Positions 1 to 64,000 of a stretch of DNA of 64,000 bases are shown here, in pieces (positions within the stretch are counted from its first letter, which is position 1; every line of letters starts with the position of its first letter). The stretch comes from Comamonas endophytica (lineage in GTDB: Bacteria > Pseudomonadota > Gammaproteobacteria > Burkholderiales > Burkholderiaceae_C). The stretch lies in assembly GCF_023634805.2 (NCBI RefSeq), contig NZ_CP106882.1:558001-622000 (forward strand), written 5' to 3'. Made by a program: the position numbers and the translations under genes. The notes under the pieces are model-generated. The model made no database searches. It was given only the letters and a program-made list of their open reading frames with translations, and was not told the origin of the DNA.

Positions 1-87
1 CGACAGCGTGGCAATGGCGATGGCCGACAGAAGGACAGCCTTGGCAAGGGTGCGGCGGCGGGCCTGCGGATGGTGATGGGCGTTCAT
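1..87 (-). CDS. N-terminus of an exported protein (truncated by the window edge)
   Basis: Only 29 codons are visible, read from an ATG whose complement is at 85-87. A purine-rich GGAGACA ribosome-binding site lies just upstream. The peptide begins MNAHHHPQARRRTLAKAV and continues into a hydrophobic stretch, which is a signal peptide; the RRRTLA sequence loosely resembles a twin-arginine motif. The same leader style and the AGGAGACA site precede the Bug solute-binding genes elsewhere in the window, so a Bug protein is the likeliest identity, but no mature domain is present to prove it. It is divergent from the LysR gene at 215, a common arrangement for a regulator and its target. Confidence 0.5.
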   Translation of the reverse strand, partial: MNAHHHPQARRRTLAKAVLLSAIAIATLS

Positions 88-214
88 TTGTCTCCTGCTC
101 CTGGATATGGGCGGCTGTGTGCCTGCCTCTGGTGCCCATCTTGCGATCCACCTGATTCACTGTAAAGTGCAAATATCCGAGGAATTTTTGCGTTGTACGC
201 AAGAAAGTGACTGC

Positions 215-1108
215 ATGAACTTCGATCTTGGCGACCTGCGCGCCTTCCTGGCCGTGGCCGATCTGGGCAGCCTGCGCGCCGCCTCGCAGGCGCTGCACCT
301 GTCGCAGTCGGCCCTCTCCCGGCGCATCGACAAGCTCGAAGATGCACTGGGCGTCGCGCTCTTCACCAGGACCACGCGCAAGGTCGAGCTGACCACCGTG
401 GGCCGCGCCTTCGTACCCAAGGCGCGCAATGTGCTCAACGAACTGGCCAGCGCGCTGCTGGGAATACAGGATGTGGCGGAGCGGCTTTCGGGCGAGGTGA
501 CGCTGGCCTGCGTGCCCTCCGCCGTGGGCTATTTCCTGCCCAGCGTCTTTGCCGAGTACCACCGGCGCTATCCGCGCATCCGCATCCGCGTGCTGGATGA
601 AGCCTCCAGCGACGTGCTGCTGGCGGTGACGCGCGGCGAAGCCGACTTCGGCGTCACCTACATCGGCACGCAGGAAGCGGATATCGAGTTCCAGCCGTTG
701 ATCGAGGAACCTTTTGTGCTGGCCTGCCCCAAGCGCCATCCCCTGGCAAAGCGCAAGGCGGTACGCTGGAGCGAACTGGGCGCGGAGAAATACATTGCCC
801 TGGCGCAGGGCAGCGGCAACCGCTTTCTCATCGACCAGGCGCTGGCCCATGTGGAGCAACGCCCGCGCTGGTTCTGCGAGGTCAACCATGTGCCGGCGCT
901 GGTCAGCCTGGTGCTGGCCGGGCTGGGCATCGGCGTGGTGCCCCGGATGGCGCTGCCGCCGGACGGGCAGGCGGGGCTGGCGGCGATTGCGCTCACCGAA
1001 CCCCGGGTCTCGCGCACGCTGGGGCTGATATCCCGGCGCGGCAAGGCGCTTCCCGCCGCGGCGCAGCTGCTGTTCGACATGCTGCTGGAATCGAAGGGGC
1101 GCGCATAG
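215..1108 (+). CDS. LysR-family transcriptional regulator
   Basis: The 297-residue protein has the standard LysR layout: an N-terminal winged helix-turn-helix in about residues 1-65 (AASQALHLSQSALSRRIDKL) and a periplasmic-binding-protein-like effector domain from about residue 90. The ORF stays open further upstream, but the ATG at 215 gives the family-standard start MNFDLGDLRAFL. It is transcribed away from the truncated exported-protein gene at 1-87 and is probably its regulator. The Bug gene at 1156 converges on it and is more likely tied to the tcu genes. The ligand is unknown. Confidence 0.9.
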   Translation: MNFDLGDLRAFLAVADLGSLRAASQALHLSQSALSRRIDKLEDALGVALFTRTTRKVELTTVGRAFVPKARNVLNELASALLGIQDVAERLSGEVTLACVPSAVGYFLPSVFAEYHRRYPRIRIRVLDEASSDVLLAVTRGEADFGVTYIGTQEADIEFQPLIEEPFVLACPKRHPLAKRKAVRWSELGAEKYIALAQGSGNRFLIDQALAHVEQRPRWFCEVNHVPALVSLVLAGLGIGVVPRMALPPDGQAGLAAIALTEPRVSRTLGLISRRGKALPAAAQLLFDMLLESKGRA

Positions 1109-1155
1109 GACCCGGACTGGACTGCTCCCGGCCATGCGCGGCTGGCTTCAATGGG

Positions 1156-2133
1156 TCAGTTGGCGCTGAGCTTGCGCTCGCGCACCACCTTGCCCCACTG
1201 CTCGTATTCCTTTTGCATGAACGCCGCCAGTTCCGCGCGCGTGGTCGGCTGCGGCGTGAGGCCATGCTGCAGCAGGGCCTTCTTGACCTCCTCGTCGTTC
1301 AGCACCTTGACGATCTCGCGGTTCCAGCGATCGAGCATGGCTGCGGGCGTCTTCGCGGGTCCGACGAAGGCATACCAGTTGAGGGCTTCGAAGCCAGGGT
1401 ATCCGGCCTCGGCCACGGTGGGGATGTCGGGCAGGTAGGCCGGGCGCGCCAGGCCGGTCGTGGCCAGGGGAATCAGCTTGCCGGTCTCGACATGCGGCAT
1501 GGCCGTGGGCGGTGCGGCGAAGTAGCTGGTCACGCGCTCGCCCAGCAGGTCCTGCAGCGCCGGCGCCCCGCCCTTGTAGGGCACATGCACCATTTCCACG
1601 CCCGCGCGCTGGTTGAACAGCTCGCCCGCCAGGTGCGAGGCCGAGCCCGCGCCGGTCGAGGCGTAGTCCACGCTGCCAGGCTTCTTCTTGGCCAGCGCAA
1701 CGAAGTCCTTGAGCGTCTTCACGCCCGCGCCACGGTGCACGACCAGCACATTGGGGAAGTTCACGCCGCCGGAGATCGGCGCGAGATCCTTGAACGGGTC
1801 GTAGTTGAGCTTCATCAGGTGCGGCGCGATGGTCAGCGGACCGACCGAGCCGAACAGGATGACCGAGCCGTCGGCCGCGGCGCTGGCCACCTGGCCGTGG
1901 GCGATGTTGCCGCCCGCGCCACCCTTGTTCTCCACCACCACGCTCTGGCCGATGTTCTCGCCCAGCTTCTTGGCGATCAGCCGCGCGGACGCATCGGCGG
2001 CGCCGCCGGCGGCGAAGCCCACGACCATGGTCACGGGTTTCCTGGGCGGGAAGTCCTGCGACTGGGCCAGCGTGGCCAGCGAAAGCGCCGAGGAAGCCAG
2101 CAGTGCGGTATGCAAAAGGGTGCGACGTTGCAT
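1156..2133 (-). CDS. Bug/TctC-family periplasmic solute-binding protein
   Basis: The protein has 325 residues, typical for the Bug family that captures carboxylates in the periplasm. A signal peptide covers about residues 1-26 (MQRRTLLHTALLASSA...). Family landmarks follow: a GFAAGGAADASARLIA helix-capping motif, a VVENKGGAGGNIA motif and the late GTPGA-like repeat replaced by GLTPQP. It is last in a leftward run after LysR, tcuA and tcuB, with a 52-bp gap to tcuB. It may therefore bind the tricarballylate-like substrate of TcuAB. No TctA or TctB membrane partner is nearby, so it would have to use a permease encoded elsewhere or act as a sensor. Confidence 0.9.
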   Translation of the reverse strand: MQRRTLLHTALLASSALSLATLAQSQDFPPRKPVTMVVGFAAGGAADASARLIAKKLGENIGQSVVVENKGGAGGNIAHGQVASAAADGSVILFGSVGPLTIAPHLMKLNYDPFKDLAPISGGVNFPNVLVVHRGAGVKTLKDFVALAKKKPGSVDYASTGAGSASHLAGELFNQRAGVEMVHVPYKGGAPALQDLLGERVTSYFAAPPTAMPHVETGKLIPLATTGLARPAYLPDIPTVAEAGYPGFEALNWYAFVGPAKTPAAMLDRWNREIVKVLNDEEVKKALLQHGLTPQPTTRAELAAFMQKEYEQWGKVVRERKLSAN

Positions 2134-2185
2134 GGGAGTCTCCTATGGTTTTCGTATGGTTTTTGGAAATGGCAGGGACTGCGCT

Positions 2186-3409
2186 TCAGTCCGCACCCAG
2201 CCCGATGGGGTTGGGCTGGCGTTTCTCGGTGTTGTGGCGCAGCAGCGCGGCGGTGCGGAACACGCCATGCGCGAACTTGCCGTAGGGCAGCGTGGCGAAC
2301 AGCGCCATAACCGCGCCCAGGTGCAGGCACAGCAGCAGCGCCAGCGCCGGCGTGCCGCGCCCCAGCCACAGGGCCAGGCCGCTGGCGCTGACCAGGAACA
2401 GCAGCGCGATGAAGCCCAGGTCCATGGGTTTTTGCTGCAGATCGCCATGCTCCGGATGGCGCCGGCGGTTCAGGCGCCACAGGCCCGCCGTGCCCAGCAT
2501 CAGGCTCACGCCGCCGATCGCGCCGAGCACCTTGGGCAGGCTGGGCAGGTCATAGGGCGCGGCCCAGCCGAACACGTAGTGGTAGACCGTGGCCAGCGAG
2601 GTCGCGGCAAAGCACAGCATGAAGCCGTAGAACGTCAGGTGGTGGCAGCGGCGGCGCTGCAGGGTGTAGGCGTCGTCATCGTTACTGCAGCCGCTGCCAT
2701 GGCCGCCGTCGAGGTATTTGAGGCGCAGCACGTCCGATGCGGCTTCGGCCGCGGCGGGCCGGTTCACATCGGCCCCGCTGGTCGCTGGCTTGACCTCCCT
2801 CCAGAAGCGGCGCACGCCCATGAACAGCGCGAACACCACGAACAGGAACACCGGCGCGAACATGCCCACCAGCAGGTTGTGCGGGAACAGGCGGTAGAAA
2901 TCGCCGCCCAGCTCGGCGCCCCAGAGCGCGCCCAGGCCGTTGCCCTGCAGCACCACCGCCAGCACCAGGAACAGCGTCAGCGCGGCAACCAGCGCCAGCG
3001 ACAGCGTCAGGCCGTTGCGCCGGTAGAGGCTGCCCAGCGCCGGCGGCCAGGCATAGTCGGCATAGGTCTTGCCGCGCACCTCGGCCATGGCCTTGGGGAT
3101 GTTGACGGCGAATTCATGCGGGGGCGCGTACTGGCAGGCATGCAGGCAGGCGCCGCAGTTGTGGCACAGGTTGGCGAGGTAATGCACGTCGGCCGCGGCG
3201 AACTCCAGCCGGCGGGTCATCGCCGGGAACACCGCGCAGAAGCCCTCGCAATAGCGGCAGGCATTGCAGATCTGCAGCGCGCGCGCCACCTCGGCTTCCG
3301 GGGTGAGGGTCTGGATGGGAATGACCTTGTGGACGGGCTTGCTGGCGGCGACGGGCTGGCCCGAGGCGAGCGCCTTGGCGTCTTCGGTCAGGGAGTACAG
3401 GGTTTGCAT
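2186..3409 (-). CDS. tcuB: TcuB-type iron-sulfur membrane protein (tricarballylate utilisation)
   Basis: This 407-residue protein matches TcuB/CitB, which reoxidises the FAD of TcuA and passes electrons to the quinone pool. Two 4Fe-4S clusters are predicted from C48-x2-C51-x2-C54-x3-C58 ([12 protein letters not shown]) and C82-x2-C85-x2-C88-x3-C92 ([11 protein letters not shown]). The C-terminal two thirds contain about six hydrophobic segments with histidines able to hold haem or quinone. A cytoplasmic insert at about residues 225-255 carries [11 protein letters not shown]. It starts 10 bp after tcuA, so the two genes are co-transcribed. Length and motifs look intact. Confidence 0.92.
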
Positions 3410-3419
3410 GAATCGGTTC

Positions 3420-4838
3420 CTAGTCTTGGACGGCGCCGGCCACGGCGGGCCGGCCCTGTGCGGCCAGGGCCGCGTTGCGTCCGGCGATGCGGCCGAAGGC
3501 TGTGCCTATCGACATGCCCACGCCCGCCGTGTAGCCCTTGCCCAGCACGTTGCCGGCCATCATCTCGCCGGCCACGAACAGGTTGCGGCTTGCCTGGCCG
3601 GCAAAGCGCACGGCGGCGGTGTCGTCGACCTTGAGGCCCAGGTAGGTGAAGGTCACGCCCGGGCGCAGCGCATAGCCGTAGTACGGCGCGGTGTCGATCG
3701 GCCGGGCCCAGTGGGTCTTGGCGGGCGCCACACCCTCGGTGTGGCAGTCGTCCAGCGCCGTGTGGTCGAATTTGCCGACGCGGCAGGCCGCGTTGTAGCG
3801 CTCCATGGTCTGCATGAAGGTGCCGGCATCGAGGCCGAGCTTTTGCCCCAGCTCCGGCAGGCTGTCGGCGACGATGCCCGGGAATACCGGCGGCATGAAG
3901 CGTCCGATGGCCTTGGCGTCGATGATCGAATAGGCGACCTGGCCCGGCTGCTGCGCCACGAGCCGGCCCCAGATCGCATAGCGCTTGGGCCAGAAGTCCT
4001 CGCCTTCGTCGTAGAAGCGCTCGGCCTCGCGGTTGACCACCACGCCCAGCGAGACGCAGTCGATGCGCGTGCAGATGCCGCCGTCGTAGAGCGGCGCGCG
4101 CGCGTCGATGGCCACCATGTGCGCCTGCGTCGGGTCGCCGATGCGGTCGGCCTGGTGCTCCTCGAGCATGTGGCGCAGCAGCACGCCCTGGTTGTAGGCC
4201 GTGCCGCGGATCAGGAAGTTGTCCGAAGGCCATTCGCCGCGCGCGTTCTGGCCCCAGGCCTCGCGCAGCCATTCGCGGTTGGATTCGAACCCGCCGGCCG
4301 CGAGCACGCAGCTTTTGGCGGTGATGCGCTGGCCGTCGCACCAGGCGGCAACGAAGCGGCCATCCTCGATCTCGAGCCGCTCGACGGGCGCTTCGTAGCG
4401 GATCTCGACGCCCAGCGCCTCGGCGCTGCGGAAATAGGCATTGACCAGGGCCTTGCCGCCACCCATGAAGAAGGCATTGGTGCGCGCGACATGCAGCGCG
4501 CCCGACAGCGGCGGCTGGAAATGCACGCCATGGCGGCGCATCCAGTCGCGGCAGGTCGAGGACGCGCGGATCACCAGGCGCGCCAGATGCTCGTCGGTGA
4601 GCCCGCCCGTGACCTTGAGCAGATCCTGCCAGTATTCCTCCTCGGGGTAGGCTTCGACCAGTACGTCCTGCGGCGCGTCGTGCATGCAGCGCAGGTTGCG
4701 GGTGTGGGCGGAGTTGCCGCCGCGCCAGGCGCGCGGGGCAGACTCCAGCAGCAGCACGCGCATGCCCGCCTCGCGCGCCATCAGGGCGGCGCAGAGGGCA
4801 GCGTTGCCACCACCGATGACCAGAACATCGGTGTCCAT
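3420..4838 (-). CDS. tcuA: FAD-dependent tricarballylate dehydrogenase TcuA
   Basis: The 472-residue flavoprotein belongs to the fumarate reductase/succinate dehydrogenase flavoprotein superfamily. The N-terminal Rossmann motif [21 protein letters not shown] (residues 5-25) binds FAD, and the C-terminal [17 protein letters not shown] segment closes the flavin site. TcuA oxidises tricarballylate to cis-aconitate in Salmonella. Here it is followed directly by tcuB and then a Bug gene, and preceded by a LysR gene in the same orientation, which resembles the tcuRABC layout with Bug in place of the TcuC permease. The assignment as TcuA rests on this pairing; related dehydrogenases acting on similar acids cannot be excluded. 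Confidence 0.9.
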
Positions 4839-4928
4839 GGAAATTCTCCTTGCAGTCTCTCTCTCGGGGGGAGCTCTACTGTAGGAATCGATGCGGCCCG
4901 GGTGCAGGGGACCCGGCGCATGGGGGTA

Positions 4929-5903
4929 TCAGCGTTCGTGATGGATAGGCGTGGTGCCGCTCCACGCGCCCGAGGACACCAGTTCGCGCACGCAGTCGAC
5001 CAGCACCACGCGCGCGGCCAGCGCGGCCGGCGACAGCTCGTCCTCGGAGAGGGTGCACAGCAAATTGGTGCGCCGTGCATCGCGGTCGGTGATCAATGCC
5101 GAATCGAAGCGCTGCGCCGCGTCCTCGAAACGGCTCATTGCCGCCCAGGGCTGCAGCGTCGACCCCAGGCCCGCATCGACGGCCGCCATGACCATGGAAA
5201 GCGAGTCGACTTCAAGCACCACATGCGGCGTGAAGCGCGCCTGCGCAAAGGCCGTGTCCAGCGTGCTGCGCAGGCCGTGCTGGCCCGTGGGCAGGATCAG
5301 CGGCTCGCGTGCGAGGTCGCCCAGCGCCATGGCTGCAGGCAGCGCACCGCCTTGCGGATGGCGCAGCGAACGGATCAGGTACAACTGCTCCTCGATCAGC
5401 GGGTGCACCTGCCAGCGCCGGCCGCCGGGGCGTGGCTGGCCGCCCTCGCTGCCATGCAGACGGGAGTCGAACAGCACGGCCATGTCGAGCGCGCGCGCAT
5501 TGAGCATCTCCGCGAGATGGCCCGACATGCTTTCCACCAGGTGCAGCCGCACGTCGGGATAGCGCGCGCGCATGGCCCGCATCAGCGGCAGCGCCAGGAT
5601 GGTGGCCGTGGTGGGCGCCAGGCCCAGGCTGACCGAGCCCGACAGGCGCGACCGCCGGGCACTGCGCACTGCCTGGTCGGCATGGCGCAGCGCCAGCTGG
5701 GCTTCGCGAAAGAAGGCCACGCCGGCCTCGGTCGGCACCACGCCGCGCGGCGTGCGCTGCAGCAGGCGCACGGCCAGCTCGCTCTCCAGCCGCGTGATCT
5801 GCTGGCTCAAAGCCGACTGCACCACGTCGAGTTCGCGTGCCGCCCGGCTCATCGAGCCCATTTCCACGATGCGCACGAAGTAGCGCAGCTGCCGCAATTC
5901 CAT
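4929..5903 (-). CDS. LysR-family regulator, TcuR-like by context
   Basis: The ATG at 5903 gives the canonical start MELRQLRYFVRIVEMGSMS; a nine-residue extension upstream is less likely. The 324-residue protein has an N-terminal LysR helix-turn-helix (AARELDVVQSALSQQITRLE) and a C-terminal effector domain. It lies 90 bp upstream of tcuA on the same strand, so it probably controls tcuAB and the downstream Bug gene. NAC-like LysR proteins share the MELRQLRYFV start, so the effector, presumably a tricarboxylate, is only inferred from position. Confidence 0.88.
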   Translation of the reverse strand: MELRQLRYFVRIVEMGSMSRAARELDVVQSALSQQITRLESELAVRLLQRTPRGVVPTEAGVAFFREAQLALRHADQAVRSARRSRLSGSVSLGLAPTTATILALPLMRAMRARYPDVRLHLVESMSGHLAEMLNARALDMAVLFDSRLHGSEGGQPRPGGRRWQVHPLIEEQLYLIRSLRHPQGGALPAAMALGDLAREPLILPTGQHGLRSTLDTAFAQARFTPHVVLEVDSLSMVMAAVDAGLGSTLQPWAAMSRFEDAAQRFDSALITDRDARRTNLLCTLSEDELSPAALAARVVLVDCVRELVSSGAWSGTTPIHHER

Positions 5904-6064
5904 TGGCTGTCCTGTTCCGCGCCCCGTCACACCCGCGGAGCCCGGCTATCCTAGCCCAGGCGGCGCGGCGGGGCGGATGAAGCGCATTGGCCGCCCCATC
6001 CGCCGTCGCCCCGCCATCGGCGTCCAGGGCTGCATGCCGGCCTCCACGCGCAGTGCCACTCGCG

Positions 6065-7384
6065 TCACTGCAGCCGCTGCAGCAACTCCAGTGTCGGATA
6101 CCCATCCGCCGGCAGTCCCAGGCTGCGCTGGTATTGCCGGACGCCGCGCCGCGTGGCCGGTCCCATGGTGCCGTCGGGTGTCCCGGTGTTGAAGCCGCGG
6201 GCGTTCAGCCCCGTCTGCAGCGCCCGCACCTGGCTGCTGCTCAGCGACTGCAGCTCGCGCGGCCAGGCTGCCTGGACCCCGGCGCTGCCCGCGAGCTTTT
6301 GCGCCAGCAGGCCGACGGCCAGCGCATAGCTGGTCGAATTGTTGTAGCGCAGGATGGTGCGGAAGTTGGTCCCGACCAGGAAGGCCGGCCCGCGCGCGCC
6401 GGCCGGCAGCAGGATCGAGGTGCCGTCCAGCGCCGGCAACGGCGTGCCGTTCATGGTCTGCACGCCCTCGCCGGCCCATTGCGCAGCAGGCTGGCGTATA
6501 TCGGCATCGGCGCGCGCGTAGTCGAATCCCGCCGGCAGGCGGACCTCGATGGCCGAAGGCTGGCCGGGTTGCCATCCCGAGCGTGCCAGGAAGTTCGCGG
6601 TCGAGGCCATCACATCGGGCACGCTGCCCCAGATGTCGCGGCGGCCGTCGCCGTCGGCGTCGACCGCGTAGGCCAGGAAGTTCGAGGGCAGGAACTGCGT
6701 CTGGCCCATTGCTCCGGCCCACGAGCCGATCATCTGCGCACGCTCGATGTCGCGGTTCTGCAGGATCTTCAAGGCCGCCAGCAGCTGGCCGCGCGCCCAT
6801 TCCTCGCGCCGGCCCTCGAAGCCCAGCGTCGCCAGGGCGTCGATGGTGGGAATGCTGCCGACGTTGCTGCCGTAATTGCTCTCCATGCCCCAGATCGCGA
6901 CCAGGATTTCGGCGGGCACGCCGTAGCGCGCGGACGCGCTGTCGATCGTGGCGCGCAGCTGCTGCAATTTCTCCTGGCCGCGGGCGACGCGTTGCGCCGA
7001 CACCGCGCCGTCGAGGTAGTCCCAGACGGTGCGCGTGAATTCGGGCTGCGCGCGGTCGGACGTGACGACGCGCGGTACGAAGCGCACGCCGTCGAAGGCC
7101 TGGTGCAGCGTGGCCTCGTCGATGCCGGCCGCGCGGGCGCTGGCGCGGAAGTCCGCGACCCAGCGGGCGAATTTCTGTTCGTGCTCGGCCTCGCCCATCG
7201 GGGAAGATGTGGACGGAGCGGGGGTTGGCGCTGGCGCGGGGCTTGCCGTCGATGGCGCCGCAGCCTGGTTTTCAACGGGCGGTGCGGAAGCGCAACCCGC
7301 CATGGCGACGAGCGCCAGCAGGCTGGGCGCGATCCAGCGTTGCGCCGATGCTGGGAGGGAGGATGTCATTTGCATGCGTTGCAT
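6065..7384 (-). CDS. Lipoprotein lytic murein transglycosylase (MltB-like) with peptidoglycan-binding domain
   Basis: The 439-residue precursor has a type II signal peptide ending in a lipobox LVAMAGC with C31 as the lipidated cysteine. It is followed by a Pro/Ala/Thr/Ser-rich linker (about residues 32-63). The SLT_2 catalytic domain spans about 68-365; E168 in the IWGMESNYGS motif is the expected catalytic acid. A C-terminal PG_binding_1 domain (about 375-438) contains VRALQTGLNARGFNTG. The enzyme cleaves peptidoglycan strands from the outer membrane. Other in-frame Met codons at positions 4 and 6 are possible starts. It is a single gene, 160 bp from the LysR gene, with no evident operon partner. 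Confidence 0.93.
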   Translation of the reverse strand: MQRMQMTSSLPASAQRWIAPSLLALVAMAGCASAPPVENQAAAPSTASPAPAPTPAPSTSSPMGEAEHEQKFARWVADFRASARAAGIDEATLHQAFDGVRFVPRVVTSDRAQPEFTRTVWDYLDGAVSAQRVARGQEKLQQLRATIDSASARYGVPAEILVAIWGMESNYGSNVGSIPTIDALATLGFEGRREEWARGQLLAALKILQNRDIERAQMIGSWAGAMGQTQFLPSNFLAYAVDADGDGRRDIWGSVPDVMASTANFLARSGWQPGQPSAIEVRLPAGFDYARADADIRQPAAQWAGEGVQTMNGTPLPALDGTSILLPAGARGPAFLVGTNFRTILRYNNSTSYALAVGLLAQKLAGSAGVQAAWPRELQSLSSSQVRALQTGLNARGFNTGTPDGTMGPATRRGVRQYQRSLGLPADGYPTLELLQRLQ

Positions 7385-7500
7385 TTTCGTCGCTGCATGA
7401 GCCCGCGGTGGTCAGACACAAGCCATTCATCCGCAACGCCCCGCCCGGAGCCCACGCGTGCGCCGATGCGGCAGGCGGGGCACTTGTGCGTCCATAGCTT

Positions 7501-7896
7501 CACAAGATGGGGGTGAAGGCGCCAGTGCATCTCTCGACGCCACGCCCATATCCTGCAAGCCTGCACCGCGTGCCTTGGATGCAGCCGCAGCCAGCGTGCG
7601 GGCGGGTTTCCAGAGCCCACCCCTTTCTTGTGCAAGTTCCTGCCTTTTGTGCGGCAGCCCGCTGGAAGAACCCGTCAATCCATGGCCCCGCTCCCTGAAG
7701 GTCCCCGCCGCGCCCGTCTCGAACCGTGCGCTGCACAAGCCAGGGGTGGGTCGGCAAGCATGCAGGCTGGTGCCCCGGCGTTCGAACATCGCTGCGTCGC
7801 GGTGCCGCTTCCAGCGTATGGATGCACAAGACAGGGGTGAACAGGCACAGGCGCTGATCCTCCCTGCGGCCGGACTGCCACCCCCTGGTTTGTGCA
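7501..7896. repeat. Iteron cluster downstream of the rep gene (five copies)
   Basis: Five copies of the sequence TCACCCCCATCTTGTGCAA or its complement lie within 400 bp past the rep stop codon. Copies at 7618-7635 and 7879-7896 read on the plus strand; copies at 7501-7515, 7732-7748 and 7823-7840 read on the minus strand. The core TTGTG (or CACAA) and a run of C (or G) are constant and the middle three bases vary. The tract from 7385 to 7904 has no credible gene. These match the copies upstream of rep and are taken as Rep binding sites. Confidence 0.75.
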
Positions 7897-7904
7897 GGAT
7901 CGGG

Positions 7905-9437
7905 TCAAGCGCTGAGCATGCGCTCCATCATGGCGACGATCTCGGCGTCGGTGACCTCTTCGCCCCAGAGCTTCCTGGCGTACCAGGCGTGGAACGAGGG
8001 CAGGACGCCGGCGCGGTTGCGCCCGATCTTGATCCTGTTGGCCTCGACGCCGAGGGTGGCGTTGTATTCGTCGTAGATCGCCTGCAGCGCCGGCTTTTCC
8101 AGCTCCCCGAGAATCACCTTCAGATCCAGGATGCGCTGCTTCTCCACGGCGGCGATGAGCTTGGCACGGCCCTTGTTGAGGCCGTTCCTGGCCTCGGATT
8201 TCGTGGTCGCGGCCCTGGGTTTCCTGGCGGCGGGTGGCGCAGCTTCGGCTTCCTGCACGCTCGCGGGGGGCATGCGGTGCAGGCCGTCCGCCACGGGAAA
8301 CAGCTCTGCGGTCGCTGGCGTGGCCCTGCCGTCCAGGAAGTCCTGGTAGTGGCCCGATTTCAGCGAGGAGAGGAAGTACCGGCTGGGGTACGTCAGCTTG
8401 CGCAGCTTGGACTCGGTGACGCGCCACTTCGTGTGCTTGAGCGCTCCCTCGATCTGCTCCTCGCTGTAGGTGCTCAGCAGCTTGTAGATGGCCTTGTCGA
8501 CCAGACCCAGCGCCTGCATGGCATCCACCAGGTGCTTCTTGGTCTCGGAGTTGCTGTTGGCCGCCGACATCTCCAGGGCCAGCTTCTGCCGGCTGACGTG
8601 GAAGCGCAGGTTCGTCACCTTGGTCTTGTAGCGCTCGGTCTCGACCTCGATGTACAGCTTGGTCGAGGCGTTGATGTCCTTGATCGCAGGATCCAGGTAG
8701 CGCTCCTTGAAGGTGCTCCATTGCTGGGCCTTGTTGGGAATGCTCTTGGAGGCGACCAGCATGTCGCGCAGGTCCTGCCAAGGCACGCGGCGGGTCGAGC
8801 CAATGCCCAGGTAGCGCGAGCAGAACTCGAACAGCGGCACCGAGCAGACCTTCGACAGCGCGCTGAGCTCGAGCAGGTCGAGGCTGGTGTACGAGGGGCT
8901 GTCGCCCAGCAGCAGCAAGGCCTTGGACTCGATCTTGAAGGTGATCTCGCCGGCATAGAGCTTGGCGTAGGGGAACACCACGGCGAAGTGCTTGGCCAGC
9001 CCCTTTTCCTCGAACACATCGAGCCGCAGCTTGATCGACATGAGTTCATCGATGGTTTTCTCGATGTGCTCGTAGTTGCGCGTCCTGACGTTCAGCAGGC
9101 GCAGCATCTCTTCCACCGAGATCTTCCAGGTGGCCGGCTCCACGGGCTGGTTCTGCTGCGCGTGCCGCAGCATGATGTTGGTGAGCTTTTGCTGCATGAC
9201 CGTCATGACGGCATGCGGCTTGTTGTGGACCAGGGGATTGGGCTTCTTGAAGTTGGAGCCCTGGTTCTTGCGCTGGATGAAGAAGGTGGCGAAGGGCTTG
9301 TCGGCGCCGTCGGCAGGATCGGGCGGCAGCAGCGCCAGGGGGATGATCTGCGTGCCCGCCCCGTCGCCTTGCACGAGTTCCTTCGCGTCGACGTCGATGG
9401 CGCTTTGGCTGGCTTTGCGCCGGGTTGGTTTTGTCAC
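7905..9437 (-). CDS. Rep_3/RepB-type replication initiator protein
   Basis: This 510-residue protein resembles initiators of iteron-controlled plasmids (Rep_3 superfamily). The region from about residue 60 to 290 reads as two winged-helix modules (for example LTNIMLRHAQQNQ, WKISVEEMLRLLNVR and VCSVPLFEFCSRYLGIG). The C-terminal part has a basic, Ala/Pro-rich linker and a conserved tail (NRAGVLPSFHAWYARKLWG). The start is a GTG at 9437 without a strong ribosome-binding site; the next in-frame Met is far inside the fold. At 510 residues it is longer than the 230-330 usual for small-plasmid Rep_3 proteins. Iterons on both sides strongly support a role in origin binding. No partition genes are adjacent. 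Confidence 0.85.
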   Translation of the reverse strand: MTKPTRRKASQSAIDVDAKELVQGDGAGTQIIPLALLPPDPADGADKPFATFFIQRKNQGSNFKKPNPLVHNKPHAVMTVMQQKLTNIMLRHAQQNQPVEPATWKISVEEMLRLLNVRTRNYEHIEKTIDELMSIKLRLDVFEEKGLAKHFAVVFPYAKLYAGEITFKIESKALLLLGDSPSYTSLDLLELSALSKVCSVPLFEFCSRYLGIGSTRRVPWQDLRDMLVASKSIPNKAQQWSTFKERYLDPAIKDINASTKLYIEVETERYKTKVTNLRFHVSRQKLALEMSAANSNSETKKHLVDAMQALGLVDKAIYKLLSTYSEEQIEGALKHTKWRVTESKLRKLTYPSRYFLSSLKSGHYQDFLDGRATPATAELFPVADGLHRMPPASVQEAEAAPPAARKPRAATTKSEARNGLNKGRAKLIAAVEKQRILDLKVILGELEKPALQAIYDEYNATLGVEANRIKIGRNRAGVLPSFHAWYARKLWGEEVTDAEIVAMMERMLSA

Positions 9438-9464
9438 TTTGGTGGACCCACAACGCTGCTGCGT

Positions 9465-9507
9465 TTCTTTATTTTCAATACTACTTTAAGTAGTTTCCTA
9501 CTTTAAG
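9465..9507. promoter_or_regulatory. AT-rich tract with operator-like palindrome upstream of rep
   Basis: This is the only AT-rich stretch between the rep start and the iterons. It contains ACTACTTTAAGTAGT at 9480-9494, with 7-bp arms around a central T, and a direct copy of CTACTTTAAG at 9498-9507. The position suits a rep promoter/autoregulation site or the duplex-unwinding element of the origin. No experimental start site is known, so either role is inference. Confidence 0.5.
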
Positions 9508-9546
9508 CAGCGCAAAGCCAAGGCTGGCAAGGCCCGCGAACTGGTC

Positions 9547-9656
9547 GCCGCCCCTGCCTTGTGAAGCGTTCACCCGTATATTGTGAAGCAATCTCCCTGG
9601 ATTTGTGCAGACCTGCCCCTTCGATTGTGATCGGCTGCCCCTTGGTTTGTGCCGGC
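9547..9656. repeat. Five tandem iterons in exact 22-bp phase
   Basis: The core TTGTG occurs at 9559, 9581, 9603, 9625 and 9647, a constant period of 22 bp. Each copy has a C-rich left half (for example TGCCCCTTCGATTGTGA). Two helical turns per repeat places all copies on one DNA face, as in classical iteron origins (known for Rep-type plasmids). All five read on the plus strand, pointing away from rep, which is on the minus strand. Confidence 0.8.
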
Positions 9657-9672
9657 CGCCCGCACCCGTGCA

Positions 9673-10053
9673 TTCACAAGATAGGGGGGAGCGGGCCACC
9701 GCTGCAATCCAAAACACGGCTGGCTGCGGCCGGGGCGGGTCCGCGGCGCAGGGCTGCAACCCGGCGAGGCGGCATCGCCCCGCCTGGCGGACAGGTCCGA
9801 CCCCGCGGGGTCACCCCTGTCTTGTGCAATCTGCCGCATTCTGGAGCGCGCAAGCCATGCATCCTGCCGGTGCCTGCGGGAAGGGTCACCCCCATCTTGT
9901 GCAAACATCCTGCCGCAGCGGGAACGCGGCACGCCCGGCCAGCTGGCTCCGCAGTGTTCCGCAGGCAATGCACCCCCATCTTGTGAAGATTTGCAGGAGG
10001 GAGCGCCACTGCGGGATTACCCCATTGCGGGGCCTGCACAAGCTGGGGGTGAA
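9673..10053. repeat. Dispersed iterons distal to the phased cluster (five copies)
   Basis: Copies lie at 9673-9691 (minus orientation), 9811-9829, 9886-9904, 9971-9987 (plus orientation) and 10035-10053 (minus orientation). The best copy, at 9886, reads TCACCCCCATCTTGTGCAA and defines the consensus. These distal copies are closer to each other in sequence than the phased ones are. Spacing is irregular. The interval 9657-10352 otherwise shows no credible gene. Confidence 0.72.
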
Positions 10054-10267
10054 GGCGCTGCGAGGCCGGGGCATCGCAGCGGATGACCATGCTCCCGGCA
10101 TTCTTGCCGATGGCTGCTGCCCGGCGGCACCGCGCCCTGATGGCAGGCGATGCGGTGCGGGACTGCCGGTCCGCACGCGGGGGTATGGAAGGCCCCCTTC
10201 CGGATGGCCAAGGCCGCCTTCCCACAGGGCGGATTTCATCGCGGCTTGGCTGCCGGCCGATACGAAG

Positions 10268-10296
10268 CAAGGCTGCGGTGGAATTCCGCAGCCTTG
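10268..10296. terminator. Perfect 11-bp inverted repeat, possible terminator of the SDR gene
   Basis: CAAGGCTGCGG and its complement are separated by a 7-nt loop. The hairpin lies 57 bp past the stop codon of the leftward SDR gene. No T-run follows on the minus strand, so it may be a weak or factor-dependent terminator, or a boundary of the origin region. The rest of 10054-10352 shows nothing recognisable. Confidence 0.4.
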
Positions 10297-10352
10297 CCAA
10301 TCCTGCGCCTGGACCAGGCGGCCATGCCGCCCACCCTCGGCGCCGGTTCCAA

Positions 10353-11141
10353 TCAGCTGTCTTGCGCGGAGCCCGGTTCCGCCATCTTCCGGTGCTGCGC
10401 CGCCAGCGCCTGCGAAGGCGTGACCTTGGCCATGATGGCCTGGAGCTTGTTCTTGAACCCCGCCACCACGTCCGCCTCGCCATCCATCATGGCCTCGAAC
10501 CCCACCTTGGCGACATCGGCCGGCTTGGCCTTGCTGTCGTCCGCACCGACCTGGGTGTCGAGCATGTCGGCGCGGGCAAAGAAATCCGTGTCGGTCGGGC
10601 CGGGCATCAGGCAGCTCACGGTCACCCCGGTATCCTTGAGCTCATTGCGCAAGGCCGCGGCAAACGAATCGATGAAGGCCTTGCTGCCGTTGTAGACGGC
10701 CTGGAACGAACCGGGCATGAAGCCGGCAATGGAGCCGGTGATCAGGATCCGGCCCTGGCCGCTGGCGCGCATGTCGGCCGCCACCTTGTGCAGCAGGTAA
10801 AGCGTGCCGGTGATGTTCGTGTCGATGACATGCTGCACATCCGCGAAGTCCTGCTCCAGGAAGCCCTTGCCCAAGCCATGCCCGGCGTTGGCCAGCAAGG
10901 CATCCACCTTGCGCCCGCCGATGGTGGCGTACAGCTGGTCAACCCCTTCGCGCTTCGCCAGATCGGCCTGGACACAGGTCACGCTGGCGCCCAGGGCCTC
11001 GAGGTCGCGGGCCGCGTCCTCCAGGGGACGGTCTGCCGCGACCACCAGGTCGAAGCCGTTTTCCGCACAGCAGCGCGCGAGGTGGTAACCGATTCCGGAC
11101 GATGCACCGGTCACTACGGCAAGAGGGCGATTGCTTTGCAT
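10353..11141 (-). CDS. Short-chain dehydrogenase/reductase
   Basis: The 262-residue protein is a classical SDR. It has the NAD(P)-binding TGASSGIG at residues 11-18, NAG at 85-87, the catalytic serine in ITGSIAG (S137) and the YNGSK active site (Y150, K154). The lack of a conserved aspartate after strand 2 (VVAADRPLED) leaves cofactor preference open. It stands alone between the iteron region and a divergent diguanylate cyclase, so the substrate cannot be inferred. Full length. Confidence 0.92.
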   Translation of the reverse strand: MQSNRPLAVVTGASSGIGYHLARCCAENGFDLVVAADRPLEDAARDLEALGASVTCVQADLAKREGVDQLYATIGGRKVDALLANAGHGLGKGFLEQDFADVQHVIDTNITGTLYLLHKVAADMRASGQGRILITGSIAGFMPGSFQAVYNGSKAFIDSFAAALRNELKDTGVTVSCLMPGPTDTDFFARADMLDTQVGADDSKAKPADVAKVGFEAMMDGEADVVAGFKNKLQAIMAKVTPSQALAAQHRKMAEPGSAQDS

Positions 11142-11500
11142 GGCGGGCTCCCAAAGGGCTTCATTCTGGAAGCTCGACCTCGGCAGGTTCGTCGGCGCAG
11201 GGCGCGTTCCTGGACGGAGACTTTCCTACACCGGCGCCATCCCTCTTGGCCTCTTCGGCAGCGCGGCAGGCGGGGAAAAGCGGCGGCGGGCGCTCCCTTG
11301 CGGCGACCGGGTCGCTTTGCTGTGATAGCTGCTTTAGGGTGTATGGTGCCATGGCACGGCAAGCAACGGGATGCGCAGGTAGGGTGCAAAGGCGCCGCGT
11401 CCCGCGCTCGCAATGCTTCAGGCCTCGCGGTGGCAGCCCGATTGAACCAATCCACCTCCAGGAAACCCAAGGTGATTCACTATTCCATGCAGCTTCCACG
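11142..11500. other. Intergenic region between divergent SDR and diguanylate cyclase genes
   Basis: No credible gene was found. It must hold both promoters. A perfect 12-bp palindrome GTGCCATGGCAC lies at 11346-11357, about 145 bp upstream of the diguanylate cyclase start, and could be an operator; its binding protein is unknown. Confidence 0.4.
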
Positions 11501-13060
11501 ATGACATCCATGAATTCAGCTGTCGAGCAAGACGAGCGGAAATTGCCCGACCCGGCAGGACGCCCGTTCCTCGCGGCCGGATTCTTCCTAGTGCTGCTCA
11601 CGGTCGTTTTGATCGCCACCAACGTATGGCTCGCATGGAGAAGCTATGACGCTGCCTGGTCGCAGGCGACCACGACCTCCAGGAACCTCGGCCATTCGGT
11701 GGCCAACCAGCTGGACAGCGTTTTCAGCGAAGTGGACAGGTTGCTCAATACGCTGAGCTACACCCTGGAGCGCAACGAGATGACGCCCGCAGCGCTGGAG
11801 TCCCTGCAGCCGATCATGGTGACGCAGATCAGCCAGGCCGAGTACCTCCACGGGCTCTTCGTCTACGGCGCCGATGGGCGGTGGCTGGTGCACACCCAAC
11901 CCACCCAGGCGCGCCAGGCCAACAACTCCGACCGGGAGTATTTCATCCGGCACCGCGAGAGCCGTAGCACGCGCGTCCTGATCAGCAAGCCGGTGCAAAG
12001 CCGTTCCACAGGGGATTGGATCATCCCGGTCTCGAAGCGGATCGACGATGCGGAAGGACGCTTCGCCGGGGTCCTGCTGGCCACCGTGCGCGTCGACCAC
12101 ATCCTCCAGCTGCTCAACCGTTTCGATATCGGCGAGGGCGGCGCCATCTCACTGGGCCTGGCGGACGGCACGAACGTCCTGCGGCGCCCCTATGCCGTCG
12201 AGGATCTGGGCCGGCTCATCCCGGACAATCCGCTGATGCAGGCGGTCAACAGCGCGCGCGCCGGGATCGCCCGGCTCACCTCGCCGATCGACGGCGTCAA
12301 GCGCCTCGTGGTGTTCGAGCATCTGCCCAACAACCCGCTCTTCGTGACCATCGCGCTGTCCGAGAAGGAGATTCTTTCGCAGTGGCGCAGCGCCGCGCAG
12401 GTGCAGCTCGCATGCGTGCTTCTGGTGGTCTTGGTCATCGGCTTTTCCGGGCGCTACATCATCAAGAGCCTGAGACTTCGCCGGGCGTCCGACCGCGCCC
12501 TGCGCGCCGCGCACGAGCAGATCGTGCAGAAGAACGCGCAGCTGGCGGAACTGGCCGAGCGCGACGGCCTCACCGGGATGCTGAACCGACGCGCTTTCGA
12601 CCAGCGCTTCGAGGACATCCTGCTGCTGGGCCGGCGGCACGGCCGCCCGGTGGCGGTGCTGCTTTTCGACGTCGATCACTTCAAGGCCTATAACGACCGG
12701 TACGGCCATCCCGCGGGGGACGAGTGCCTGCGCCGTGTCGCGGCCGCGCTGTCCCAGGCCATCCGCCGCCCGGGAGATGTGCTCGCGCGCTATGGCGGCG
12801 AGGAATTCATCGCCGTGCTGCCGGACACCGACGCCGATGGCGCGCTGGCAGTCGGCAACGCGGCCCGGGAGGAAGTCGAGCGGCTGAAGCTGCCCCACGG
12901 CGCGAGCGTGCAAGGCATCGTCACCGTCTCCTGCGGGGTCGCGTCAGCCTTCAGGGGCCTGCTCGATCCGACGACGGGTGCCTTGATCGAGCAGGCGGAC
13001 AAGGCCCTCTATCGCGCCAAGGACCAGGGGCGCAACCGGGTGGTCGTGGCGGGAGGGTAG
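11501..13060 (+). CDS. Membrane diguanylate cyclase (extracytoplasmic sensor plus GGDEF)
   Basis: The 519-residue protein makes cyclic di-GMP from two GTP. It has a transmembrane helix at about 23-46, a periplasmic dCache/PDC-like sensor at about 50-295 (with the typical DREYFIRHR), and a second helix at about 301-320. A short coiled coil (AHEQIVQKNAQLAELAERD) then leads into the GGDEF domain from about 355. The active-site loop is GGEEF (432-436). RPGD at 423-426 lies five residues before it, which fits the inhibitory I-site RxxD, so product feedback is expected. ATG 11501 is chosen; the Met three codons later is an alternative. No EAL domain. The ligand is unknown. Confidence 0.93.
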   Translation: MTSMNSAVEQDERKLPDPAGRPFLAAGFFLVLLTVVLIATNVWLAWRSYDAAWSQATTTSRNLGHSVANQLDSVFSEVDRLLNTLSYTLERNEMTPAALESLQPIMVTQISQAEYLHGLFVYGADGRWLVHTQPTQARQANNSDREYFIRHRESRSTRVLISKPVQSRSTGDWIIPVSKRIDDAEGRFAGVLLATVRVDHILQLLNRFDIGEGGAISLGLADGTNVLRRPYAVEDLGRLIPDNPLMQAVNSARAGIARLTSPIDGVKRLVVFEHLPNNPLFVTIALSEKEILSQWRSAAQVQLACVLLVVLVIGFSGRYIIKSLRLRRASDRALRAAHEQIVQKNAQLAELAERDGLTGMLNRRAFDQRFEDILLLGRRHGRPVAVLLFDVDHFKAYNDRYGHPAGDECLRRVAAALSQAIRRPGDVLARYGGEEFIAVLPDTDADGALAVGNAAREEVERLKLPHGASVQGIVTVSCGVASAFRGLLDPTTGALIEQADKALYRAKDQGRNRVVVAGG

Positions 13061-13123
13061 CGCCCCCGCCTTCGACGGCCCGGCCGGACCGTGCGCAGGC
13101 TGCAGCCGCCCGCCGCATGCCGG

Positions 13124-13342
13124 CTAGCCGAAACGCAGCCTGACCACCCCGGCCGCCACCAGCGCCGTGCCTGCTGCGCGCTCCCAGCCGAAGCGTTCGC
13201 CCAGGAAGACGGTGCCGATCAGCGCGGCAAAGATCATCGAGGTCTCGCGCAGGGCGGCGACCAGGGCCACCGGCGCGTGCAGCATGGCCCAGAGCGCGAT
13301 GGCGTAGCTGCCCAGCAATGCGGCGGTGCCGGCCAGCGCCCG
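13124..13342 (-). pseudogene. 3' remnant of an EamA-family permease gene
   Basis: About 72 codons on the minus strand (GSYAIALWAMLHAPVALVA then LRETSMIFAALIGTVFLGE) closely match the last quarter of the intact EamA protein encoded at 14857-15723. The N-terminal three quarters are missing. Reading continues upstream into unrelated sequence that is antisense to a recQ fragment, so no functional transporter can be made. The normal stop is retained. Confidence 0.75.
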
Positions 13343-13373
13343 CGGCGCGCGCGCATATAGGCCATGGCCTGCG

Positions 13374-13520
13374 CACGGCGCAAGCCAGGTCGTCGAGTCC
13401 AACCTCAATTCCGTGACTGTGGAGTTTGCCGGCGGCGAGCGGCGCACGTTCCTGCCGGAGTTCGTGCGAATGGCGCGGCCGGCGCGGGCAACTGCGCAGG
13501 TGGCCAGCGCACATGGATGA
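13374..13520 (+). pseudogene. 3' remnant of a recQ helicase gene
   Basis: The plus strand encodes a stretch reading NSVTVEFAGGERRTFLPEFV followed by a C-terminal SAHG and stop. It aligns with the last 45-50 residues of the intact RecQ at 46180-47934 (NSVTVEFPNGERRTFLPEFV, ending GGAHR). The match is good but not identical, so this is not a recent copy. All helicase motifs are absent. It is joined head to head with the EamA remnant at 13124-13342. Confidence 0.72.
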
Positions 13521-13619
13521 GCTTGCGTGCGGCAAAGCTGCATAAAGCAGCCCTGTGGGTCTCGCCACGCGACAGATTGGAAGCTGGCGAGAAATCCCCG
13601 CACGAGATCACCTGCAGAA

Positions 13620-14204
13620 TCATTTCTCCAACACGATATTTTTATCTATTGAATTCGCGCTTCTACCGAGAATTTTCGACATTTCCTTCAAATTCTCGTC
13701 AGAATATACATCGATTTTCGCCATCATTTCAATCAATGTAGCTCCCGGCAAGTCCTCGCCAATCAGCCATTCGACAGTCAGCATCGCCTCTTTGGATCCA
13801 GGGCTGCGCGTCACGGAAAAAATGGCTTTTTTATCATTGCCCATCGCATTATTGAAAGCGTGCGAGAAATCCAGCTGGGCACCATCTTTTTTATACTTCC
13901 AGACCGTAACCATCATCAACCTTGTCACGGTTGGCTTCTAGGGCTCGAAAAACAGGGTCTGTCTATTATCAGACTCATACAAAACCTTCACCAGCGTGCA
14001 ATCGCAAAATTCAATGGCAGGCAAAAGGAGCCTTCCATGACTGGAAGGGTTCCGCGCATGTTTTTCCAATGCATCTATTGAATGAAGAAATTTGGATGGA
14101 AGTTCAATTGCAACAGGACGTCCATTTTTCACCGCATCCGGCATGGCGCCCATTGCAACAAGCGGAAAAAATAATAAAACCATCAATTTAGATAGATAAT
14201 TCAT
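13620..14204 (-). pseudogene. Secreted protein of unknown function interrupted by an in-frame TAG
   Basis: The ATG at 14204 opens an 88-codon frame with a clear signal peptide (MNYLSKLMVLLFFPLVAMGA). It ends in ...LFFEP and a TAG at 13938-13940. The same frame then continues without a stop for about 105 codons (KPTVTRLMMVTVWKYKKDG ... NSIDKNIVLEK) to 13620. The second half has no ATG or ribosome-binding site where it would need one, so one gene of about 194 codons split by an amber codon is the best reading. Base composition is clearly AT-richer than its neighbours, suggesting transfer. No family was recognised. A true short 88-residue protein is possible. Confidence 0.55.
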
Positions 14205-14331
14205 CGATCGATCCAGTTGAAATCATTTAAATTGCAATCCTTTGCATGGAAATAACCCAAAAACCATGAGAATTCGCACGCGGATTAAAATACCGATGTT
14301 CTCCCGAGCCAAAAAATTCATCCTGTTTTAC

Positions 14332-14351
14332 ACCCCCCATTCATGGGGGGT
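14332..14351. repeat. Perfect inverted repeat (strong hairpin)
   Basis: ACCCCCCATTCATGGGGGGT forms a 9-bp GC-rich stem around the two central bases (in practice a 4-nt loop). It lies just past the stop of the remnant at 14358 (minus strand). No T-run follows on either strand, so termination is uncertain. Confidence 0.5.
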
Positions 14352-14357
14352 TATGTA

Positions 14358-14643
14358 TTAAAAAAATGAAGGATGTCCTGCACGCGCCGATCTCAACCAT
14401 TTCCTGTTGTTTATATAGTGAGTGATTTCCGGATTTTTCTTAAGGTACTCAATCAAATCCGGATCGACAGCATCATTTCCCCAACCAGGGGATGCCCGCA
14501 CATTATAAAACCGCCATATATATTTGCCGTTCAACTTGACCTTGGCAAACGAGGTGCTGCGGGCAAATAATAATGCTTATTTGCGTTCCAATCAAAGGTG
14601 ATAGATTCCAAAACCCACCATCTTTTTTTTACAGCGCCAGGCT
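14358..14643 (-). pseudogene. Frameshifted remnant of an unidentified low-GC gene
   Basis: Two minus-strand frames read as one protein only if joined. 14570-14643 gives [20 protein letters not shown], and then from about 14569 another frame gives FAKVKLNGKYIWRFYNV ... DPDLIEYLKKNPEITHYI ... to a TAA at 14358-14360. The join falls in an AT-rich run (TATTATTTG). The composition (Trp, Lys, Asn, Tyr rich) is unlike local genes. No start codon is secure, and upstream sequence to 14743 is GC-rich and unrelated in style. The C-terminal domain was not recognised; a toxin or effector C-terminus is conceivable but unproven. Confidence 0.5.
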
Positions 14644-14856
14644 GAGCGCCGCGGGAAGCAGCAGCCAGGCCGAATTGTCCTGTTTCGGCCACAGGCAGGG
14701 CAGGTAGCAGCCCATGATTTCGGCCAGAGCCGTGGCTACGCACAAGGCTACAGTTTTAAGGATTTCATGGCCCGATTGTCGGGCCTTGCGGCGCAGGTTC
14801 GGCAAGCGGCTGCGCCGCAGGCAGCGATGGCAGCCCTCCCTCGCGGCCCCGGGCGG

Positions 14857-15723
14857 CTAGCTCAAGCGCAGGGCCGCCACGCCAGCGACCACCAGCACGG
14901 TGCCTGCGGCGCGCCCCCAACCGAAGCGTTCGCGCAGCACCCAGGTGCCGATCAGCGCGGCAAAGACCACCGAGGTCTCGCGCAGCGCCGCCACCAGCGC
15001 CACCGGCGCGTGCAGCATGGCCCACAGCGCAATGGAGTAGCTGCCGATCGAAGCCGCCGTGCCGATCAGGGCCAGCGCAGCGCGGGCACGCAGATAGGCC
15101 AGGGCCTCGGCGCGCCGCGGGCCGGCGCGCCACAGCACCAGCGCCATAAAGGGCAATCCGTCGAACAGGAAAAGCGCCGCGGCATAGGAGAACGCATCGC
15201 CCGCGGCGCGCACGCCCAGGCTGTCGATGACGGTATAGCTGGCGATGATGCAGGCATTGGCCAGCGCGAAACCCAGCGCCTTGCGGTGGTTGCCGGCTCC
15301 CGCCGTATCGAGGCCCGTGCGCGCCAGGCCCACCAGCAGCACGCCCGCCGACAGCAGCACCACGCCCAGCCAGGCCTGCCGCGACAGAGGCGCGCCCAGC
15401 GCCGCGCTGGCCAGCGCCACCAGCAGGGGGGCCGATCCGCGCATGATGGGATAGGTCAGGCCCAGGTCGCCATGGCGGTAGGCCCCGGCAAGCGCCGCGT
15501 AGTAGGCAATGCGCACCAGGGACGAGGCCGCGATGAAGGGCCAGGCCGCGGGCGGCGGCAGGCCGAGATAGAAGACGGCAGGCACCGCAAGGAACACGCC
15601 GAGGCTCGGGATCAGCGCAGTGTCCAGCGACTTCTCGCCGCCGGACTTGATCAGCGCGTTCCAGCCGGCGTGCAGCAGCGCCGCGAACAGGAGGGCCGAG
15701 ACCAGCAGGAGGCTCACGCCCAT
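14857..15723 (-). CDS. EamA/DMT-superfamily permease
   Basis: The 288-residue protein starts at the ATG at 15723 (MGVSLLLVSALLFAALLHAGW) and shows about ten hydrophobic segments in two EamA repeats, as expected for drug/metabolite transporters. Its start overlaps the end of the HD-domain gene by 10 bp, so the two are translationally coupled. The association with HD oxygenase, FAD oxidase and PhnX suggests transport of 2-aminoethylphosphonate or a related phosphonate; the direction of transport cannot be read from sequence. Two decayed partial copies of the same gene occur at 13124-13342 and 53604-53996. Confidence 0.88.
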   Translation of the reverse strand: MGVSLLLVSALLFAALLHAGWNALIKSGGEKSLDTALIPSLGVFLAVPAVFYLGLPPPAAWPFIAASSLVRIAYYAALAGAYRHGDLGLTYPIMRGSAPLLVALASAALGAPLSRQAWLGVVLLSAGVLLVGLARTGLDTAGAGNHRKALGFALANACIIASYTVIDSLGVRAAGDAFSYAAALFLFDGLPFMALVLWRAGPRRAEALAYLRARAALALIGTAASIGSYSIALWAMLHAPVALVAALRETSVVFAALIGTWVLRERFGWGRAAGTVLVVAGVAALRLS

Positions 15724-16280
15724 CGCTGTGCGCGCCCGAGCCGGCAGCGGGCGGCAATGCCCAGATAGTGGTCCATGCCCGGCGTGGGCAGGGCGTCGAT
15801 CTTCGCCTGGTCGTCCCACAGGCGCAGGCGCAGCGCCTCGCGCGCATGCGGCCGGGCAACGAAGGCCCGCGCCTGGGCGGGCGAGAACACGCCGCCTTGC
15901 AGCACCAGGCTGCGCCGCGAGTCGGGCGACAGCGCGGCCTGGTAGCCCGGTCGCGTGGCGCAGAGATAGCGCTTGGCATCGACATGCCAGCGGATGGCAT
16001 CGAGCACGCGCGCGCCGAACAGCCCGCGCAGGAAGGGCAGCGCGCCGAACTGGTGCCGGTCGTCGATGCCGCGCGCCGTGGGTGTCCCGCCCCACTCGTG
16101 CAGCAGGTGCCCGAGGTCATGCAGGAGTGCCGCGGTGATCAGCTCGCCGTCGGCACCGGACCGCTCGGCAAGCCAGGCGGCCTGCAGCGCATGCGCGGTC
16201 TGGGTCACGCGCTCGCCGCCGTATCGGGCGCCGCCGCGGCTTGCGAACAACGCGGCGATGTCGTCGAATGCCAGCGCCAT
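15714..16280 (-). CDS. HD-domain protein of phosphonate degradation operons (PhnZ-like)
   Basis: The 188-residue protein contains the HD signature LITAALLHDLGHLLHEWGG and a later metal-binding histidine region (ARVLDAIRWHVDAKRYLC). It resembles the phosphonate-associated HD family whose characterised member PhnZ is a mixed-valence di-iron oxygenase cleaving hydroxylated aminoethylphosphonate. The partner Fe(II)/2-oxoglutarate hydroxylase PhnY is not present in the window, so activity on a different phosphonate or hydrolysis of another phosphoester is possible. It is divergent from the FAD oxidase gene at 16502 and overlaps the EamA gene. Confidence 0.82.
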   Translation of the reverse strand: MALAFDDIAALFASRGGARYGGERVTQTAHALQAAWLAERSGADGELITAALLHDLGHLLHEWGGTPTARGIDDRHQFGALPFLRGLFGARVLDAIRWHVDAKRYLCATRPGYQAALSPDSRRSLVLQGGVFSPAQARAFVARPHAREALRLRLWDDQAKIDALPTPGMDHYLGIAARCRLGRAQRWA

Positions 16281-16501
16281 GCTCGGCCCTCCTCGGTTTT
16301 GCCACCCGATCCATGAACCTGCCGCCCGCCCCGCCGTTCAGCTTCTGCAGGGCCGGCACTGCCCTGTCGATTATCGGCAAGATGCGCGCTCCGGGCAGTC
16401 AAGACAAGCACGCGGTGAAGCCCATTCGGCGCCCGCAGCCATTGTGTCGGACACTGCATCGAGGCGCACCCGTTCGCGCCTGGACGAACGCTTGCAGCAC
16501 C

Positions 16502-17626
16502 ATGGCCCGATCCCCTGCATTCGACCTGATCGTCGTCGGCGCCGGCATCGTCGGTCTGGCCCATGCCTATACCGCGGCAAAGCGCAGGCTCAAGGTCTGC
16601 GTGGTCGAGCGCGACGCGGCCTGCGTCGGCGCCTCGATACGCAACTTCGGCTTCATCACCGTCACCGGCCAGGGCGCGGGCGACACCTGGCGGCGCGCGC
16701 GGCGCGCGCGCGAGGTCTGGGGCGAAATCGCGCCGCAGGCCGGCATCGCGGCGCTGCACCATGGCCTGTACCTGACGGCCTCGCGCCCCCAGGCGCTCAA
16801 GGTGCTGGAGGAATTCATGGCCACCGAGATGGGCGAGGCCTGCGAACTGCTCGATGTGCGGGAAGCCGCGCGGCGTGCGCCGGTGCTGCAGTTGGATGGC
16901 GCCCAGGGCGTGCTCTACAGCCCGCACGAGATGCGCGTGGAGTCGCGCACCGCGATTGGCCTTTTGACGCGCTGGCTGGCCGAGGCCCATGGCGTGGTGT
17001 TCCGCTTCGGTGAAGCGGTGCTGGAAGTCGCCACCCCGCGCGTGCGCACCGCGCGCGGCGTGCTGCACGCCGAGCGCGTCGCCGTCTGCACCAACACCGC
17101 TATCAACGGCCTGTTTGCCGAGCGCCTGGCGCCGCACGACCTGCGGCTGTGCCTGCTGCACATGCTGCGCGTCATGCCCGAGCCGGGCTTCCAGCTGCCG
17201 GGCTCGGTGATGGCCGACCTCAGCCTGGTGCGCTACCACGGCTACAGCAAGCTGCCCGCGGCCGCGGCCCTGCTCGAGCAGCTGCAGCGCGAGGAAGCCG
17301 AATCGCTGGCCAACGGCATCCACCTGATCGTGGTGCAAAGCGCCGACGGCTCGCTGGTGGTGGGCGACTCGCACCACTACAGCGCCGCGCCCGAGCCCTT
17401 TGCCGACCAGCGCGTGGACGATCTGATCCTGCGGCACCTGCATGGCACGCTCAAGCTCGAGGCCTGCGCCGTCACCGAGCGCTGGGTCGGCATCTACCCC
17501 TCGTCCGCCCGCACCGACTGCCTGATCGACCAACCCGACGACGCGACCCGGCTGGTAATCGTCACCAGCGGCACCGGCGCCAGCACCGCCTTCGGCATTG
17601 CCGAAGACACCTTTGCCAGCTGGTAA
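16502..17626 (+). CDS. FAD-dependent amine oxidase of the phosphonate-associated TIGR03364 type
   Basis: The 374-residue protein is a DAO-fold flavoenzyme. DLIVVGAGIVGLAHAYTAA at residues 7-25 binds the ADP part of FAD, and the C-terminal SGTGASTAFGIAED closes the flavin site. This family is regularly encoded next to phnX. Oxidation of 2-aminoethylphosphonate or its N-methyl derivative to phosphonoacetaldehyde would feed PhnX directly and replace the PhnW transaminase, which is absent here. That substrate is an inference from context and reported family members. phnX starts 23 bp downstream. ATG 16502 is chosen because the Rossmann motif follows immediately. Confidence 0.85.
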   Translation: MARSPAFDLIVVGAGIVGLAHAYTAAKRRLKVCVVERDAACVGASIRNFGFITVTGQGAGDTWRRARRAREVWGEIAPQAGIAALHHGLYLTASRPQALKVLEEFMATEMGEACELLDVREAARRAPVLQLDGAQGVLYSPHEMRVESRTAIGLLTRWLAEAHGVVFRFGEAVLEVATPRVRTARGVLHAERVAVCTNTAINGLFAERLAPHDLRLCLLHMLRVMPEPGFQLPGSVMADLSLVRYHGYSKLPAAAALLEQLQREEAESLANGIHLIVVQSADGSLVVGDSHHYSAAPEPFADQRVDDLILRHLHGTLKLEACAVTERWVGIYPSSARTDCLIDQPDDATRLVIVTSGTGASTAFGIAEDTFASW

Positions 17627-17649
17627 GCCCCCACTTCCAAGAAAAACAC

Positions 17650-18489
17650 ATGCGCCAGCAACCCTCCGCCACCGCACTCAGCGCCGTCATCTTCGACTGG
17701 GCCGGCACCATCCTCGACTTCGGCTCCTGCGCCCCGATGGGCGCCTTCGTACGGCTGTTCGAGCAGTTCGGCATCGAGATCAGCATCGCGCAGGCCCGCG
17801 GCCCGATGGGCGTTGCCAAGTGGGACCATATCAAGGCATTGAGCCTGCTGCCCGAGGTGGCGGCGCAGTGGCAGCGCCAGCGCGGCCGGCCCTTCCGCGA
17901 TGCGGACATCGATCAACTCTACGAGGTGTTCACGCCGATGAATGCCGCGGTGGTGGCCGATTTCGCGGACTTCATTCCGGGGGCGCTGGACACGGTTGCC
18001 CTGCTCCGCGCACGCGGCCTGAAGATCGGATCGACCACGGGCTACAACCGCGCGATCATGGGGATCGTCTCGCCCATCGCCGCCGCCGCAGGCTATGTGC
18101 CCGACAACCTGGTCTGCGCCGGCGATCTGAGCGCAGGCCGGCCCGCGCCGCTGATGATGTACCGCTGCTTTGCCGAGCTGGGCGTGTGGTGGCCGGCCAC
18201 GGTGGTGAAGGTCGACGACACCGAGGTCGGCATCCTGGAAGGCATCCACGCCGGCACCTGGACCGTGGGCGTGGCCGTCAGCGGCAATGCGATGGGGCTG
18301 CAACTGCATGAATGGCAGGCGCTGGATGCCGCCGAGCAGCAGGTCCGCCGCGAGGCCGCAGCCGGCCAGCTGCGTGCCGCGGGGGCGCACTATGTGATCG
18401 ATACGGTGGCCGATCTGCTGCCCGTCATGGATGACATCGCGCAGAAGCTGGCGGCGGGTTGCAAGCCCTGCGGTCCGAACCGCGCCTAG
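17650..18489 (+). CDS. phnX: Phosphonoacetaldehyde hydrolase PhnX
   Basis: This 279-residue HAD-superfamily enzyme hydrolyses phosphonoacetaldehyde to acetaldehyde and phosphate. The nucleophile is D16 in AVIFDWAGT, the Schiff-base lysine is K57 in GPMGVAKWDHIKAL, and the late acidic metal motif is VKVDDTEVG. All PhnX hallmarks are present and the length is normal. It follows the FAD oxidase by 23 bp. The C-terminal segment GTWTVGVAVSGNAMGLQLHE recurs in a decayed copy near 54 kb. Confidence 0.95.
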   Translation: MRQQPSATALSAVIFDWAGTILDFGSCAPMGAFVRLFEQFGIEISIAQARGPMGVAKWDHIKALSLLPEVAAQWQRQRGRPFRDADIDQLYEVFTPMNAAVVADFADFIPGALDTVALLRARGLKIGSTTGYNRAIMGIVSPIAAAAGYVPDNLVCAGDLSAGRPAPLMMYRCFAELGVWWPATVVKVDDTEVGILEGIHAGTWTVGVAVSGNAMGLQLHEWQALDAAEQQVRREAAAGQLRAAGAHYVIDTVADLLPVMDDIAQKLAAGCKPCGPNRA

Positions 18490-18490
18490 C

Positions 18491-18727
18491 CTACGCGCCC
18501 CCGATACCCACCGTCACCGTGCCGCTTCCCTGGCAGGTCTGGCATGTGGCGCCGCCCTGCCGGCCGGAGCCACCGCAGTCGCGGCAGATGTTCTCCCCGG
18601 TGCCGGGCGTGCCTTGGGGCGCTTCGTCGCCCGGTGCCATCGGGGCCGAGGGCCCGGCCTGCGGGCCGGCGGGCTGGTCGCTGGCGCCGGATTGCCTGGA
18701 TGTATCGGAGGCGGAGGTGTCTTTCAT
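18491..18727 (-). CDS. Small DnaJ-type zinc-finger protein
   Basis: The 78-residue protein has a disordered Ser/Pro/Gly/Ala-rich N-terminal half and a C-terminal CRDCGGSGRQGG ... CQTCQGSG module. The two CxxCxGxG repeats form one zinc site, as in half of the DnaJ cysteine-rich domain. The ATG at 18727 follows a GGAG site. It converges on phnX with only 1 bp between stops. A chaperone accessory role is plausible, but nothing shows a client or partner. Confidence 0.75.
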   Translation of the reverse strand: MKDTSASDTSRQSGASDQPAGPQAGPSAPMAPGDEAPQGTPGTGENICRDCGGSGRQGGATCQTCQGSGTVTVGIGGA

Positions 18728-18843
18728 GGGGACTCCTGAAGGTGGGTTGCCGGCTGCCATGTTAGGCAGGCACCCAGGCCAGCGTCTGTCGGAGAGCAGG
18801 CCAAGGCAATGCGCTGGCCATCTGCTGCCCTCTTGGCGCCTGG

Positions 18844-19596
18844 CTAGGCTGCCTTGCGTTCGGCGACCCACTGCGCAATGGCCTCGCTGTCCCCTATCAA
18901 TTTCCCGTTGACGAAAAGCTGCGGCACCGTCTGGGCCTTGGCGATCGCCCCCAGCGCGCGGTTGCGGATGCTGTCGGGAAGGGGAATGTCGGCATAGGCA
19001 ATGCCGGCATCGTCGAGCAGTTGCTTGGCCTTGTGGCAGAACGGGCAGCCCTCGCGGCTGAGCATCGCCACCAGATCGGGCGCCTGGGCGTCCTTGTTGA
19101 GGTAGTGCAGCAGCGTATCGGCGTCGGACACCTCGAAGGGATCGTCGTCCGCGCCCTGCTCCTCGATGAACATCTTCTCGATGATGCCGTCGCGCACCAG
19201 CATCGAGTAGCGCCACGAGCGCTTGCCGAAGTTCAGCTCGGTCTTGTCGACCAGCATGCCCATCTGCTCGGTGAAGCAGCCGTTGCCGTCGGGCAGCAGG
19301 AACACGTTGTCGCAGCCCTGGTCCTTGCCCCAGCTTTCCATGACGAAGGGGTCGTTGACCGCCAGGCAGATGATGTCGTCCACCCCGTTGGCGCGGAAGG
19401 TTTCGGCCAGTTCGTTGAAACGCGGCAGATGCGTGGACGAGCATGTCGGGGTGAATGCGCCCGGGAGTGAAAACACGGCCACCGTCTTGCCTTTGAACAG
19501 CTGCTCGGTGTTCGTTTCCTTCCACTCGCCGTTCTCGCGGTAGCGGAACGTGACGTCAGGCACGGGCTGGCCTTCTCTGGACTGGAATTTCTGCAT
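18844..19596 (-). CDS. Peroxiredoxin-glutaredoxin fusion (hybrid Prx5)
   Basis: The 250-residue protein has an N-terminal Prx5-type peroxiredoxin (about 1-165) with peroxidatic C52 in PGAFTPTCSSTH. A C-terminal glutaredoxin (about 172-250) has the CPFC motif (C184, C187) and the TVPQLFVNGK cis-proline loop. Such hybrids reduce peroxides using glutathione directly. The ATG at 19596 places the domain correctly (MQKFQSREGQ); upstream codons in the same frame lack family features. It is a single gene. Confidence 0.95.
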   Translation of the reverse strand: MQKFQSREGQPVPDVTFRYRENGEWKETNTEQLFKGKTVAVFSLPGAFTPTCSSTHLPRFNELAETFRANGVDDIICLAVNDPFVMESWGKDQGCDNVFLLPDGNGCFTEQMGMLVDKTELNFGKRSWRYSMLVRDGIIEKMFIEEQGADDDPFEVSDADTLLHYLNKDAQAPDLVAMLSREGCPFCHKAKQLLDDAGIAYADIPLPDSIRNRALGAIAKAQTVPQLFVNGKLIGDSEAIAQWVAERKAA

Positions 19597-19881
19597 GGAA
19601 TCCTCTGTTTTTCTGCAGGCCCGGCGCGGCGTGCGCCGGCCCGCGGGTGTTGTGGGCGCCACCCATGGGAGTGGCCTGGGGAAAAAGCCTACCTTCAGCC
19701 TTTATCGCGGTCAGTCATGCAGGTCCAGGCGCTTTATCACCGTCGGGGGCATTCCTACGGCTGGCATGCGGCCATGGGATGGGCGTCCGGGCCGGCCCGT
19801 GCCCTGCAAGACAGCATGTTGTCCGACATTTTTGCCAAGCGCCGGGCTTCAGCATCGCAACTCTCAACCAAGGAGTTCGCC

Positions 19882-20388
19882 ATGCCCGTGAAGACCGTTG
19901 CCGACCTGTTCCTGCATGAGATTTCGGACACCTACAGCGCGGAAAAGCAGATGACCCGCTCCCTGCCCAAGATGGCGCGCGCGGCTGCCGACGAACAGCT
20001 GGCCCAGGCATTTCTCGACCATCTGGAAGAGACGCGCGGCCAGGTGGAGCGCATCGACGAGATCGTCGAGCTGCTGAACCTCAAGCTCAAGCGCATCAAA
20101 TGCGCGGCCATGGAAGGCCTGGTGGAGGAAGGCAAGGACCTGATCGATGAAATCGACAAGGGCCCCGTACTCGACGTGGCGCTGATCGGCGCCGCGCAGA
20201 AGGTCGAGCACTACGAGATCGCCAGCTACACCACCTTGATCACGCTGGCCACCAAGCTCGGCTACACCGCGGCGCTGCCGCTGCTGGAAGCCTCGCTGGC
20301 CGAAGAAAAGGCCACGGACGAGAAGCTGGGCAAGATGGGCCAGGCGATGGCCATCGACGACGCGGCCATGGTCGGAAAGAAGAAGTAA
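19882..20388 (+). CDS. YciE/YciF-like ferritin-fold protein (DUF892)
   Basis: The 168-residue protein is all-helical with the family start VADLFLHEISDTYSAEKQM and conserved acidic/His residues (HLEETRGQVERIDEI ... AQKVEHYEIASY) that make a di-metal centre in YciF structures. The family is stress-induced; its biochemical function is not settled. The ATG at 19882 follows an AAGGAG site. It is a single gene next to the peroxiredoxin fusion, which fits a stress context. Confidence 0.9.
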   Translation: MPVKTVADLFLHEISDTYSAEKQMTRSLPKMARAAADEQLAQAFLDHLEETRGQVERIDEIVELLNLKLKRIKCAAMEGLVEEGKDLIDEIDKGPVLDVALIGAAQKVEHYEIASYTTLITLATKLGYTAALPLLEASLAEEKATDEKLGKMGQAMAIDDAAMVGKKK

Positions 20389-20440
20389 GGCGGCAACGGC
20401 CCCGCCCCGGAGCCGATGCGCCGCCTGGCGCCCGAGGCGG

Positions 20441-21418
20441 CTATTTCGCCAGCGAGCCCATCGCGCCGAGCAGCTGCGCCATCTGCCGCCGGTCCTCGCG
20501 CACGAAGGCCGTGGTGGCCGCGGGCGACAGCACCATGCGCTCGGAGCCCTGCGACAGCAGGAACTGCCTGAAGCTTTCGTCGGCCAGCGTCGCGTCCAGC
20601 GCCTGGGCCAGCTTCTGCAGCACGGGCGCGGGAGTGCCGCGCGGCGCCGACAGCGTGTACCAGGTGGAGGACTCGGCGTTGGCGATGCCGGCTTCGGCCA
20701 GCGTGGGCACCTCGGGCAGCAGCTCGGAGCGCTGGCGCGAGGAATAGGCCAGGGCCTTGAGCCTGCCTTCCTTGACGAAGGGCAGTACCGCCGCCAGGTT
20801 CAGCATGCCCAGCTGCACCTGGCCGCCCAGCACCTCCTTGAGCGCCGGGGCCGCGCCCGCATAGGGCACATGGGTGAGCTGGATGCCGGCGCGCTGCTGC
20901 AGCATCACGCCGCCCAGGTGGGTCGCGCCGCCAGTGCCGGCCGAGGCGTAGTTGAGCGCGCCGGGTTCCTTCTTCGCCAGCGCCAGCAGCTCGGCCACGC
21001 TGCCCGCCTTCAGCGCCGGGTTGGCGACCAGCACGTTGGGCTGGTTGGCCACCACGCCGATGAAGTCGAAGTCGGCCACGCCGTCATAGGGAATCTTCTG
21101 CATCAGCGGCGTGACCACATGGCCGGCCGAGGTGCTGATCAGCAGGGTGTGGCCATCGGGCTTGGCGCGCGCCACGGCGCCGGTGCCGATGGTGGCGCCG
21201 CCGCCGGCCTTGTTCTCGACGATGACCGGGGTCTTGAGCCGGCTCTCGAGCTGGCGCGCGAGGGTGCGTGCCAGGTTGTCGGCCGGGCCGCCCGCGGCAT
21301 AGGGATTGACGAGGGTGATGGCGCGTGCGGGCCAGCCGTCCTGGGCAGCGGCGAGGCTGCAGGTGAGCACGGCAGCAAGGGCCAGCGCGCAGCGGCGGGT
21401 GAAGCGTGAAGTGGGCAT
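20441..21418 (-). CDS. Bug/TctC-family periplasmic solute-binding protein
   Basis: The 325-residue Bug protein has a signal peptide (RRCALALAAVLTCSLAAA, cleavage near residue 25). The family motifs follow as VNPYAAGGPADNLARTLA and VIVENKAGGGATIGTG, plus the THVPYAGAAPALKEVLGG segment. It follows the flavin-reductase-like gene by 30 bp in the same direction, so they likely form an operon. The ligand is unknown; no permease subunits are close. Confidence 0.9.
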   Translation of the reverse strand: MPTSRFTRRCALALAAVLTCSLAAAQDGWPARAITLVNPYAAGGPADNLARTLARQLESRLKTPVIVENKAGGGATIGTGAVARAKPDGHTLLISTSAGHVVTPLMQKIPYDGVADFDFIGVVANQPNVLVANPALKAGSVAELLALAKKEPGALNYASAGTGGATHLGGVMLQQRAGIQLTHVPYAGAAPALKEVLGGQVQLGMLNLAAVLPFVKEGRLKALAYSSRQRSELLPEVPTLAEAGIANAESSTWYTLSAPRGTPAPVLQKLAQALDATLADESFRQFLLSQGSERMVLSPAATTAFVREDRRQMAQLLGAMGSLAK

Positions 21419-21448
21419 GTCTCTTTCTCTTTCTTCTGAAGGAACGGA

Positions 21449-22108
21449 TCAGCTGGCCGAGCCTTCGCCACCGGGTGGCTTTTGCAGCATCGGGCGGTGG
21501 AACACCTCCCCCAGGCCGCTGTAGAACGGCCCGCCCAGCCGGGCCACCGGGCGCATCTTCTGGGCGTCGACGCGGCGGCCGTCATAGACCTCGCTGGACA
21601 GGTGGAAGGCCACCACCTCACCGATATAGAGCGTGTTCACCCCGCGCCCCAGCGTCACGGCCTGGTCGAGCCGGCATTCCATCTGCACCGGCGACGAGGC
21701 GATGCGCGGCGCGCGCACATGGCGGCTGGGCAGCAGCGGCAGGCCCAGCACCTCGGCCTCGCTGACATCCGGCGGGTATTCCCAGGCGCTGCGGTGCATC
21801 TCGTCCATGGTGGCCTCGGTCGCCACGTTGACGACGAATTCGCGGCTGTCGAGGATGTTGCGCGCCGAGTCCTTGATCGCGCCGTCGCCGGCGCGCAGCG
21901 CGATGTTGACGGCCAGCATCGGCGGGCTGGTGGCGACGTAGTTGTAGGAGCTGAAGGGCGCGACGTTGACGCGCCCCGCGTCATCGACGGTGGTGATCCA
22001 GGCGATCGGCCGGGGCACCACGCAGCCGACCAGCAGGCGGTAGGCGGTCTCGGTGTCGAGCGCGTCGCGGTCGACGCAGGTGAAGTCGCTGTGTTGTGGA
22101 TGTGTCAT
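21449..22108 (-). CDS. Flavin-reductase-like FMN-binding split-barrel protein
   Basis: The 219-residue protein has the conserved RPIAWITTVDDAGRVNVAP phosphate/FMN-binding strand and the NVAPFSSYNYVATSPPM loop of the DIM6/NTAB flavoprotein family. Members supply reduced flavin or act as small flavin oxidoreductases. It precedes the Bug gene at 20441. It is divergent from the CaiB gene at 22440 across a 331-bp gap. Which monooxygenase, if any, it serves is not evident. Confidence 0.85.
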   Translation of the reverse strand: MTHPQHSDFTCVDRDALDTETAYRLLVGCVVPRPIAWITTVDDAGRVNVAPFSSYNYVATSPPMLAVNIALRAGDGAIKDSARNILDSREFVVNVATEATMDEMHRSAWEYPPDVSEAEVLGLPLLPSRHVRAPRIASSPVQMECRLDQAVTLGRGVNTLYIGEVVAFHLSSEVYDGRRVDAQKMRPVARLGGPFYSGLGEVFHRPMLQKPPGGEGSAS

Positions 22109-22289
22109 GGGATCAATCGGTCAGCTTGGAGTGGGCGGCGTGCACCACGCCGCCGAAATGCCTTGGGCCGAAAGGCGCGTGTCTGCCTGCTTCAAGCCGG
22201 TCTCCTTCCGTATTTCCTGCCCGCGTGGTCCGGGGCTGCTTTGCTGCATTGTGGAAGCTGCGCCGCCGCGCGGCCATTGCCTGGCGGCG

Positions 22290-22302
22290 CATAGCTGCTA
22301 TG
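22290..22302. promoter_or_regulatory. Palindromic operator candidate CATAGC-N-GCTATG
   Basis: CATAGCTGCTATG is a perfect inverted repeat with one central base, 138 bp upstream of the first CaiB gene in an otherwise featureless gap (22109-22439). The same palindrome precedes the second CaiB gene at 23656-23668, and the half-site recurs before other catabolic genes. A LysR-type regulator is the likeliest binder (inference). Confidence 0.45.
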
Positions 22303-22439
22303 AAACGGCGGTGCCGCCCGCGCCGCGCGTTATGCACACCGCCGCCTGACAGCTTTGCCGGCGGCGGCATAGCCTGCGGCGCGCCGCCTGCCTAGACTGG
22401 TCCCACAAGAATCAGCCCGCCACGGGCCAAGGAGACAGC

Positions 22440-23633
22440 ATGCAAGCACCGGCCGCGCCCGCGGGCAGCCAACAAGACGGACCATTGGCCGGCTTTGTCG
22501 TTCTCGACCTGAGCCGCGTGCTCTCGGGGCCGTATTGCACGATGATGCTGCGCGACCTGGGGGCGACCGTCATCAAGGTCGAGCAGCCGCTGGTGGGCGA
22601 CGAGGCGCGCCATTTCCTGCCCATCGCGCCCGACGGCCGCTCGGCCTATTTCGCGGCCATCAACCGCGGCAAGAAATCCATCGCGCTGGACCTCAAGGAC
22701 GAGACCGACCGGCGCGTGCTCGACCAGCTCATCGCCCGCGCCGACGTGATGGTCGAGAACTTCCGCCCGGGCGTGCTCGACAAGCTGGGCCTGGGCCATG
22801 CGGCGCTGTCGGCGCGGCATCCGCGCCTGGTCTATGCCTCGATCTCCGGCTTCGGCCAGACCGGACCCTACCGCACGCGCGCCGCCTACGACGTCGTGGT
22901 GCAGGCCATGAGCGGCATGATGAGCATCACCGGCCACCCCGGCGGCGCGCCCACGCGCACCGGCTCCTCCATCGGCGACCTGGCCGCGGCGATGTTCATG
23001 TGCAGCGGCATCCAGTCGGCGCTGCTGCAGCGCGCGCGCACCGGGCTGGGCGCCCATGTGGACGTGGCGATGTTCGACGCGCAGATCGCCTTGCTCGAAG
23101 GAGCGATCCCGGAGCTGTTCTGCAGCGGCGCCTCGCCCGGTCCGATCGGCGCGCGGCATTCGGGCGCGGCGCCCTTCGATGCCTTCCGGGCCGGCGACGG
23201 CCATCTGGTCATTGCCGCCGGATCGGACCATCTCTTCGCCGCTCTGGCCTCGGTGCTGGGCAGCGCCGGGCTGACCGACATGCCGCAGTTCTCCACGCGC
23301 GCGCTGCGCGTCGCCAACCACGCTGAGCTCAAGGCCGTGATCGAACAGCGCCTGGCGCAGCAGCCCGTCGCGCACTGGCTGGGCCAGCTCGAGCGCGCGG
23401 GCGTGCCGGCCGGGCCGCTCAACGACGTCGCCACCATGATGCGGGACCCGCAGGTCGCCAGCCGCGGCGTGCTGCCGCCCATCGAGGGCGGCGCCGGGCA
23501 GCGCGCGCCCGTCACGCCGATCGTGCTGTCGGGCCGGCCCTACCCGGCGCAGCTGCCGCCGGTGCCCGCACTGGACGCGCACCGCGAAGCCATCTTGCGC
23601 TTTGCCGCAGGCGAGGCCACGGCGCTGGACTGA
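22440..23633 (+). CDS. CaiB/BaiF-family (class III) CoA-transferase, first copy
   Basis: The 397-residue protein moves CoA between carboxylic acids. Landmarks are LDLSRVLSGPYCTMMLRDLGA with the KVEQP loop, NRGKKSIALDL, the SISGFGQTGPY motif and the catalytic aspartate in SSIGDLAAAMF. An AAGGAGACAG site precedes the ATG. It heads a rightward run: two CoA-transferases, a MaoC hydratase, a Bug protein and a 2-hydroxyacid dehydrogenase. It is a paralogue of the genes at 23758 and 36415. Substrates are not deducible from motifs. Confidence 0.93.
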   Translation: MQAPAAPAGSQQDGPLAGFVVLDLSRVLSGPYCTMMLRDLGATVIKVEQPLVGDEARHFLPIAPDGRSAYFAAINRGKKSIALDLKDETDRRVLDQLIARADVMVENFRPGVLDKLGLGHAALSARHPRLVYASISGFGQTGPYRTRAAYDVVVQAMSGMMSITGHPGGAPTRTGSSIGDLAAAMFMCSGIQSALLQRARTGLGAHVDVAMFDAQIALLEGAIPELFCSGASPGPIGARHSGAAPFDAFRAGDGHLVIAAGSDHLFAALASVLGSAGLTDMPQFSTRALRVANHAELKAVIEQRLAQQPVAHWLGQLERAGVPAGPLNDVATMMRDPQVASRGVLPPIEGGAGQRAPVTPIVLSGRPYPAQLPPVPALDAHREAILRFAAGEATALD

Positions 23634-23655
23634 AGGCGCACGCAGCGCCCACCCT

Positions 23656-23668
23656 CATAGCAGCTATG
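23656..23668. promoter_or_regulatory. Palindromic operator candidate, second copy
   Basis: CATAGCAGCTATG has the same arms as the copy at 22290 and lies 90 bp upstream of the second CaiB gene, in the 124-bp gap between the two CoA-transferase genes. This suggests the second gene has its own regulated promoter. Confidence 0.45.
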
Positions 23669-23757
23669 CCCCCCAGGGGGGTGGCTCGCAGGGCGTTTTT
23701 CCCTAGATTGAAAAGATCCGCGCCGCGCGTGCGGGAACCCTCGAGGAGACATTGACG

Positions 23758-24978
23758 ATGAGTGCTTTATCCGGTGTGCGCGTGCTTGACCTGAGCCGCG
23801 TTTTTTCAGGCCCCTGGGCCGCGCAGATGCTGGCCGACTTCGGCGCCGACGTGATCAAGGTGGAGCGCCCGGGGCGCGGCGACGACGTGCGCCACCAGGG
23901 GCTGCGCGTCAAGGACGGCGCGGGTGCGGACACGAAGGAGACCTCCTCCTTCATCGCCATGAACCGCGGCAAGCGCTCGATCACGGTGGACATGGCGCAG
24001 CCCGCGGGCCAGCAGCTGATCCGCGAGCTGGCGCAGCACTGCGACATCGTGATCGAGAACTTCAAGGCCGGGGACCTGGCGCGCTACGGCCTGGACTACG
24101 CCGCGCTGCGGGCCGTCAACCCGCGCCTCGTCTATTGCTCGATCAGCGGCTTCGGCCAGACCGGGCCCTACAGCCACCTGCCCGGCTACGACCCGATCTT
24201 CCAGTCGATGAGCGGGCTGATGAGCATCACCGGCCATGGCGACGACCAGCCCGGCGGCGGGCCGATGCGCGTGGGCTTCTCGGTGGGCGACATCACGGCC
24301 GGCTTCTACGCGGTCAGCGCCATCCTGGCGGCGCTGCGCCACCGCGACGTGGTCTCGGGCGAAGGCCAGCACATCGACCTGTCGCTGCTGGATTCGCAGG
24401 TCGCCGCGATCTCGCATGTGGCGATGATGTACCTGACCTCGGGCCAGCAGCCGCCGCGCCTGGGCAATGCCTCGCCGATCACCTGCCCCTGGCAGTCCTT
24501 CGACTGCCTGGACGGCGAGATCGTCGTGGCGGTGGGCAACGACACGCAGTTCGCGGCTTTCTGCCAGGTGCTGGGCGCGCCCGAACTGGCCACCGACGAG
24601 CGCTTTGCCACCAACCCGCTGCGCGCGAAGAACCGGCTGGTGCTCGTGCCTCGGCTGGCCGAGATCCTCAAGACCCGCAAGGTAGCGCACTGGTACGCCG
24701 ATTTCGATGCCGCCAGCGTGCCCAGCGGGCCGATCAATGGCTTCAAGGAAGTGTTTGACGACCCGCAGATCGTGCACCGCGAGATGCTGCTGCGGCTGCC
24801 GCATGCCACGGCCGGCAGCGTGCCGCAGGTGGCGAACCCAGTGAAGTTCTCGGCCACGCCGGTGGACTACCGGCGCGGCCCGCCGGTGCTGGGCGAGCAT
24901 ACCGACGAGGTGCTGGGCGAAGTGCTCGGCCTCGCGCCCGAAGCCATTGCCGCGCTGCACGGCGCGAAGGTGGTCTGA
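23758..24978 (+). CDS. CaiB/BaiF-family CoA-transferase, second copy
   Basis: The 406-residue transferase has LDLSRVFSGPWAAQMLADFGA, NRGKRSITVDM, SISGFGQTGPY and the catalytic aspartate in FSVGDITAGFY. The ATG at 23758 sits 8 bp after a GAGGAGA site; a TTG two codons earlier is too close to be used. Its stop is 1 bp before the MaoC gene, so the two are tightly coupled. A CoA-transferase paired with a MaoC hydratase recalls the itaconate and mesaconate pathways, but no CitE-type lyase is present, so that is only a hint. Confidence 0.93.
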   Translation: MSALSGVRVLDLSRVFSGPWAAQMLADFGADVIKVERPGRGDDVRHQGLRVKDGAGADTKETSSFIAMNRGKRSITVDMAQPAGQQLIRELAQHCDIVIENFKAGDLARYGLDYAALRAVNPRLVYCSISGFGQTGPYSHLPGYDPIFQSMSGLMSITGHGDDQPGGGPMRVGFSVGDITAGFYAVSAILAALRHRDVVSGEGQHIDLSLLDSQVAAISHVAMMYLTSGQQPPRLGNASPITCPWQSFDCLDGEIVVAVGNDTQFAAFCQVLGAPELATDERFATNPLRAKNRLVLVPRLAEILKTRKVAHWYADFDAASVPSGPINGFKEVFDDPQIVHREMLLRLPHATAGSVPQVANPVKFSATPVDYRRGPPVLGEHTDEVLGEVLGLAPEAIAALHGAKVV

Positions 24979-24979
24979 G

Positions 24980-25444
24980 ATGCGCGTGCTGCAAACCCCC
25001 CGGGATTTCCTCGGCATGGTCGGCGAGAAGCTCGGCACCAGCGGCTGGTTCACCATCACCCAGGAGCACATCAGCGACTTCGCGCGCGTCACCGGCGACG
25101 ACTTCTGGATCCACGTCGACACCGAGCGCGCGGCGCGCGAGATGCCGGGCGGCAAGACCATCGCCCACGGCATCTTCACGCTGTCGCTGGTGCCGCTGCT
25201 GCAGCGCGACATCTTCCGCATCGAGCAGCGCGGGCGCGGGCTGAACTACGGCTCGAACAAGGTGCGCTACACCGCGCCGGTGCCGGTGGGCGCGCGCGTG
25301 CGGCTGCATCAGACGCTGGCCAGCGCCGAGCGCGCCGGCCCGGCCACGCGCATCGTCACGCGCTGCGAGTTCGAGATCGAGGGCAGCGAGCGCCCGGCGC
25401 TGGTGGCCGAGTTCATCCTGCACCTCGAGGACGCGCCCGCCTGA
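24980..25444 (+). CDS. MaoC-like (R)-specific enoyl-CoA hydratase
   Basis: The 154-residue hot-dog-fold protein has the hydratase-2 motif FARVTGDDFWIHVD, giving the catalytic Asp and His, followed by GGKTIAHGIFTLSL. It starts at an ATG 1 bp after the CoA-transferase stop and probably hydrates the CoA ester that enzyme makes. Single-domain length is normal for this class. A Bug gene follows after 36 bp. Confidence 0.92.
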   Translation: MRVLQTPRDFLGMVGEKLGTSGWFTITQEHISDFARVTGDDFWIHVDTERAAREMPGGKTIAHGIFTLSLVPLLQRDIFRIEQRGRGLNYGSNKVRYTAPVPVGARVRLHQTLASAERAGPATRIVTRCEFEIEGSERPALVAEFILHLEDAPA

Positions 25445-25480
25445 GGCGCGCGTGGACCATTTTCACAACCAGGAGACAGC

Positions 25481-26452
25481 ATGATGCAACGCCGCCTCTT
25501 CGCCGCCAGCCTGCTGGCCGCCGCCCTTGGCGCCTTCGCCAGCCCCGCGCTGGCCCAGCCGAACTGGCCCAACCGGCCGGTGCGCCTGATCGTGCCCTAC
25601 CCCGCGGGCGGCCCGGTCGACCAGCTCGCCCGGACCATCGCGCCCAAGCTGGGCGAGAAGCTCGGCCAGCCGATCGTCATCGACAACCGCGCCGGCGCCA
25701 GCGGCACCATCGGCATCGACGCGGCGGTGAAGGCCGAGCCCGACGGCTACACCTTCGGCTTCGGCGCGCCGGGCGGCATCACCGTGCTGCCGCACCTGCG
25801 CAAGATGCCCTATGCGGTCGAGGGCATCCATTACGTCTCGCTGGTGGCGCGCGTGCCGCAGGTCATTGCCGTCAACCAGAAGCTGGGCATCGACACCCTG
25901 CCCGAACTCATCGCACTGGCGAAGAAGGAGCCGGGCAGGATCAACTATGGCTCGGCCGGCAACGCCACCACGCCGCATCTGGGCGCCGAGCTGCTGGCGC
26001 AGGAAGCCGGCCTGAAGATGATGCATGTGGCCTACAAGGGGGCGGCACCGGCCGTGACGGCCTTGTTGGCGGGCGAGGTGCAGGTGCTGACCGCCGACCT
26101 GTCCGGGCTGCTGCCCTTCCAGGGCCGCGGTATCAGGATCATCGCCGTGTCGGGGCCGCAGCGCATCGAGGTGCTGCCCGGCGTGCCCACGACCACCGAG
26201 CTGGGCCTGCCGGCAGTGCATGTCGAGTCCAACTACGGCATCATCGAGCCGGCGGGCATGCCGCCGGCGATCAGTCGGAAGCTGCGCGAGGCACTGGTCG
26301 CGGTGCTGGAGATGCCGGCCGTCAAGGCGCAGATCGCGGCGCAGGGCGCACTTGCCATGTCCAGCACGCCCGAGGAATACCGCAAGCTGATGCAGCAGGA
26401 GTCCGCGAAATGGGCCGGCGTGCTGAAAAAGGGCAACATCACCCTGGAGTGA
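25481..26452 (+). CDS. Bug/TctC-family periplasmic solute-binding protein
   Basis: The 323-residue protein has a signal peptide (residues 1-26, ending SPALAQP), VPYPAGGPVDQLARTIAPK and VIDNRAGASGTIGIDAA. It is in an operon with the CoA-transferase and MaoC genes and probably binds the acid they metabolise. An AGGAGACAGC site precedes the ATG. The next gene, a 2-hydroxyacid dehydrogenase, starts 6 bp downstream. Confidence 0.92.
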   Translation: MMQRRLFAASLLAAALGAFASPALAQPNWPNRPVRLIVPYPAGGPVDQLARTIAPKLGEKLGQPIVIDNRAGASGTIGIDAAVKAEPDGYTFGFGAPGGITVLPHLRKMPYAVEGIHYVSLVARVPQVIAVNQKLGIDTLPELIALAKKEPGRINYGSAGNATTPHLGAELLAQEAGLKMMHVAYKGAAPAVTALLAGEVQVLTADLSGLLPFQGRGIRIIAVSGPQRIEVLPGVPTTTELGLPAVHVESNYGIIEPAGMPPAISRKLREALVAVLEMPAVKAQIAAQGALAMSSTPEEYRKLMQQESAKWAGVLKKGNITLE

Positions 26453-26458
26453 CCGACG

Positions 26459-27412
26459 ATGACGCGCATCGCCATTCTCGACGACTACCAGCGCCGGGCG
26501 CTGGACATGGCCGACTGGGCCTCGCTGCCGGGCGCCGAGGTGGTCAGCTTCGCGCAGGCGCTCGCGGGCCCGGCGCTGGCCCGGGCGCTGGCGGATTTCG
26601 ACGTGGTGGTGGCGATGCGCGAGCGCACGGCCTTCACCGCGGAGCTGATCGCGCAGCTGCCGCGCCTGCGGCTGATCGCCAGCACCGGGCTGCGCAACGC
26701 GGCCATCGATCTCGAAGCCTGCCGGCGCGCGGGCATCACCGTGACCGGCGCGCGCGGCGCAAGCCACGGCCTGGCGGCAACGGCCGAGACCGCCTGGGCG
26801 CTGATCCTGGCGCTGCACAAGCGGCTGCTGCCCTCGCACCTCGCCACCACGCAGGGCCGCTGGCAGCCGGAACTCGCGCTGCCGCTGCAGGGCCGCGTGC
26901 TGGGCCTGGTTGGCCTGGGCAATGTGGGACTGCACATGGCGCGCGTGGGCCAGGCCTTCGGCATGCAGGTCATTGCCTGGAGCCCGCACCTGACCGACGA
27001 ACGCGCGGCGCAGGCCGGCGTCAGCCGTGTGGACAAGCAGGAACTTTTTGCCGCTGCCGATGCGGTGTCGCTGCACCTGGTGCTGTCGGCCGAAACGGCG
27101 GGGGTCGTGGGCGCCGCCGAACTGGCAGCGATGCGGCCGCAGGCCTTTCTGGTCAACACGGCGCGTGCCGGGCTGGTCGATGAAGCGGCGCTGATCGATG
27201 CCCTCGCAGCCGGGCGCATCGGCGGCGCCGGGCTGGATGTGTTCTGGCAGGAGCCGCTGCCGGCGGCCCATGCGCTGTGCACGCTGCCCAATGTGGTGCT
27301 CACGCCGCACCTGGGCTATGCCACGGAGGAAAACCTCTCGGCCTTCTACCGCAACGTCGTGCGCGGCATCCGCCTGTGGATGGACGGCGGCGCGCCGCAG
27401 CTGCTGGCCTGA
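26459..27412 (+). CDS. D-isomer-specific 2-hydroxyacid dehydrogenase
   Basis: The 317-residue NAD(P)-dependent enzyme has the cofactor motif GLVGLGNVGLHMARVG and the active-site arginine in VNTARAGLVDEAAL. The acid and base pair are in the FWQEPLPAAHALC and VLTPHLGYA segments. It is the last gene of the run that starts at 22440. It converges on the Bug gene at 27419 with 6 bp between stops. It should interconvert a 2-oxoacid and a D-2-hydroxyacid; the substrate is unknown. Confidence 0.92.
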   Translation: MTRIAILDDYQRRALDMADWASLPGAEVVSFAQALAGPALARALADFDVVVAMRERTAFTAELIAQLPRLRLIASTGLRNAAIDLEACRRAGITVTGARGASHGLAATAETAWALILALHKRLLPSHLATTQGRWQPELALPLQGRVLGLVGLGNVGLHMARVGQAFGMQVIAWSPHLTDERAAQAGVSRVDKQELFAAADAVSLHLVLSAETAGVVGAAELAAMRPQAFLVNTARAGLVDEAALIDALAAGRIGGAGLDVFWQEPLPAAHALCTLPNVVLTPHLGYATEENLSAFYRNVVRGIRLWMDGGAPQLLA

Positions 27413-27418
27413 GGCGCC

Positions 27419-28402
27419 TCAGTCGGCCTTGACATGGGCCGACTTGACCACCGCCGCCCATTTCCTGCGGTCCCGTTCGATGACCTTGGCAAACTCCTCG
27501 GGGCTGCTGTGCAGCGGCTGGATGCCATAGGGCTTGAGCGCGACCTCCATCGAGGGCTCGCGCATCACTTTCACCAGCGTGCGGTTGAGGTACTGGACGA
27601 TTTCCGGCGCAGTGCCGGCCGGCGCCAGCACGCCCAGCCACAGCGATACGTCGTAGTCCGAGAAGCCCGGCGCCTGCGCCATGGCCGGCACCTCCGGCAT
27701 GGCCGGCATGCGCGTGCGCGAGGTCACCGCCAGCGGCCTCAGCTTGCCGTTCTTCGTGTACTCGCCAAACAGCGAGGCGGTGTCGAAAGTCATGTCGATG
27801 CGCCCCGCGATCAGGTCGGGCAACCCGGCCGAGCTGCCCTTGTAGGGCACATGCTGCATGTCCACGCCGGCAATGGACTTGAACAGCTCGCCCGACAGAT
27901 GGCTGCTGGTGCCGTTGCCGGCCGAGCTGAAGGTCAGCGCCCCCGGCTTGCTGCGTGCCAGCGCCACCAGTTCCGCCACCGATTTCGCCGGCACCTGCGG
28001 GTTCACCACCAGCAGATTGGCGGTGACATGGGTCAGGCCCACGGGCGCGAAGCTGGTGGCCGGGTCGTATTTGAGATTCGGGTAGAGGCTGGGGTTGATG
28101 GTCAGCACGCCCATGGTCGAGTACAGCAGCGTGTAGCCGTCCTTCGCGGCGCTGGCCACGGCCTCGGCGCCGATGCCGCCGCCCGCGCCGGCGCGGTTGT
28201 CCACTACCACCGGCTGACCCAGGGCCTCGGCGAGCTTCTGCGCCATGCCGCGCGCCATCTGGTCGGTGGCGCCGCCCGCCAGGAAGGGCACGATCAGGCG
28301 CAGCGGCTTGTTGGGGTAGCCGCCCGGGCCCTCGCCCGCGTGCGCGGCGGCCATTGCGGCGGTGGCCAGAGCGAGTCCGGCGATGAGTTTCATGCGTTGC
28401 AT
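27419..28402 (-). CDS. Bug/TctC-family periplasmic solute-binding protein
   Basis: The ATG at 28402 gives a clean signal peptide (MQRMKLIAGLALATAAMAAA); the longer open frame upstream has no family features. The 327-residue mature-type protein has VPFLAGGATDQMARGMAQK and VVVDNRAGAGGGIGAEAV. It is divergent from the enoyl-CoA hydratase at 28630 across 227 bp, which may share regulation with it. Confidence 0.9.
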   Translation of the reverse strand: MQRMKLIAGLALATAAMAAAHAGEGPGGYPNKPLRLIVPFLAGGATDQMARGMAQKLAEALGQPVVVDNRAGAGGGIGAEAVASAAKDGYTLLYSTMGVLTINPSLYPNLKYDPATSFAPVGLTHVTANLLVVNPQVPAKSVAELVALARSKPGALTFSSAGNGTSSHLSGELFKSIAGVDMQHVPYKGSSAGLPDLIAGRIDMTFDTASLFGEYTKNGKLRPLAVTSRTRMPAMPEVPAMAQAPGFSDYDVSLWLGVLAPAGTAPEIVQYLNRTLVKVMREPSMEVALKPYGIQPLHSSPEEFAKVIERDRRKWAAVVKSAHVKAD

Positions 28403-28629
28403 GCGATATGTCTCCCTTTTTGTGCTGCGCCGGCTCCCGACGTTCCGGATCGCGTTGCGCCAAGTGTAGGCAGCAAGCAGTCCGCGTTGGAGTCGGGCAG
28501 CGGCAAGGCTGGCATGCATCCCGGGTCATGGCTGCGGCCGGATCCGCATAGCAGAAGTGATGCTGCAGAGCTGGCTCGGACACCGCTTCGCTCGATAGAC
28601 TGGGTCTTTGTCACCAAAAGAGCAGAGAC

Positions 28630-29415
28630 ATGAGCGACTGGAAAGATTTGACCCAATTGAAGGTGGAAGTCGGCGATCACATTGCCGTGATGACCCTCGA
28701 CAGCCCGCCGGTGAACGCGCTGACGCGCACGCTGAACGACGAGCTGACCTGGGCGCTGGACCGCGTGTCGGAGATGGACGAGGTCCGCGTCGTGGTGCTC
28801 ACGGGCGCCGGCAAGGTGTTCTGCGCGGGCGCCGACTTGAAGGGCCGCGCCGAGGTCATCAAGGGCCCGGGCGATCTGCTGGCGCACTCGCGGCGCACGC
28901 GCGAGTGCTTCCACGCCATCCGCGAATGCGCCAAGCCCGTGATCTGCGCGATCAACGGCGCGGCGCTGGGCTCGGGCCTGGCGATGGCCGCCTCCTCCGA
29001 TATCCTGCTGTGCTCGGACAAGGCCTCGCTGGGCCTGCCCGAGGTCGACGTCGGCCTGCTCGGCGGCTGCCGCCACGCGATGCGCCTGTTCAGCCACACG
29101 CAGCTGCGCCACATGATGCTGACCGGCTACCGCATGCCCGGCGCCGAGCTGTACCGCCTGGGCATCGTGCTGGCCTGCACCGCGCCCGAGGCGCTGATGC
29201 CCGAGGCGATGAAGCTCGCTGCGACCATTGCCTCCAAGAGCCCGGTGTCCACGCGCATGGGCAAGCACACCATGAACGTGATCGAGGACATGAGCCTGCG
29301 CGACGGCTACCGCTACGAGCAGGACATGACGGCGCAGATCGCCAAGACGGACGATGCCAAGGAAGCGCAGGCGGCGTTCAGGGAGAAGCGGGCGCCGGTG
29401 TTCACGGGGCGCTGA
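28630..29415 (+). CDS. Enoyl-CoA hydratase/isomerase family protein
   Basis: The 261-residue crotonase-fold protein has the oxyanion-hole segments GAGKVFCAGADLKGR and INGAALGSGLAMAASSDI, followed by LGLPEVDVGLLGGCRHAMRL. Hydratase, isomerase or hydrolase chemistry is possible. A GCATAGC half-site lies 78 bp upstream. The gene stands alone before a repeat tract. Confidence 0.9.
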   Translation: MSDWKDLTQLKVEVGDHIAVMTLDSPPVNALTRTLNDELTWALDRVSEMDEVRVVVLTGAGKVFCAGADLKGRAEVIKGPGDLLAHSRRTRECFHAIRECAKPVICAINGAALGSGLAMAASSDILLCSDKASLGLPEVDVGLLGGCRHAMRLFSHTQLRHMMLTGYRMPGAELYRLGIVLACTAPEALMPEAMKLAATIASKSPVSTRMGKHTMNVIEDMSLRDGYRYEQDMTAQIAKTDDAKEAQAAFREKRAPVFTGR

Positions 29416-29540
29416 GCGCGAGGCTTAGCTCCCACCCTCCCCCGTTCGCCCTGATCCTGAGCTTGCCGAAGGATCGAAGGGTGGGTTGATCCGTTCGCCC
29501 TGAGCTTGCCGAAGGGTGGATGGCCTGTCCTATCGCCTGA

Positions 29541-29765
29541 ATCGCTTGCGTTGGAACCGCCCTGCCGGATATCTCGGGCAGGCCGCTCATGCTTCGACAG
29601 GCTCAGCACGAACGGTTTTCCCCCTGTTCGCCCTGAACCTGCCATGCTTCGACCGGCTCAGCAAGAACGGTTTTTCCCCGTTCGCCCTGAGCCTGCCTGG
29701 GCGGGTCCGTCGAAGGTTGACGGCCCCACTGAAATATCCAGCAGGGCCGTTCCAGCGCAAGCGAT
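29541..29765. repeat. MITE-like element with 37-bp terminal inverted repeats and REP-like units
   Basis: The left end ATCGCTTGCGTTGGAACC... (29541-29577) and the inverse of the right end (29729-29765) match at 32 of 37 positions. Between them are inverted REP-like units such as GACAGGCTCAGCACGAACGG near 29597 and a variant at 29648-29667, facing GTTCGCCCTGA units. Further GTTCGCCCTGA units lie at about 29444 and 29492. The right end touches the stop codon of the amidohydrolase gene. No ORF lies inside, so any mobility would need a transposase supplied elsewhere. The gap 29416-29764 holds nothing else. Confidence 0.6.
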
Positions 29766-30583
29766 CAGCCGTACAGCCGCCCCGGATTGTCCTGCAGCAC
29801 CTTGCGCACCAGCGCCTCGCTGCCAGCCCATTCCTTGAAGCTATCGAGCAGCTGCAGCGCATCGGGCACAGGATTGACGCGCAGATGCGGCCAGTCGCTG
29901 CCCCAGACCAGCTGCTCGGGATTGGCCTGCAGCATCAGTTCATGGAAGGGCCGCGCGCGCTCCAGGTCGGCATCGCCCAGCACGTTGCGGTAGGCGCACA
30001 GCTTGACCCAGGCCTTGCCCTGCTCCAGCAGCGCCAGCAGCTGGCGAAAGCCCGGCTCGTTCACACCGGCGGCGGCATCGAAGCCACCCATGTGGTCGAT
30101 GACCAGCGGCACGGGCAGCGCGCGCAGGCGCGGCGCGATCTCCGGCAGCGCCTGGCAATCGGTCCACAGTTCGGCATGCAGGCCTTCCTCGGCCAGCGCG
30201 CCGGCCATCTGCTCCAGGTCCTGCAGCGAGGCACTGCCGGCGAAGTTGCCGCCCGCGGCACTGCGCTGGCTGAAGCGCGCCGCACGCACGCCGCGCGCGC
30301 GCAGGCCGGCAAGGCGCCCGGCGGCCTCGGCGCGCAGCACCACCACGCCGCGCAGCTGCGGCAGCGCGGCGAGCGTGTCCAGCAGCAGGCTGTGGTCCTC
30401 GCCATAGGCGCTGGGATGCACCAGCACGCCGTGGGACAGGCCCAGGCGCTGCAGCAGCGCCAGATAGTCGGCCTGCACCGCTTCGGGCGGCGTATAGCTG
30501 CGGTCCTCGCCCAGCGGATACTGCGCGTAGGGGCCGAACAGATGGGCGTGGCAGTCCCAGCCCTGGGTGACCAAAGTGCTCAT
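29765..30583 (-). CDS. Amidohydrolase-superfamily protein (LigI/2-pyrone dicarboxylate lactonase-like)
   Basis: The 272-residue TIM-barrel protein starts MSTLVTQGWDCHAHLFGPYA, where DCHAHLF is the metal-site or substrate motif of the amidohydrolase-2 family. VIDHMGGFD and VWGSDWPHLR supply the later His and catalytic Asp. The closest familiar theme is hydrolysis of a lactone or pyrone dicarboxylate. Its ATG overlaps the stop of the upstream CMD-like gene by 4 bp (ATGA), so the two are translationally coupled. Confidence 0.85.
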   Translation of the reverse strand: MSTLVTQGWDCHAHLFGPYAQYPLGEDRSYTPPEAVQADYLALLQRLGLSHGVLVHPSAYGEDHSLLLDTLAALPQLRGVVVLRAEAAGRLAGLRARGVRAARFSQRSAAGGNFAGSASLQDLEQMAGALAEEGLHAELWTDCQALPEIAPRLRALPVPLVIDHMGGFDAAAGVNEPGFRQLLALLEQGKAWVKLCAYRNVLGDADLERARPFHELMLQANPEQLVWGSDWPHLRVNPVPDALQLLDSFKEWAGSEALVRKVLQDNPGRLYG

Positions 30584-31155
30584 GCTGCCGTCCCCTGGTG
30601 CTGCGGCAGCGGAAATGCCGGCTGCTGGCCCTCGGGCAGAGGGATCTCGTGGGCGTTGAGCGTCATGGCCACCATGGTGTAGTAGCCGACCAGCGCCGTG
30701 AGTTCGACCACCGCGCGCTCGCCAAAGGCCTGCACCGCTGCGGCGTAGGTCGCGTCGGAGACCGAGCGCTGCTGGTTGAGCTCCAGCGCGAACTGGTACA
30801 CCAGCTGCTCCTCGGGGGCGCGGAACGGCGGCGGCGTCTGGGCCAGCAGCGCCTCGAGGATGTCGGCCTCGATGCCGATCTTCTCCGACTCGCGGCGGTG
30901 CGCATACCACTCGAAGGGCGACTGGCAGGCGCGGCCCGTGACCAGGATGGCGATCTCCGACAGGCGCGGCGTGAAGCTGGTGCGGTAGCGCAGCAGCGCG
31001 CCGAGCGCCTGCCAGCAGTCGGCGAGCTCGGCGTTGTGCAGCGCGGCGCGCAGCGGGCCCTCGATCTTGCCGCGTGGGCCGGAGACCACCTTGTCATAGA
31101 CCTGGCGCTGCGCGGGCGACATGCTTTCGGGGGCGGGTAAAGAAATGCGGGGCAT
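30580..31155 (-). CDS. Carboxymuconolactone decarboxylase-family protein
   Basis: The 191-residue helical protein resembles the CMD/AhpD superfamily (LRYRTSFTPRLSEIAILVTGR and FEWYAHRRESEKIGI). The family's CxxC redox pair is absent; only a single Cys lies in GRACQSPFEWYAH. This leans towards a decarboxylase or lactone-handling role rather than peroxidase activity. It is coupled to the lactonase-like gene. It lies 77 bp downstream of the LysR gene at 31233 on the same strand. Confidence 0.85.
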   Translation of the reverse strand: MPRISLPAPESMSPAQRQVYDKVVSGPRGKIEGPLRAALHNAELADCWQALGALLRYRTSFTPRLSEIAILVTGRACQSPFEWYAHRRESEKIGIEADILEALLAQTPPPFRAPEEQLVYQFALELNQQRSVSDATYAAAVQAFGERAVVELTALVGYYTMVAMTLNAHEIPLPEGQQPAFPLPQHQGTAA

Positions 31156-31232
31156 GGGTCTCCTTCGGGTTTCAGGCTGTGGATTTCACCACGCGCATGC
31201 GCCGCCACACCCTCCAGGCTGCGGCAAAGCTG

Positions 31233-32201
31233 TTATGCCTGCAGCGTGGAGCGCCACATGCCGGCCTGCGCCTGTTCGTCGACGATCTGCGCGATCTGCC
31301 GCGCCACGGCCGAGGCCGCGCGGCCCGGGCCCTTGTTCTTCGCGAAGGCCATCGACACGATGCGCTGCAGCGGCGGGTTGACGATGCGCGCCGCGCTCAG
31401 CGTGCCCTCGCGCACCTCGCTCCAGACGGCGTGGATCGGCAGCACGGTGTAGAGCCGCTCCTGCGCCACCAGCGAGCGCATCAGCGGCAGCGAATCGGCC
31501 TCGATGACCGGCACCAGGTTCAGATGCTCCTGGCGCGCCAGCGCATCGAGCGTCGTGCGCAAGCCGTTCGGGGCGCCCGGCAGGATGAAGGGCAGATCGT
31601 GCAGCGCCGAGAACGGCACCTCGGGCTGCGAAGTCAGCGCATCGCCCGCCGGGCCGATCAGGAAGCTCTCGACGCTGGCCAGCGCCTGTTCGTGCTCCGG
31701 CACCGCGTGGCTGTAGCGGTAGAGGATGGCGATGTCCACGCGCGCGTCGGCCAGCCATTCCTCGACCTGGCCGCTCGAGCCCTCGAGGATCTTCAGGTGC
31801 ACGCCCGGGTACTGCGCGCGCACCTGCTGGAACAGCCGACCGACGATGGGCCCGGAGATCGAGGGCAGCGAGCCCACCGTGACGCGCCCGGCGGGCTCGC
31901 GCGCCTCGCCGCGGATCTCGACTTCCAGCTGCTCGGCATCGGCCAGCAGGTTCTTCACGTGCGGGAAGATGCGCTCGCCCACATCGGACAGCGTCACGCC
32001 GCGCCCGGTGCGGTTGAACAGCCGCGCGCCGCAGTCGCGCTCGAGCGCGTTGAGCTGGCGGCTCAGCAGGGACTGGTTGCTGTCGAGGAACAGCGCGGCG
32101 CGCGTCAGGCTGCCCAGCTCGGCGATCGCCAGGAAGGTGCGCCATTTCTGCAGGTTGGAGGCGATGTCGAGCTGGAGAGTGGTGGCTTTGGCGCTGTGCA
32201 T
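31233..32201 (-). CDS. LysR-family transcriptional regulator
   Basis: The 322-residue regulator (ATG at 32201, MHSAKATTLQLDIASN) has a LysR helix-turn-helix (LGSLTRAALFLDSNQSLLSR) and a C-terminal effector domain. A 15-codon longer start at 32246 is possible. It sits in the middle of a leftward series, after the alpha/beta hydrolase gene and before the CMD-like and lactonase-like genes, and is the natural candidate to regulate them and perhaps the CoA-transferase genes. Confidence 0.88.
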   Translation of the reverse strand: MHSAKATTLQLDIASNLQKWRTFLAIAELGSLTRAALFLDSNQSLLSRQLNALERDCGARLFNRTGRGVTLSDVGERIFPHVKNLLADAEQLEVEIRGEAREPAGRVTVGSLPSISGPIVGRLFQQVRAQYPGVHLKILEGSSGQVEEWLADARVDIAILYRYSHAVPEHEQALASVESFLIGPAGDALTSQPEVPFSALHDLPFILPGAPNGLRTTLDALARQEHLNLVPVIEADSLPLMRSLVAQERLYTVLPIHAVWSEVREGTLSAARIVNPPLQRIVSMAFAKNKGPGRAASAVARQIAQIVDEQAQAGMWRSTLQA

Positions 32202-32306
32202 TGAAAAAGGGAAGACGCATCGGGGCAATGCATGATTAGACCGCATGCCCGGCGCCGCGGCCAGCCCGGGTTAGCCACAAGGCCGGCGCGGCGCAGCGCG
32301 GCCCTC

Positions 32307-33149
32307 TCAGTCCGGCAGCCGCGCCACCCAGCGCGCGATGGCCTCGGCCACCGCCAGCGGCTGCTCCACCACCAGCGCATGGCTGGCCTGCGCGATCAGC
32401 TCCACCGCCACCTTCTGCGCGCCCAGCAGTTCCTGCAGCTCGGCGCGGCTCGATGGCGGGCGCCAGGGGTCCTGGGCGCCCTGCAGGTCCAGCAGCGGCG
32501 CGTGGGCCACCGTCCACCAGCGCTCCTTGGGCGGCACGGCTCCCGCCGCACGGTAGATGGCGCGCAGCTCGGGGTGCCAGCCTTCGAGCCAATCCGTGGG
32601 GTCGTTGCCCGGCGCAAAGAAAGCACGCTGCAGATGTTCCAGGCGCAACGCGCGCGGCTGGCTGGCATCGGAGGCAATATCCAGCGAGTCGGCCATGCCC
32701 GCCGGAAACACGCGCGCCGCGGCCCCCGCCACCACCACGCCGCGCACGCACTGGGGATGGTCCAGGTCGGCGACGCGCGCGATGAAATGGCCAAAGGCAT
32801 GGCCGACCAGCACCGCGCGGCCGCCGCCCAGCGCCTGCACGCAGTCGATCACATCCTGCGCCAGCACATGCAGTGTGAGCTGCTCCACCGGCAGCGTGGT
32901 GCGCCCCATGCCGCGCGGCTGCGGCCGCAGCACGCGCAGGCCGTGCAGCGCCAGCTCCTGCGCCACGGCGTCGAAATCCAGCGAATCGCGCTGCGACGAG
33001 GGCAGCAGCGCGACGGCGGCGCCGCTGCCGTCGCGGGGCGCGTCGACCACCACATCGATCGCGCCGCCTTCGACGCGTACCAGCTCGCGGCGCCGGAGCA
33101 CCGCCGAGGGGCCGAAGGTCTTCACCGGGCTTGCATGCATGGCCGCCAC
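32307..33149 (-). CDS. Alpha/beta-hydrolase-fold protein lacking the nucleophile serine
   Basis: The 280-residue protein has the alpha/beta-hydrolase core, with RGMGRTT as the oxyanion region, D227 in QGAQDPWRPP and H257 in QASHALVVE. The nucleophile elbow reads VLVGHAFGHF, so A118 stands where Ser, Cys or Asp is expected. Unless another residue serves, ordinary esterase chemistry is unlikely. The gene is 3 bp after a Bug gene and belongs to the operon Bug, lactonising enzyme, Bug, hydrolase. Confidence 0.83.
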   Translation of the reverse strand: MAAMHASPVKTFGPSAVLRRRELVRVEGGAIDVVVDAPRDGSGAAVALLPSSQRDSLDFDAVAQELALHGLRVLRPQPRGMGRTTLPVEQLTLHVLAQDVIDCVQALGGGRAVLVGHAFGHFIARVADLDHPQCVRGVVVAGAAARVFPAGMADSLDIASDASQPRALRLEHLQRAFFAPGNDPTDWLEGWHPELRAIYRAAGAVPPKERWWTVAHAPLLDLQGAQDPWRPPSSRAELQELLGAQKVAVELIAQASHALVVEQPLAVAEAIARWVARLPD

Positions 33150-33152
33150 CGC

Positions 33153-34154
33153 TCAATCCACCTTGGCGCCCGACTGCCTGACGATGCCGCGCCATTTGGC
33201 GATCTCGCTGCGCACCAGCTGCGCGAACTCCTCCGGGCTGCTCGAGGCCGGCTCGATGCCCAGCGCGATCAGCTGCCGGCGCAACTCGGGCGTGGCCATC
33301 GCGCGCACCAGGGCCGCGTTGAGCTTGTCGATGACCGGCTTGGGCGTGCCGGCCGGCGCCAATACGCCCAGCCAGTTGGAGACGTCATAGCCGGCCAGCC
33401 CCGACTCGGCGAGGGTGGGGACGTCCGGCAGCGCGCCCAGCCGGGTGCGCGAGGTCACACCCAGCGCACGGGCACGCCCGGAGCGGATGTGTTCCTCATA
33501 GACGGTATAGGAGTCGAAGGTCATGTCCACCCGGCCGGCCAGCACATCGGTGAGCAGCGGGGCACTGCCCTTGTAGGGCACGTGCATCATCTGCACGCCC
33601 GCCAGCGCCTCGAACAGCGCGCCCGACAGATGGCTGGAGCTGCCGTTGCCGGCCGAGCCATAGGTCAGCGTCCCAGGCTTTCGCCTGGCCAGCGCGATCA
33701 GCTCCCCGACATTGCGCGCCGGCACCGCCGCGCCCACCACCAGCACGCGCGGCGTGGTGTGGGTGAGCGCCACCGGCGCGAAATCCTTGACCGGGTCGTA
33801 GCGCAGCTTGGCATACAGCGCCGGGTTGATGGCCTGCGTGCCCATGGTGGCGAAGAACAGCGTGTAGCCGTCGGCCGGCGCGCGCGCCACGGCCTCGGCC
33901 GCGGTGGTGCCGCCCGCGCCGCCGCGGTTCTCGATCACCACCTGCTGCCCGAGCTCGGTGCCCAGACGCAGCGCCATGCCGCGCGCCATCATGTCGGCGG
34001 CGCCGCCCGCAGGGAAAGGCACGATCAGGCGCAGCGGCTTGTCGGGGTAGCTCTGGGCCCGGGACATGCCGGGCGCCATGGCCAGCGCAGTGGCGGCCAG
34101 TCCCAGTGCCAGGAGTTGCCGGCGACTGTAGGGAAAGCTTTGAAAAACTGTCAT
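33153..34154 (-). CDS. Bug/TctC-family periplasmic solute-binding protein
   Basis: The 333-residue protein has a signal peptide (SRRQLLALGLAATALAMAP ... SRAQSYPDKP), VPFPAGGAADMMARGMALR and VVIENRGGAGGTTAAEAV. It lies 43 bp after the lactonising-enzyme gene and 3 bp before the hydrolase gene, all leftward. Two Bug genes flank the lactonising enzyme in this operon, so related but distinct ligands are possible. Confidence 0.92.
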   Translation of the reverse strand: MTVFQSFPYSRRQLLALGLAATALAMAPGMSRAQSYPDKPLRLIVPFPAGGAADMMARGMALRLGTELGQQVVIENRGGAGGTTAAEAVARAPADGYTLFFATMGTQAINPALYAKLRYDPVKDFAPVALTHTTPRVLVVGAAVPARNVGELIALARRKPGTLTYGSAGNGSSSHLSGALFEALAGVQMMHVPYKGSAPLLTDVLAGRVDMTFDSYTVYEEHIRSGRARALGVTSRTRLGALPDVPTLAESGLAGYDVSNWLGVLAPAGTPKPVIDKLNAALVRAMATPELRRQLIALGIEPASSSPEEFAQLVRSEIAKWRGIVRQSGAKVD

Positions 34155-34197
34155 GGCGTTTGTCTACTTGTTATTGAAATCCGGGCGCGCCAATGCG

Positions 34198-35265
34198 TCA
34201 GTCGCGCCAGCCCACCCCGCAGCCCGGCCCCTCGGGCAGCGCCAGCCGGCCCGCATGCACCGGCAGCGGCGTGAACGGATCGTCCTGCAGGTGCAGATGC
34301 TCCGACAGCTCGCAGGCATAGGGCAGCGCCTTCGGAACGCACGCCGCCTGCAGCGCCATCGCCTGCATCAGCGCCGGCCCGAAGGCCGCGCCCACGCGGC
34401 AGGCCACCTGGCCGGCCTCGCAGATGCGCACGGCCTCCATGAAGCGGCGCAGGCCGCCCAGGTTCGTGACCTTGAGGTTGATCACGTCGACCATGCGCTC
34501 GGACACCAGCCTGAACACATCGCGCACGCTCTGCGCGCTCTCGTCGGCCTCGATGGCCACGGGCAGCGTGCGCGTGAGCAGCGCCAGCCCGGCCACGTCG
34601 GCCGCGGGCACGGGCTGCTCGATCAGCGTGATGCCGAAGCGCTCCATGCGGCCGAATGCGCCGATCAGCTGCTTGGCGTTATAGGACTGGTTCGGGTCCA
34701 GCGTCAGCGCCACCTCCGGCCCCACCGAGGCGCGCACCGCGGCGATGCGCTGGATGTCGGTCTCGGTGTCGCCAGCCAGCTTGAGCTTGAGCTGGCCGTA
34801 GCCCTCGCCCGCGAGCCGCGCGGCCATTGCCGCCATCTCGTCGGGCGCCTTGATCGGCAGGATGCGCGACAGCGCCACGCCATCGCGCAGCTTGCCGCCC
34901 AGCAGCACATGCACCGGCACGCCCAGGCGGCGCGCCAGCAGGTCGTGCAGCGCCATGTCGATGCCGGCTTTCACCGTGGGGTTGAAGGCCAGCGTGGCAT
35001 CGATCTCCTCCATCACCGCAGCGATGTCGTCGGCGCGCCGCCCGACCAGCCGCGGCGCGAGGAACTCGAGCGCGGCCAGCGCGCCGGCGCCATGCGTGGA
35101 GATCGCGGGAATCGCATGCACATAGCCCAGGCCGGTGTGGCCGTCCTCGTCCTGCAGCTGCAGCACCGCCCCTTCCAGGCGCGGCACCTGCGCGCGCGCG
35201 AATTTCCATTGCGGGTCCGCCAGCCCCTGGATGCAGGGCTTGACCGTGGCGTGGGTGATCTTCAT
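34198..35265 (-). CDS. Mandelate racemase/muconate lactonising enzyme (enolase superfamily)
   Basis: The 355-residue protein has the two-domain enolase fold. The KxK pair is K160/K162 (QLKLKLAG). Metal ligands are expected at D190 (LTLDPNQSY), E216 (TLIEQPV) and the EADES segment (239-243), with the second base lysine K265 in INLKVTNLGG. This pattern fits the muconate-lactonising or dipeptide-epimerase subgroup. With a lactonase-like amidohydrolase and CMD-like protein nearby, cycloisomerisation of a muconate-type acid is plausible, though the substrate is not proven. Confidence 0.9.
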   Translation of the reverse strand: MKITHATVKPCIQGLADPQWKFARAQVPRLEGAVLQLQDEDGHTGLGYVHAIPAISTHGAGALAALEFLAPRLVGRRADDIAAVMEEIDATLAFNPTVKAGIDMALHDLLARRLGVPVHVLLGGKLRDGVALSRILPIKAPDEMAAMAARLAGEGYGQLKLKLAGDTETDIQRIAAVRASVGPEVALTLDPNQSYNAKQLIGAFGRMERFGITLIEQPVPAADVAGLALLTRTLPVAIEADESAQSVRDVFRLVSERMVDVINLKVTNLGGLRRFMEAVRICEAGQVACRVGAAFGPALMQAMALQAACVPKALPYACELSEHLHLQDDPFTPLPVHAGRLALPEGPGCGVGWRD

Positions 35266-35269
35266 GGCA

Positions 35270-36238
35270 TCAATCCAGCTTGATCTTGGCGCTGGCGATC
35301 ACGCCGCGCCATTTATCGGACTCGGCCTGCATCAGGCTGCGGTACTCCGCGCCCGTCGAGGTCGCGGCCAGCGCGCCCTGCTTGAGGAACTGCGCCTTCA
35401 TCTCGGGCGAACCGATGGCCTTCACGGCCGCGTCGCGCAGCTTGGCCTGCACCGCGGCGGGAATGCCCTTGGGCGCGACCAGCCCGTAGGTGGTTTCCAT
35501 CTGCACGTTCGACAGCCCCAGCTCCACCGTTGTCGGCACGTCGGGCAGCTGCGGCGCGCGCGTCTTGCCCGCCACCGCCAGCACCACCAGGTTGCCGTTG
35601 GCGGCGAAGGGCAGAATCGGCAGCAGGTCGACCATGGTCATCTGCACCTCGCCCGAGAGCACCGCGCTGATGGCCGGCGCCGCGCCCTTGTAGGGCACGT
35701 GCACGATGGCGGCGCCGGTCTCGCGCTTGAACAGCTCGAAGCCGATGTGCGGCGTGGTGCCCGCGCCGGCCGAGCTGTAGTTCAGCGTATCGGGGGCGGC
35801 CTTGGCCTTGGCGATCAGCTGCTCGATCGAGGTGATGCCCGACTTGCGGTTGACCACGATCACGCTCGGGATGCGCGCCGCGAGCGTGAGGAATTCCAGC
35901 TCGTCCAGCGTGTAGGGCACCTTCGTCAGGTTCGGCATGCCGGCCAGCGGGCCGGGCGCGACTAGCGCGAAGCTGTAGCCGTCGGCCGCGGCCTTGGCGG
36001 TGGCGTCCACTCCGATGGTGCCGCCGGCGCCGGCGCGGTTGTCCACGACGACCGCCTGGCCCAGCGAGGCCGCCATCTTCGTGCCGATTATGCGCGCGAT
36101 GGCGTCCGTGGGGCCGCCCGCGGCATAGGGCACGATCAGCTTCAGGGGCTTGGCGGGCCAGTTGTCGGCCAGGGCGCAGCCGCTGGCCAGCAGCGGGCCG
36201 ACGGTGGCAATGAGGGTGGCGAAGCTACGTCTATCCAT
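35270..36238 (-). CDS. Bug/TctC-family periplasmic solute-binding protein
   Basis: The ATG at 36238 (MDRRSFATLIATVGPLLASG) opens a 322-residue Bug protein. Its leader carries a Cys (LLASGCALAD), so lipidation is possible. VPYAAGGPTDAIARIIGTK and VVVDNRAGAGGTIGVDAT follow. It heads the leftward operon and is 4 bp from the lactonising-enzyme gene. It is divergent from the third CoA-transferase gene. Confidence 0.9.
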   Translation of the reverse strand: MDRRSFATLIATVGPLLASGCALADNWPAKPLKLIVPYAAGGPTDAIARIIGTKMAASLGQAVVVDNRAGAGGTIGVDATAKAAADGYSFALVAPGPLAGMPNLTKVPYTLDELEFLTLAARIPSVIVVNRKSGITSIEQLIAKAKAAPDTLNYSSAGAGTTPHIGFELFKRETGAAIVHVPYKGAAPAISAVLSGEVQMTMVDLLPILPFAANGNLVVLAVAGKTRAPQLPDVPTTVELGLSNVQMETTYGLVAPKGIPAAVQAKLRDAAVKAIGSPEMKAQFLKQGALAATSTGAEYRSLMQAESDKWRGVIASAKIKLD

Positions 36239-36414
36239 GTCTCGGTCTCCTTTGCTGCCAAGTCTAGGCAGCACCCCCCCGCGCGGTAAGGCCCCCGCCT
36301 CGCAAGCCTGCTATGCGCCCTGGCGCATCTCAGCATTGCGCGCGCCACGGCTAGGCGCCCTCCCCGGCCAGGCCTAAAGTCCAGCCATTGCCAAAGCTGA
36401 CTGGAGTCTTTCTG

Positions 36415-37653
36415 ATGACCAATGCCAAAGGGGCTTCGGGCCCGCTGTCCCATCTGCGGGTGCTGGACCTGAGCCGCATCCTCGCCGCGCCCTGGGCCGG
36501 ACAGATCCTGGCCGACCTCGGGGCCACGGTCACCAAGGTCGAGCGCCCGGGCGCCGGCGACGACACGCGGTCCTGGGGCCCCCCGTTCCTGAAGGATGCC
36601 GAGGGCAACGACACCCGGGAAGCCGGCTACTACCTGGCGGTGAACCGCGGCAAGCGCTCGATCACCGTGAGCCTGGACACGCCCGAGGGCCAGCAGATCG
36701 TGCGCGACCTGGCGCTGCAGTCCGACATCGTGCTGGAGAACTACAAGGCCGGCACGCTCGCGCGCTACGGCCTGGACGAGGCCAGCCTGCGCCGGATCAA
36801 TCCCCGGCTCATCTACTGCTCGGTCACCGGCTTCGGCCAGACCGGCCCGCGCCGCGACCAGCCGGCCTATGACTTCCTGATCCAGGCGATGGGCGGCCTG
36901 ATGAGCGTGACCGGCGAGCGCGATGGCCAGCCCGGCGGCGGCCCGCAGAAAGTGGGCGTGCCCATCGTCGACCTGATGACCGGCATGTACACCGCGGTGG
37001 CGGTGCTCGCCGCCGTGGCCCGACGCGACCAGAGCGGCGTGGGCGAGTCCATCGACATCGCCATGCTCGACGTGCAGGTGGCGACGCTGGCCAACCAGGC
37101 GATGAACTACCTGGTGTCCGACAAGGTTCCCAAGCGCAATGGCAACGCGCACCCGAACATCCAGCCGCAGGACGTCTATGCCTGCGCCGATGGCGACGCG
37201 ATCCTGGTCGTAGGCAACGACGGCCAGTTCGCCAAGCTCTGCACCGTGCTCGGCCACCCCGAATGGGCCCAGGACGAGCGCTTCGCCACCAACGCCCAGC
37301 GGGTGCGCAATATCCAGGTGCTGTCGGCCATGCTGCGCCACGAGTTCGCGCAGCGCCCGCGCGCCGAGCTGATCGCCGCGCTCGACGGCGCCGGCGTGCC
37401 CTGCGGCGCGATCAACTCGGTGCCCGAGGTGTTCGAGGATCCGCAGGTCAAGGCCCGTGGCATGCTCAGATACGTGCCCCACCCCAGCGGCGTGCAGGTG
37501 CCGCAGGTGACGAGCCCGATCCGCTTCAGCGAGACCCCGCTGCAGGAGCAGGCGGCCCCGCCGCTGCTGGGCCAGCACTCGCGCCAGGTGCTCGAGGAGC
37601 TGGGCTATTCCGCCGAGCGCATCGACGGCCTGCTGGCCAGCGGCGTGGTCTGA
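36415..37653 (+). CDS. CaiB/BaiF-family CoA-transferase, third copy
   Basis: The 412-residue class III CoA-transferase has LDLSRILAAPWAGQILADLGA, NRGKRSITVSL, SVTGFGQTGPR and the catalytic aspartate in VPIVDLMTGMY. The ATG at 36415 follows a CTGGAG site; the TTG nine codons earlier lacks one. It is divergent from a Bug gene, has a GCTATGC half-site 99 bp upstream, and ends in a strong terminator. It is closer in motif detail to the copy at 23758 than to the one at 22440. Confidence 0.93.
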   Translation: MTNAKGASGPLSHLRVLDLSRILAAPWAGQILADLGATVTKVERPGAGDDTRSWGPPFLKDAEGNDTREAGYYLAVNRGKRSITVSLDTPEGQQIVRDLALQSDIVLENYKAGTLARYGLDEASLRRINPRLIYCSVTGFGQTGPRRDQPAYDFLIQAMGGLMSVTGERDGQPGGGPQKVGVPIVDLMTGMYTAVAVLAAVARRDQSGVGESIDIAMLDVQVATLANQAMNYLVSDKVPKRNGNAHPNIQPQDVYACADGDAILVVGNDGQFAKLCTVLGHPEWAQDERFATNAQRVRNIQVLSAMLRHEFAQRPRAELIAALDGAGVPCGAINSVPEVFEDPQVKARGMLRYVPHPSGVQVPQVTSPIRFSETPLQEQAAPPLLGQHSRQVLEELGYSAERIDGLLASGVV

Positions 37654-37679
37654 GCCTCCATTTGCCTCCGGTGCCCCGA

Positions 37680-37713
37680 GCCGGTACCAAACCGGTACCG
37701 GCTTTTCCTTTTT
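37680..37713 (+). terminator. Rho-independent terminator after the third CoA-transferase gene
   Basis: A perfect 9-bp stem GCCGGTACC/GGTACCGGC with a 5-nt loop is followed by TTTTCCTTTTT. It lies 27 bp past the stop codon at 37653 and ends 23 bp before the GST gene, which therefore needs its own promoter or read-through. Confidence 0.85.
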
Positions 37714-37735
37714 GCCACCTTCCTGGATTCTTCAC

Positions 37736-38341
37736 ATGCAACTGCACTGGTCCCCCAAATCGCCCTATGTGCGCAAAGTGATGATCTGCGCCCACGAGCT
37801 GCAGCTGGCGCAGCAGCTCACCCTGGTGCGCTCCGTCGCCGCCATGCTCAAGCCCAACGCCGCGCTGATGCGGGACAACCCGCTGTCGAAGATCCCGACG
37901 CTGGTGCTGGACGACGGCCGGACGCTGTTCGACTCCGCGGTCATCTGCGAATACCTCGACAGCCTGGCCGGCGGCGCGCTGTTCCCCAGGGAGGGCGCGG
38001 CGCGCTGGGCGGCGCTGCGCTGGCACGCGCTGGGCGACGGCCTGCTCGACGCGCTGATCCTGTGGCGCAACGAACGCGAGCGCGAGGCGCCGCTGGCCGC
38101 CTTGCTCGCGGCCTTCGAGCTCAAGACGCGCGCCAGCCTGGAGGTGCTCGAGGGCGAGGTGCAGGCGCTCGAAGCCAGCGACTTCGGCATCGGCCATCTG
38201 ACGCTGGTCTGCGCGCTGGGCTATATCGACTACCGTTTCGGCGACCTGGGCTGGCGCGGACAGGCGCCGCAGCTGGCGGCGTGGTTCGTGCGGATGCAGC
38301 AGCGGCCGTCAGTGATGGCTACGGAGCCGGTGGACGGGTGA
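37736..38341 (+). CDS. Glutathione S-transferase family protein
   Basis: The 201-residue protein starts MQLHWSPKSPYVRKVM. SPKSPYVRK is the thioredoxin-fold active-site segment with Ser in place of the usual Cys/Tyr, and NPLSKIPTLVLDDG ... LFDSAVICEYLD gives the cis-Pro and glutathione-binding motifs. The C-terminal half is helical. Detoxification or isomerisation roles are both possible. The gene is isolated between a terminator and a repeat tract. Confidence 0.9.
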   Translation: MQLHWSPKSPYVRKVMICAHELQLAQQLTLVRSVAAMLKPNAALMRDNPLSKIPTLVLDDGRTLFDSAVICEYLDSLAGGALFPREGAARWAALRWHALGDGLLDALILWRNEREREAPLAALLAAFELKTRASLEVLEGEVQALEASDFGIGHLTLVCALGYIDYRFGDLGWRGQAPQLAAWFVRMQQRPSVMATEPVDG

Positions 38342-38372
38342 TGGGAATCCGTTCGTCCTGGGATTGCCTGGG

Positions 38373-38607
38373 CGGCCGCGTCGAAGGATGACGGGGCTGT
38401 GCTCAATTTTAAGGACAGGCCGTCCATGGTTCGACAGGCTCACCACGAACGGTTTGCAGTTGCTCAGCTGCACCGATAAACCGTTCGTCCTGAACTTGTC
38501 ATAGGATGACGGGCTTTGAAACCGTTCGTCCTGAGCCTGCCTAGCCGGCCGCGTCGAAGGATGACGGGCCTGTGCTCAATTTTAAGGACAGGCCGTCCAT
38601 GGTTCGA
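38373..38607. repeat. 62-bp direct repeat pair with REP-like units
   Basis: Positions 38373-38434 and 38546-38607 are nearly identical (one mismatch seen), 173 bp apart, and include the segment GCTCAATTTTAAGGACAGGC. Around them are CCGTTCGTCCTGA units and the inverse TTCGACAGGCTCACCACGAA (38430-38449), the same REP family as at 29.5 kb. No gene was found in 38342-38713. Confidence 0.65.
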
Positions 38608-38713
38608 TGGGGCCGCCCAGGCAAGCTCAGGATCACCACGAACGATTTTCACAGCTACTCGAGCCTGGGCGCCCCATCGAAGACAGCCTTCAAGGCTCAA
38701 GGCAAGCCCAAAA

Positions 38714-41006
38714 TCAAACCGGCAACTCCAGCACCTGCTTCGCCAATATCCCGCGCTGGATCTCGTTGCTCCCCGCGAAGATCTTCGCCCCCAGGCAGTT
38801 GAACAGCGGCGCCACGACCTGCATGTCGATCTCGCCATTGCGGGTGTGGTCGCGCAGCCCGCCGTATTCGTCCGCGATCTCCACCAGCAGCAGCGCCAGC
38901 CGCTCCCAGGTCTCGGTGGACCAGATCTTGAGCATCGAGATGCTCGCCGGGATCGGCTCCCCGCGCTTGGCGATCTCGGCAAAGCCCGCATAGGCCGCGC
39001 CCAGGTCGGCGGTGTCGAGCTGCAGCTCGGTGAAACGCGCACGGAAAACCGGATCCTCCAGCAGGCCGCGCTGGCGCGCGAGCTTTTCCACCTGCACCAG
39101 CGTGTGCTGCGAATGCTTGGGGCTGCCGGTGAACAGCCGCTCGAAGCCCAGCAGCGCCTTGGCCACGGTCCAGCCCTGGTTGAGCCCGCCCACCAGGTTC
39201 GCGCGCGGCACGCGCACGTTGTCGAAGAACACCTCGCAGAACTCGCGCTCGCCGGCGATGTTGCGTATCGGCCGCACCGTCACGCCGGGCGTCTTCAGGT
39301 CCAGCAGCAGGAAGCTGATGCCGGCCTGCTTCTTGACGCTCTTGTCGGTGCGCACCAGCATGAACATGTGCGTGCCGTCCGCGCCCCAGGTGGTCCAGGT
39401 CTTCTGGCCGTTGACGATGAAGTCGTCGCCGTCGATCACCGCCTCGCAGCGCACCGATGCCAGGTCGGAGCCGGCATTGGGCTCGGAATAGCCCTGGGTC
39501 CATACATGTTCGCCGGCCAGGATCGGCGGCAGGAAGCGCGCGCGCTGCTCGTCATTGCCGAAGCGCATCAGGATCGGGCCGACCATCACCAGGCCCTGGT
39601 CGGGCGAGCGCGCCACGCCCCAGGCCTCGGTTTCCTCGATATAGGCGATCAGCTTGTCGGCCGGCAGCCCCATGCCGCCATGCTCCCGGGGCCATGCCGG
39701 AGCGATCCAGCCCAGGCGCGACAGCGTCAGGTACCAGTCGCGCGATTCGGCCCACGACTGGCGGTAGGGCATGTGGCGCCGCGCCTCGGGGTAATGCGCG
39801 GCGAACAGCGCGCGCACCTTGCGGCGGAAATCCGCCTCCGGCATGGCATCCCAGTCCTGGCCGGCCGAGAAGTCCTCCTGCGCCCCCGCCGGCGCAGCGG
39901 CTGCCGCGGCAGGCGCCTGCAGCTGCGCGTAGCGCTGGCGGTGCGCACTGGCCGTGCCCCAGCGGCTGCCCAGCAGCAGCGCGCTTGAAGTACAGGCCGA
40001 TGTCGTATTCGTTGGTGGTGCCGATCGCGCCATGCAGCTGGATCGCCATGCGCGCCATCTCCAGCGCCGCGTGCGCGCAGCGCGCCTTGGCGCGGCTGGC
40101 GATCGCGGCCAGCGCCTCGGGCGCAGGGCCGTTCGCCGCGGCAGCGACCGCATCGCGCAGGCAGGCCGATGCCAGCTCGACCTGGATCAGGCCGTCGACC
40201 AGCCGGTGCTGCAGCGCCTGGAAGCTGCCGATGGGCTTGCCGAACTGCACCCGCGTCGTGAGGTAGTCGCGCGTGAGCTCCAGGCTGCGGCGCGCCATGC
40301 CGGCCAGCTCGGCGGACTGCGCGATGCGGGCGATTTCAGTGGCCTGGCGCAGCGCGGCGATGACCGCCTCGCCCTGGGCAATGCGGACCGCGCTGGACCG
40401 CTCGAAGCGCAGCTCGGACAGCGCACTGCCATCCACGCCGAGATGGGCTTCCAAGGCGACGCCCGCGCTTGCGGCCTCGGCCCAGACCAGGGCCGCCTCT
40501 TCGCCCTGGCGCGCAAGGACCAGCCAGCCATCGGCGCCCGGCCCGGGCCGCACGAAGCGCTTGCAGCCGCTGAGTGTGCCGGCATCGGCATCGAAAGACG
40601 TCGTCTGGCGGGCGCCGGCCTCCAGCGTGCCCGCCGCTTCCTGCCAGGCCACGCCGGCGATGGTCTCGCCGCCCAGCAGGCGCGCCAGCAGCGCGTCGCG
40701 CTCCGGGCTGGAGGGCAGCTGCGCGAGCAGCGCGATCGGCTGCACGCCCGCATCGACAAAAGGCTCGGGCAGCAGGTGGCGCCCGACCTGTTCGGCAATG
40801 GCCGCCACCTCGGCAATGCCCAGCCCCAGGCCGCCATCCTCTTCGGCGACCGGAATCGACAGCCACCCCAGCCCGGCGATCTCCTGCCATACGGCGCGAT
40901 CGAAGCCGCCACCCTCGTCCTCCAGCCGGCGCACGCGTTGGCGCTGGTCCGTGGCGCCAAGGTAGTCGGCGGCGCTGTCGGCAAACAGTTGGGAGGATTC
41001 AGACAT
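38714..41006 (-). pseudogene. Double acyl-CoA dehydrogenase gene with a frameshift between the halves
   Basis: The first half (from ATG 41006, MSESSQLFADSAADYLG) is an acyl-CoA dehydrogenase ending in AIGTTNEYDIGLYFKRA. A 2-bp loss in a CGCGCG run near 39990 shifts the frame. The expected continuation ALLLGSRWGTASAHRQRY, a linker APAAAAAAPAGAQ and a second full dehydrogenase (DWYLTLSRLGWIAP ... WTTWG ... FAGSNEIQRGILAKQVLEL) are in the next frame. If repaired the product would be a two-domain enzyme of about 763 residues. As given, translation stops early and the C-terminal half has no good start. Real decay and sequencing error cannot be separated. Confidence 0.8.
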
Positions 41007-41255
41007 GGCATCCTCCGCCCATCGGGGCGCGGGTGCCTTGGCCGCAGGAGCTGGGTGTGATTCGAAGCATGGGCATTCTCTTGGCTTGGGGCCCGACACG
41101 GTGGCGCAATGGCGTCGAGCAAGTTGGAATGCTTCATTGAAGCACCGCCCGGCCAGGCTGTGGCCCCCCGCATGCGCACATCAGCTATGCAAATGTGGAA
41201 AGCCGCGGCCGCGGGGCCGGCACAATGACTCTTCCTGGCAAGCTTGAGATCACCT

Positions 41256-42209
41256 ATGAAAATCGTTTTCCTGGACCGCGCGACGCTGTCCCCCGAAACC
41301 ACGCTGCGGCGCCCGGGCTTCGCGCATGAACTGGTGTGCCACGAGGGCACGGCGCCAAGCGAGGTCGCCGAGCGCATCGCCGACGCCGATATCGTCATCG
41401 TCAACAAGGTGAAGATCGGCGCCGAGGCGCTGCAGCGGGCCGCGCGCCTGAAGCTGGTGGCCGTGGCGGCCACCGGCACGGACTGCATCGACCTCGAGGC
41501 CTGCGCCGCACGCGGCATCACCGTGAGCAACGTGCGCAACTACGCGGCCCATACCGTGCCGGAACACACCTTCGCGCTGATCTTCGCGCTGCGCCGCAGC
41601 ATCTGTGCCTACCGCGACTCGGTCAAGGCCGGGCGCTGGCAGGAATCCGGGCAATTCTGCTATTTCGATTACCCCATACGCGACCTTGCGGGCTCCACGC
41701 TGGGAATCATCGGCGATGGCGCGCTGGGCAGCGCCGTGGCGGCGATCGCGCGGGCGCTGGGCATGCAGGTGCTGATGGCGGCGCACAAGGGGCGTGCGGG
41801 CATGGGCCGGCTCTACACGCCCTTCGAGGAGGTGCTGGCGCGTGCGGACATCCTCACGCTGCACTGCCCGCTCACGCCCCGCACCCGCCACATGATCGGC
41901 GCCGCGGAGTTCGCGCAGATGGCGCGCAAGCCGCTGCTGATCAACACCGCACGCGGCGGGCTGGTCGATGAAGCCGCGCTTGCCGCGGCCCTGCGCAGCG
42001 GCCGGATCGCGGGCGCCGGCTTCGACGTGGTCTCGGCCGAGCCGCCCGCGGCCGACCACCCCTTCATGGCGCTGCTGGAGCTGCCGAACTTCATCCTGAC
42101 GCCGCACGTGGCCTGGGCTTCGCAGGAAGCGATCCAGGGGCTTGCGGACCAGCTCGTCGACAATATCGAGGCCTTTGCCGCCGGGCGCGCGGTCAACGTG
42201 GTGGCCTGA
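41256..42209 (+). CDS. D-isomer-specific 2-hydroxyacid dehydrogenase (hydroxypyruvate reductase-like)
   Basis: The 317-residue protein starts MKIVFLDRATLSP. It has the nucleotide site LGIIGDGALGSAVAAIARAL, an atypical GDG in place of GLG, then INTARGGLVDEAAL and the catalytic His in LTPHVAWAS. The VPEHTFALIFALRRS segment is typical of glycerate/hydroxypyruvate enzymes. The ATG at 41256 is preferred over a TTG four codons upstream. A GCTATGC half-site lies 66 bp upstream. It converges on the Bug gene at 42226. Confidence 0.92.
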   Translation: MKIVFLDRATLSPETTLRRPGFAHELVCHEGTAPSEVAERIADADIVIVNKVKIGAEALQRAARLKLVAVAATGTDCIDLEACAARGITVSNVRNYAAHTVPEHTFALIFALRRSICAYRDSVKAGRWQESGQFCYFDYPIRDLAGSTLGIIGDGALGSAVAAIARALGMQVLMAAHKGRAGMGRLYTPFEEVLARADILTLHCPLTPRTRHMIGAAEFAQMARKPLLINTARGGLVDEAALAAALRSGRIAGAGFDVVSAEPPAADHPFMALLELPNFILTPHVAWASQEAIQGLADQLVDNIEAFAAGRAVNVVA

Positions 42210-42225
42210 ACGCCGTGCCCCATCA

Positions 42226-43194
42226 CTATTCGGCCTTGGCGCCAGCGGCCTTGATCACCGGATCCCAGCGCTGGATTTCCGCCGTGGTGTGCTGGCGCAG
42301 GGCCTCGGGCCTGAGGCGCTCGCCCTGGGGGATGACCACGCCCATGTCGCCAAAGCGCTTGACCAGCGCCGGCTCGGCCAAAGCCACGCGCGCGGCCTGG
42401 TTCAAACGCTCGAGCACTTCCGCGGGCGTGCCCTTGGGCGCATACAGCCCATGCCACACCGCCAGCTCGAATCCGGGCATGCTGGCCTCGGTGAAGGTCG
42501 GCACCTCGGGCATGGTGGCCAGCCGTTCCCTGGTCGCCATCGCATAGGGCTTGAGCATGCCGGCCTGGATATGCGGGCCCGTGGCCACCGGCTGATCGCA
42601 GGTGACATCCACATTGCCCGCAATCAGATCCTGCAGCGCCGGGCCGGTGCCGCGGTACGGCACCATGGTCACGCTGGTGCCCAGCGTCTGGTTGATCAGC
42701 ATGGCGCACAGGTGAGAGGTGGCGCCCACGCCGGCATGCGCGAACTTCACGGTGCCGGGCTGCGCTTTCATCTTCTTCACCAGATCGGCCAGCGTGGCGG
42801 GCGCGAAGCTCTTGTTGCGCACCAGGATCATCGGCACATCGCCCGCCAGCGCGATCGGCTCCAGGTCCTTTTTGGCGTCGAAGCTGAGCTTGTTGTAGAG
42901 CGCCGGGGCCGTTGCAATGCCCATGTTGTGCAGCAGCAGCGTGTGGCCGTCGTTCTGCGCCCGCGCCACGCGCGCCGTGCCGATGGTGCCGCCCGCGCCG
43001 CCGGCGTTCTCCACGATGACCTGCTGCCCCAGATCGCGCGTCATCGCCTCGGCCAGCACCCGCGCCAGCACATCCGTGGAGCCGCCTGCGGCGTAGGGCA
43101 CGACGATGGTGACCGGCTTGGTGGGAAACGCCAGCGCGGCAGTGCCGGCGGCGGCCAAGACGGCGGCGAGAAGGGTCCGGGGGAAAGAACGCAT
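42226..43194 (-). CDS. Bug/TctC-family periplasmic solute-binding protein
   Basis: The 322-residue protein has a signal peptide (MRSFPRTLLAAVLAAAGTAALA), VPYAAGGSTDVLARVLAEA and VIVENAGGAGGTIGTARVA. It is the last gene of the leftward CMD-like, dehydrogenase, Bug series under the GntR promoter. It is separated from the dehydrogenase by 175 bp that include a tandem repeat, which may tune its expression. Confidence 0.92.
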   Translation of the reverse strand: MRSFPRTLLAAVLAAAGTAALAFPTKPVTIVVPYAAGGSTDVLARVLAEAMTRDLGQQVIVENAGGAGGTIGTARVARAQNDGHTLLLHNMGIATAPALYNKLSFDAKKDLEPIALAGDVPMILVRNKSFAPATLADLVKKMKAQPGTVKFAHAGVGATSHLCAMLINQTLGTSVTMVPYRGTGPALQDLIAGNVDVTCDQPVATGPHIQAGMLKPYAMATRERLATMPEVPTFTEASMPGFELAVWHGLYAPKGTPAEVLERLNQAARVALAEPALVKRFGDMGVVIPQGERLRPEALRQHTTAEIQRWDPVIKAAGAKAE

Positions 43195-43271
43195 GATGAA
43201 TGTCTCCTGGTTATGGGTATGTAATTCGCATCAGTGCTCGTCAGTGCTGCCGAACGCCACCAAGGCCGAGG

Positions 43272-43370
43272 TGGCGCGGCCGGCTAGGCGCGGCCGGCCA
43301 GGCGCGGCCGGCTAGGCGCGGCCGGCCAGGCGCGGCCGGCCAGGCGCGGCCGGCTCAGGCGCGGATGGCT
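43272..43370. repeat. 14-bp GC-rich tandem repeat (six units plus one degenerate)
   Basis: Six contiguous copies of AGGCGCGGCCGGC(T/C) occupy 43272-43355, followed after a single base by a degenerate copy at 43357-43370. Each unit contains GGCCGG-type palindromic sequence, so the transcript could fold into alternative hairpins. The tract lies between the stop of the dehydrogenase gene and the Bug gene, about 77 bp upstream of the Bug start. Confidence 0.85.
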
Positions 43371-44233
43371 CAGGCACGCCCTACAAACTTGTAGAGTTCG
43401 GTGTGGTCCGCCTTGGGCCCCAGGGCCTGGGATGCATCGGCAGTCATGGCATGGACCTTCTGCGCCAGCTCCATGGGCAGCTGCACCGAGCTGCCCAGCG
43501 CCGCCGCGATACCCACGTCCTTGGCTTGCAAGGCCAGGGAGAAACCGGAGTCGAAGGCGCCGTTGAGCATGAACTGGTGCGCCTTGTTCTCGGTGGTGTT
43601 GTTCCTGCCCGTGGAGGCATTGATCACATCGACGATCGTTGCCGCCTCGATGCCGAAGGCCGCGCCGACATGGATGGCCTCGGCCGTGGCCAGCAGCGCC
43701 GCCGCCGAGACATAGTTGTTCAGCGCCTTGAGCGCGTGGCCCGCGCCGACGGGGCCGACGTAGGTGATGGCTTTGCCCAGGCATTCCAGCACCGGTTTTT
43801 GCTGCGCAAACACCTGCGCATCGCCGCCGACCATGATGGCCAGGGTGCCGGCAACGGCCTTCTTGACCCCGCCCGACACCGGCGCATCGATCAGCGCCAC
43901 GCCCTGCTCCTGCAGCCGCGCCGCCAGCGCGCGCGTGCGGTTGGGGTCGGCGGAGCTCATCTCGATCACGCAGGCGCCGCGCCGCAGGTGCGGCTGCAGG
44001 CCTTGCACCACGGCATCGACGATGTCCGAGTTCGGCAGCATGGTGATGACGGCGTCGCAGCCGGCGAACTCCTGGGCGGCGTTCGCCACCAGGGTCTGCG
44101 GGTGCTCCGCGGCAAAGCCTGCCGCCACCTCCTGGTTGGCGTCCTGGACCACCAGGGTGTGTCCGGCAGCATGCAGCAGATGGGCCATGGGCCGGCCCAT
44201 CATTCCGAGACCGATGAATCCAATGCGGCTCAT
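43370..44233 (-). CDS. Beta-hydroxyacid dehydrogenase (3-hydroxyisobutyrate/tartronate semialdehyde reductase family)
   Basis: The 287-residue protein has the N-terminal cofactor motif IGFIGLGMMGRPMAHLL, the substrate motif IDAPVSGGVKKAVAGTL and the catalytic lysine in GAGHALKALNNYVSAA. The ATG at 44233 has a good GAGGAG spacing; an ATG two codons earlier does not. It starts 10 bp after the CMD-like gene. 3-Hydroxyisobutyrate, tartronate semialdehyde or a related beta-hydroxyacid could be the substrate. Confidence 0.9.
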   Translation of the reverse strand: MSRIGFIGLGMMGRPMAHLLHAAGHTLVVQDANQEVAAGFAAEHPQTLVANAAQEFAGCDAVITMLPNSDIVDAVVQGLQPHLRRGACVIEMSSADPNRTRALAARLQEQGVALIDAPVSGGVKKAVAGTLAIMVGGDAQVFAQQKPVLECLGKAITYVGPVGAGHALKALNNYVSAAALLATAEAIHVGAAFGIEAATIVDVINASTGRNNTTENKAHQFMLNGAFDSGFSLALQAKDVGIAAALGSSVQLPMELAQKVHAMTADASQALGPKADHTELYKFVGRA

Positions 44234-44243
44234 GTGCATCTCC

Positions 44244-44642
44244 TCAGATATCCATCTCTTTGAACACTTCCGATGCCACGCGGAAGGAGTCGATGGCCGC
44301 GGGCACGCCGCAGTAGATGGCGGCCTGCAGGAACACTTCCTTGATCTCGTCCTTGGTCAGGCCGTTGTTGATGGCGCCGCGCACATGCAGCTTGAGCTCA
44401 TGCGGGCGGTTCAGCGCGGTGATCATCGCCAGGTTCAGGAAGGAGCGGGTCTTGCGCTCCAGGCCTGGACGGTTCCAGACATCGCCCCAGCAGTACTGGG
44501 TGACCAGCTCCTGCATGTCGATATTGAAGTCGGTGGCGTTGCTGATCGATGCATCGACATATTCGGCGCCCAGCACCTCGCGGCGGGTGGCGAGGCCCTG
44601 GTCGAAAAGGGCTTGGTTCTTGGGGGCGTAGGCACGGGTCAT
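44244..44642 (-). CDS. 4-Carboxymuconolactone decarboxylase-like protein (PcaC family)
   Basis: The 132-residue protein closely follows the PcaC pattern: an RSFLNLAMITALNRPHELKL helix and EIKEVFLQAAIYCGVPAAID. It starts MTRAYAPKNQ. PcaC decarboxylates gamma-carboxymuconolactone, but no other protocatechuate-branch gene is present, so a related substrate is likely. It is the first gene of a leftward operon and is divergent from a GntR regulator. Confidence 0.88.
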   Translation of the reverse strand: MTRAYAPKNQALFDQGLATRREVLGAEYVDASISNATDFNIDMQELVTQYCWGDVWNRPGLERKTRSFLNLAMITALNRPHELKLHVRGAINNGLTKDEIKEVFLQAAIYCGVPAAIDSFRVASEVFKEMDI

Positions 44643-44697
44643 GGACAGTCCTCGGTGGGTGAACCGCAATCGGCGGTGGATGGTGTTGATTATTCAG

Positions 44698-44762
44698 ATT
44701 GTCAGACAATCCGACATAATGAAAACGCCCATTGCGCCGCGCTGGATATCTGTGTATGACAA
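44698..44762. promoter_or_regulatory. GntR (FCD-type) operator candidates in the divergent promoter
   Basis: ATTGTCAGACAAT (44698-44710) is a perfect palindrome whose core TTGTCAGACAA fits the FadR/FCD consensus TNGTNNNACNA. A near match, GTGTATGACAA, lies at 44752-44762. Both are between the PcaC-like gene and the GntR gene, fitting autoregulation and control of the leftward operon. Confidence 0.6.
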
Positions 44763-44794
44763 TCGGATTGCATGAGAAACAGTAGGATGCCCCC

Positions 44795-45484
44795 ATGACC
44801 CCGATGCTGCGTGTTCCCCGTGAAGACACTTCCCTGCGCCAGCGGACCACCAATGCCCTGCGCACCGCGATCCTCGATGGCGTCCTCGCCGCGGGCCAGA
44901 AACTCTCCGAACGCGAGCTGTGCGAGAGCCTCGACGTCAGCCGCTCGTGCCTGCGCGAGTCGCTGCAGCACCTGCAGGCCGAGGGCCTGATCACCATCAT
45001 TCCGCACAAGGGGCCCGAGGTCACCAGCATCTCGGTGCAGGAGGTGCGCGACATCTACGAGGTACGCACCAGCCTGGAAAGCCTGGCGGGCCGGGGTTTT
45101 GCCCTGAACGCCACGCCGGCGCAGCGCCAGGCGCTGCGCGCCAAGCTCGACGAGCTCGGCCGCCTGGACCTGGCGCAGGACAAGGCAGCGCTGCTGACGC
45201 TGAAGAACCAGTTCTACGACATCCTGATCGAAGGCTGCGGCAACCTGGTGGCAGGCCAGATGCTCAAGCAGCTCAACAACCGCGTCACCGTGCTGCGCCG
45301 CATCTCCATGTCCCAGCCCGGGCGCATGCCGCAGACGCTGGCGGAGCTCGACGCCATCGTGACGGCGATAGAAAAAGGCGATGCGCAGACCGCCGCCGCG
45401 CTGTGCGGCGCGCATGTGCAAAAGGCCGGCGAGAACTTGCTGCGCAGCATGGCTGCATCAGTACAGCCGGGGCCTGCAGACTGA
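44795..45484 (+). CDS. GntR-family regulator with FCD effector domain
   Basis: The 229-residue regulator has an N-terminal winged helix (about 10-75; LRTAILDGVLAAGQKLSEREL ... LDVSRSCLRESLQHLQAEGL) and a helical FCD domain (about 85-215) with the metal/ligand residues expected in EVRTSLESLAGRGF and NQFYDILIEGCGN. It is divergent from the PcaC-like operon and has a matching palindrome between. The inducer is probably a carboxylic acid. Confidence 0.92.
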   Translation: MTPMLRVPREDTSLRQRTTNALRTAILDGVLAAGQKLSERELCESLDVSRSCLRESLQHLQAEGLITIIPHKGPEVTSISVQEVRDIYEVRTSLESLAGRGFALNATPAQRQALRAKLDELGRLDLAQDKAALLTLKNQFYDILIEGCGNLVAGQMLKQLNNRVTVLRRISMSQPGRMPQTLAELDAIVTAIEKGDAQTAAALCGAHVQKAGENLLRSMAASVQPGPAD

Positions 45485-45510
45485 GCTGCGGCGGCCGCCA
45501 TGGCAGCGGC

Positions 45511-46008
45511 TCATGCAGCGTTGCCGCCGTCCTCGGAGCCTTCGGGCGCGCGCAAAAGCAACGCACCCAAAGCCATTCCCGCGGCAAACGCAACATAGAC
45601 GCCTGCCAGCGCAGGCTTGCCGATCTCATGCTCGAAGCCGGGCGTGAAGCGCTCGGGCGTGAACTTGAAATCCACCACGCAGGCCAGCGCGCCGGTGCCG
45701 GCGCTGGCGGCGGCGATCCGGGCCGCCGTGGGAGGCGCACTGGCTCTGTGCAGCCTGTGCATCAGCAGCGTACTCCAGAAGACGGAGGCCACGTGGTGCG
45801 TCACATAGCCCAGCAGGGTATGGCCCAGGTCCGCCCGGGTCCGGTGCAGCGCGCTGTCGCCCCAATACCAATGGCTGATGGCATTGACCGGCGCCAGCGC
45901 ACGCGCCCGGCGCGCCCCCGCTTGCATCAGCGCAGCAGTGGAAAGGAAGCTGGCGAGGCTGCCCGCAATGAGCGCGCCAGTGAATATGGAATGGCGGAAA
46001 TGCGTCAT
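45511..46008 (-). CDS. Small membrane protein of unknown function
   Basis: The 165-residue protein has an N-terminal hydrophobic helix (SIFTGALIAGSLASFLSTAAL) and three further hydrophobic segments ending GVYVAFAAGMALGALLL. A histidine-rich middle (ISHWYWGDSALHRTRADLGH) is notable. I do not recognise the family. It converges on the GntR gene and is divergent from recQ; neither suggests a role. Confidence 0.65.
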   Translation of the reverse strand: MTHFRHSIFTGALIAGSLASFLSTAALMQAGARRARALAPVNAISHWYWGDSALHRTRADLGHTLLGYVTHHVASVFWSTLLMHRLHRASAPPTAARIAAASAGTGALACVVDFKFTPERFTPGFEHEIGKPALAGVYVAFAAGMALGALLLRAPEGSEDGGNAA

Positions 46009-46179
46009 TGCCGGAGTCTCCGCGCGCGAGTCTCGTACCGATGTAGGCTGAAAACGCGAAGCAGGTCAGGTCCTGCCTTCCGTCCGACAAGGTCGAGGGC
46101 GCGAGTCCCGCGCCTGGTTTTGACCTGCCGGCCCATCATCGGGACAGCACTTCTTCCTCACCACCGCACTGCCACATCC

Positions 46180-47934
46180 ATGAGCACAGCCCCCCGCGCC
46201 ACGCCGGCCCGCGCGCGCCGCGCCTCCAGCGCCGCCCGCCGCAATCCCATCGACACCACGCTGCGCAAGGTCTTCGGCCTGAAACGGCTGCGGCCCGGCC
46301 AGCTGGAGGTGATGGAGCGCGTGCTGCAGGGAACGAACACGCTGGCGGTGATGCCGACCGGCGCCGGCAAGTCGCTGTGCTACCAGCTGCCCGCCGTGCT
46401 GCTGCCGGGCACCACCGTGGTGGTCTCGCCACTGGTGGCGCTGATGAAGGACCAGTGCGATGCGTTGCGCGCGCTCGGCGTGTCCGCCGTGCAGATCAAC
46501 AGCGCCATCGGCAGCGAGGAACTGGCCGCCGCACGCGAAGCGGTGGAGAGCGGCAGCGCGCGCATCGTGCTCACAACTCCCGAGCAGATTGCCGACCCGG
46601 CGCTGACGGCGGCGCTGGCGCGCCATCCCGTGAGCCTGCTGGTGGTGGACGAGGCCCACTGCATTTCAGAATGGGGCCATGACTTCCGCCCGGCATTCCT
46701 GGAGATCGCGCCGGCGGTGAAGGCATTGGGCGGGCCTGCGGTGCTGGCGCTCACCGCCACGGCCAAGCCCTCGGTGATGCGCGAGATCGTGACGCTGCTG
46801 GGCATTGCGTCCAAGGATGTGGTGCAGGCCGGTGCCTACCGCCCCAACCTGCGCTTTGCCGTGGAGCCGCTGGCGCGCACCGCGGACCGGCTGCCGCGGG
46901 CGCTGGACCTGGTGGCAGCCCACGAAGGTACGGGCATCGTCTACACCGCCACCGTCAAGTGCGCCGAGGAAGTGCACGCCAAGCTGGCCGCCGCCGGCGA
47001 GTCCGTGGGCCTCTACCACGGCCGGCTCAACGCCACCCAGCGCGCGCAGGCGCAGGACGATTTCATGGAGGGCCGCGTGCGCGTGATGGTCGCCACCAAT
47101 GCCTTCGGCCTGGGCATCGACAAGCCGGACATCCGCTTCGTGCTGCACTATCAGATGCCCGCCAGCGTGGACGCCTACTACCAGGAGGCCGGCCGCGCGG
47201 GCCGCGACGGCGAGGACGCGACCTGCACCCTGCTCTATGTGCAGCAGGACCGCGCGCTGCAGAGCTTCTTCCTGTCCGGCCGCTACCCTTCGCTGAACGA
47301 CCTGCAGGCGGTGATGGCACTGCTGCACCAGCCGGCGCCGTCCGGCGGCTGGACCGCCGACGCCATCGTCGAAGCCGTCGAGCGGCCGCGCGCGAAGCTG
47401 CTGGTGGCCCTGAGCCTGCTGCGCAGCCACAAGGTGGTGCGGCGCACGCGTGCCGGCCGCTTCGATACGGTCCGTGATCTGGATGACGCCGCCCTCGAAT
47501 CCCTGCTGACCGGGTACCGCGCGCGGCGCGAGCAGGATGGTGCCACGCTGGAGGCGATGGTGGCCTATGCCCAGGGCGGGCGCTGCCGCTGGCAGGCGGT
47601 GCTGGGGGCGCTGGGCGAATCCGCTGCCTTCGACACCTGCGGTCACTGCGACAACTGCCAGCGGCTGGCGGCGCTGGCGCGCACCGCGCCCGCCGCAGTA
47701 GCCCCGCCCCCGCAGCCCATCGAGGTGCCCCCTGCTGCGCCCGCCAAGCCCCGCTTTGCCGGTGGCGAGACGGTGCGCGCCAAACGCTACGGCGCCGGCC
47801 AGGTCGTCGAGGCCGACATGAATTCGGTGACCGTGGAGTTTCCCAACGGCGAGCGCCGAACCTTCCTGCCGGAATTCGTGCGCGTGGCGCGGCAGGCGCG
47901 GGTAGTGGCGCAGGCGGGCGGCGCGCATCGCTGA
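46180..47934 (+). CDS. recQ: ATP-dependent DNA helicase RecQ
   Basis: The 584-residue superfamily 2 helicase has motif I MPTGAGKSLCYQLP, motif II VVDEAHCISEWGHDF, motif III LALTATA, motif V ATNAFGLGIDKPDIRFV and motif VI YYQEAGRAGRDG. The zinc-binding segment retains CGHCDNCQ, and a C-terminal Pro/Ala linker leads to a small conserved tail (NSVTVEFPNGERRTFLPEF). A C-terminal HRDC domain is not evident. A basic N-terminal extension precedes the core. A diverged 3' remnant of the same type of gene is at 13374-13520. Confidence 0.93.
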   Translation: MSTAPRATPARARRASSAARRNPIDTTLRKVFGLKRLRPGQLEVMERVLQGTNTLAVMPTGAGKSLCYQLPAVLLPGTTVVVSPLVALMKDQCDALRALGVSAVQINSAIGSEELAAAREAVESGSARIVLTTPEQIADPALTAALARHPVSLLVVDEAHCISEWGHDFRPAFLEIAPAVKALGGPAVLALTATAKPSVMREIVTLLGIASKDVVQAGAYRPNLRFAVEPLARTADRLPRALDLVAAHEGTGIVYTATVKCAEEVHAKLAAAGESVGLYHGRLNATQRAQAQDDFMEGRVRVMVATNAFGLGIDKPDIRFVLHYQMPASVDAYYQEAGRAGRDGEDATCTLLYVQQDRALQSFFLSGRYPSLNDLQAVMALLHQPAPSGGWTADAIVEAVERPRAKLLVALSLLRSHKVVRRTRAGRFDTVRDLDDAALESLLTGYRARREQDGATLEAMVAYAQGGRCRWQAVLGALGESAAFDTCGHCDNCQRLAALARTAPAAVAPPPQPIEVPPAAPAKPRFAGGETVRAKRYGAGQVVEADMNSVTVEFPNGERRTFLPEFVRVARQARVVAQAGGAHR

Positions 47935-48107
47935 CGTGGCACGCGGCATGCGCCGGCCCTCCCGTCGGCGGCGATTCTTCGCCTGTTGATCGGCGCACGA
48001 GCCGTGGCGCCGTCTTCGGCCAACAGCTTGCGAAAGCTGCGTTGTCTGCCGGCCATGGCCCGGCGTCAAGCAGTAGAGCGGTCAATGGCCGGGCATCAGG
48101 CCGCGCT

Positions 48108-49070
48108 TCAGCGCGCAGGCCTGCCCGGCAGCGTGCTTGCATGCAGATGCTGCTGCACGCCATGCCACTGCCCGGACATCACCAGCTCGGCCGTGACCTG
48201 GCGGATCATGGTTCTGATGTCGTGCAGGCCCTTGACCGGTGGCCGGTTCTGCGCGGTGGCCACGGCAACCGTTCTGAGCGTATCGGCACCGACGAGGCGG
48301 ACCGACTGCAGCAGCCCGCGTTTTTCTTCCTCGTAGACCGCGGCCAGCGGGCCGACGCTGCAGCCGTGCCCCGCCTGGACAAGCCTGCGGGTGACGAAGG
48401 TCGACCCGTCGTGCTCGAGCGCAATGCGCAGGCGCTTCCCATGGCGCTTGGCCCATGCCTCGACCTGACCGCGGATGCCGTGGGGCGTGCTCGGCAGGAT
48501 CAACGCGAAGTCCAGGAAGTCCTCGACGGCCAACTCCCTGTGCGGCATCGAATGGCCGGGAGGCAGGAACGCGTACAGCGGCTCTTGCACGAGCAGGTCG
48601 TAATCGACGATCTGCGGGTTCGACGGCACATACATGATGGCGACATCCGTCTTTCCCTCCTGCAGCCATCCGACCACCTGATTGCCCAGCCCTTCGATCA
48701 GGCGGATGTGCGCCTTCGGGAATTTCCCGCGCAGGGCATGGCCGAGCTGCGGATAGACGACCTGGGCAATCGTCGGTTGAGCGGCAATGACGATCTGCGA
48801 CGGACCGTCCGCCGACAGATCGGCAATGGCGCGGCGGGCATGTGCCAGTGCATCCACGACACTGCCGGCCTCCTGCAGAAAAAGAGACCCCGCGTCGGTC
48901 AGCACCATGCCTCTTCCACTGCGGTGGAAAAGCTTGAGGCCGGAATCGGTCTCCATGCGGCCGATGTGGCGTGCCAGCGTGGACGGCTCGATACCGATTT
49001 CCGCCGCGGCCCTGGCAATGCTCCCGGTACGCGCCACCAGCACGAAGTATTCGATTGCCCCTGCATCCAC
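48108..49070 (-). CDS. LysR-family transcriptional regulator
   Basis: Translation most likely begins at a GTG at 49070 (VDAGAIEYFVLVARTG, initiated as Met), 8 bp after an AGGAGG site. An ATG two bases away is out of frame. The 320-residue protein has a LysR helix-turn-helix (IARAAAEIGIEPSTLARHIGR) and an effector domain. It is on the same strand as, and downstream of, the Bug gene at 49235, and is a candidate regulator of it. Confidence 0.88.
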   Translation of the reverse strand: MDAGAIEYFVLVARTGSIARAAAEIGIEPSTLARHIGRMETDSGLKLFHRSGRGMVLTDAGSLFLQEAGSVVDALAHARRAIADLSADGPSQIVIAAQPTIAQVVYPQLGHALRGKFPKAHIRLIEGLGNQVVGWLQEGKTDVAIMYVPSNPQIVDYDLLVQEPLYAFLPPGHSMPHRELAVEDFLDFALILPSTPHGIRGQVEAWAKRHGKRLRIALEHDGSTFVTRRLVQAGHGCSVGPLAAVYEEEKRGLLQSVRLVGADTLRTVAVATAQNRPPVKGLHDIRTMIRQVTAELVMSGQWHGVQQHLHASTLPGRPAR

Positions 49071-49234
49071 GCCTTGCTCCTCCTGCACGGGATCTGCTGC
49101 CCGCTTGTGAGGCTGGATTCTACGGCGGGGCCGGTGCCAGCCGGCCCAGGACACGCGGCCTGCTCCGCCCTGCGCCCCGGCCGGTTATGCAAGCGGCGCA
49201 TCTGCAGCCGCAGCCGTTCAGGGGGCGGATGTGG

Positions 49235-50227
49235 TCAAGGCTTGATATTCGCTGTTTTGGCGATGGCGGCCCATTTATCGACTTCCTTCTTCTGGAAGGC
49301 GGCCAATGCGTCCGGCCCTTCTCCCGAAACCTCGATGCCCAGGCCTTCCAGCTGGCTCCTGACCGCCGGTATCCTGAGCGTTTCGCTCATCGCCTGGTAG
49401 AGCTTGTCGATGGTGGCGCGGGGAGTGCCTGCCGGCGCAAACACCGCCTGCCACGAGATGACTTCGAAGCCCGGCAGGCCCAGCTGGTCCAATGGCTTCA
49501 CACCAGGAAGCGTCGCAGATTCCTTCTTCGATGTCACCGCCAGTGCCCGCAGGGTGCCGGCTTTGACCAATGGCGCGGCTGCCGTTATGTTGTCGAACAA
49601 CAGGTCGATTTCCCCGCCCATGAGGGCCTGCAGCGCGGGGCCGCTTCCCTTGTAGGGCACATGGAGCATTTTCGTGCCGCTGGAATTATTGAAGAGTTCC
49701 CCCGTCAGATGCTGGGAGCTTCCGACCCCGGCAGATCCAAACGCCAGCTTGGCATCGGTTTTTCTAGCGGCGTTGATCAGATCCTGCACACTTTTGTGGG
49801 GGCTGTCGGCACGGACCACCAGAACGTTCGGCAAGCTGCCGGTCATGATGATGGGCGAGAACGACTTCACCGGGTCGTACCCGGTGTTTGGATAGATGCT
49901 GGCGTTGATCGAATGCGAGCTGATGGTTCCGCCGACAATGCTGTATCCATCCGGTTTCGCGCGCGCCACCTTTGCAGAACCGATGCTTCCGCCGGTACCG
50001 CCGATATTCTCCACGACGACCGGAACATCCAGCATTTTCGCGAGATGAACGCTGTAGAGGCGGCCGATGATGTCCGTGGCGCCTCCGGGCGTGAATGGCA
50101 CCGTGTAGGTGATGGTGCGTGAAGGCCAGGCTTCTTGCGCACTCCAGGCCGCTCCTGGGATGGCGAGGGCACCCACCATGGCCACGATGGGCGCGAGAAA
50201 AAATCGCCGCTGCTGGTTTGCATGCAT
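49235..50227 (-). CDS. Bug/TctC-family periplasmic solute-binding protein
   Basis: The ATG at 50227 (MHANQQRRFFLAPIVAMVGA) gives a signal peptide cleaved near AAWSA. The 330-residue protein has VPFTPGGATDIIGRLYSVH and VVVENIGGTGGSIGSAKVA. Its composition is slightly less GC-rich than the other Bug genes. It follows the frameshifted ThDP enzyme gene by 177 bp in the same direction. Confidence 0.92.
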   Translation of the reverse strand: MHANQQRRFFLAPIVAMVGALAIPGAAWSAQEAWPSRTITYTVPFTPGGATDIIGRLYSVHLAKMLDVPVVVENIGGTGGSIGSAKVARAKPDGYSIVGGTISSHSINASIYPNTGYDPVKSFSPIIMTGSLPNVLVVRADSPHKSVQDLINAARKTDAKLAFGSAGVGSSQHLTGELFNNSSGTKMLHVPYKGSGPALQALMGGEIDLLFDNITAAAPLVKAGTLRALAVTSKKESATLPGVKPLDQLGLPGFEVISWQAVFAPAGTPRATIDKLYQAMSETLRIPAVRSQLEGLGIEVSGEGPDALAAFQKKEVDKWAAIAKTANIKP

Positions 50228-50404
50228 TTGTGTTGTCTCCTTTGTGCGAATGTCCATTGCAGTGATGGACTGGAACCAATGTAGACATCGAACGGGGCGC
50301 CAGATAGCGCTCAGGCGCGAAGCTGCTGTGCAGCAATTGCATTGCCATCGGCGCAAAGCGCCGCGCCGGGTCTGCCGCGTTCACGCTTTCCCGGCGACCT
50401 GTGC

Positions 50405-52089
50405 TCAATCCAGACGCATCGTGGGCGTGATCTGCTTGGGGTCCGTGACCAGCTCCAGCAAGGCGAAGCCACCCGCCGCGCGGGCGCGGGCAAAGGCGGC
50501 AGGAAACTGGTCGGTGTCCAGCACCTGCTCGGCATGGGCGGCGCCCAGCGCGCGCGCCAGGCCCACGTAATCCGGCCCCGCCAGGCGGGTGCCGCTGACG
50601 CGTCCCGGGTAGTGCTTTTCCTGGTGCATGCGGATCGTTCCGTACATGCCGTTGTTGACCACGAGCACGATGAGGCGAAGCCCGTGCTCCGCCGCGGTGG
50701 CGAGCTCCTGCGGATACATGAGGAAGCAGCCGTCGCCCGCCACGCACAGCACTTCCCGGTCCCGGTGGCGCAGCGCCGCGGCCACAGCCGCGGGCACGCC
50801 ATACCCCATCGCGCCGCAGGTCGTGGCCAGCTCGGTGCGCACATTGCGGTATGTGTAGAAGCGGTGCAGCCACACCGAATAGTTCCCCGCGCCGTTCGTG
50901 ACCAGGGTGTCGTCGGGAAGCTGGGCACTGGCATGCTGGATCGCGCGCCCCAGGTCCACGCCCTGACCTCGGCAGGGCGCTCGGGCAGCTGGCTGAAACG
51001 CTCGTGCGCCTTCCTGGCGTTGCCTGCCCAGTCCGACCAGCCAACGGACTGCGGCGGCGCCAGCCCCGCAAGCGCCTCGAGGGTGGGGGCGGTATCGGCA
51101 TTCAGGCCGATCGTGGGCCGATAGACCCGGCCGATCTCGGCCGAATCGACATGCACGTGGATGAGCTTTTGGCGCGGCACCGGCACTTCCAGCAGGGTAT
51201 AGGAGTCTGTGGACACATCGCCCAGGCGGGTGCCCAGCGCAAGGATCACATCCGCGTCCTGGATGAGTTCCTTGAGCGCCGCATTCATGCCCAGGCTCAT
51301 GTGCCCCACATACTGCGGATGCCGATTGTCGAGAACATCCTGGCGCCGGAACGCGCAGGCGACCGGAAGGCTCCAGGCGGCGGCAAAGCGCGCCAGATCG
51401 CTGGAAGCTTCCTGTGTCCAGCCGCTGCCGCCGACCACCACCAGCGGGCGCTGGGCAGAGGCGAGAAGCGCTGCAATCCGCTGCATGGCCGCGGGTGTGG
51501 GCGCCCTGGGCTCGAGCGGCGTGCTGGCGAAGGCGAGCTGGTGCGTGGTTTGCGTCAACATGTCCTCCGGCAGGGACACGACCACTGGCCCCGGCCGCCC
51601 GGACGTCGCCGTATGGAAGGCCCGGGCAACGATTTCCGCCATGCGCGAGGCGTCCGTGACTTCGACGACCCATTTGGCCAGCTTGCCGAACATGGCGCAG
51701 TAATCGACTTCCTGGAACGCCTCCCGTCCCATCTGGTCGCGCGCGATCTGCCCCACGAACACGATCAGGGGCGTGGAGTCCTGCTGCGCCGTGTGGATGC
51801 CGATGCTGGCGTGGGTGGCGCCAGGGCCCCGGGTGACCATGCAGATGCCCGGACGGCCCGTCATCTTGCCGTCGGCTTCCGCCATGTTGGCCGCGCCGCC
51901 TTCGTGCTTTGCAACGATGAGCTCGATGTAGTCGGCGGCGTCGTAGAGCGCGTCGAGCACCTCCAGGTAGCTTTCCCCGGGAACGCAGTACACGCGGTCG
52001 ACGCCATGCAGGCGCAAGGATTCGACAAGGACGCGGCCGGCGGTCTGCGGCGCGTGCGGGGACGTGGATCGGTGGGCTTTGGTGGACAT
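50405..52089 (-). pseudogene. Thiamine-diphosphate enzyme (acetolactate synthase-like) with a 1-bp frameshift
   Basis: From the ATG at 52089 the frame encodes the N-terminal and central ThDP-enzyme domains, with the catalytic Glu in AKHEGGAANMAEADG, up to PERPAEVR at about 50965. The C-terminal domain continues in another frame from VDLGRAIQHASAQ, with the ThDP motif GDGCFLMYPQELATAAEHG ... VNNGMYG, to the stop at 50405. Adding one G to the GGG at 50961-50963 (minus strand) restores about 561 codons. The intact enzyme would decarboxylate or carboligate a 2-oxoacid. It is divergent from an FMN 2-hydroxyacid oxidase that could supply that 2-oxoacid. Confidence 0.8.
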
Positions 52090-52304
52090 GTGCGGATAAG
52101 GAATTTGATGCGAGCCGCCCTCGCAGGGCATGGGGCAGTCTAGAAGGCCGATGCCGCCGGAGCACCCACAAAATCACGAGTCAGCAAGGTAGCAATTGCA
52201 TTGCCGCAAGGCCGCAGGCTCCCTAGCATGGACCCTGCCAACTGGCCCATGCCACTGTCCATAGATCACAACGGCCGCACGCCTGCGGCCACGACTGCCT
52301 GCCC

Positions 52305-53561
52305 ATGTCCTCTGCAACCGCTGAAAAACCAGTCCCTGCCTCCATGACCAAGCCGGCGCCCCCCACCCCGGAGGCAAGCGCCGGCAGTGCCGCAGCGTTT
52401 CGGGTGACGCCTGCACTCCGGGGCATCCATGCACTGCACGACTTCCAGCCCCTGGCGCGCAGGAAGCTGCCCCGCCAGCTCTACAGCTACATCAGCAACG
52501 GCGCGGACGACGAGGTGAGCCTGCGCGCCAACCGGTCGGCATTCGACGCCTACGGTTTCGTGCCGCGCATGCTCGAGGGCGTCGCCGAGCGGGCACAGAA
52601 AACCGAGATCTTCGGCCGGATGTACGAATCGCCTTTCGGCATCTCGCCGGTCGGCCTGGCCGCGATGTGGTGCTATCGCGGCGACCTGGTTCTGGCGCGG
52701 GCGGCGCAGGCCATGGGGATTCCTGCCGTGATGAGCGGCGCGTCGCTGGTGCCGATGGAGGTGGTGGCACAAGGGGCGCCCGACACCTGGTTCCAGGCTT
52801 ACATCCCCGGCGATGCGGCGCGCGTCGAAGCCCTGATCGGGCGGATTGCCAAGGCGGGCTTCAAGACCCTGGTGGTCACCGTGGACCTGCCGGTGCAGGT
52901 CAATCCGGAGCGCTACCTGAAAAACGGGTTCACGACGCCCCTGCGCCCGAGCCTGCGGCTGGCGTGGGACGGCATCAGCCACCCGCGCTGGCTGCTGGGA
53001 ACCTTTGGCAAGACGCTGGCCCGGCATGGCATGCCCCACTTCGAGAATTGGCGCGCCGAGCGCGGCGCGCCCATTCTCTCGGCGCGGGTGGAACGCGATT
53101 TCCAGGCACGCGACCATCTCGACTGGCTGCACCTGGGCATGGTGCGCGAGCTCTGGAAGGGGCCGCTGGTCGTGAAGGGCATCATGCGCTGGCAGGATGC
53201 CGTCAAGGCGCAAAACCTCGGCATCGATGGCATCGTGGTGTCCAACCACGGCGGCCGCCAGGTCGATGGCGCCATCTCGCCCCTGCGCGTGTTGCCCGAG
53301 ATCGTGGCTGCGGCCCCCAAACTGACGGTGATGATGGACAGCGGCATCCGCCGCGGCAGCGATGTGCTCAAGGCCCTGTCGCTGGGCGCGCGATGCGTGT
53401 TCAACGGCCGATCCTTCAACTATGCAGCCACCGTCGCCGGCCATGACGGCGTCTGCCATGCCATTTCCATCCTGCGCGCCGAGATCCACCGCAACATGGC
53501 ATTGCTGGGCATCAATCGGCTCGACGAACTGGATCCATCGTTTGTCAGAGGGCCGGCTTGA
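52305..53561 (+). CDS. FMN-dependent alpha-hydroxyacid oxidase/dehydrogenase (LldD family)
   Basis: The 418-residue TIM-barrel flavoprotein has an N-terminal Ala/Pro-rich extension of about 40 residues, then LYSYISNGADDEVSLRANR. The catalytic His and FMN-binding Arg are in VVSNHGGRQVDGA, and MDSGIRRGSDVLKALSLGA binds the FMN phosphate. It oxidises an L-2-hydroxyacid to a 2-oxoacid. It is divergent from the ThDP enzyme gene across 215 bp, suggesting sequential steps. Confidence 0.92.
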   Translation: MSSATAEKPVPASMTKPAPPTPEASAGSAAAFRVTPALRGIHALHDFQPLARRKLPRQLYSYISNGADDEVSLRANRSAFDAYGFVPRMLEGVAERAQKTEIFGRMYESPFGISPVGLAAMWCYRGDLVLARAAQAMGIPAVMSGASLVPMEVVAQGAPDTWFQAYIPGDAARVEALIGRIAKAGFKTLVVTVDLPVQVNPERYLKNGFTTPLRPSLRLAWDGISHPRWLLGTFGKTLARHGMPHFENWRAERGAPILSARVERDFQARDHLDWLHLGMVRELWKGPLVVKGIMRWQDAVKAQNLGIDGIVVSNHGGRQVDGAISPLRVLPEIVAAAPKLTVMMDSGIRRGSDVLKALSLGARCVFNGRSFNYAATVAGHDGVCHAISILRAEIHRNMALLGINRLDELDPSFVRGPA

Positions 53562-53603
53562 ACGGCAACCGGCGCATCCTGAAGCTTCTCGACGGCCCGG
53601 TGG

Positions 53604-53996
53604 CTAGCCCAGACGCAGCATGAAGACCCCGGCCACGACCCGCGCGGTGCCTGCCGCGCGTGTCCAGCCGAAGCGGTCGCCCAGAATTCAGTGCAGATGA
53701 CCGCGGCAAAGACCACGCAGGTCTCGCGCAAGGCGGCCAATCCCACCAGCATCGCACCCACCGACAGCATCACCACTCCAAACCAGGCCTGCGGTGGCAG
53801 GTGCCCGCCCAGCACCGCGCTGGCCTGCGCCACCAGCCAGGGCGCCGATCCCCGCATGATCGGATAGGTCGGGCCAGGTCGCCGTGGTGGTAGGCCCGGC
53901 AAGCGCCGCTTGGCAGGCGATGCGGACCGGGGACGAGGCCGCAATGGAGGGCCAGGCCGCGGTCGGCGGCAAGCCGAGCCAGGGCACGGCCGGCAC
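53604..53996 (-). pseudogene. Decayed EamA permease gene (internal deletions and frameshift)
   Basis: Minus-strand pieces match the intact EamA protein of 14857-15723 in order: LGLPPTAAWPSIAASSPVRI, then in another frame TYPIMRGSAPWLVAQASAV and QAWFGVVMLSVGAMLVGLA. The sequence then jumps to ALRETCVVFAAVICTEF and a GVFMLRLG stop at 53604. About 110 residues in the middle and the N-terminus are missing. Confidence 0.8.
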
Positions 53997-54190
53997 CTGG
54001 ACCGTGGGAGTGGCCGTCAGCGGCAATGCCATGGGACTGCAGCTGCACGAATGGCAGGCGCTGAACGACGCCGACCAGCAGCTGCGCCGCAAAGCCGCGG
54101 CCGCCACGGTGGGCAGCGGGTGCCCCTGTGTGATCGATTCGGTGGCCGACCTGCTGCCGGTCGTCGATGATCACCAAGGAAAAGCTGGTC
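53992..54190 (+). pseudogene. phnX: 3' remnant of a phnX gene
   Basis: Plus-strand codons GTWTVGVAVSGNAMGLQLHE, WQALNDADQQLRRK and CVIDSVADLLPVVDD match the last quarter of the intact PhnX (17650-18489) with scattered changes. The catalytic N-terminal HAD core is missing and the normal stop is lost. It abuts the EamA remnant at about 53992. Confidence 0.82.
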
Positions 54191-54237
54191 GCGGGTTCGA
54201 CGCCCTGCCCGCCTCGAAGCCAGCGAAGATTGCCAAC

Positions 54238-55082
54238 TCAGGCGTTCACGACGCGCTGCCTTTGTTCCCCCAATCCGTCGATGCCCAGGCGCATGGTTTG
54301 CCCGGCACGCAGGTAGACCGGCTCGGGCTTGATGCCCATGCCCACGCCCGGCGGCGTGCCGGTGGAGATGACATCCCCGGGGTGCAGCGTCATGAAGCGG
54401 CTGAGGTAGGCAATGATCTGCGGCACCCTGAAGATCATCGTCGCGGTGTTGCCGTCCTGGTAGCGGCGGCCGTCGACTTCCAGCCAGAGCCGCAGCCGGT
54501 GCGGATCCGGGATTTCATCCTGGTGACCAGCCAGGGACCGGTGGGGCCGAAGGTGTCGCAGCCCTTGCCCTTGTCCCAGGTGCCGCCGCGCTCGAGCTGG
54601 TAGGCGCGCTCGGAGATGTCGTTGACGACGCAATAGCCCGCGACATGGTCCATGGCCTGGTCCTCCTCGATATAGGAAGCGGTCCGGCCGATGACCACCC
54701 CGAGCTCGACCTCCCAGTCGGTCTTTTCCGAACCGCGCGGGATCCGGACGTCATCGTTCGGCCCCACGACCGCCGAGGTCCACTTGTTGAACACCACCGG
54801 CTCCTGGGGAATGGGCATGTTCGACTCGGCGGCGTGATCGGCGTAGTTCAGGCCGATGCAGACGAACTTGCCGATGCGGCCCACGCAGGCGCCCAGGCGC
54901 GGCTGGCCCTCGACGCGCGGCAGCGTGGACAGGTCCAGCGCCTGCAGCCGCAGCCAGGCGGCGCTGGCCAGGAAGCTGCCATCGATATCCGGGGTCAGGC
55001 CGCAGAGGTCCCGGATGTGGCCGTCCTGGTCCAGGACTCCGGGTTTTTCCTGGCCCGGCAGGCCGTAGCGCAGCAACTTCAT
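54238..55082 (-). pseudogene. Fumarylacetoacetate hydrolase-family gene with a 1-bp frameshift
   Basis: From the ATG at 55082 (MKLLRYGLPGQEKPG) the frame encodes an FAH-fold protein (FVCIGLNYADHAAESNMPIP, the metal-binding WEVELGVVIGRTA, GYCVVNDISER) to GPWLVTR at about 54530. The rest (DEIPDPHRLRLWLEVDGRRY ... PGDVISTGTPPGVG) is in the next frame and ends at 54238. One extra G in the AGGATG run would restore about 281 codons. Intact relatives hydrolyse or decarboxylate beta-diketo or oxo acids. Confidence 0.8.
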
Positions 55083-55525
55083 TTCTCGTCTCCATGGGAT
55101 CATTGGGATGGAGTGCAGTGTAAAAGCTGCCAACACGGCTTTTATGCCAATGATGCATTCTCTTGCGTACCGATGTCGCATCCCGGACCTCAGCTGCCTT
55201 GCCCGGCGCCCGGAGTTTATCCAGCGCTTCCATGGGCAGGATACTCTTGCATATTGGAAATCTCATCCACTGAGGGATTTCTTCCTGTTCATCGGTATAT
55301 TTCGAAAAGGCTTTTTCGAGATTCTTCGAGGCGTGCCGATTTCAAGCAGCTTAGCGGCGCTGCTGCTTGCGTGGCAAACGGCTCGCATGGGTTCCATGGA
55401 ATTCTTTCGCATCGATGGAATGAAAAACAATACAAGGACGCATGCGGCAAACGGCGCACCGTATCTTCCGGCATATCACATTGGAATCAGGCCTTTGGAA
55501 TAATTCTATCCAGCCAAGATAGTTT
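55083..55525. other. AT-rich intergenic stretch without a convincing gene
   Basis: Base composition drops well below the window norm. Open frames exist on both strands, but none shows a ribosome-binding site, signal peptide or recognisable motif. It may be a promoter-rich or transferred segment that the neighbouring H-NS-like protein could bind (inference). Confidence 0.5.
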
Positions 55526-55735
55526 TCATTTATCAAATTCCAGTTTTAATTTCTTCACGGAAGTTTTCGTGGCAAACATCGCCATCAAGGGTTGCATGCC
55601 GGATTGCATCGCAGTGCGTCCGGTCGTGGACATGAAATCAAACGCAGGATGGATAAATGATCTCGATACTTTGAGCTTGGGGCCTACAGTACCTGTAAGC
55701 CGAATATTAAATCGTTGAAAACTCTCCTTTTTCAT
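55526..55735 (-). CDS. Small hypothetical protein, doubtful
   Basis: The ATG at 55735 would give 69 residues (MKKESFQRFNIRLTGTVGPK ... KKLKLEFDK), basic and without membrane segments. Composition resembles a real AT-rich coding stretch, but there is no clear ribosome-binding site and no family was recognised. It could also be the end of a decayed gene. It is divergent from the H-NS-like gene. Confidence 0.3.
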   Translation of the reverse strand: MKKESFQRFNIRLTGTVGPKLKVSRSFIHPAFDFMSTTGRTAMQSGMQPLMAMFATKTSVKKLKLEFDK

Positions 55736-55790
55736 TGCTTCGCAGCGTGGCAAAAGCTATATTGACACGTCATCAAAAAAGGAAAGCAAC

Positions 55791-56084
55791 ATGCCAAGCT
55801 ACAAGGAACTGCTCGAGCAACGCAATCAATTGGAAAACCAGATCAAGGAGGCCCGGGATAAGGAGCTGGCCGACGCCATCGACCAGGTGCGTTCCCTGGT
55901 TTCGGAGTTCGAATTGACCGAACAGGATGTTTTTCCGCCTGCGCGCAGCAAGCGGCCCGGCACTGCAGGCAGCAAGGTCGCGCCCAAATACAAGAATCCG
56001 CAGACGGGCGAGACCTGGACAGGCCGTGGCAAGGCGCCCAAGTGGATTGCCAAGGAAACCGATCGCGAGAAGTTCGCCATTTGA
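55791..56084 (+). CDS. H-NS histone-like nucleoid protein
   Basis: The 97-residue protein has an N-terminal coiled coil for oligomerisation (YKELLEQRNQLENQIKEAR) and a C-terminal H-NS DNA-binding module (KYKNPQTGETWTGRGKAPKW). It binds AT-rich DNA and silences transferred genes. An AAAGGAAAGC site precedes the ATG. It ends in a strong terminator and adjoins the AT-rich stretch at 55.1-55.7 kb. Confidence 0.95.
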   Translation: MPSYKELLEQRNQLENQIKEARDKELADAIDQVRSLVSEFELTEQDVFPPARSKRPGTAGSKVAPKYKNPQTGETWTGRGKAPKWIAKETDREKFAI

Positions 56085-56098
56085 TGGCTCCCGTTGAA

Positions 56099-56135
56099 AC
56101 GGCCCGCATGCAATATGCGGGCCGTTTTTTATTTT
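56099..56135 (+). terminator. Rho-independent terminator of the H-NS-like gene
   Basis: A perfect 10-bp stem CGGCCCGCAT/ATGCGGGCCG with a 5-nt loop GCAAT is followed by TTTTTTATTTT. It begins 15 bp after the stop codon. Confidence 0.92.
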
Positions 56136-56219
56136 CACTCCGGTCATCGATCCAGGCGCCTTCGCAACGGCCTTATCAGGCAACCCCGCAACGCCGCATA
56201 TTCCTGACGCAGTCGATGC

Positions 56220-57053
56220 CTACATTTCCGCTGCAAACGCCGACTTGCTCATGGCGTCGCAGATGGCGCGTATCTGCGGGCGCATCAGCCTGGCGACTTC
56301 GTCGCGCCGGTGCGATTCGAGGCGCCCTGAAATCGCCGCCACGCTGAGCGCCGCGATCGGGTTGTCCGGCGGAAAGGCGATGCCGATGGCGGCGGTGCCT
56401 GGCGTCACCACGCTGTCCAGAAAGGCATAGCCTTTTTCGCGCCCCACCTTGATGGCCTCGCGCAGGTAGGCGGCCGTGATGAATCCGTATTTCTCGTATT
56501 TGGGCGCATTGGTGTCGATGATGGATTCGGCTTCTTCGGGCGGTAATGCGCACAGGATCGCCAGCCCGCCGGCCCCCACCCCCAGGGGGCGGCGGATGCC
56601 GACATCGAGCGCCAGGGACTTGATCGGGTAATCGCCCAGCGCGCGGTGCGTGCACACGGCCTCCAGGCCGCTGCGCTCGCTCAGGTAGATGGTGTCCTGC
56701 GTGACCTCGGCGAGCTTTTGCAGCGCCGCGTCGCACAGCTCAGACAACCGGTAGCGCGGCCGTGCCAGCAACCCCAGCTCATGCAGGAGGGGCCCCAGGT
56801 AGAACTTGCGGGTGCGTGGATCGCGCGCCACCAGGCCTTCGATTTCGAGCCGGTGGAGCATGCGAAAGCAGGTGGACTGGGGCAGGCCGCTGGTGGCCGT
56901 GATCTCGCCGATGCGCATGCCTGCGCGCCCGCGCGACGCCACGATACGGAGCATCAGAACCACACGCTCGATGCTTTGCGTGCCGGATCGCGCATTCTCA
57001 CCATGTGGTGGTTTATTCGGATCGGGAAAATCGTTCTCGAGAGTTTTGCTCAT
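56220..57053 (-). CDS. IclR-family transcriptional regulator
   Basis: The 277-residue protein has the IclR winged helix at about 27-90 (IERVVLMLRIVASRG ... ATSGLPQSTCFRMLHRLE) and the C-terminal GAF-like effector domain with CALPPEEAE and ITAAYLREAIKVG. It is divergent from the aconitase-like operon. A near-perfect inverted pair of a 16-17 bp sequence spans the intergenic region and the first codons of this gene, which is a likely operator for both directions. Confidence 0.92.
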   Translation of the reverse strand: MSKTLENDFPDPNKPPHGENARSGTQSIERVVLMLRIVASRGRAGMRIGEITATSGLPQSTCFRMLHRLEIEGLVARDPRTRKFYLGPLLHELGLLARPRYRLSELCDAALQKLAEVTQDTIYLSERSGLEAVCTHRALGDYPIKSLALDVGIRRPLGVGAGGLAILCALPPEEAESIIDTNAPKYEKYGFITAAYLREAIKVGREKGYAFLDSVVTPGTAAIGIAFPPDNPIAALSVAAISGRLESHRRDEVARLMRPQIRAICDAMSKSAFAAEM

Positions 57054-57165
57054 GTGGTCTTTTTAATTCCAATCCACATCGTGGGCAATCTAGGGTTAAC
57101 CCACTCGATACGGACGCTGCTTTGATTTTTTAATCTGTCATCAACCCATCGAATAACCACCACAT
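57003..57165. promoter_or_regulatory. Inverted operator pair between the IclR gene and the hydro-lyase operon
   Basis: ATGTGGTGGTTTATTCG (57003-57019, plus strand) recurs on the minus strand as ATGTGGTGGTTATTCG (57150-57165), differing by one T. The first copy is inside the IclR coding start; the second is 25 bp upstream of the hydro-lyase ATG at 57190, suited to blocking or activating that promoter. Confidence 0.6.
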
Positions 57166-57189
57166 TGTGGATAAAAGGGACAACGCCTC

Positions 57190-58488
57190 ATGCCATACAC
57201 GATGACCGAAAAAATCCTCGCCCGGGTCGCGGGACTGCCTGCGGTGCGAGCGGGCGATGAAATCCTGGCGCGGCCGGATTTCGTGATTGCCTATGACTTC
57301 CCCGGGTACACCGACGTGTTCTTCAAGGAGGCGAAGGAGGATTTCGGCGTGGCGCATGTGCCCAGCCCGGAGCGCTTCGTGCTGTTCATCGACCACATGG
57401 TTCCGGCGGCCGCGCCCAAGGAGGAGGAGCTGCACAAGATCACGCGCGCCTGGGGCAAGGAGCAGGGCGTGCCGGTGCACGAGCGCGAGGGCATCGGCCA
57501 CCAGGTGTCGGCGGAGCTCGGCTATGCCACGCCCGGGGCCTTCGCGGTGCACTTCGACGGGCATGTGAGCCAGCTCGGCGCCTTCGGCACGCTGGCCATC
57601 GGCGCGCGCAAGAGCGTGCTGGAGACCTTCGTGTCCGAGCGCATGGCGCTGGTGGTGCCGGGCACCGTGAAGATCGAGGTCACGGGCACGGTGCAGCCGG
57701 GCGTGATGGCGCGCGACATCTTCCACCACCTGGTGCGGGTGCTGGGCCCGGCGTCGTGCCGCTTCAAGGTGGTGGAGCTGTGCGGCCCGGTCATCGACGC
57801 GATGAGCATCGAGGGGCGCCAGACGATCTGCGGCCAGGCGATGTTCCTGGGTGCCACCACGATGCTGATCGCCCCCGACGCCAAGACCCTGGCCCATGCC
57901 CAGGGCCGGGCCAAGATCGCGCTCGATCCCGTGTACCCGGATGCGCACGCGCATTACGACCAGGTGCACCGCATCGATATCAGCGACCTGGCGCCGATCG
58001 TGGTGGCGCCGCCCAGCCCCGCCAACACGCGCGACCTGAGCGAATACGCGGGCCTGGAAGTGCAGATGGGCTACCTCGGCAGCTGCGCCAGCGGCCGGCT
58101 GGAGGACCTGCGCGTGGCCGCCGAGGTGCTCAAGGGGCGCAGGATCAAGCCGGGCTTCCAGCTGCATGTGGTGCCGACCTCGCAGGCCATCATGTCGCAG
58201 GCCGCGAGCGAAGGGCTGATCTCCACCCTGGTGGACGCCGGCGCGTTCATCAGCTCGTCGAGCTGCGACTACTGCTACGGCCGCATCGCCACGATGACGG
58301 ACGGCCAGCGCGCGGTCTCGACCGGCACGCTGAACACCCCCGGGCGCATGGGCAGCGCCGATTCCGAGATCTTCATCTGCAACGCCGCCGTGGTCGCGGC
58401 CTCGGCGCTCGAAGGCTGCATTGCCGACCCCCGGCCTTATCTCGCATCCGTCACCTCCGTCGCCACCGCACAGGAAATCCCCGCATGA
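57190..58488 (+). CDS. Aconitase-superfamily hydro-lyase, large subunit (LeuC-like)
   Basis: The 432-residue protein has the aconitase/isopropylmalate isomerase large-subunit fold. The 4Fe-4S cysteines are expected in LGSCASGR and SSSCDYCYG, both variants of the standard GSCTNGR and CGPCxG sites. FIDHMVP and GYATPGAFAVHFDGH replace the usual DH and THDGV-type segments. It overlaps the small-subunit gene by 4 bp. Isomerisation or dehydration of a malate-type acid is expected; it is not the housekeeping LeuC given its neighbours. Confidence 0.88.
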   Translation: MPYTMTEKILARVAGLPAVRAGDEILARPDFVIAYDFPGYTDVFFKEAKEDFGVAHVPSPERFVLFIDHMVPAAAPKEEELHKITRAWGKEQGVPVHEREGIGHQVSAELGYATPGAFAVHFDGHVSQLGAFGTLAIGARKSVLETFVSERMALVVPGTVKIEVTGTVQPGVMARDIFHHLVRVLGPASCRFKVVELCGPVIDAMSIEGRQTICGQAMFLGATTMLIAPDAKTLAHAQGRAKIALDPVYPDAHAHYDQVHRIDISDLAPIVVAPPSPANTRDLSEYAGLEVQMGYLGSCASGRLEDLRVAAEVLKGRRIKPGFQLHVVPTSQAIMSQAASEGLISTLVDAGAFISSSSCDYCYGRIATMTDGQRAVSTGTLNTPGRMGSADSEIFICNAAVVAASALEGCIADPRPYLASVTSVATAQEIPA

Positions 58489-59015
58489 CACTGCCCACCC
58501 TGCACGGCCGCGCGGCCTGGGTCTTCACCGAAGACGACTTCGACATCGATCTGATCGTCGGCATCAAGAACATCAAGATCACCGATATCAACGAGCTGGC
58601 CGCCGTCACCATGACCAGCTACGACCCGGATTTCGCCAGGAGCGTCGCCCGCGGCGACCTGCTGGTCGGAGGCGCGAACTTCGGCTACGGCCATCCGCAC
58701 TACCCGGCCATGCGCGCCATGCGCCACCTGGGGGTGGCGGGCGTCATTGCCGAGTCCTTCTCGCCAGGGTTCTTCCGCGGCGAGATCAGCATGGGTTTTC
58801 CGCTGATCACCTGCCCCGGCATCCGCGCGGCCACGCAGCGCTGGGACCGGCTGCGGGTGGATTGGGAGCGCGGCGTGGTGGTCAACCAGCAATCGGGCGC
58901 GGCCTTGCCCTTCGAGCCCTGGTCGTCCACCGAGCGCGCGACCATCGAGGCCGGCGGCTTCACCCCCTATCTGAAGGCCCGGCTGGCGCGCGAGCGCGCC
59001 GCTGCCGCCGCATGA
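58485..59015 (+). CDS. Aconitase-superfamily hydro-lyase, small subunit (LeuD-like)
   Basis: The 176-residue swivelling-domain protein keeps the GGANFGYG strand. The substrate loop normally GSSREHA reads GHPHYPAM (residues 69-76), so the Ser and Arg that bind substrate carboxylate in aconitase are missing. This points to a different substrate. It starts in an ATGA overlap with the large subunit and is followed 16 bp later by livH. Confidence 0.85.
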   Translation: MTLPTLHGRAAWVFTEDDFDIDLIVGIKNIKITDINELAAVTMTSYDPDFARSVARGDLLVGGANFGYGHPHYPAMRAMRHLGVAGVIAESFSPGFFRGEISMGFPLITCPGIRAATQRWDRLRVDWERGVVVNQQSGAALPFEPWSSTERATIEAGGFTPYLKARLARERAAAAA

Positions 59016-59031
59016 CGCGCAGGAGCACAGC

Positions 59032-59895
59032 ATGTTGCAGATGATTGTCAGCGGCGTCGCCCTGGGCGCCATCTACGGGCTGATCGCCCTGGGCATCGTG
59101 ATGGTGTTCAAGGCCACCGGCATTCTCAACTTCGCGCATGGCGAGGCCGCCATGCTGTCGGCCTTCGTCGCCTATACGCTGTTCAAGCTCGGCCTGCCGC
59201 TGTGGGCGGTGGTGCCGCTGACGCTCATCTTCGGCGCGGCGCTGGGCATGGCGATCGAGCGCTTCATCATCCGCCGCTTCATCGGCAAGGCGCTGCTGTC
59301 CTCGGCCATCTGCACGCTGGGGCTGTTCCTGGTGTTCGGCGACCTGGCGATCTGGGTCTGGGGCAAGGACACGCAGGAGCTGCCCGGCATCTTCCCCTCC
59401 GCCCCCATCGATGTCGGCGGCGTGATCGTCTCGGGGCTGGACCTGGGCATCGTTGCCGTCTGCGCCACGCTCGCGGCGCTGCTGTTCGCGTTCTTTCGCT
59501 TCACGCGCCTGGGCATCGCCATGCAGGCCACCATGGAGAACCCGACGGCCGCACGGCTGATGGGCATTCCCATCAAGCGCATCTACGCGCTGGCCTGGGC
59601 ACTGTCGCATGTGATCGCCGCGCTGGCCGGCCTGCTGATCGCGCCGCTGACCTTCGTGCACTTCTCGATGATGCAGCACGCCCTGCACTTCGCCTTTGCC
59701 GCCGCGGTGCTCGGCGGCATCGGCAGCATGCCCGGCGCGCTGCTGGGCGGCGTGATCATCGGCGTGACCTCCAACCTCACGGGCGCCTATGTGTCCTCGG
59801 CGTGGAAGGACGCGGTGCCCTTCATCGTGATGCTGCTGATCCTGATCCTGCGGCCGCACGGCCTGCTGGCGCGCGCCCAGGTCAAGAAAGTCTGA
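59032..59895 (+). CDS. livH: Branched-chain-type ABC importer permease LivH
   Basis: The 287-residue inner-membrane protein has about eight hydrophobic segments, starting VSGVALGAIYGLIALGIVMV and containing the LNFAHGEAAML motif typical of LivH. It forms the transmembrane channel with LivM. Operon position after the hydro-lyase suggests it imports that enzyme's substrate or precursor rather than an amino acid. Confidence 0.92.
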   Translation: MLQMIVSGVALGAIYGLIALGIVMVFKATGILNFAHGEAAMLSAFVAYTLFKLGLPLWAVVPLTLIFGAALGMAIERFIIRRFIGKALLSSAICTLGLFLVFGDLAIWVWGKDTQELPGIFPSAPIDVGGVIVSGLDLGIVAVCATLAALLFAFFRFTRLGIAMQATMENPTAARLMGIPIKRIYALAWALSHVIAALAGLLIAPLTFVHFSMMQHALHFAFAAAVLGGIGSMPGALLGGVIIGVTSNLTGAYVSSAWKDAVPFIVMLLILILRPHGLLARAQVKKV

Positions 59896-59904
59896 GGAGG
59901 CCCC

Positions 59905-60876
59905 ATGACCAAAGTCTTCGACCAATTCCCCTGGCTCGGGCCGCTGCTCTTCGTGCTGCTGTTCGTGCTGGCGCCGCTGGTGCCGGGCGGCTATGTGCTC
60001 TACATCTTCACGCTGGTGATCATCTACACGCTGGCGTCCTTCGGCACCAACATCCTGACGGGCTACACCAACCTGATCTCGATGGCCGGCGCGGTGTTCT
60101 TCGGCATCGGCGCCTATGGCTCGGCCATCCTCACCACCCATTTCGGCGTGCCGCTGGTGCTGTCGATGTTCATTGCCGCGGCCATCGCCACCGTGGTCGG
60201 CCTGCTGCTGGCGTTGCCGGTGCTGCGGCTGGAAGAGGTGTTCCTGGCGATCGCCACGCTGGGCTTCGTGATGATCTCGGTGGAGATCGCCAAGTCCGGC
60301 GGCGAGCTCTCGGGCGGCGAGAACGGCATGGGCGCGCCCGGGCCCACGCTGTTCGGCTGGGCGCTGGACGAACGCGGCTATCACCTGTTTGCCGCCGTCG
60401 TGCTGGCGGGCGCGCTGTGGGTGGCGCGCAATCTGGCGCGCAGCCACTTCGGGCGCGGCTTCCTGGCGATCAAGGGCAGCGACACCGCCGCGCGCGCCCT
60501 GGGCCTGAACACCACGGCACTGAAGCTGGTGGCGTTCGGCGTGTGCGCCTTCTACACCGGCCTGTCGGGCGCGCTCTACGCGCCGCTGGTGCGCTTCATC
60601 GACCCCTCGCTGTTCGGCATCATGGTCTCGATCAGCTTCGTCTCGATGGTCATCGTCGGCGGGCTGGGCTCGATCCTGGGCTCGGTGCTGGGCGCGGTGT
60701 TCGTGATCGGCGCGCCGCAGCTGCTGACCTACCTGGGCTTCGACCAGTTCCAGCGCGCGCTGTATGGCGTGGCCATGATCCTGGCGCTGATGTTCCTGCC
60801 CGACGGGCTGGCCAGCCTGTTCAAGCGCCGGCGCCTGCCCGCGGCGGATATCGCGGACAGCGGGGTGGCGAAATGA
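59905..60876 (+). CDS. livM: Branched-chain-type ABC importer permease LivM
   Basis: The 323-residue permease has about nine hydrophobic segments and the LivM landmarks TNLISMAGAVFFGIGAYG and FLAIKGSDTAARALGLNT. The ABC-coupling helix lies near residue 190. Its stop overlaps the LivG start (ATGA). AGGAGG precedes the ATG. Confidence 0.92.
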   Translation: MTKVFDQFPWLGPLLFVLLFVLAPLVPGGYVLYIFTLVIIYTLASFGTNILTGYTNLISMAGAVFFGIGAYGSAILTTHFGVPLVLSMFIAAAIATVVGLLLALPVLRLEEVFLAIATLGFVMISVEIAKSGGELSGGENGMGAPGPTLFGWALDERGYHLFAAVVLAGALWVARNLARSHFGRGFLAIKGSDTAARALGLNTTALKLVAFGVCAFYTGLSGALYAPLVRFIDPSLFGIMVSISFVSMVIVGGLGSILGSVLGAVFVIGAPQLLTYLGFDQFQRALYGVAMILALMFLPDGLASLFKRRRLPAADIADSGVAK

Positions 60877-61704
60877 GCACCGTCGTTCAGATGAGATCCT
60901 CTTCGGCTCCGGCGGCTGCGCAGGCCGCCGCCCCCCTGCTGAGCATCAGGAACGTGCGCATGGCCTTCGGCGGCATCGTTGCCGTGCAGGACGTGGGCTT
61001 CGACGTCATGCCCGGCACGGTGCACGCGCTGATCGGCCCCAACGGCGCCGGCAAGACGACGATGCTCAACTGCATCAGCCGCTTCTACACGCCGCAGCAG
61101 GGCTCGATGCGCCTGCGCACCGCCAACGGCGAGGTCGAGCTGCTGGACCGCAAGGCGCACCAGGTGGCGCGGCTGGGCATTGCCCGCACCTTCCAGAACC
61201 TGGAGCTGTTCGCCGAGCTGACGGTGTTCGACAACGTGCTGATCGCGCGCTCGATCGCCATGCGCGCGACGCTGGCCGAGGCGCTGCTGGGCCTGCCGCG
61301 CCAGCGCCGCGAAGAGCGCGCCGAACGCGAGCATGTGCAGCGGCTGCTCGAAGACCTGAATCTGCAGGCGCATGCCCATGCGGTGGTGCGCGACCTGCCC
61401 TACGGCACGCAAAAGCTCGTCGAGCTGGCGCGCGCGATGGCGCTGGAGCCGCGGCTGATGCTGCTGGACGAGCCCGCCGCCGGCATGAACAACCGCGAGA
61501 TCGACGCGCTGGGCGAGACGCTCAAGCGGCTGCAGGCCAGCGCCCGCGCCACGCTGCTGCTGATCGAGCACAGCATGCCGCTGGTGATGTCCATCTCGGA
61601 CCGCATCACCGTCATGCACAACGGCGCCTTCCTGGCCCAGGGCACGCCCCGGGAAATCGAAACCCATCCCGCAGTGATCGAGGCCTATCTCGGAGGAGGC
61701 AAGA

Positions 61705-61721
<17 letters not shown>
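60873..61721 (+). CDS. livG: Branched-chain-type ABC importer ATPase LivG
   Basis: The 282-residue ATPase has Walker A GPNGAGKTT, a degenerate signature YGTQKLVELARAMALEP in place of LSGGQ, Walker B LMLLDEPAAGMN and the switch His in LLLIEHSM. A 20-residue low-complexity N-terminus precedes the core. It overlaps LivM by 4 bp and LivF by 17 bp, so translation is coupled. Confidence 0.92.
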
Positions 61722-62445
<724 letters not shown>

Positions 62446-62487
62446 GCCTAGCGTTTCTTTCGCATTCATAACCAAGGAGACAAAAGC

Positions 62488-63696
62488 ATGATTCAACGCA
62501 ATTCCCGCCGCACTGTGCTCGCCGCCGCGGCCGCCGCCCTGATGGGCCTGCACCTGGGCGCGCAGGCCTTCGAGAACAAGGCCGAAGGCGTGCTGGCCAA
62601 GGAGATCGTGCTAGGCTCGTCGCAGCCGCTGTCGGGCACGCTGGCCTACATGGGCAAGGCCGTGGACGAGGGCATGCGCACCTATTTCGACATGGTCAAC
62701 GAGCAGGGCGGCGTCAACGGCCGCAAGCTCAAGCTGATCACCTATGACGACGAGCTCAAGCCGGCGAAGTCGGTGGCCAACGCCAAGCTGCTGGTCGAGC
62801 GCGACAAGGTCTTCGCCATGGTCGGCAACATCGGCCATGCGACCAACATCAGCGCCTACGAGTACAGCTCGACCAAGAAAGTGCCGACGATCGGCGCGAT
62901 GAGCATTTCGGACCTCACCTCGAGCCCGCCGCGCGAGCTGCTCTACGTGCTGCCCTCGCCGCAGTCCACCGAAACCGCGGCCTATATCGACAACGCGGTC
63001 GAGGTGCTCAAGGCAAAGAAGGTCGCGATGCTCTACCAGAACGACGGCTGGGGCAAGCCGGCCTATGACATCGCCGTCAAGCGCCTGGAAAAGCACGGCA
63101 TGAAGCTGGTCGAGGCCCAGACCTTCGAGCGTTTCGCCACCGACCTGACCTCGCAGGTGTTCAAGCTCAAGCAGGCCGAGCCCGACGTGGTGATCGTCTA
63201 CGCGCTGGGCCAGGAAGCGGTGCAGTTCTTCCGCAGCGCGGAAAAGCTCGGCTGGAAGCCGACGGTGTTCGGCGCCGGCGGCCTCAACGACCCCAAGTTC
63301 ATCGAGCTACTGGGCAAGACGCAATCGAAGCTGTACGTGGCGTCCTATTACGACGCGGTGGACGGAAGCAATCCGGCCATCCAGTCCTTCTTCACGCGCT
63401 ACGCCAAGCTCTACCCCAAGTCGGCGCCGACCTCGATGGCGCTGATGGGCTACTCGGCCGCGGCCGTCACGGTGGAGGCGCTGAACCGCGCCGGCGCCGA
63501 GCCCAGCCGCGCCAAGGTCGTGGCCGCGCTCGACGGCATGAAGGACTTCGACCAGAAGATCGGCCCGAAGATCACTTTCCAGCCCTTGAATGCCGGCCCC
63601 TACGCGCGCCGCGGCCAGACCGGCGTGGCGCTGATGGAGCTCAAGGAGCAGAAGTTCGTCTCCCTGGGCAACTACATCGACCCCGTGCAACGCTGA
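62488..63696 (+). CDS. Periplasmic substrate-binding protein of the Liv-type importer
   Basis: The 402-residue protein has a signal peptide (RRTVLAAAAAALMGLHLGA, cleavage near QAFEN) and the Peripla_BP_6 fold: GSSQPLSGTLAYMGKAVDEG, VNEQGGVNGRKLKLI, and VEALNRAGAEPSRAKV. This family has moved from amino acids to aromatic and aliphatic acids many times, so the ligand is open. An AAGGAGACAAAAGC site precedes the ATG. It follows livF by 42 bp. Confidence 0.92.
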   Translation: MIQRNSRRTVLAAAAAALMGLHLGAQAFENKAEGVLAKEIVLGSSQPLSGTLAYMGKAVDEGMRTYFDMVNEQGGVNGRKLKLITYDDELKPAKSVANAKLLVERDKVFAMVGNIGHATNISAYEYSSTKKVPTIGAMSISDLTSSPPRELLYVLPSPQSTETAAYIDNAVEVLKAKKVAMLYQNDGWGKPAYDIAVKRLEKHGMKLVEAQTFERFATDLTSQVFKLKQAEPDVVIVYALGQEAVQFFRSAEKLGWKPTVFGAGGLNDPKFIELLGKTQSKLYVASYYDAVDGSNPAIQSFFTRYAKLYPKSAPTSMALMGYSAAAVTVEALNRAGAEPSRAKVVAALDGMKDFDQKIGPKITFQPLNAGPYARRGQTGVALMELKEQKFVSLGNYIDPVQR

Positions 63697-63705
63697 GGAA
63701 CCGCC

Positions 63706-64000
63706 ATGAAAAACGAGCGCAAGCAACTTCGTGAACGCATCCAGTCCGGCCCCACTTTCTGGATGGCTGGCGCCCAGGACGCGCTGTCCGCCCTGCTGGT
63801 CGACCAGTCGGACTTCGACGGCGTCTTCACCACCGGCTTCGGCATCTCCGCCTCGCTGCTGGGCCAGCCCGACATGGAGGTCTACACGCTGACCGAGAAC
63901 CTCGGCGTCGTGAACCATATCGTCAACATCGTGAAGAAGCCGGTGTTCGCCGATGGCGATACGGGTTATGGCGGCGTGCTCAACGTCGCGCGCACGGTGC
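63706..64000 (+). CDS. Isocitrate lyase/PEP mutase-family lyase (N-terminal part, window edge)
   Basis: The first 98 codons are visible. FWMAGAQDALSALLVDQSDF, TTGFGISASLLGQPD and the metal-binding FADGDTGYGGVLN mark the ICL/PEPM family (methylisocitrate lyase, dimethylmalate lyase, carboxyphosphonoenolpyruvate mutase). With the hydro-lyase in the same operon, a C-C lyase acting on its product is most likely. The start ATG at 63706 follows a GAGGAAC site. The C-terminal half lies beyond the window. Confidence 0.88.
   Translation, partial: MKNERKQLRERIQSGPTFWMAGAQDALSALLVDQSDFDGVFTTGFGISASLLGQPDMEVYTLTENLGVVNHIVNIVKKPVFADGDTGYGGVLNVARTV

Follow-up and report, generated by a model that had tools for sequence, protein, structure and literature searches.

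In the RepFIA and RepFIB replicons of the F plasmid, iterons lie upstream of the initiator gene, at the origin, and also downstream, as a control locus; DnaA sites are described for both F and FIB (passages of PMC11983097 and PMC13028717). In Vibrio cholerae, the ori2 region has a phased array beside an AT-rich stretch and the initiator promoter, along with a flanking negative-control region containing more sites (excerpt of PMC6090056). The c2 and c3 replicons of Burkholderia cenocepacia carry a RepA-like gene and iterons of 19-21 bp, some of them reversed, with an extra remote cluster in c2; according to the same portion of that source, these origins were found via GC-skew minima and replicate bidirectionally (PMC4948915).

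The locus described here lies in a window of 64,000 nucleotides from Comamonas endophytica (G000:C2:558001-622000), and is centered on a gene which the original prediction had assigned to a Rep_3-type initiator. Both Rep_3 domains of the product (PF01051/PF21205) exceed the curated cut-offs, with 43.2 and 44.1 bits against 22.4 and 21.1, and a PDB profile search with Rep matched RepE of F (E value 0.0029). No other PF01051 match was found in the genome. In a fold comparison the Rep_3 initiators ranked top, with RctB among the rows, using a model of poor quality (mean pLDDT 62.9). The length of 510 residues, previously regarded as long for the family, is indeed about twice that of F RepE (251 residues; PDB: 1rep), but is normal for the clade, in which 23 proteins among the matches listed (own included, admitted at 0.55-1.75 times the query length) have 456-522 amino acids. 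Two proteins with 85-89% identity to Rep are encoded on contigs of up to 130,698 and 69,171 b. Comparison of Rep with the three close relatives gave dN/dS values of 0.08-0.15 (NG86), which shows that Rep is under purifying selection. The locus had been predicted to be a functional or fossil origin; the assignment to a Rep_3 iteron origin holds, while a fossil is unlikely because the frame is open over all 510 codons, with no internal stop, and because of the low dN/dS. The gene is flanked by 15 iterons of 19 bases each, 10 upstream and five downstream. The features are as follows:

1124..5915, minus strand: tcu block, the left neighbor outside the replicon, 89% identical to sister megaplasmid u1 but inverted and relocated; it marks the rearranged side of the insert
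7498..7516, minus strand: downstream (inc-like) iteron, from the site scan
7617..7635, plus strand: downstream (inc-like) iteron, from the site scan
7731..7749, minus strand: downstream (inc-like) iteron, from the site scan
7822..7840, minus strand: downstream (inc-like) iteron, from the site scan
7879..7897, plus strand: downstream (inc-like) iteron, weak (15.2 bits), from the site scan
7905..9437, minus strand: rep, 510-residue Rep_3 initiator; Rep3_N/WH1 at residues 64-206, Rep3_C/WH2 at 220-280, extension to 510
9460..9509, no strand: 50-base stretch with the highest AT content of 7400-10300 (72%), lying between array and rep; block kept in four replicons
9548..9566, plus strand: origin array iteron 1; in the three relatives +111 to +113 relative to the start codon
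9570..9588, plus strand: origin array iteron 2, strong, from the site scan; kept in relatives
9592..9610, plus strand: origin array iteron 3, from the site scan; kept in relatives
9614..9632, plus strand: origin array iteron 4, very weak (4.1 bits), retained for the 22-base register
9636..9654, plus strand: origin array iteron 5, weak (10.6 bits), from the site scan and the register
9672..9690, minus strand: distal upstream iteron, inverted; +235 to +239 in relatives
9811..9829, plus strand: distal upstream iteron, strong, from the site scan and relatives
9886..9904, plus strand: distal upstream iteron, strong, from the site scan and relatives; exact match to the consensus of the original prediction
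9970..9988, plus strand: distal upstream iteron, from the site scan and relatives
10034..10052, minus strand: distal upstream iteron, inverted; +576 to +597 in relatives

Thus, all of the ten upstream and five downstream copies reported previously, in both orientations, could be placed. The origin array comprises five iterons, all on the plus strand and in exact 22-base steps, whose starts lie between 111 and 199 bases away from the start codon of Rep, i.e., the helically phased direct repeats near rep that characterize Rep_3 origins. The fourth site was placed by the 22-base register, and sites 4 and 5 are counted as iterons because of this exact register and because the relatives show a similar degenerate pattern. 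Relative to the Rep start, the upstream sites of the window are at +111 to +199, +235, +374, +449, +533, and +597. The AT-rich block at 9460-9509 is likely to be an unwinding element and/or the rep promoter region; no match to a promoter consensus was found there. A DnaA box at the origin, as in F/FIB-type replicons, was not found in 7400-10300 with up to one mismatch to TTATCCACA, a search that weaker boxes would escape. When the sites were re-scored with a matrix trained on 29 sites from the three relatives only, 13 of the 15 iterons reached 14 bits, three of these with only about 15 bits.

Matches to Rep at E <= 1e-3 are present in seven of 53 genomes of the genus, and in four, own included, the identity is at least 80%. 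The close relatives are the 175-kb plasmid unnamed2 of Comamonas antarctica 16-35-5 (NZ_CP054842, G003; hereafter u2), G026, and G006; the records L003 and L004 seem to duplicate the G006 and G026 contigs, and were not counted separately. The prediction implied that the repeats should be conserved in relatives with this rep, and the upstream positions and orientations do recur in all three. Their array sites are at +111/+113, +133/+135, and +155/+157, with later sites mostly below 15 bits, and are followed by an inverted site (+235 to +239), three sites on the plus strand (+342 to +374, +417 to +439, and +513 to +536), and another inverted site (+576 to +597). An extra inverted site in G026 and G006 (+827, +898) is absent from the window. 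All four replicons combine low scores at array sites 3-5 with high scores at most flanking sites, and in the four-replicon alignment the iterons and the AT block stand out as islands amid diverged sequence. Farther away, a Rep with 44% identity (G046, pNFYY023-1) has variant sites 1.0-2.7 kb upstream in a layout that is not shared, and no comparable iteron set was found with the Rep proteins of 28% identity (G045, G049). A scan of the 53 genomes with the iteron pattern, allowing two mismatches, gave 10, 6, 9, and 10 matches in the four carriers of a close Rep and no more than four in each of the other 49, while a reversed control pattern gave at most two per genome. The co-occurrence of iteron and Rep, proposed earlier as a check, is therefore borne out, with the genomes having at least six matches being exactly the four carriers. 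One match per carrier sits on a contig with neither rep nor u2-type par genes.

The downstream cluster, which in the window follows rep directly, is not conserved in place. There is none in the 1,093 b present in G006, and in G026 the nearest two sites lie about 1.8-2.0 kb from rep. In u2, the genes after rep are hns, GNAT, a transporter gene, parA, and parB, with four iterons just past parB and three more within type IV secretion genes. G026 has iterons past the u2-type parB in addition to the two mentioned above. In G006, where rep and parAB are on separate contigs, three iterons lie past parB on contig C761. An H-NS gene is present at 55791-56081 of the window, 46 kb from rep, and is 70% identical to the H-NS gene beside rep in the 175-kb plasmid. 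The original prediction considered a downstream cluster to be unusual, but the FIA and FIB replicons of F carry control iterons downstream of rep (passages of PMC11983097 and PMC13028717), and the arrangement is thus classical; by sequence, the five sites within 7498-7897 would be the corresponding putative control sites. The prediction was right that no parAB adjoins rep: along the circle, two par systems are found at distances of about 89 and 95-99 kb. Neither C2 nor C3 has a close match to the parAB of u2; the best matches are 43-44% identical and part of another par operon.

C2, the contig carrying the window, has 647,507 b, of which the first 54,876 align with the last 54,872 (99.96%, 0 mismatches, 19 gap openings). 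Given these overlapping ends, C2 represents a circle of about 592.6 kb (592,638 b) left unresolved in the assembly. C3, the third replicon, is likewise circular at about 90.9 kb (90,872 b), with an end overlap of 40.2 kb; genes within the overlaps of C2 (54.9 kb) and C3 are duplicated in the assembly. Whether the replicon lacks dnaA had been suggested as a check; the gene is on C1, a contig of 3,710,006 b, where the sampled tiles have mostly negative skew before dnaA and mostly positive skew after it. A chromid combines plasmid-type replication with chromosome-like composition and core genes. The GC content of C2 (0.668) is chromosome-like in this sense, as nine C1 tiles range from 0.648 to 0.697, and no tRNA genes were found on C2 in a tile-wise scan, which would miss genes cut at a tile edge. 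These results agree with the suggestion of a megaplasmid or chromid, as the replicon is a circular megaplasmid, distinct from the main chromosome.

C2 is largely collinear with plasmid unnamed1 of C. antarctica 16-35-5 (u1; NZ_CP054841, 642,987 b). The two share 58 blocks of at least 1.5 kb, which amount to 200,461 b in matching orientation and 7,403 b in inverted orientation; a few blocks have moved. No PF01051 match was found in u1 or C3, and the window-trained matrix, at a threshold of 17 bits, found no iteron in either of these or in 580,000 sampled bases of C1. C3 has accessory DNA in common with u2. Both C2 and u1 carry a KorB/IncC-like par pair as well as a second operon, parA-parB-HTH308, located outside the window at L025:9669-13392 (69.7-73.4 kb of C2), about 97 kb from the Rep_3 unit. 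HTH308 is found in seven of the 53 genomes, including all four with the close Rep (hypergeometric 1.2e-4, uncorrected for kinship), and five of eight plasmid records with HTH308 have no PF01051 match, this being the only family sought. Its homologues are mostly annotated as hypothetical or helix-turn-helix proteins. The Pfam search returned PF25213 alone, with 24.5 bits under a cut-off of 35, and the NCBIfam search returned nothing up to E 0.01; in the model, residues 20-117 form a winged helix (mean pLDDT 79.6). A relative of HTH308 (50-53%) follows the u2-type parAB in G006 (C761, L150, 5390-6274), with an iteron inside its frame.

RepABC replicons are defined by a third gene, RepC, with its own Pfam family, and by the order parA-parB-third gene with a structured intergenic RNA. 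The operon differs from RepABC in the former respect, HTH308 having no above-cut-off Pfam family, and shares the gene order and the structured intergenic RNA, the antisense RNA itself being putative. Upstream of HTH308, C2, u1, G026, G006 C47, G038, and pTX1 each have four parS-like palindromes; the pattern used, which was tuned to this group, found none in the remaining seven sources scanned. The leader lies as follows:

L025:10566-10805, minus strand: HTH308 leader with two-codon frame, also in ten relatives

Of 30 pairs predicted by RNAalifold for the leader, 11 show a double-sided change in one or more sequences. In the three main helices, which account for 24 of the 30 pairs, 93.9% of cells pair and eight pairs change on both sides, as equaled by one of 500 shuffles. 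The covariation score was reached by none of 500 shuffles and the number of further pair types by 17 of 500, and slid versions scored far lower; the structure was derived from the same 11 sequences on which it was tested, which biases these figures in its favor, and two more divergent leaders were omitted. A two-codon frame (ATG, one codon, stop) is at the same place in 11 of 11 leaders, although its sense codon and stop vary. Based on these features, we infer that HTH308 could be an initiator under antisense control. The operon is probably the resident replicon of the megaplasmids, present before the Rep_3 unit was acquired, and is a candidate for an RNA-controlled, unrecognised replicon.

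One check proposed for the window failed, as there is neither a GC-skew minimum nor a sign change near 9.6 kb at rep. Instead, the cumulative skew falls almost monotonically round C2, and likewise in u1. The replication-type third-position skew, computed on genes from a simple script-based call, has a negative value in each quarter of C2; in u1 two quarters are negative and two are about 0. The most leading-strand-biased 8-mer in the C1 sample was GGGCAGGG (51:13), and the KOPS-like GGG[ACT]AGGG is distributed 21:63 on C2 (p 5e-6) and 21:59 on u1 (p 2.5e-5). On both megaplasmids a single sign prevails in the skew and in the KOPS-like motifs. The pattern fits, but does not prove, one-way replication from an origin common to C2 and u1. 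Unidirectional chromids have been reported in Pseudoalteromonas (excerpt of PMC12053903).

Taken together, these data make it fairly likely that the locus is an intact Rep_3 iteron replicon, and probably a captured second origin with flank-controlled initiation in a megaplasmid whose resident replicon is of the par-HTH type. As judged from the anatomy, Rep would fill the phased 22-base array of five iterons, in which the later sites are degenerate, open the AT-rich stretch between array and rep, and then load the replisome. The flanking, mostly strong iterons, five distal upstream and five downstream, would bind Rep more tightly than the array and would restrain initiation through titration and through handcuffing, the Rep-bridged pairing with the array, in the manner of the downstream iterons of FIA and FIB. 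The unit was probably captured from the 175-kb conjugative plasmid type, where its own parAB adjoins, and the megaplasmid copy would have lost its par genes afterwards. Since no sister carrying this insertion turned up, selection at the present location is inseparable from selection before capture.

An origin of the repeats by chance or low complexity in a GC-rich intergenic region is exceedingly improbable. Apart from the weakness of some of the 15 sites, nothing speaks for it, and it is refuted by the clustering of all 13 matches of at least 14 bits with the relatives-only matrix on the 592,638-base circle within 7498-10052, by Markov-1 resamples of 7400-10100 (n=500) with a mean of 0.014 matches and a maximum of one, by the exact 22-base spacing, and by the conservation over four replicons. 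It is unlikely, though conceivable, that the megaplasmid has the Rep_3 unit as its main or sole active origin, with parA-parB-HTH acting as a partition operon plus regulator. The unit is intact and has the sole PF01051 domain of the genome; moreover, pHG1 and a C. oxalaticus plasmid have a distant HTH homologue (34% over about 70%) near a Rep_3 gene and parAB, and thus the HTH protein need not be an initiator. However, sister u1 carries the par-HTH operon without Rep_3, five of the eight HTH-bearing plasmid records checked are likewise devoid of a match to PF01051, the one initiator family sought, and the shape of the skew profile is similar whether or not the unit is present.

Less likely still is a Rep_3 unit which no longer initiates but serves as a decoy, excluding incoming plasmids of the 175-kb type through incompatibility, a role that has been suggested for the weakened FIB of F. 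There are more iterons than the array needs, no close u2-type parAB is left, and array sites 4-5 are weak, while FIB has been discussed as a 'cheater' (passage of PMC11983097). C3, which shares accessory DNA with the 175-kb plasmid yet lacks Rep_3 and iterons, would also be in keeping with exclusion. On the other hand, the array and the AT block show the same conservation as in the 175-kb plasmid, the later array sites are degenerate in the relatives as well, and the FIB study, in the portion describing its test, detected neither advantage nor disadvantage (PMC11983097). An extension of the captured-second-origin reading to the whole molecule is tentative and less likely than not: the megaplasmid may be driven, largely one-way, by an undescribed replicon composed of parA-parB, a centromere-like cluster, and a winged-helix initiator, with a leader in which a two-codon frame and covarying hairpins face an antisense terminator hairpin, while Rep_3 would be a captured second origin held in check by the flanking iterons.

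The locus provides a clean, conserved example of an iteron replicon from a little-studied plasmid group. The low-scoring array sites 3-5 and high-scoring flanks of the four replicons make a simple affinity model of copy control testable, and the largely collinear pair of megaplasmids, with and without the Rep_3 unit, offers a direct test of the role of a second replicon.

With respect to the known systems, the Rep_3 unit belongs to an already known kind of iteron replicon. It resembles RepFIB/RepFIA of the F plasmid (RepE, oriS/ori2, incC) in its two-sided iterons and its presence on a multi-replicon molecule, and RepE is the nearest solved relative by profile. It departs from F in having five additional sites beyond the array, in the double length of its Rep, and in the lack of adjoining par genes; a search for a near-consensus DnaA box was negative. 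The V. cholerae origin (ori2-min/ori2-inc, RctB) has in common with it the phased array, the AT-rich stretch and the flanking sites, as well as the appearance of RctB among the fold rows, although the window has a single kind of 19-bp site, with no 39-mer type seen. Unlike the c2 and c3 origins of B. cenocepacia, which coincide with skew minima, the C2 megaplasmid described here has none. A further counterpart is u2 (175,731 b), with a Rep that is 76-80% identical and an equal upstream layout; there the genes from hns to parB lie between rep and the iterons, whereas in the window the cluster comes directly after rep.
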